Below are positions 1 through 11,009 of a DNA stretch of 11,009 nt, piece after piece. Each line of letters opens with the position of its first letter. Position 1 is the stretch's first letter. The position numbers and the translations under genes were made by a program. The notes beneath the pieces are model-generated. The model had not been told where the DNA came from. It was given only the letters and a program-made list of their open reading frames with translations, and did not search any database. Source of the stretch: Actinomycetota bacterium (GTDB taxonomy: Bacteria > Actinomycetota > Thermoleophilia > Gaiellales > Gaiellaceae). The stretch is from contig JACDER010000018.1 in assembly GCA_013816275.1 (NCBI GenBank), positions 1 through 11,009 on the forward strand, given 5' to 3'.

Positions 1-15
1 GTCACAGGATCACTC

Positions 16-62
16 CGCCGAAAATTAGAGCGGCCGCGCAAGCGGACGCAAGATTTTCGGCG
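16..62. other. Long imperfect stem-loop with GNRA-type tetraloop
   Basis: A perfect 10-bp inverted repeat (16-25 with 53-62, CGCCGAAAAT/ATTTTCGGCG) encloses a second helix. That inner helix is 30-32 with 47-49, a G/A mismatch, then 34-37 with 42-45, closed by a GCAA tetraloop at 38-41. The two helices are separated by a small asymmetric internal loop. No T-run follows, so it is not a classical intrinsic terminator. It could be the 3' end of an upstream transcript, part of a structured leader or small RNA, or a DNA-level operator. The pairing is seen directly; the function is unknown. Confidence 0.45.
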
Positions 63-68
63 CTTACG

Positions 69-110
69 GGTGGAGAACACCAGGCTCGCGCCGCTCCGCT
101 GATGCGCCTG
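69..110. other. Two further short inverted repeats in the leader
   Basis: Just after the large stem-loop, GGTG (69-72) can pair with CACC (78-81) across a GAGAA loop. CAGGC (81-85) can pair with GCCTG (106-110); the two share base 81, so they are either adjacent or alternative. Each is short enough to arise by chance in GC-rich DNA. They matter only because they sit in series with the 16-62 structure in a stretch that has no convincing gene (1-220). Confidence 0.2.
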
Positions 111-152
111 ACGCCGCACCAACGCGGTTCGACGGATGCGATTTCAGCACGA

Positions 153-181
153 TTGACCCTTTTCACCTGCAAATTTAGAGG
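153..181 (+). promoter_or_regulatory. Candidate promoter of the first NlpC/P60 hydrolase gene
   Basis: TTGACC at 153-158 resembles a -35 box and lies 17 bases ahead of TAGAGG (176-181), a weak -10 box. TAGGGT at 183-188 is an alternative -10 at poorer spacing. The position, about 40-70 bases before the signal-peptide reading frame, fits. If correct, the structures at 16-110 lie upstream of the transcript rather than in its leader. Confidence 0.3.
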
Positions 182-189
182 GTAGGGTT

Positions 190-213
190 CCCCGATTCAA
201 CCGCGAAACGGGG
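190..213 (+). promoter_or_regulatory. Hairpin overlapping the ribosome-binding sequence
   Basis: CCCCG (190-194) can pair with CGGGG (209-213). The latter is part of GGGGGAG (210-216), the only good Shine-Dalgarno-like sequence ahead of the signal-peptide frame. The pairing would hide the ribosome site, a common translational control arrangement. I found no match to a riboswitch class I know. The pairing is seen; regulation is inferred. Confidence 0.3.
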
Positions 214-224
214 GAGTTACGCGA

Positions 225-371
225 ATCCGACTCTGCACAAACCGAGCGATTTTCGCTCTGCTCTTTCTCGGCCTGACGGCCGGTGCGGCGGCCGCATCGC
301 CCGGAACCCTCCCTGATCCCCGCCCGAGCCACAAGCCGACGGCCACGTCAGGTTCGATCGGCGCGCAGGCC
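225..371 (+). other. In-frame signal-peptide extension of the following hydrolase, no canonical start
   Basis: The frame of the 372-1523 gene stays open back to a TAG at 183-185. From about 225 it encodes a textbook secretion signal: basic residues (RIRLCTNR), a hydrophobic core (FALLFLGLTAGAAAA), then a Ser/Pro/Thr-rich stretch leading directly into the first helix of the NlpC/P60 fold. There is no ATG, GTG or TTG in this stretch before 372. The best-placed codon is ATC at 225, eight bases after GGGGGAG (210-216); ATT at 195 and ACG at 219 are alternatives. Either initiation is at a rare near-cognate codon, or a base is wrong here. The residues belong to the mature gene's precursor. Confidence 0.6.
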
Positions 372-1523
372 GTGGCGATCGCGAAGCGCTACCTGGGGAT
401 TCCTTACGTCTATGCGGGTGCGACTCCGAAGGGGGGCTTCGACTGCTCGGGCCTCACCCAGTACGTCTACGCCCAGCTCGGCATCAGCCTCACCCATTAC
501 AGCGGGGCCCAATTTCATGAGGGGTACCGGATCCTCAAGAGCCAGCTCCGTCCTGGCGACCTCGTCTTCTTCTACGGCAAGAAGGAACCGGAGCACGAGG
601 GCATGTACATCGGGAACGGCCAGTTCATCCACGCCCCGCACACCGGCGACGTGGTCAAGATCTCACCCATGGCCGGCCACTACTCGGAGGTCTACTCCGG
701 TGCCGTCCGGCCGTACGGACTCGGGCCGGCGATCGTCTTCCCGATCGTCGGGAAGGCCCAGTACGCGAACACGTTCAACTCGACTCCGAAGGGCCTGCTC
801 CCGGGCAACGACATCATCGCCGCGAAGAAGTCGCTCGTCGTCGCGGCCGAGAACGGGACGGTCAAGTTCTCTACCAAGTCCAAAGAGGCCGGCTGCATGC
901 TTTACCTCTACGGCGCGAGCAGCAGGACGTTCGAGTACCTCCACCTGAACAACGACCTCACCAACAAGGACGACAACACCGGGCAGTGTGTCGCCGGGAC
1001 TGCGTACGCGCCCGGGCTCAAGAACGGACAGAAGGTGAAGGCGGGACAGGTGATCGGATACGTGGGCGATTCCGGAATCGCGAACGGGACGCAGCCGCAC
1101 GTCCACTTCGAGGTGCACAAGAGCGGTCCCGTGAATCCCTACCCCTACCTGAACAAGTCCCAGCGGCTCCTGTTCGCCGTACTGCCGGGCAGCGACTTCA
1201 CGATCACCGTCGACGGTGACGTGGTCTCGTCCACGGCGACGACCCTCACGTTCGCCGCTTCGACCATCCACGCCTGGCCCGGAGGCCTTGTCTTCAGGAA
1301 CGTCAATCGGAATTTGACCGTCAACGTCGCGTCCGACGCCGACATCCAGCTCGCCGCGCCCGACCTCGCCGGAACGGGGATGGTCAAGACGACGCTTGCG
1401 AGTGCCGAGGCGGGACAGGGAGTGTCGATCAGGACGACTCCCGGACCGGTCTCGCTCGACGCGCTCCTGGGGAAGAAGAACGCGCTTCAGGCATCCGAGG
1501 TCATCCTCAGCGCGATGCCTTGA
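372..1523 (+). CDS. Exported peptidoglycan hydrolase, NlpC/P60 + M23-like domains
   Basis: Probably a secreted cell-wall endopeptidase. GTG 372 is the first canonical start, but it cuts into the first helix of the domain, so the true start lies upstream near 225 (see that entry). Residue numbers here count from 372. Residues 1-110 are NlpC/P60, the papain-like fold that cleaves D-Glu-diamino acid bonds in stem peptides. The catalytic Cys is C25 (FDCSGL), the His is H75 (HEGMYIG) and the third polar residue is H87 (FIHAPH). Residues 135-255 match the M23 (lysostaphin-like) fold, with YLHL (H191) and PHVHFE (H243, H245). The first zinc ligand of HxxxD is replaced by Leu (L143, with D147 kept), so zinc binding and catalysis there are doubtful. 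Residues 265-383 form a beta-rich tail I do not recognise. The stop overlaps the next small gene (TTGA). Confidence 0.88.
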   Translation: MAIAKRYLGIPYVYAGATPKGGFDCSGLTQYVYAQLGISLTHYSGAQFHEGYRILKSQLRPGDLVFFYGKKEPEHEGMYIGNGQFIHAPHTGDVVKISPMAGHYSEVYSGAVRPYGLGPAIVFPIVGKAQYANTFNSTPKGLLPGNDIIAAKKSLVVAAENGTVKFSTKSKEAGCMLYLYGASSRTFEYLHLNNDLTNKDDNTGQCVAGTAYAPGLKNGQKVKAGQVIGYVGDSGIANGTQPHVHFEVHKSGPVNPYPYLNKSQRLLFAVLPGSDFTITVDGDVVSSTATTLTFAASTIHAWPGGLVFRNVNRNLTVNVASDADIQLAAPDLAGTGMVKTTLASAEAGQGVSIRTTPGPVSLDALLGKKNALQASEVILSAMP

Positions 1524-1690
1524 TCGATCCTGGGCTCGCCTCGATCCTCCTCGCCTTCGCCCTTGGCGGCCTCTGCGGCCTTCCGAGCGCGCAGCGCGCG
1601 TGGCGCAGGCGGCGTTACCTGAAGCGGATCTGCCTCAGCTGCCGACGCAAGCTCGTGAACGGAGTGCGCCAGTGCGGTTGCGACCTGTAA
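1520..1690 (+). CDS. Small membrane-anchored zinc-ribbon protein, 56 aa
   Basis: A short gene starting at TTG 1520, whose last two bases are the first two of the upstream TGA (TTGA overlap), which suggests translational coupling. Residues 6-22 form one hydrophobic segment (LASILLAFALGGLCGL). A very basic stretch (RRRRYLKR) follows, then a Cys knuckle pair: C38-x2-C41 and C52-x-C54, in a layout typical of small zinc ribbons. The positive-inside rule places the ribbon in the cytoplasm. No ribosome site of its own is clear. The last 19 bases overlap the next gene, whose ribosome site and GTG start lie inside this one. Function unknown. Support comes from the ordered hydrophobic, basic and CxxC/CxC pattern and from the flush packing on both sides. 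Confidence 0.6.
   Translation: MIDPGLASILLAFALGGLCGLPSAQRAWRRRRYLKRICLSCRRKLVNGVRQCGCDL
1661..1664 (+). promoter_or_regulatory. Ribosome-binding site deciding GTG 1672
   Basis: GGAG at 1661-1664 lies seven bases before GTG 1672. It is the only good site in this frame, so it sets the start of the two-helix membrane protein at 1672 rather than far upstream at 1396, inside the hydrolase gene. Confidence 0.55.
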
Positions 1691-1842
1691 CCCAGACGCT
1701 CGTGCTCTACGCGGTCGCGGCGGCCGGGTACATCACGATCGGGGTCTTCTTCACGGACTTCATGTTCTCGATCGTGGTCGCGATCGGCTACCTGGTCCTC
1801 GCCGTCTGGCTCGTGCCCGCGGGCCTCCGGAGGCTGCTGTGA
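1672..1842 (+). CDS. Small two-helix membrane protein, 56 aa
   Basis: Starts at GTG 1672 behind GGAG. The frame is open further upstream, but that part is Arg/Pro-rich shadow sequence of the hydrolase gene. A short basic N-terminus is followed by two hydrophobic helices at about residues 9-27 and 31-49, joined by a tight turn (FFTDFM) and ending in a basic tail (GLRRLL). There are no Cys, His or enzyme motifs. It overlaps the zinc-ribbon gene by 19 bases and the DUF457-like gene by 4 (GTGA). I do not recognise a family. The context suggests a helper or subunit acting in the same membrane complex as its neighbours, which is inference only. Confidence 0.6.
   Translation: MRLRPVTQTLVLYAVAAAGYITIGVFFTDFMFSIVVAIGYLVLAVWLVPAGLRRLL
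1829..1833 (+). promoter_or_regulatory. Ribosome-binding site of the DUF457-like gene
   Basis: GGAGG at 1829-1833, inside the end of the preceding gene, is five bases before GTG 1839. This strong site fixes the start at the GTGA overlap. Confidence 0.6.
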
Positions 1843-2561
1843 GCTGGGCCGCACACGACCTCGAGCCGTACGCCTTCCAGCGACACCTCGGGCTCAAGAT
1901 GGCCTTCGTCCCACTGCTGATCGGGTCGTACGCGCCCGACCTGATGACGAAGTGGTTCGTCTACGGCGTCCACATCTTCGGGTTCAACTTGAAGGCCGAC
2001 GACCCGGTGCAGTTCCACCGCGGGTGGCCGGGGGCGGGGTTCACACACTCGCTCCTGTTCGGCGCGGTGATCGGCCTGATCATCTGGAAGGTCTTCGGGA
2101 GCAAGCTCTGGGGGATCAGCTTCATGATCGGCCAGTGGGCCCATGCGATCACCGACACGGGCGACACGGTCGGGACGATGCTCCTCTTTCCCTGGACCCA
2201 GCACGTCTCGATCGGCGCGTGGGCCTACGCGGGGCAGACCGGCCGGCTGACCGACGCGGCCGCGTACTTCAGCGGTCTCGGCTGCATGTGGGACCTCTTC
2301 TGGGTCGTGTACGGCCTCTACAGCTGGAGGGTGCTGACGACTGAGTACTTCAACAAGGTCATCTTCGCGGCGGACCACCGCTTCTGGGGCTGGCTCCACA
2401 AGTACATCGGGAGCACCGGATTGCTGACGCTCTACCGCGCCGCCTTCTTCTACGGGAGCTGTCGGTTGGTGGCGTGGACAATCTGGGCGCACGTCTATCA
2501 CGACTACCCGTACGACCTCACCTGGGGTGGCCCGCACTGGGTGGATGCGGCTCACCCGTAG
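1839..2561 (+). CDS. Membrane-bound metal-dependent hydrolase-like protein (YdjM/DUF457-like)
   Basis: A 240-residue polytopic membrane protein with several hydrophobic segments. Its polar motifs resemble the YdjM/DUF457 family of integral-membrane proteins annotated as metal-dependent hydrolases: H6-D7 near the start, Y-A-P-D (D34), F-H-R-G (H60), F-T-H-S (H70), then W-A-H-A-I-T-D-T-G-D (H102, D106, D109). In that family these His/Asp residues are thought to bind metal; the biological substrate is generally unknown. The GTG start sits behind a strong ribosome site and overlaps the upstream stop. The C-terminal third is rich in Trp and Tyr. Co-transcription with a wall hydrolase and two small membrane proteins suggests an envelope role. 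Family assignment is from motif layout only; no catalytic activity is claimed. Confidence 0.65.
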   Translation: MSWAAHDLEPYAFQRHLGLKMAFVPLLIGSYAPDLMTKWFVYGVHIFGFNLKADDPVQFHRGWPGAGFTHSLLFGAVIGLIIWKVFGSKLWGISFMIGQWAHAITDTGDTVGTMLLFPWTQHVSIGAWAYAGQTGRLTDAAAYFSGLGCMWDLFWVVYGLYSWRVLTTEYFNKVIFAADHRFWGWLHKYIGSTGLLTLYRAAFFYGSCRLVAWTIWAHVYHDYPYDLTWGGPHWVDAAHP

Positions 2562-2595
2562 TGCCCATTTGCAGCAGCTTTTTGCCGGTTCACGC

Positions 2596-2625
2596 TTGCA
2601 CTCCCGCCGATATCGTTGCTACGGT
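2596..2625 (+). promoter_or_regulatory. Candidate promoter for a leaderless mRNA
   Basis: TTGCAC (2596-2601), an 18-base spacer, then TACGGT (2620-2625) fit a loose sigma-70-type promoter. Transcription would begin about 7-10 bases later, at or next to the GTG at 2635. There is no Shine-Dalgarno sequence before that GTG, which agrees with a leaderless transcript, common in actinomycetes. TATCGT at 2611-2616 is an alternative -10. Confidence 0.35.
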
Positions 2626-2634
2626 CCCCGGCTC

Positions 2635-3753
2635 GTGACGCCCCGAACCCTGTTTGTGCGGTCCGCCACGGCCTCCCTCGTCGCCTTCGTCGCCCTTGGC
2701 GTAAGCGCCGCTCCGGCCTCCGCCGCGCCTGCGGCGATCAAGGCCAAGGAGGCGCAGGTGCAGGACGTGCTCGGCCAGATCCAGCAACTCGACGCGAACC
2801 TGGAGCAGGCGATCGAGGCGTACAACGCGGCGACGGACAGGCTGCACGCGATCGAGGACGACCTGCGCGTGAACACACGAGAGCTGCACATCGCACGCGT
2901 CAACCTGAAGAGGTCGCAGGCGGCGCTCGCGAACCGCCTGGTCTCCATCTATACCGGCGAGGCGGCGCCGTCCACGCTGGGGATTCTCCTCGGCGCCGGC
3001 TCGATGGACGAGATGCTGAGCCAGATCGAGACGTCGGACCGTGTCTCGAGCCAGGACGCCGCGATCAACCGCCAGGTCCTCCGATTCCGCGCTGCCGTCA
3101 AGAAACACCGTGTCGAGCTGAAGAACGCGGAGGCCGAGCAGCAGCAGCTCGTGCAGGAGCGCGCCGACGCCCAGGCGTCGATCGAGTCGCAGCTCTCCGA
3201 CCGCCGTCAGCTCGTCGACTCGATCCGGTCGGAGATCCAGCAGATGAAAGCGGAGGAGCGGCGCCGGCAAGCCGAGCTCAGACGTCAGGCCGCGGAGGCC
3301 CGGGCGGCCCAGGCAGCCCAGATCCAGCAGGTCGCGCTTGGAAACCCATACGCGACTTCACCCCAGCCGACCGTCAACGTGCCGCCCTCTTCGGTCGGCT
3401 CCACGGTGGTGAACATCGCTATGCGCTACCTCGGCATCCCGTACGTCTATGCCGCAGCGGATCCAAGCGTGGGCTTCGACTGCTCCGGGCTGATCATGTA
3501 CGTGTTCAACCAGGTTGGCATCTCTCTGCCCCACTACGCGGCCTCCATCTACGGCTACGGCGTGCCCGTGTCCCAGGATCAGCTCCAACCTGGCGACCTC
3601 GTCTTCTTCCACGACCTTGGTCATATGGGTATGTACATCGGAGGCGGCAACTTCATCCATGCCCCGCACACGGGCGACGTGGTCAAGATCTCGAGCCTTT
3701 CGGACGCCTGGTACGCGTCCACGTACGTAGGCGCCCGGCGCATCGCCGGATAG
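2635..3753 (+). CDS. Exported coiled-coil NlpC/P60 peptidoglycan endopeptidase
   Basis: A 372-residue secreted wall hydrolase of the RipA/PcsB-like layout. Residues 1-31 are a signal peptide (hydrophobic core around 11-23, cleavage near ASA-AP). Residues 32-232 are a long Gln/Glu/Ala/Arg-rich coiled coil with a break around 107-135. In relatives such a region holds the enzyme inactive or docks it on a membrane partner. A short Pro/Ser linker follows, then NlpC/P60 at 255-372 with catalytic C283 (FDCSGL), H330 (HMGMYIG) and H342 (FIHAPH). GTG 2635 is chosen because the signal peptide starts there. An earlier in-frame ATG (2527) lies inside the upstream gene and would put a 36-residue basic stretch before it. 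The catalytic core closely matches the first hydrolase in the window. The likely role is cell separation or wall remodelling. Confidence 0.9.
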   Translation: MTPRTLFVRSATASLVAFVALGVSAAPASAAPAAIKAKEAQVQDVLGQIQQLDANLEQAIEAYNAATDRLHAIEDDLRVNTRELHIARVNLKRSQAALANRLVSIYTGEAAPSTLGILLGAGSMDEMLSQIETSDRVSSQDAAINRQVLRFRAAVKKHRVELKNAEAEQQQLVQERADAQASIESQLSDRRQLVDSIRSEIQQMKAEERRRQAELRRQAAEARAAQAAQIQQVALGNPYATSPQPTVNVPPSSVGSTVVNIAMRYLGIPYVYAAADPSVGFDCSGLIMYVFNQVGISLPHYAASIYGYGVPVSQDQLQPGDLVFFHDLGHMGMYIGGGNFIHAPHTGDVVKISSLSDAWYASTYVGARRIAG

Positions 3754-3762
3754 TCCCGGACG

Positions 3763-4137
3763 ATGGCCCGCTGGTCGGTCGTTCTCGTGGTCCTGGCCTT
3801 GACGGCTCTCCCGGCTGCGGCTCATGCCGGAAAACGCACGCTGACCTTTCGTGAGGCGCATGTGGCGGTCGCCCGCGACCTCCAGCACCACTTCCGCACG
3901 ACCGTGAGAATCCAGGTTTGGGGATGTAAGCGGCGGATGCGGGTAGCGATCCGCTGTTACACCGAGTTTCACCGCCATCGGCCGACTGCTGTCTGCGTCG
4001 TGCACTTCGACGTTCTGAGGCGAGACGGCGGCGTCCTGGTTGCGTTTCGAGAGCTGCGGCCGTTGTTCGGATCACATTGCCGGCGGGCTTCCAGCGGCCT
4101 GAAGCCGCACTATCACCTGCTTCCACGGCATCAATAG
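3763..4137 (+). CDS. Small exported Cys/His-rich protein, unknown function
   Basis: A 124-residue protein starting 9 bases after the hydrolase stop and probably co-transcribed with it. Residues 1-22 are a clear signal peptide (VVLVVLALTALPAAAHA, cleavage after AHA). The mature part is basic, with four Cys (C55, C65, C78, C106), enough for two disulfides. It has about ten His, including H42-H43, H70, H72 and a C-terminal PHYHLLPRH. I do not recognise a family. The pattern suggests a disulfide-stabilised extracellular domain, and the His content would allow metal binding, but neither is shown. The gene ends three bases before the copper operator. No terminator separates it from the copper operon, so read-through is possible. 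Confidence 0.6.
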   Translation: MARWSVVLVVLALTALPAAAHAGKRTLTFREAHVAVARDLQHHFRTTVRIQVWGCKRRMRVAIRCYTEFHRHRPTAVCVVHFDVLRRDGGVLVAFRELRPLFGSHCRRASSGLKPHYHLLPRHQ

Positions 4138-4159
4138 CGGTACCCCGTCGGGGTATACT
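4131..4159 (+). promoter_or_regulatory. Promoter of the copper operon
   Basis: TATACT (4154-4159) is a good -10 box sharing two bases with the CsoR operator. A -35 box would fall at 4131-4136 (TCAATA), which is a poor match. Transcription would begin near 4166, leaving a leader of about 20 bases with a strong ribosome site (AAGGAGG, 4175-4181) four bases before ATG 4186. Confidence 0.6.
4141..4155 (+). promoter_or_regulatory. CsoR operator (perfect palindrome)
   Basis: TACCCC-GTC-GGGGTA is a perfect inverted repeat with G/C-tract half-sites, the layout of known CsoR boxes ahead of copper-efflux operons. Its right end overlaps the -10 box. CsoR bound here would block RNA polymerase, and Cu(I) binding to CsoR would release it. 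The csoR gene is third in this same operon, so the loop is autoregulatory. It is the only such palindrome I found in the window. Confidence 0.8.
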
Positions 4160-4185
4160 GTTGAACCGAGCGCGAAGGAGGCGTA

Positions 4186-4386
4186 ATGGAGACGATCAGC
4201 TACACCGTTCCGGCCATGCACTGCGGCCACTGCAAGGCCGCGGTCGAGGAGGAACTGTCCGTTGTGGAGGGGGTTGAGTCCGTCGACGTCGACCTGGGCA
4301 CGAAGCTCGTCCTTGTCCGCGGCGACGGCCTCGTCGACACCGAGCTGCGCGCTGCGATCGAAGAGGCGGGATACGAGGCCACCTGA
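4186..4386 (+). CDS. copZ: Copper chaperone CopZ (heavy-metal-associated domain)
   Basis: A 66-residue single HMA domain (beta-alpha-beta-beta-alpha-beta ferredoxin-like fold) that carries Cu(I) in the cytoplasm to the CopA ATPase. The metal site is M11-H-C-G-H-C16: C13 and C16 bind copper, and the extra His residues are as in many bacterial CopZ proteins. The fold end is marked by EEAGYEA. The start is fixed by the AAGGAGG site. It is the first gene of the CsoR-controlled operon, and its TGA shares one base with the copA ATG (TGATG), so translation is probably coupled and the chaperone and pump are made together. Confidence 0.9.
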
Positions 4387-6503
4387 TGGCGACGGTCGCC
4401 GAGACGCCTGAGCGAGTCGACCTCGCGCTCGAGGGGATGACCTGTGCCTCCTGCGCCGCACGGATCGAGCGCAAGCTGAACAAGCTCGAAGGCGTCGCCG
4501 CAACGGTCAACTACGCGACCGAGCAGGCGACCGTCCACTACGACCCTGCGCTCATAGTGCCTACGGATCTGGTTGAGGCGGTCACGGCGGCCGGCTACGG
4601 CGCGGCGCTTGCGGGCCAGGCTGCCGCCGATGAGGACTCGACCCGGCCTCTCCGGCGCCGGCTCGCTGCTGCAGCCGCGCTGACGGTGCCCCTCGTCTTC
4701 CTCGCGATGGTTCCGCCCCTGCGGTTCGGCGGCTGGGAGTGGCTGGCGCTCGCCCTGGCGACGCCGATCGTGTTCTGGAGCGGCTGGACGTTCCACCGCG
4801 CCGCCGTCGCAAACGCGCGGCACGGAGCGGCGACGATGGACACGCTCATCTCGATCGGCACGCTGGCGGCCTGGACCTGGTCGACGGTCGTTCTCGCCGG
4901 CTCGCTCGGCGGTGACACCTACTTCGAGGTCGCCGGCGTGATCACGACGCTGATCCTCCTGGGGCGCTTCCTCGAGGCGCGGGCGCGGCGCCGCTCGGGA
5001 GCAGCGATCCGCGCGCTGCTCGAGCTCGGCGCGAAGGAGGCGCGGGTGCTGCGCGACGGGCAGGAAGTGCTGGTTCCCGTGGACGAGCTCCAGCCGGGTG
5101 ACTGCTTCGTCGTCCGCCCTGGTGAGAAGATCCCGACCGACGGGGTGGTCGAGGACGGGGCCTCGGCGCTCGACCAGTCGATGTTGACCGGGGAGTCGGT
5201 CCCGGTCGAGGTCGCGCCCGGCGCGGAAGTCGCCGGTGCGACGATCAACACCTACGGGCGGCTCCTCGTCCGCGCGACCAGGGTCGGCGCAGACACGGCG
5301 CTCGCCCAGATCGCGCGCCTCGTCGCGGAAGCGCAGGCAGGGAAGGCGCCGATTCAGCGACTCGTCGACCGCGTCTCCAGCGTCTTCGTCCCGGTCGTGA
5401 TCGTGATCTCGCTCGCGACGCTGGGCGGCTGGCTCGCCGCCACCGCAGACGCTTCCGCCGCCTTCACCGCCGCCGTCGCCGTGCTCATCATCGCCTGCCC
5501 CTGCGCGCTCGGTCTCGCGACTCCTACGGCGCTCATGGTCGGCACGGGTCGCGGCGCGCAGCTCGGCATCCTGATCAAGGGCCCCGAGATCCTCGAGCAG
5601 ACGCGCAGGATCGGGACGATCGTGCTCGACAAGACCGGGACTGTGACGGAGGGGAAGATGGAGCTCGTCGAGGTCAGGCCGCTGGATGGCGCCTCCCGCT
5701 CCGAGATCCTCCGGCGCGCCGGAACGGTCGAGGCGGCGAGCGAGCATCCGATCGCCCAGGCGGTGGCCGCGGCGGCGCGTGCCGAGCTCGGTGCGCTGCC
5801 CCCCGTGAGCGACTTCCGCAACCTGCCGGGCTTCGGCGTTCGCGGCCTCGTCGAGGGCAGCGAGGTCGAGGTGTCTCGCCGGGATGGCGCGATCACGGTC
5901 GCCTGGGATGGTGTGCCGCGCGGGACACTCGTCGTCCGCGACACCGTCAGGCCGACGAGCGCCGAGGCGGTCAGGGAGCTCGAAGCGCTCGGGCTCACGC
6001 CGATCCTCCTGACCGGCGACAGCGAGGAAACGGCCAGGCGCATCGGCGCCGAGGTCGGTATCGAGCGCGTGCTCGCCGAGGTGCTCCCGGACGAAAAGGT
6101 CGCCGAGATCCGAAGACTGCAGGAGTCAGGACAGGTCGTCGCCATGGTCGGCGACGGCGTCAACGACGCACCGGCCCTCGCGCAGGCCGACCTGGGAATC
6201 GCGATCGGCACCGGCACTGACGTGGCGATCGAGGCTAGCGACGTCACCCTCGTCTCGGGAGATCTCCGCGGAGCCGCAGACGCAATCCGGCTGGCACGCC
6301 GGACGCTGCGGACGATCAAAGGCAACCTCTTCTGGGCCTTCGCCTACAACGTCGCAGCGATCCCGCTCGCGGTCGCCGGGCTGCTGAATCCGATCATTGC
6401 CGCCGCCGCGATGGCGGCCTCGAGCCTGCTCGTCGTCTCCAACAGCCTGCGACTACGCAGGTTCCACAGCCCGAGGGAGGGACGAGATGGAACACGGATA
6501 TGA
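4386..6503 (+). CDS. copA: Copper-exporting P1B-type ATPase CopA
   Basis: A 705-residue inner-membrane pump expelling Cu(I) with ATP. In order: one N-terminal HMA domain with GMTCASC (C20, C23); two platform helices and the A-domain with TGES (268-271); CPC (C371-P372-C373) in the transport helix; DKTGT (415-419, phosphorylated D415); SEHP (H454) and PGFG (481-484) in the nucleotide domain; TGD (543-545); GDGVNDAP (589-596). The last helices have Y654-N655 and MAASS (M676, S680), the Cu(I) ligands of the P1B-1 class. Oddly, the nucleotide domain is about 24 residues shorter between PGFG and the P-domain than in the neighbouring ATPase, and it lacks the usual V-G-N segment. It overlaps copZ by 1 base and csoR by 17. 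Confidence 0.92.
6475..6480 (+). promoter_or_regulatory. Ribosome-binding site of csoR
   Basis: GGGAGG, inside the end of copA and six bases before ATG 6487, selects that ATG over the far-upstream in-frame ATG at 6397. The latter would add a stretch with no similarity to CsoR. Confidence 0.65.
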
Positions 6504-6771
6504 GAAGGAGCCGCTGATCAAGCGGCTGCACCGGATCGAGGGCCAGGTCCGGGGGATCGAGCGAATGGTCGAGGACGACCGCTACTGCATCGACATCATC
6601 ACGCAGATCTCGGCCGTCAATACGGCGCTCGAGTCCCTCGCCTTCCAGATCCTGGACGAGCACGTCCGGCACTGCGTCGCTGGTGCGCTCGCTTCCGGCG
6701 ATCCGGACGAGGCGGGCAAGAAGAGCGAGGAGCTGCTCTCCGCCGTCCAGCGGTTCGCGCGGACGCGGTGA
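6487..6771 (+). CDS. csoR: Copper-sensing repressor CsoR
   Basis: A 94-residue all-helical repressor of the CsoR/RcnR family. The family signature is present: a helix with [14 protein letters not shown], then the Cu(I) ligands C34, H59 and C63. Their spacing (25 and 4) equals that of Mycobacterium tuberculosis CsoR (C36, H61, C65), and Y33 occupies the neighbouring second-shell position. Apo-CsoR binds the operator; Cu(I) binding in a trigonal Cys2His site releases it. The likely target is the palindrome at 4141-4155. Placing the repressor between the two ATPase genes means it is induced together with the pumps, giving negative feedback. The start overlaps the end of copA, and the stop forms TGATG with the next gene. 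Confidence 0.92.
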
Positions 6772-9110
6772 TGGCCGAAGAGCAGGAGACGGCCGACCGG
6801 AAGGCGACGGCCGTCCTCCACGTGGGTGGCCTCCACTACGCGAGCGAGAAAGTGGTTGTCGAGCGGGCGCTCGGACGGCGGCCGGGAGTGCTGGCAGTCG
6901 ACGCGAACCCTGTCGCCCAGACCGCCACGGTCACATTCGACCCAAAGCGGACGAAGGTCGAGCAGCTGGCCCGCTGGGTCGAGGAGTGCGGCTTCCATTG
7001 CGCGGGTCGCTCTGTGCCGGGCCACGCGTGCGACCCGCTGGCGGACGGCGCGCAGGCATCCTCCGCGCGGGCCGATGCTGCACACGGCCACGGGCACGGC
7101 GGCCATGCCGGCAAGTCGATGGCGGCGATGGTGCGCGACATGCGCAACCGCTTCCTCGTCGCTGTCAGCTTCGCGATTCCGATCGCGGTCTGGTCCCCGC
7201 TCGGCAAGAGCCTGTTCGGTTCGACGCCGCCGACGCCGCGCGGGATCGGTGACGACCTGTGGCAGTTCTACTTGAGCCTGCCGATCGTCTTCTATTCGTC
7301 GTGGATCTTCTTCCGCGGCGCCTATGTGGCGCTGAAGGCAAAGACGCTCGACATGATGGTGTTGGTCGCGGTCGCGATCGGGACGGGCTGGATCTACTCG
7401 GTTGCCGCCACTTTCTGGATCGAAGGTGACGTCTTCTACGAGGCCGCCGCGTTTCTCGCCTCCTTCGTCCTGCTCGGCCACTGGTTCGAGATGCGCGCGC
7501 GCGGCGGCGCGAACGATGCGATCCGGGCACTGCTCGACCTTGCTCCCCCGAAGGCGCTCGTGCTGCGCAACGGCGAGCCCGTCGAGGTTCCGACGGCGGA
7601 GGTGCAGCTTGGTGACCTGCTGTTGATTCGCCCGGGCGGAAAGGTTCCCGTCGACGCGGAGGTCGTCGGAGGCGAGAGCTCCGTCGACGAGTCGATGGTG
7701 ACGGGCGAGAGCATGCCGGTTTCGAAGAAACCCGGTGCCAAGCTGATCGGCGCGACGATCAACAAGAACGGGACGCTTCGAGCCCGCGCCACCGCCATCG
7801 GCTCCGACACGGCACTCGCGCAGATCGTCAAGCTCGTTCAGGAAGCGCAGAACTCGAAGGCCCCGGCGCAGCGGCTCGCTGACCGCGCGGCCTTCTGGCT
7901 CGTACTCGTCGCGCTCGTCGGAGGCCTGGGCACGTTCCTGGTCTGGTTCGGCCCCTTCGACCGTTCCGTCGTCGACTCGCTCCTGTTCGCGATCACGGTC
8001 GTCGTCATCACGTGTCCGGACGCGCTCGGGCTGGCCACACCGACGGCGATCATGGTCGGCACGGGGCTCGGCGCGAAGCGCGGGATCCTGTTCAAGAACG
8101 CGATCGCCCTCGAGCAGGCCGCGGGCCTCGACACAGTCGTGCTCGACAAGACGGGGACATTGACGCGTGGCGAGCCGGACGTCGTCGCGATCGTGGCCGC
8201 AAACGGCGACGAAGATGGCCTGCTGCGGCTGGTCGCGGCGGTGGAACGCGAGAGCGAGCACCCGCTCGCAGCCGCGATCGTGAACGCCGCGGAGGCGCGT
8301 GGGTTGCAGCCGCCGCGGGCAGAGTCATTCGAGGCGGTTCCGGGGCATGGTGCACTCGCAACGGTGGAAGGGCGCAGGCTGGCTGTCGGGAACGTGCGGC
8401 TCCTCGAGCGGGAGGGTGTCTCCCTCGACGGCCTGGCCGAGCGCGCGACTGAGCTCTCAGGTCAGAGACGAACGGTTGTGCACGTCGCGCTCGACGGCAG
8501 CGCCGCCGGCCTGATCGCGATCGCCGACGCTCCCCGGAAGACGGCGACCGACGCCGTGGCTGCCCTGAAGGCCCTCGGGGTCCGCCCGGTCATGCTGACC
8601 GGCGACAACAAGGCAACGGCAGAGCGGGTCGCGGCCGAAGTTGGGATCGAAGAGGTCATCGCCGAGATCCTTCCGGGCGACAAGGCAGCCAAGGTCGCCG
8701 AGCTCCAGGCCGAAGGACGCAAGGTCGCGATGGTGGGCGACGGCGTAAACGACGCGCCGGCGCTGGCACAAGCGGAGGTCGGGATCGCGATCGGCGCCGG
8801 AACAGACGTCGCGATCGAGACCGCCGACGTCGTGCTGATGCGATCGGACCCGCTCGACGTTGCGACTGCGATTGCGATCGGCCGTGGAACGGTGCGGAAG
8901 ATGCGACAGAACCTCGCCTGGGCGATCGGCTACAACTCGCTCGCGCTTCCGATCGCGGCCGGGGTCTTCGAGCCGTTCGGAGTGATGTTGCGTCCCGAGA
9001 TCGCAGCGATCTCGATGTCCGGATCGAGCATCCTCGTCGCCGTGAACGCAGTTGCGCTGAAGCGTCTGCCGCTCGACTATGCGACCCCGACGCTCCGGTC
9101 CAGGCGCTGA
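6771..9110 (+). CDS. P1B-type metal ATPase with atypical CPD motif
   Basis: A 779-residue metal-transporting P-type ATPase. Residues 14-78 keep the HMA fold, but the CxxC positions are Y23 and E26 (GGLHYASE). They are followed by C73, C77, C87 and a His cluster (HGHGHGGH, H105-H112). Further on are TGES (311-314), DKTGT (459-463, D459), SEHP (H497), PGHG (524-527), VGN (539-541), TGD (610-612), GDGVNDAP (656-663), Y721-N722 and MSGSS (M749, S753). The transport-helix motif is C415-P416-D417 (codons tgt ccg gac) instead of CPC, so the substrate or coordination may differ from CopA. Cu is favoured because of the CsoR operon and the Cu-type YN and MxxSS residues. ATG 6771 is chosen by analogy with the TGATG junction of copZ/copA; GTG 6768 is also possible. 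Confidence 0.88.
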   Translation: MAEEQETADRKATAVLHVGGLHYASEKVVVERALGRRPGVLAVDANPVAQTATVTFDPKRTKVEQLARWVEECGFHCAGRSVPGHACDPLADGAQASSARADAAHGHGHGGHAGKSMAAMVRDMRNRFLVAVSFAIPIAVWSPLGKSLFGSTPPTPRGIGDDLWQFYLSLPIVFYSSWIFFRGAYVALKAKTLDMMVLVAVAIGTGWIYSVAATFWIEGDVFYEAAAFLASFVLLGHWFEMRARGGANDAIRALLDLAPPKALVLRNGEPVEVPTAEVQLGDLLLIRPGGKVPVDAEVVGGESSVDESMVTGESMPVSKKPGAKLIGATINKNGTLRARATAIGSDTALAQIVKLVQEAQNSKAPAQRLADRAAFWLVLVALVGGLGTFLVWFGPFDRSVVDSLLFAITVVVITCPDALGLATPTAIMVGTGLGAKRGILFKNAIALEQAAGLDTVVLDKTGTLTRGEPDVVAIVAANGDEDGLLRLVAAVERESEHPLAAAIVNAAEARGLQPPRAESFEAVPGHGALATVEGRRLAVGNVRLLEREGVSLDGLAERATELSGQRRTVVHVALDGSAAGLIAIADAPRKTATDAVAALKALGVRPVMLTGDNKATAERVAAEVGIEEVIAEILPGDKAAKVAELQAEGRKVAMVGDGVNDAPALAQAEVGIAIGAGTDVAIETADVVLMRSDPLDVATAIAIGRGTVRKMRQNLAWAIGYNSLALPIAAGVFEPFGVMLRPEIAAISMSGSSILVAVNAVALKRLPLDYATPTLRSRR

Positions 9111-9135
9111 GCCGCGCCGTCGTGGCAGGAGAGTC

Positions 9136-9167
9136 CGAGGGGCCACAGCCGGAGCCGCGACCCCTCG
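9136..9167. terminator. Terminator-like hairpin between convergent operons
   Basis: CGAGGGG (9136-9142) pairs with CCCCTCG (9161-9167) across an 18-base loop, in the 70-base gap between the two convergent operons. Only a weak T-containing tail (CGTTATA) follows on the + strand and none on the - strand. It is best read as a shared, possibly bidirectional terminator of the kind lacking a U-tract that is common in high-GC genomes. Confidence 0.4.
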
Positions 9168-9180
9168 CGTTATACCGACG

Positions 9181-9768
9181 CTACTCGTGATGCATGCCGA
9201 CGGTGTACCTGTTCATGATCCGGATCTCTCGCTTCTGCGCCGCGATGATCGCAGTCGCGAGATCCTTTACCTCTTGGTGCTGCGCGTCCCTTTGAGCCGC
9301 CTTCGCCATTGTGATTGCGCCCTCGTGGTGCGGGATCATCATCTGGGCGAACGTCGCGTCGACGTCATCGGCTGCCGTGATCTCGTCAGCCCCGCCATGC
9401 TCCATGCCCAGCTCCGACTCGGGGACGCCTAGGACTTCCGGCAGCACGGGGCCGAGGGCGCGGGACCCGAACCACTGCTCCCGCCAGGCGAGCATCTGGT
9501 CGATCTCTCGCTGTTGCGACGAGACAATGTCGTCCGCGACTGTCACGAGTTCGGGCTGCGTCAGTCCGCGGGCCTTGGCCGCTTCCGCCATCTCGATGGC
9601 GTCGCGGTGGTGCGGGACCATCGCGTCGACGAACGCTTGGTCGAACGGAACTTCGCCGGACGTCGTCGTCTTGGCGCCGTCGGCGGATTTGCCAGAGCCG
9701 CCTCCGCCGCCACAGCCCGCTGCCACGAGTGCGAGCCCGCCGAGCATCACTGCGATTAGTTTCCTCAT
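9181..9768 (-). CDS. DUF305 lipoprotein, probable copper-binding
   Basis: A 195-residue exported lipoprotein. The N-terminal signal ends in the lipobox V-A-A-G-C (C19), followed by a flexible Gly/Ser linker. The rest is the DUF305 (ferritin-like helical) domain with two matching motifs: M-V-P-H-H (H53, H54) and M-M-I-P-H-H (H147, H148), each followed by an acidic or glycine residue and further Met. It ends in MHHE. DUF305 proteins include cyanobacterial CopM, which binds copper outside the cytoplasm, so a metal-scavenging or sequestering role at the cell surface is likely. ATG 9768 is chosen over ATG 9786 because AAGGAGGAG lies just before it. It converges on the copper operon and is the last gene of a - strand group; no CsoR palindrome is visible upstream. 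Confidence 0.85.
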   Translation of the reverse strand: MRKLIAVMLGGLALVAAGCGGGGGSGKSADGAKTTTSGEVPFDQAFVDAMVPHHRDAIEMAEAAKARGLTQPELVTVADDIVSSQQREIDQMLAWREQWFGSRALGPVLPEVLGVPESELGMEHGGADEITAADDVDATFAQMMIPHHEGAITMAKAAQRDAQHQEVKDLATAIIAAQKREIRIMNRYTVGMHHE

Positions 9769-9770
9769 CT

Positions 9771-9779
9771 CTCCTCCTT
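9771..9779 (-). promoter_or_regulatory. Ribosome-binding site of the DUF305 gene
   Basis: On the - strand AAGGAGGAG ends two bases before ATG 9768. It is the strongest ribosome site in the window and decides the start; the upstream ATG at 9786 would place this site inside the coding region. Confidence 0.65.
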
Positions 9780-9793
9780 GCGCCACGTTGGGA

Positions 9794-9811
9794 TGCGGAG
9801 ATTCCCCCGCA
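9794..9811 (-). other. Intergenic hairpin ahead of the DUF305 gene
   Basis: On the - strand, TGCGGGG and CTCCGCA can form a 7-bp stem (one G-U pair) closed by a GAAT loop. It lies between the small membrane protein gene and the DUF305 ribosome site. It has no U-tract. It could be an attenuator, an RNA-processing site separating expression of the two genes, or chance. Confidence 0.3.
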
Positions 9812-9830
9812 CGTACGGATAAGGAAAAAC

Positions 9831-10154
9831 TCAGTTCCGGAAACGCTGGAGGATGCGCGGCGAGGCTCGTGCTCTGCCGTCTGGTGAACGCGGGACGTCG
9901 GCGCCCACGCTGAGAACCGCAGCGATGGACAGTGGGAAACGATGGGCCTCCGGCCTGGCGGCGGCGACGCAGCCAAGCAGGGTGACCACCAACAGGCAGA
10001 TGCCGGCGGCGCCTGTCATCCCGTCCTGGTTCATGTAAAGCGGGCCGTGGCCGGCGAACCCGTACAGCAAGATCGCGGCGACAGCAATCGTTGCGAGCCC
10101 CGCGTGGACGCGCCTCATCTTCACGCGGAAGCTACTGGCGGCAGTCAGGGGCAC
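9831..10154 (-). CDS. Small membrane protein, unknown function
   Basis: A 107-residue protein with two clear hydrophobic helices, at about residues 17-35 (GLATIAVAAILLYGFAG) and 48-66 (GAAGICLLVVTLLGCVAA). A third, weaker segment lies at 73-87, before an Arg-rich tail. The loop between helices 1 and 2 is HGPLYMNQDGM. The start is uncertain: GTG 10154 gives the longest form, with a poor ribosome site (AGGA about 11 bases ahead); ATG 10118 (MRRVHAG) would begin directly at the first helix and is plausible. The family is not recognised. It lies 62 bases before the DUF305 lipoprotein gene on the same strand and is probably co-transcribed with it. The His and Met residues in the first loop are too few to call metal binding. 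Confidence 0.6.
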   Translation of the reverse strand: MPLTAASSFRVKMRRVHAGLATIAVAAILLYGFAGHGPLYMNQDGMTGAAGICLLVVTLLGCVAAARPEAHRFPLSIAAVLSVGADVPRSPDGRARASPRILQRFRN

Positions 10155-10170
10155 GGAGCCGTCATCCTAG

Positions 10171-10184
10171 GCCCCCAGTGGGGC
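10171..10184. other. Short GC inverted repeat between propeller and membrane-protein genes
   Basis: GCCCC-CAGT-GGGGC forms a perfect 5-bp stem in the 111-base gap between the propeller stop (10266) and the proposed GTG at 10154. It has no T-run. It may weakly terminate the upstream message or shape the start region of the next gene. It is short enough to be chance in GC-rich DNA. Confidence 0.25.
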
Positions 10185-10265
10185 GGGCGTCGTGAGTACT
10201 GCTGCCATCCCGCGCCAGCGCGAGACCGGTGGAGCTTCCCTCGAGGTCGCCCGTCCTTCGCGGCG

Positions 10266-11009
10266 TCAAGCGACTCGCCGCCCGCTGACCTGCTGCCAAC
10301 TCGCGCCGCCATCGTCGGAGCGGAAAAGCGTGCCGTTGAACGCGACCGCAAAGGCGGTGTTCGGCGCACTCGGCGCCCACGCGACAGGCCCGGCGCCACC
10401 CGGCAGGCTCAGTCGCCACCGCCAGGTGCGCCCACCGTCGATCGAAACAGCCAAACCGGCGCCGGCTGCGATTAGCCGACGCGGATCGCTGCCGCTGACG
10501 GCAAGCCCAAAGACCTGGCCGCGCGCGCTGACCCTCCAGTGCGCGCCTCCGTCGGCGGTCACGAGAAGGCCGCGATCCACGTCTCCGGCGAGAATTCGTC
10601 CGTTCTCGGTTACAGCCAGCGTCACAACGCCGCCACCCACCGCGCGAGAGACGAGCGAGAAGGAGCGACCGCCGTCAGACGACCGGTATAAGCCCTGACC
10701 TGCCACGGCTGCGAAAAGCGTGTCCGTGGCCCGAGGGTCGGCGGCGAGCGCGTGCACGTCGAAGTCGGGCAGTCCCGAAGCCTGGACGTCCGACCACGTT
10801 CGACCCCCGTCGGTGCTCTTCTTGAGCACATTGTGCCCCGCGACCCAGAGCTGGTTCGGGCCGAATCTCGTGAGGTTCATCGCGTCGTCGGCGCGCAGTG
10901 CTGCAAAGCGCCACCTGTTTCCCCCGTCCTCTGAGACGTAGAGACCATTGTGGGTGCCGAGGGTGAGCCTTTGGGAATCGGCTGGATCGACTAGGAGCGA
11001 GTGATAGTC
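10266..11009 (-). CDS. BNR/Asp-box beta-propeller protein, 5' end outside window
   Basis: A partial gene: the frame is open to the window edge, and 247 residues plus the stop are visible. Six Asp-box (BNR) repeats of the form S/T-x-D-G-G-x-x-W/F occur at visible residues 26-33, 65-72, 110-117, 151-158, 189-196 and 231-238, spaced 38-45 apart. That spacing is one propeller blade each, so most of a six- or seven-bladed beta-propeller is here. The first visible segment (HSLLVDPADSQ, LGTHNGLYVSEDGG) shows that the internal ATG at 10880 is not the start. Asp-box propellers occur in sialidases, sortilins and Ycf48-like factors, and exported bacterial members are often loosely named glycosyl hydrolases. 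No catalytic sialidase residues are evident, so binding or assembly is as likely as catalysis. It heads the - strand group that ends with the DUF305 lipoprotein. Confidence 0.82.
   Translation of the reverse strand, partial: DYHSLLVDPADSQRLTLGTHNGLYVSEDGGNRWRFAALRADDAMNLTRFGPNQLWVAGHNVLKKSTDGGRTWSDVQASGLPDFDVHALAADPRATDTLFAAVAGQGLYRSSDGGRSFSLVSRAVGGGVVTLAVTENGRILAGDVDRGLLVTADGGAHWRVSARGQVFGLAVSGSDPRRLIAAGAGLAVSIDGGRTWRWRLSLPGGAGPVAWAPSAPNTAFAVAFNGTLFRSDDGGASWQQVSGRRVA

Follow-up and report, generated by a model that had tools for sequence, protein, structure and literature searches.

The window (the whole stretch of DNA that was analysed, 11,009 nucleotides) contains a copper operon with genes for a copZ-like chaperone, CopA, CsoR and a second P1B ATPase with the transmembrane motif Cys-Pro-Asp (CPD), followed by a convergent DUF305/CopM-family gene (Table 1). 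The genome assembly is characterized by a size of 1.79 Mb, 342 contigs and a completeness of 64.55%. All four operon genes lie on the plus strand and overlap by 1 bp (copZ/copA), 17 bp (copA/csoR) and 1 bp (csoR/pump), which supports, at sequence level, their transcription together. The candidate operator, presumably of the CsoR type by its consensus, was found with 0 mismatches on both strands. When 1000 copies of the window were generated with a first-order Markov model, an exact match arose once; with up to two mismatches the window holds 2 matches, which is not unusual (as many in 53 of 200 shuffles). A -10-like TATACT at 4154–4159, spotted by eye, overlaps the palindrome. The copZ-like protein reaches 59 bits with the CopZ model NF047957, under the cut-off of 85. 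CopA has CPC at residue 371. CsoR reaches 111.7 bits with the RicR model (cut-off 175) and shows, by eye, C..HVRHC, which is taken to be the C-H-C ligand pattern. The DUF305/CopM gene can start with GTG at 9786; ATG at 9768 is the likely start.

Table 1. Features of the copper operon and of the CPD pump (residues numbered from GTG at 6768)
Feature	Position	Strand	Remarks
Candidate CsoR-type operator, TACCCCGTCGGGGTA	4141..4155		Perfect palindrome; 30 bp upstream of copZ ATG
copZ-like copper chaperone, 66 aa	4186..4386	+	CGHC; Pfam HMA 64.8 bits
copA, 705 aa, P1B Cu ATPase of the ordinary CPC type	4386..6503	+	TIGR01511 554.5 bits (cut-off 397)
csoR repressor	6487..6771	+	PF02583 105.4 bits
CPD P1B ATPase, 779 aa from ATG	6771..9110	+	TIGR01525 613.5 bits (cut-off 346.25), TIGR01511 593.3 bits (above cut-off)
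N-terminal HMA-like domain (residues 17-77), usual CxxC absent	6816..6998	+	PF00403 43.1 bits
CxxHC...PxHxC cluster C74-C88, CGFHCAGRSVPGHAC	6987..7031	+	Followed by His/Met-rich linker
E225, presumed exit-side Glu equivalent	7440..7442	+	
HWFEM cytosolic entry region, H238-M242	7479..7493	+	Like CPH pumps
CPD motif, C416-P417-D418	8013..8021	+	TGT CCG GAC
DKTGT phosphorylation motif	8145..8159	+	
Y722-N723 metal-site residues	8931..8936	+	
MSGSS, M750-S754	9015..9029	+	
DUF305/CopM-family lipoprotein-like gene, convergent	9181..9786	-	CopM NF049983 104.7 bits (cut-off 90); PF03713 115.7 bits

Residue numbers of the pump are counted from GTG at 6768, an alternative start; ATG at 6771 gives one less, so that the motif is then C415-P416-D417. 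Translation confirms the Cys-Pro-Asp reading of the earlier note, and the Cu-type ligands that it listed as kept (Y722-N723, M750 and S754 in the present numbering) are all present. The protein is a P1B-type ATPase by its TIGR01525 score and by DKTGT, TGE and GDGVND, and its catalytic motifs are intact. TM6 carries neither the CPC of P1B-1 nor the CPH of P1B-3. The combination named P1B-3a (CPD, YN(X)4P and MSGSS) is complete. Residues were compared over 65 CPD, 19 CPH and 111 CPC rows, with fragments and rows with other motifs left out and near-copies kept, so that rows are not independent. The third motif residue is D in 65/65, H in 19/19 and C in 111/111 of the respective rows, but these groups were sorted by the motif, and the meaningful evidence is that all high-identity matches carry CPD. 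Y, N and M are conserved in all 65 CPD rows; S754 is conserved in 60, with T in five rows of subgroup D.

All retrieved relatives at 55% identity or more whose sequence spans the motif carry CPD, in two phyla and on both genomes and plasmids, and the motif is a conserved trait of its lineage. The search of genome contigs matched at least 591 stretches, and 80 of more than 589 confirmed loci were kept. Among these, all 20 at 60% identity or more are CPD (the named ones are from actinobacteria, which makes an actinobacterial host of the window probable), as is L020 (Ktedonobacterales, 49%); the other 59 (38–49%) are CPC, two of them read by eye. Among 296 genomes of the phylum (E ≤ 1e-150), CPD is found at 21 of 21 listed places with at least 55% identity. 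Below that identity, where loci were retrieved for part of the matches, seven further loci (48–51%) are CPD, a locus of 45% is CPH and a locus of 49% is CPC. A scattered change or a sequencing error is rejected by the 20/20 contig loci and the 21/21 phylum places. Distribution within the window's own family is patchy: matches of 80–82% occur in 3 of 24 other genomes, all CPD, and a fourth member (79%) came from the phylum search (G151). On plasmids, relatives of 60–80% identity occur in 41 of the best 5000 records, and 20 of 20 plasmid members examined (at least 53% identity) are CPD. Hosts of plasmid CPD genes are Streptomyces, Rhodococcus, Nocardia, Mycolicibacterium, Pseudarthrobacter, Cryobacterium, Roseovarius, Paracoccus, Methylocystis, Acidovorax, Variovorax, Polaromonas, Methylophaga, Xanthobacter, Bradyrhizobium and Nitrobacter. 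In one class, reached via an alphaproteobacterial genome, the Nitrobacter CPD protein is matched in 2 of 240 genomes (E ≤ 1e-180), at three loci, all CPD.

The main tree comprises 51 proteins with the three motif residues masked, six of them outgroup rows (TPC, APC or putative Zn-type). CPD and CPH pumps form one clade apart from CPC CopA (bootstrap 100 / SH-aLRT 100), and the pump stands outside ordinary CPC CopA, in favour of the earlier note's view. The CPH pumps are a clade of their own (100/100), subgroup A (that of the window) joins subgroup B (99/97), and CPH is placed among the CPD lineages (99/96 and 95/84), which gives the order CPC, CPD, CPH. CPD with CPH is one clade; CPD by itself is, in the best tree, a grade that gives rise to CPH, with a single CPD clade not rejected (AU p = 0.198). 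A tree of 234 soluble-domain columns gives a weaker and partly different grouping, with A and B beside CPH and two D rows (83/88) and the C rows and the remaining D row near the base without resolved placement. In a quick tree of 84 rows, CPC and CPH are each split off as a whole by a branch of SH-aLRT 100, and CPD lies between them, needing two changes. Membership of the pump inside CPC CopA is rejected by both the masked tree and the quick tree; in the tree it groups with the CPH pumps of P1B-3 and not with the CPC pumps of P1B-1.

At least eight positions are common to CPD and CPH and differ from CPC, among them H238, W239, M242, L378, A382, G386, P695 and K711. H238 and W239 are present in 65/65 CPD and 19/19 CPH rows, M242 in 63/65 and 19/19; CPC rows have mostly R/Q/K, V/Y/L and A/L there. 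E225, which is equated here with E189 of Legionella CopA, is E or D in 65/65 CPD and 110/111 CPC rows and W or F in 19/19 CPH rows. Since the entry residues match CPH and the acidic exit residue matches CPC, the pump is predicted to combine a CopB-type entry with a CopA-type exit. Because of the masked tree and the entry residues common to CPD and CopB, the pump is classified, on its sequence, as CopB-like and not as a CopA with one changed ligand; the view that a single ligand was replaced in a site that is Cu(I)-like in all other respects is not supported, as the pump goes with the CopB type by tree and by at least eight common positions. Like CopB, it has the HWxEM entry with the other five common residues and an N-terminus devoid of GMxCxxC (12 CPH rows long enough), and it is sister to or nested with CopB in the tree. 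Unlike CopB, it has D for H in the motif, TPTA after the motif (IPLV in CPH) and the exit Glu kept where CPH has W/F. With CopA, for which structures are solved (3rfu, 3j09, 7r0g), it shares the catalytic motifs, YN, M, SS, the acidic exit residue and the operon partners; it differs from CopA in the third ligand, the entry region, the N-domain and its separate clade.

The GMxCxxC-type motif is absent from all 58 CPD N-termini examined. CxxHC...PxHxC occurs in 34/41 rows of subgroup A and 8/11 of subgroup B (42/52) and is absent from 9 subgroup C/D, 12 CPH and 104 CPC rows; the shorter CxxHC alone is found in 5 of the 104 CPC rows. Some of the ten A and B rows without the cluster have variants (two with C replacing the last His); others may come from a truncated frame. 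The cluster is possibly a new metal-binding element, as far as its sequence suggests. With regard to the His-rich N-terminus of P1B-3 pumps, the N-terminal segment has a median of 9 His across 39 rows of subgroup A only; the window protein has HGHGHGGHAGKSM.

Copper genes (CsoR, small HMA, DUF305, multicopper oxidase, CPC pump) were sought within 8 kb; flanks are often cut and are shorter on average for CPD (about 11–12 kb in total, versus 15 kb in controls). At least one occurs at 33/48 subgroup A loci versus 11/20 ordinary CPC loci of the phylum (p = 0.40), at 4/15 subgroup B loci and at 5/9 C/D loci. The 48 subgroup A loci include CsoR in 20, a CPC pump in 22, HMA in 17, DUF305 in 15 and multicopper oxidase in 8, in agreement with the suggested co-occurrence of CPD pumps with csoR, copZ-type and DUF305 genes. 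By gene neighbourhood, the link of subgroup A pumps to copper appears to be about as strong as that of ordinary CopA, in support of copper as the substrate. None of the sought genes was found at 15/48 subgroup A and 11/15 subgroup B loci (the latter mainly proteobacterial), many with short flanks. Subgroup B pumps are mostly located away from copper genes.

The best explanation, given a probability of about 0.7, is that the pump is a CPD-subtype P1B ATPase of the CopB-like (P1B-3) branch, acting as a CsoR-controlled copper exporter and as a second line beside CPC CopA. Copper would release CsoR from the candidate operator and induce the pump with copZ, copA and csoR. The metal, most likely Cu(I), would be taken from the cytosol by the entry-platform residues M196, E241 and D372, whose roles are presumably those of their CopA counterparts, with CopB-type H238 and M242, whose part is suggested by conservation. 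It would pass to a membrane site of C416, M750 and probably D418, with Y722/N723 nearby, and would exit past E225. Where other pumps have a thiolate or imidazole, the carboxylate might make the site weaker and harder and suit rapid release at high metal load over high affinity; this is a guess. Beside CPC CopA the protein would be a second-line, horizontally mobile resistance pump. Against this reading stands the lack of the sought copper genes at the subgroup A and B loci counted above. No biochemistry of any CPD pump was found in the open-licence literature. The CPD pumps form a genuine and conserved type of metal pump in bacteria, probably one for copper.

Asp is a harder ligand than Cys, and the carboxylate could instead alter selectivity, with export of Cu(II) or of some other, harder divalent metal that comes in under copper stress. 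This is rather unlikely. In its favour, the available text of PMC5552934 describes pumps of the related P1B-3 class as pumping Cu2+. The 11/15 subgroup B loci without the sought copper genes also speak for a different metal; the invariant Y, N and M of 65/65 CPD rows and the CsoR-type operator and C-H-C CsoR of the window's pump operon speak for copper. A CopB-type (CPH) pump is, moreover, reportedly Cu+-specific, as cited for Purohit 2018. It is improbable that the protein works slowly, as an assembly pump for the loading of a cuproprotein outside the cytoplasm (DUF305/CopM protein or multicopper oxidase): a DUF305 gene adjoins the window pump, and multicopper oxidase is near 8/48 subgroup A loci and 0/20 controls, but DUF305 is about equally common near subgroup A pumps (15/48) and ordinary CPC pumps (5/20), no oxidase gene was seen in the window, and the patchy, plasmid-rich distribution fits resistance. 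The delivery role suggested for the pump in the earlier note finds no support here. That the pump is an ordinary duplicate of CopA carrying a neutral change, for which 46% identity to the neighbouring CopA and the shared operon could be quoted, is very improbable in view of the split of CPD+CPH from CPC in the masked tree and the different entry residues and N-domain.

With the export of copper as the preferred reading, the pump belongs to a motif subtype that is already named. CPD was reported in 2017 for three Rhizobiales proteins, from Xanthobacter autotrophicus, Nitrobacter hamburgensis and Bradyrhizobium sp., as 'P1B-3a' or group VIc (PMC5552934, available text). These share with the window pump CPD in TM6, YN(X)4P in TM7 and MSGSS in TM8. 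In the available text of that source no biochemistry of the CPD proteins, no spread through actinobacteria and no copper-operon setting were found. The interpretation in the earlier note is supported in part: CPD is a conserved subtype whose effect on the pump appears to be undescribed, but the motif has been in print since 2017 (PMC5552934). Three rhizobial plasmid genes (L112, L113, L114) encode CPD/MSGSS proteins 54.7–56.0% identical to the window protein and are presumably those of the three published proteins; L112 and L113 fall in one subclade with the window protein (99/97). The window pump is of subgroup A and lies in a CsoR copper operon, whereas the rhizobial pumps are of subgroup B (IACPDALGLATPMA) and have ppk2, phosphoketolase, glycosidase or MFS genes as neighbours. 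The third CPx residue is used for assigning the metal specificity of P1B pumps, and with the CPD lineage, which is widespread, often carried by plasmids and placed between CPC and CPH pumps, there is a natural Cys-Asp-His series at one ligand position. Entry and exit sites change at different steps, so that the share of each part in Cu specificity and rate is testable.

Some CPD genes adjoin genes of archaeal-type (type II) GAPDH, phosphoketolase, acetate kinase or polyphosphate kinase. Within 8 kb, type II GAPDH is present at 3/48 subgroup A, 4/15 subgroup B, 4/9 C/D and 0/20 control loci; four GAPDH matches checked with NCBIfam were all over the cut-off. Other metabolic neighbours are phosphoketolase, PPK2, acetate kinase and, at two loci, arginine deiminase. 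Metabolic neighbours occur at 13/15 subgroup B loci versus 1/20 controls (p = 9e-7), a comparison that is partly circular because most query proteins derived from B loci; subgroup A alone (8/48, p = 0.26) is not significant, and C/D have 4/9. Type II GAPDH is rare in the phylum (13/296 genomes) and is found in 8/28 CPD genomes versus 5/268 others (Fisher p = 2e-6), with CPD status taken from retrieved loci, weaker other matches scored as not CPD, and six of the eight genomes being those where the link was first noticed; one family (f26) gives five of the eight. A CPD gene lies within about 8 kb of GAPDH in six of these eight. The association is limited by circularity and kinship. No CPD gene was shown in five of the 13 type II GAPDH genomes. 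In G018 a CPC P1B ATPase (CPCALGMATP, L266:9756-12026) lies about 0.7 kb from type II GAPDH, and the link may therefore not be exclusive to CPD pumps. The window's genome (64.55% complete) shows no type II GAPDH, and the window itself has the copper-operon version only.

Copper export may be linked, as these recurring neighbours suggest, with a bypass of copper-sensitive glycolysis. Inhibition of S. aureus enzymes by copper is described for GAPDH and for PRPP synthetase in the available text of PMC6350627 and PMC10249872, respectively; a PRPP synthetase gene stands beside a CPD pump at only 1 of 72 CPD loci. No report linking a copper P-type ATPase with type II GAPDH, or with phosphoketolase and polyphosphate kinase 2, was found in the open-licence literature. 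It is a tentative and somewhat doubtful proposal that CPD pumps are, all in one, a separate, ancient class of copper pump and the source of CPH CopB, with CopB-type entry, CopA-type exit, an Asp transport site and, in A and B, the new N-terminal CxxHC...PxHxC cluster, many of them carried by plasmids and islands together with reserve or bypass enzymes of central metabolism (archaeal-type GAPDH, phosphoketolase, acetate kinase, PPK2, and arginine deiminase in two loci), by which the flow of carbon and ATP would be maintained when GAPDH is blocked by copper. If true, export and metabolic bypass would be combined in one module of metal resistance.

Type II GAPDH is located at most about 7 kb from CPD in unrelated bacteria (L215, L222, L265, L273, L275, L207, L225, L232). 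In L275 (G234) CPD, type II GAPDH, phosphoketolase and acetate kinase are in one locus. PPK2 is near subgroup B CPD at 6/15 loci (L112, L114, L117, L118, L204, L233), immediately upstream in L117, L118 and L233. Outside the copper operon the window contains a YdjM-like membrane protein gene (1839–2561; weak Pfam match, 31.7 bits), for which neither 71 other CPD loci nor 20 controls have a relative nearby. NlpC/P60 cell-wall peptidase genes lie upstream of the operon (372–1523, with an M23 domain too, and 2527–3753); they are probably unrelated to the pump, since relatives are similarly present near 3/71 other CPD loci and 2–3 of 20 controls. A BNR-repeat protein (10266–11009) is F510_1955 family glycosylhydrolase-like at 112.1 bits (cut-off 175). 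BNR/F510_1955-like proteins are near 2/71 other CPD loci and 0/20 controls, and in Rhodococcus aetherivorans (L225) an F510_1955-named protein is among the neighbours of the CPD pump.
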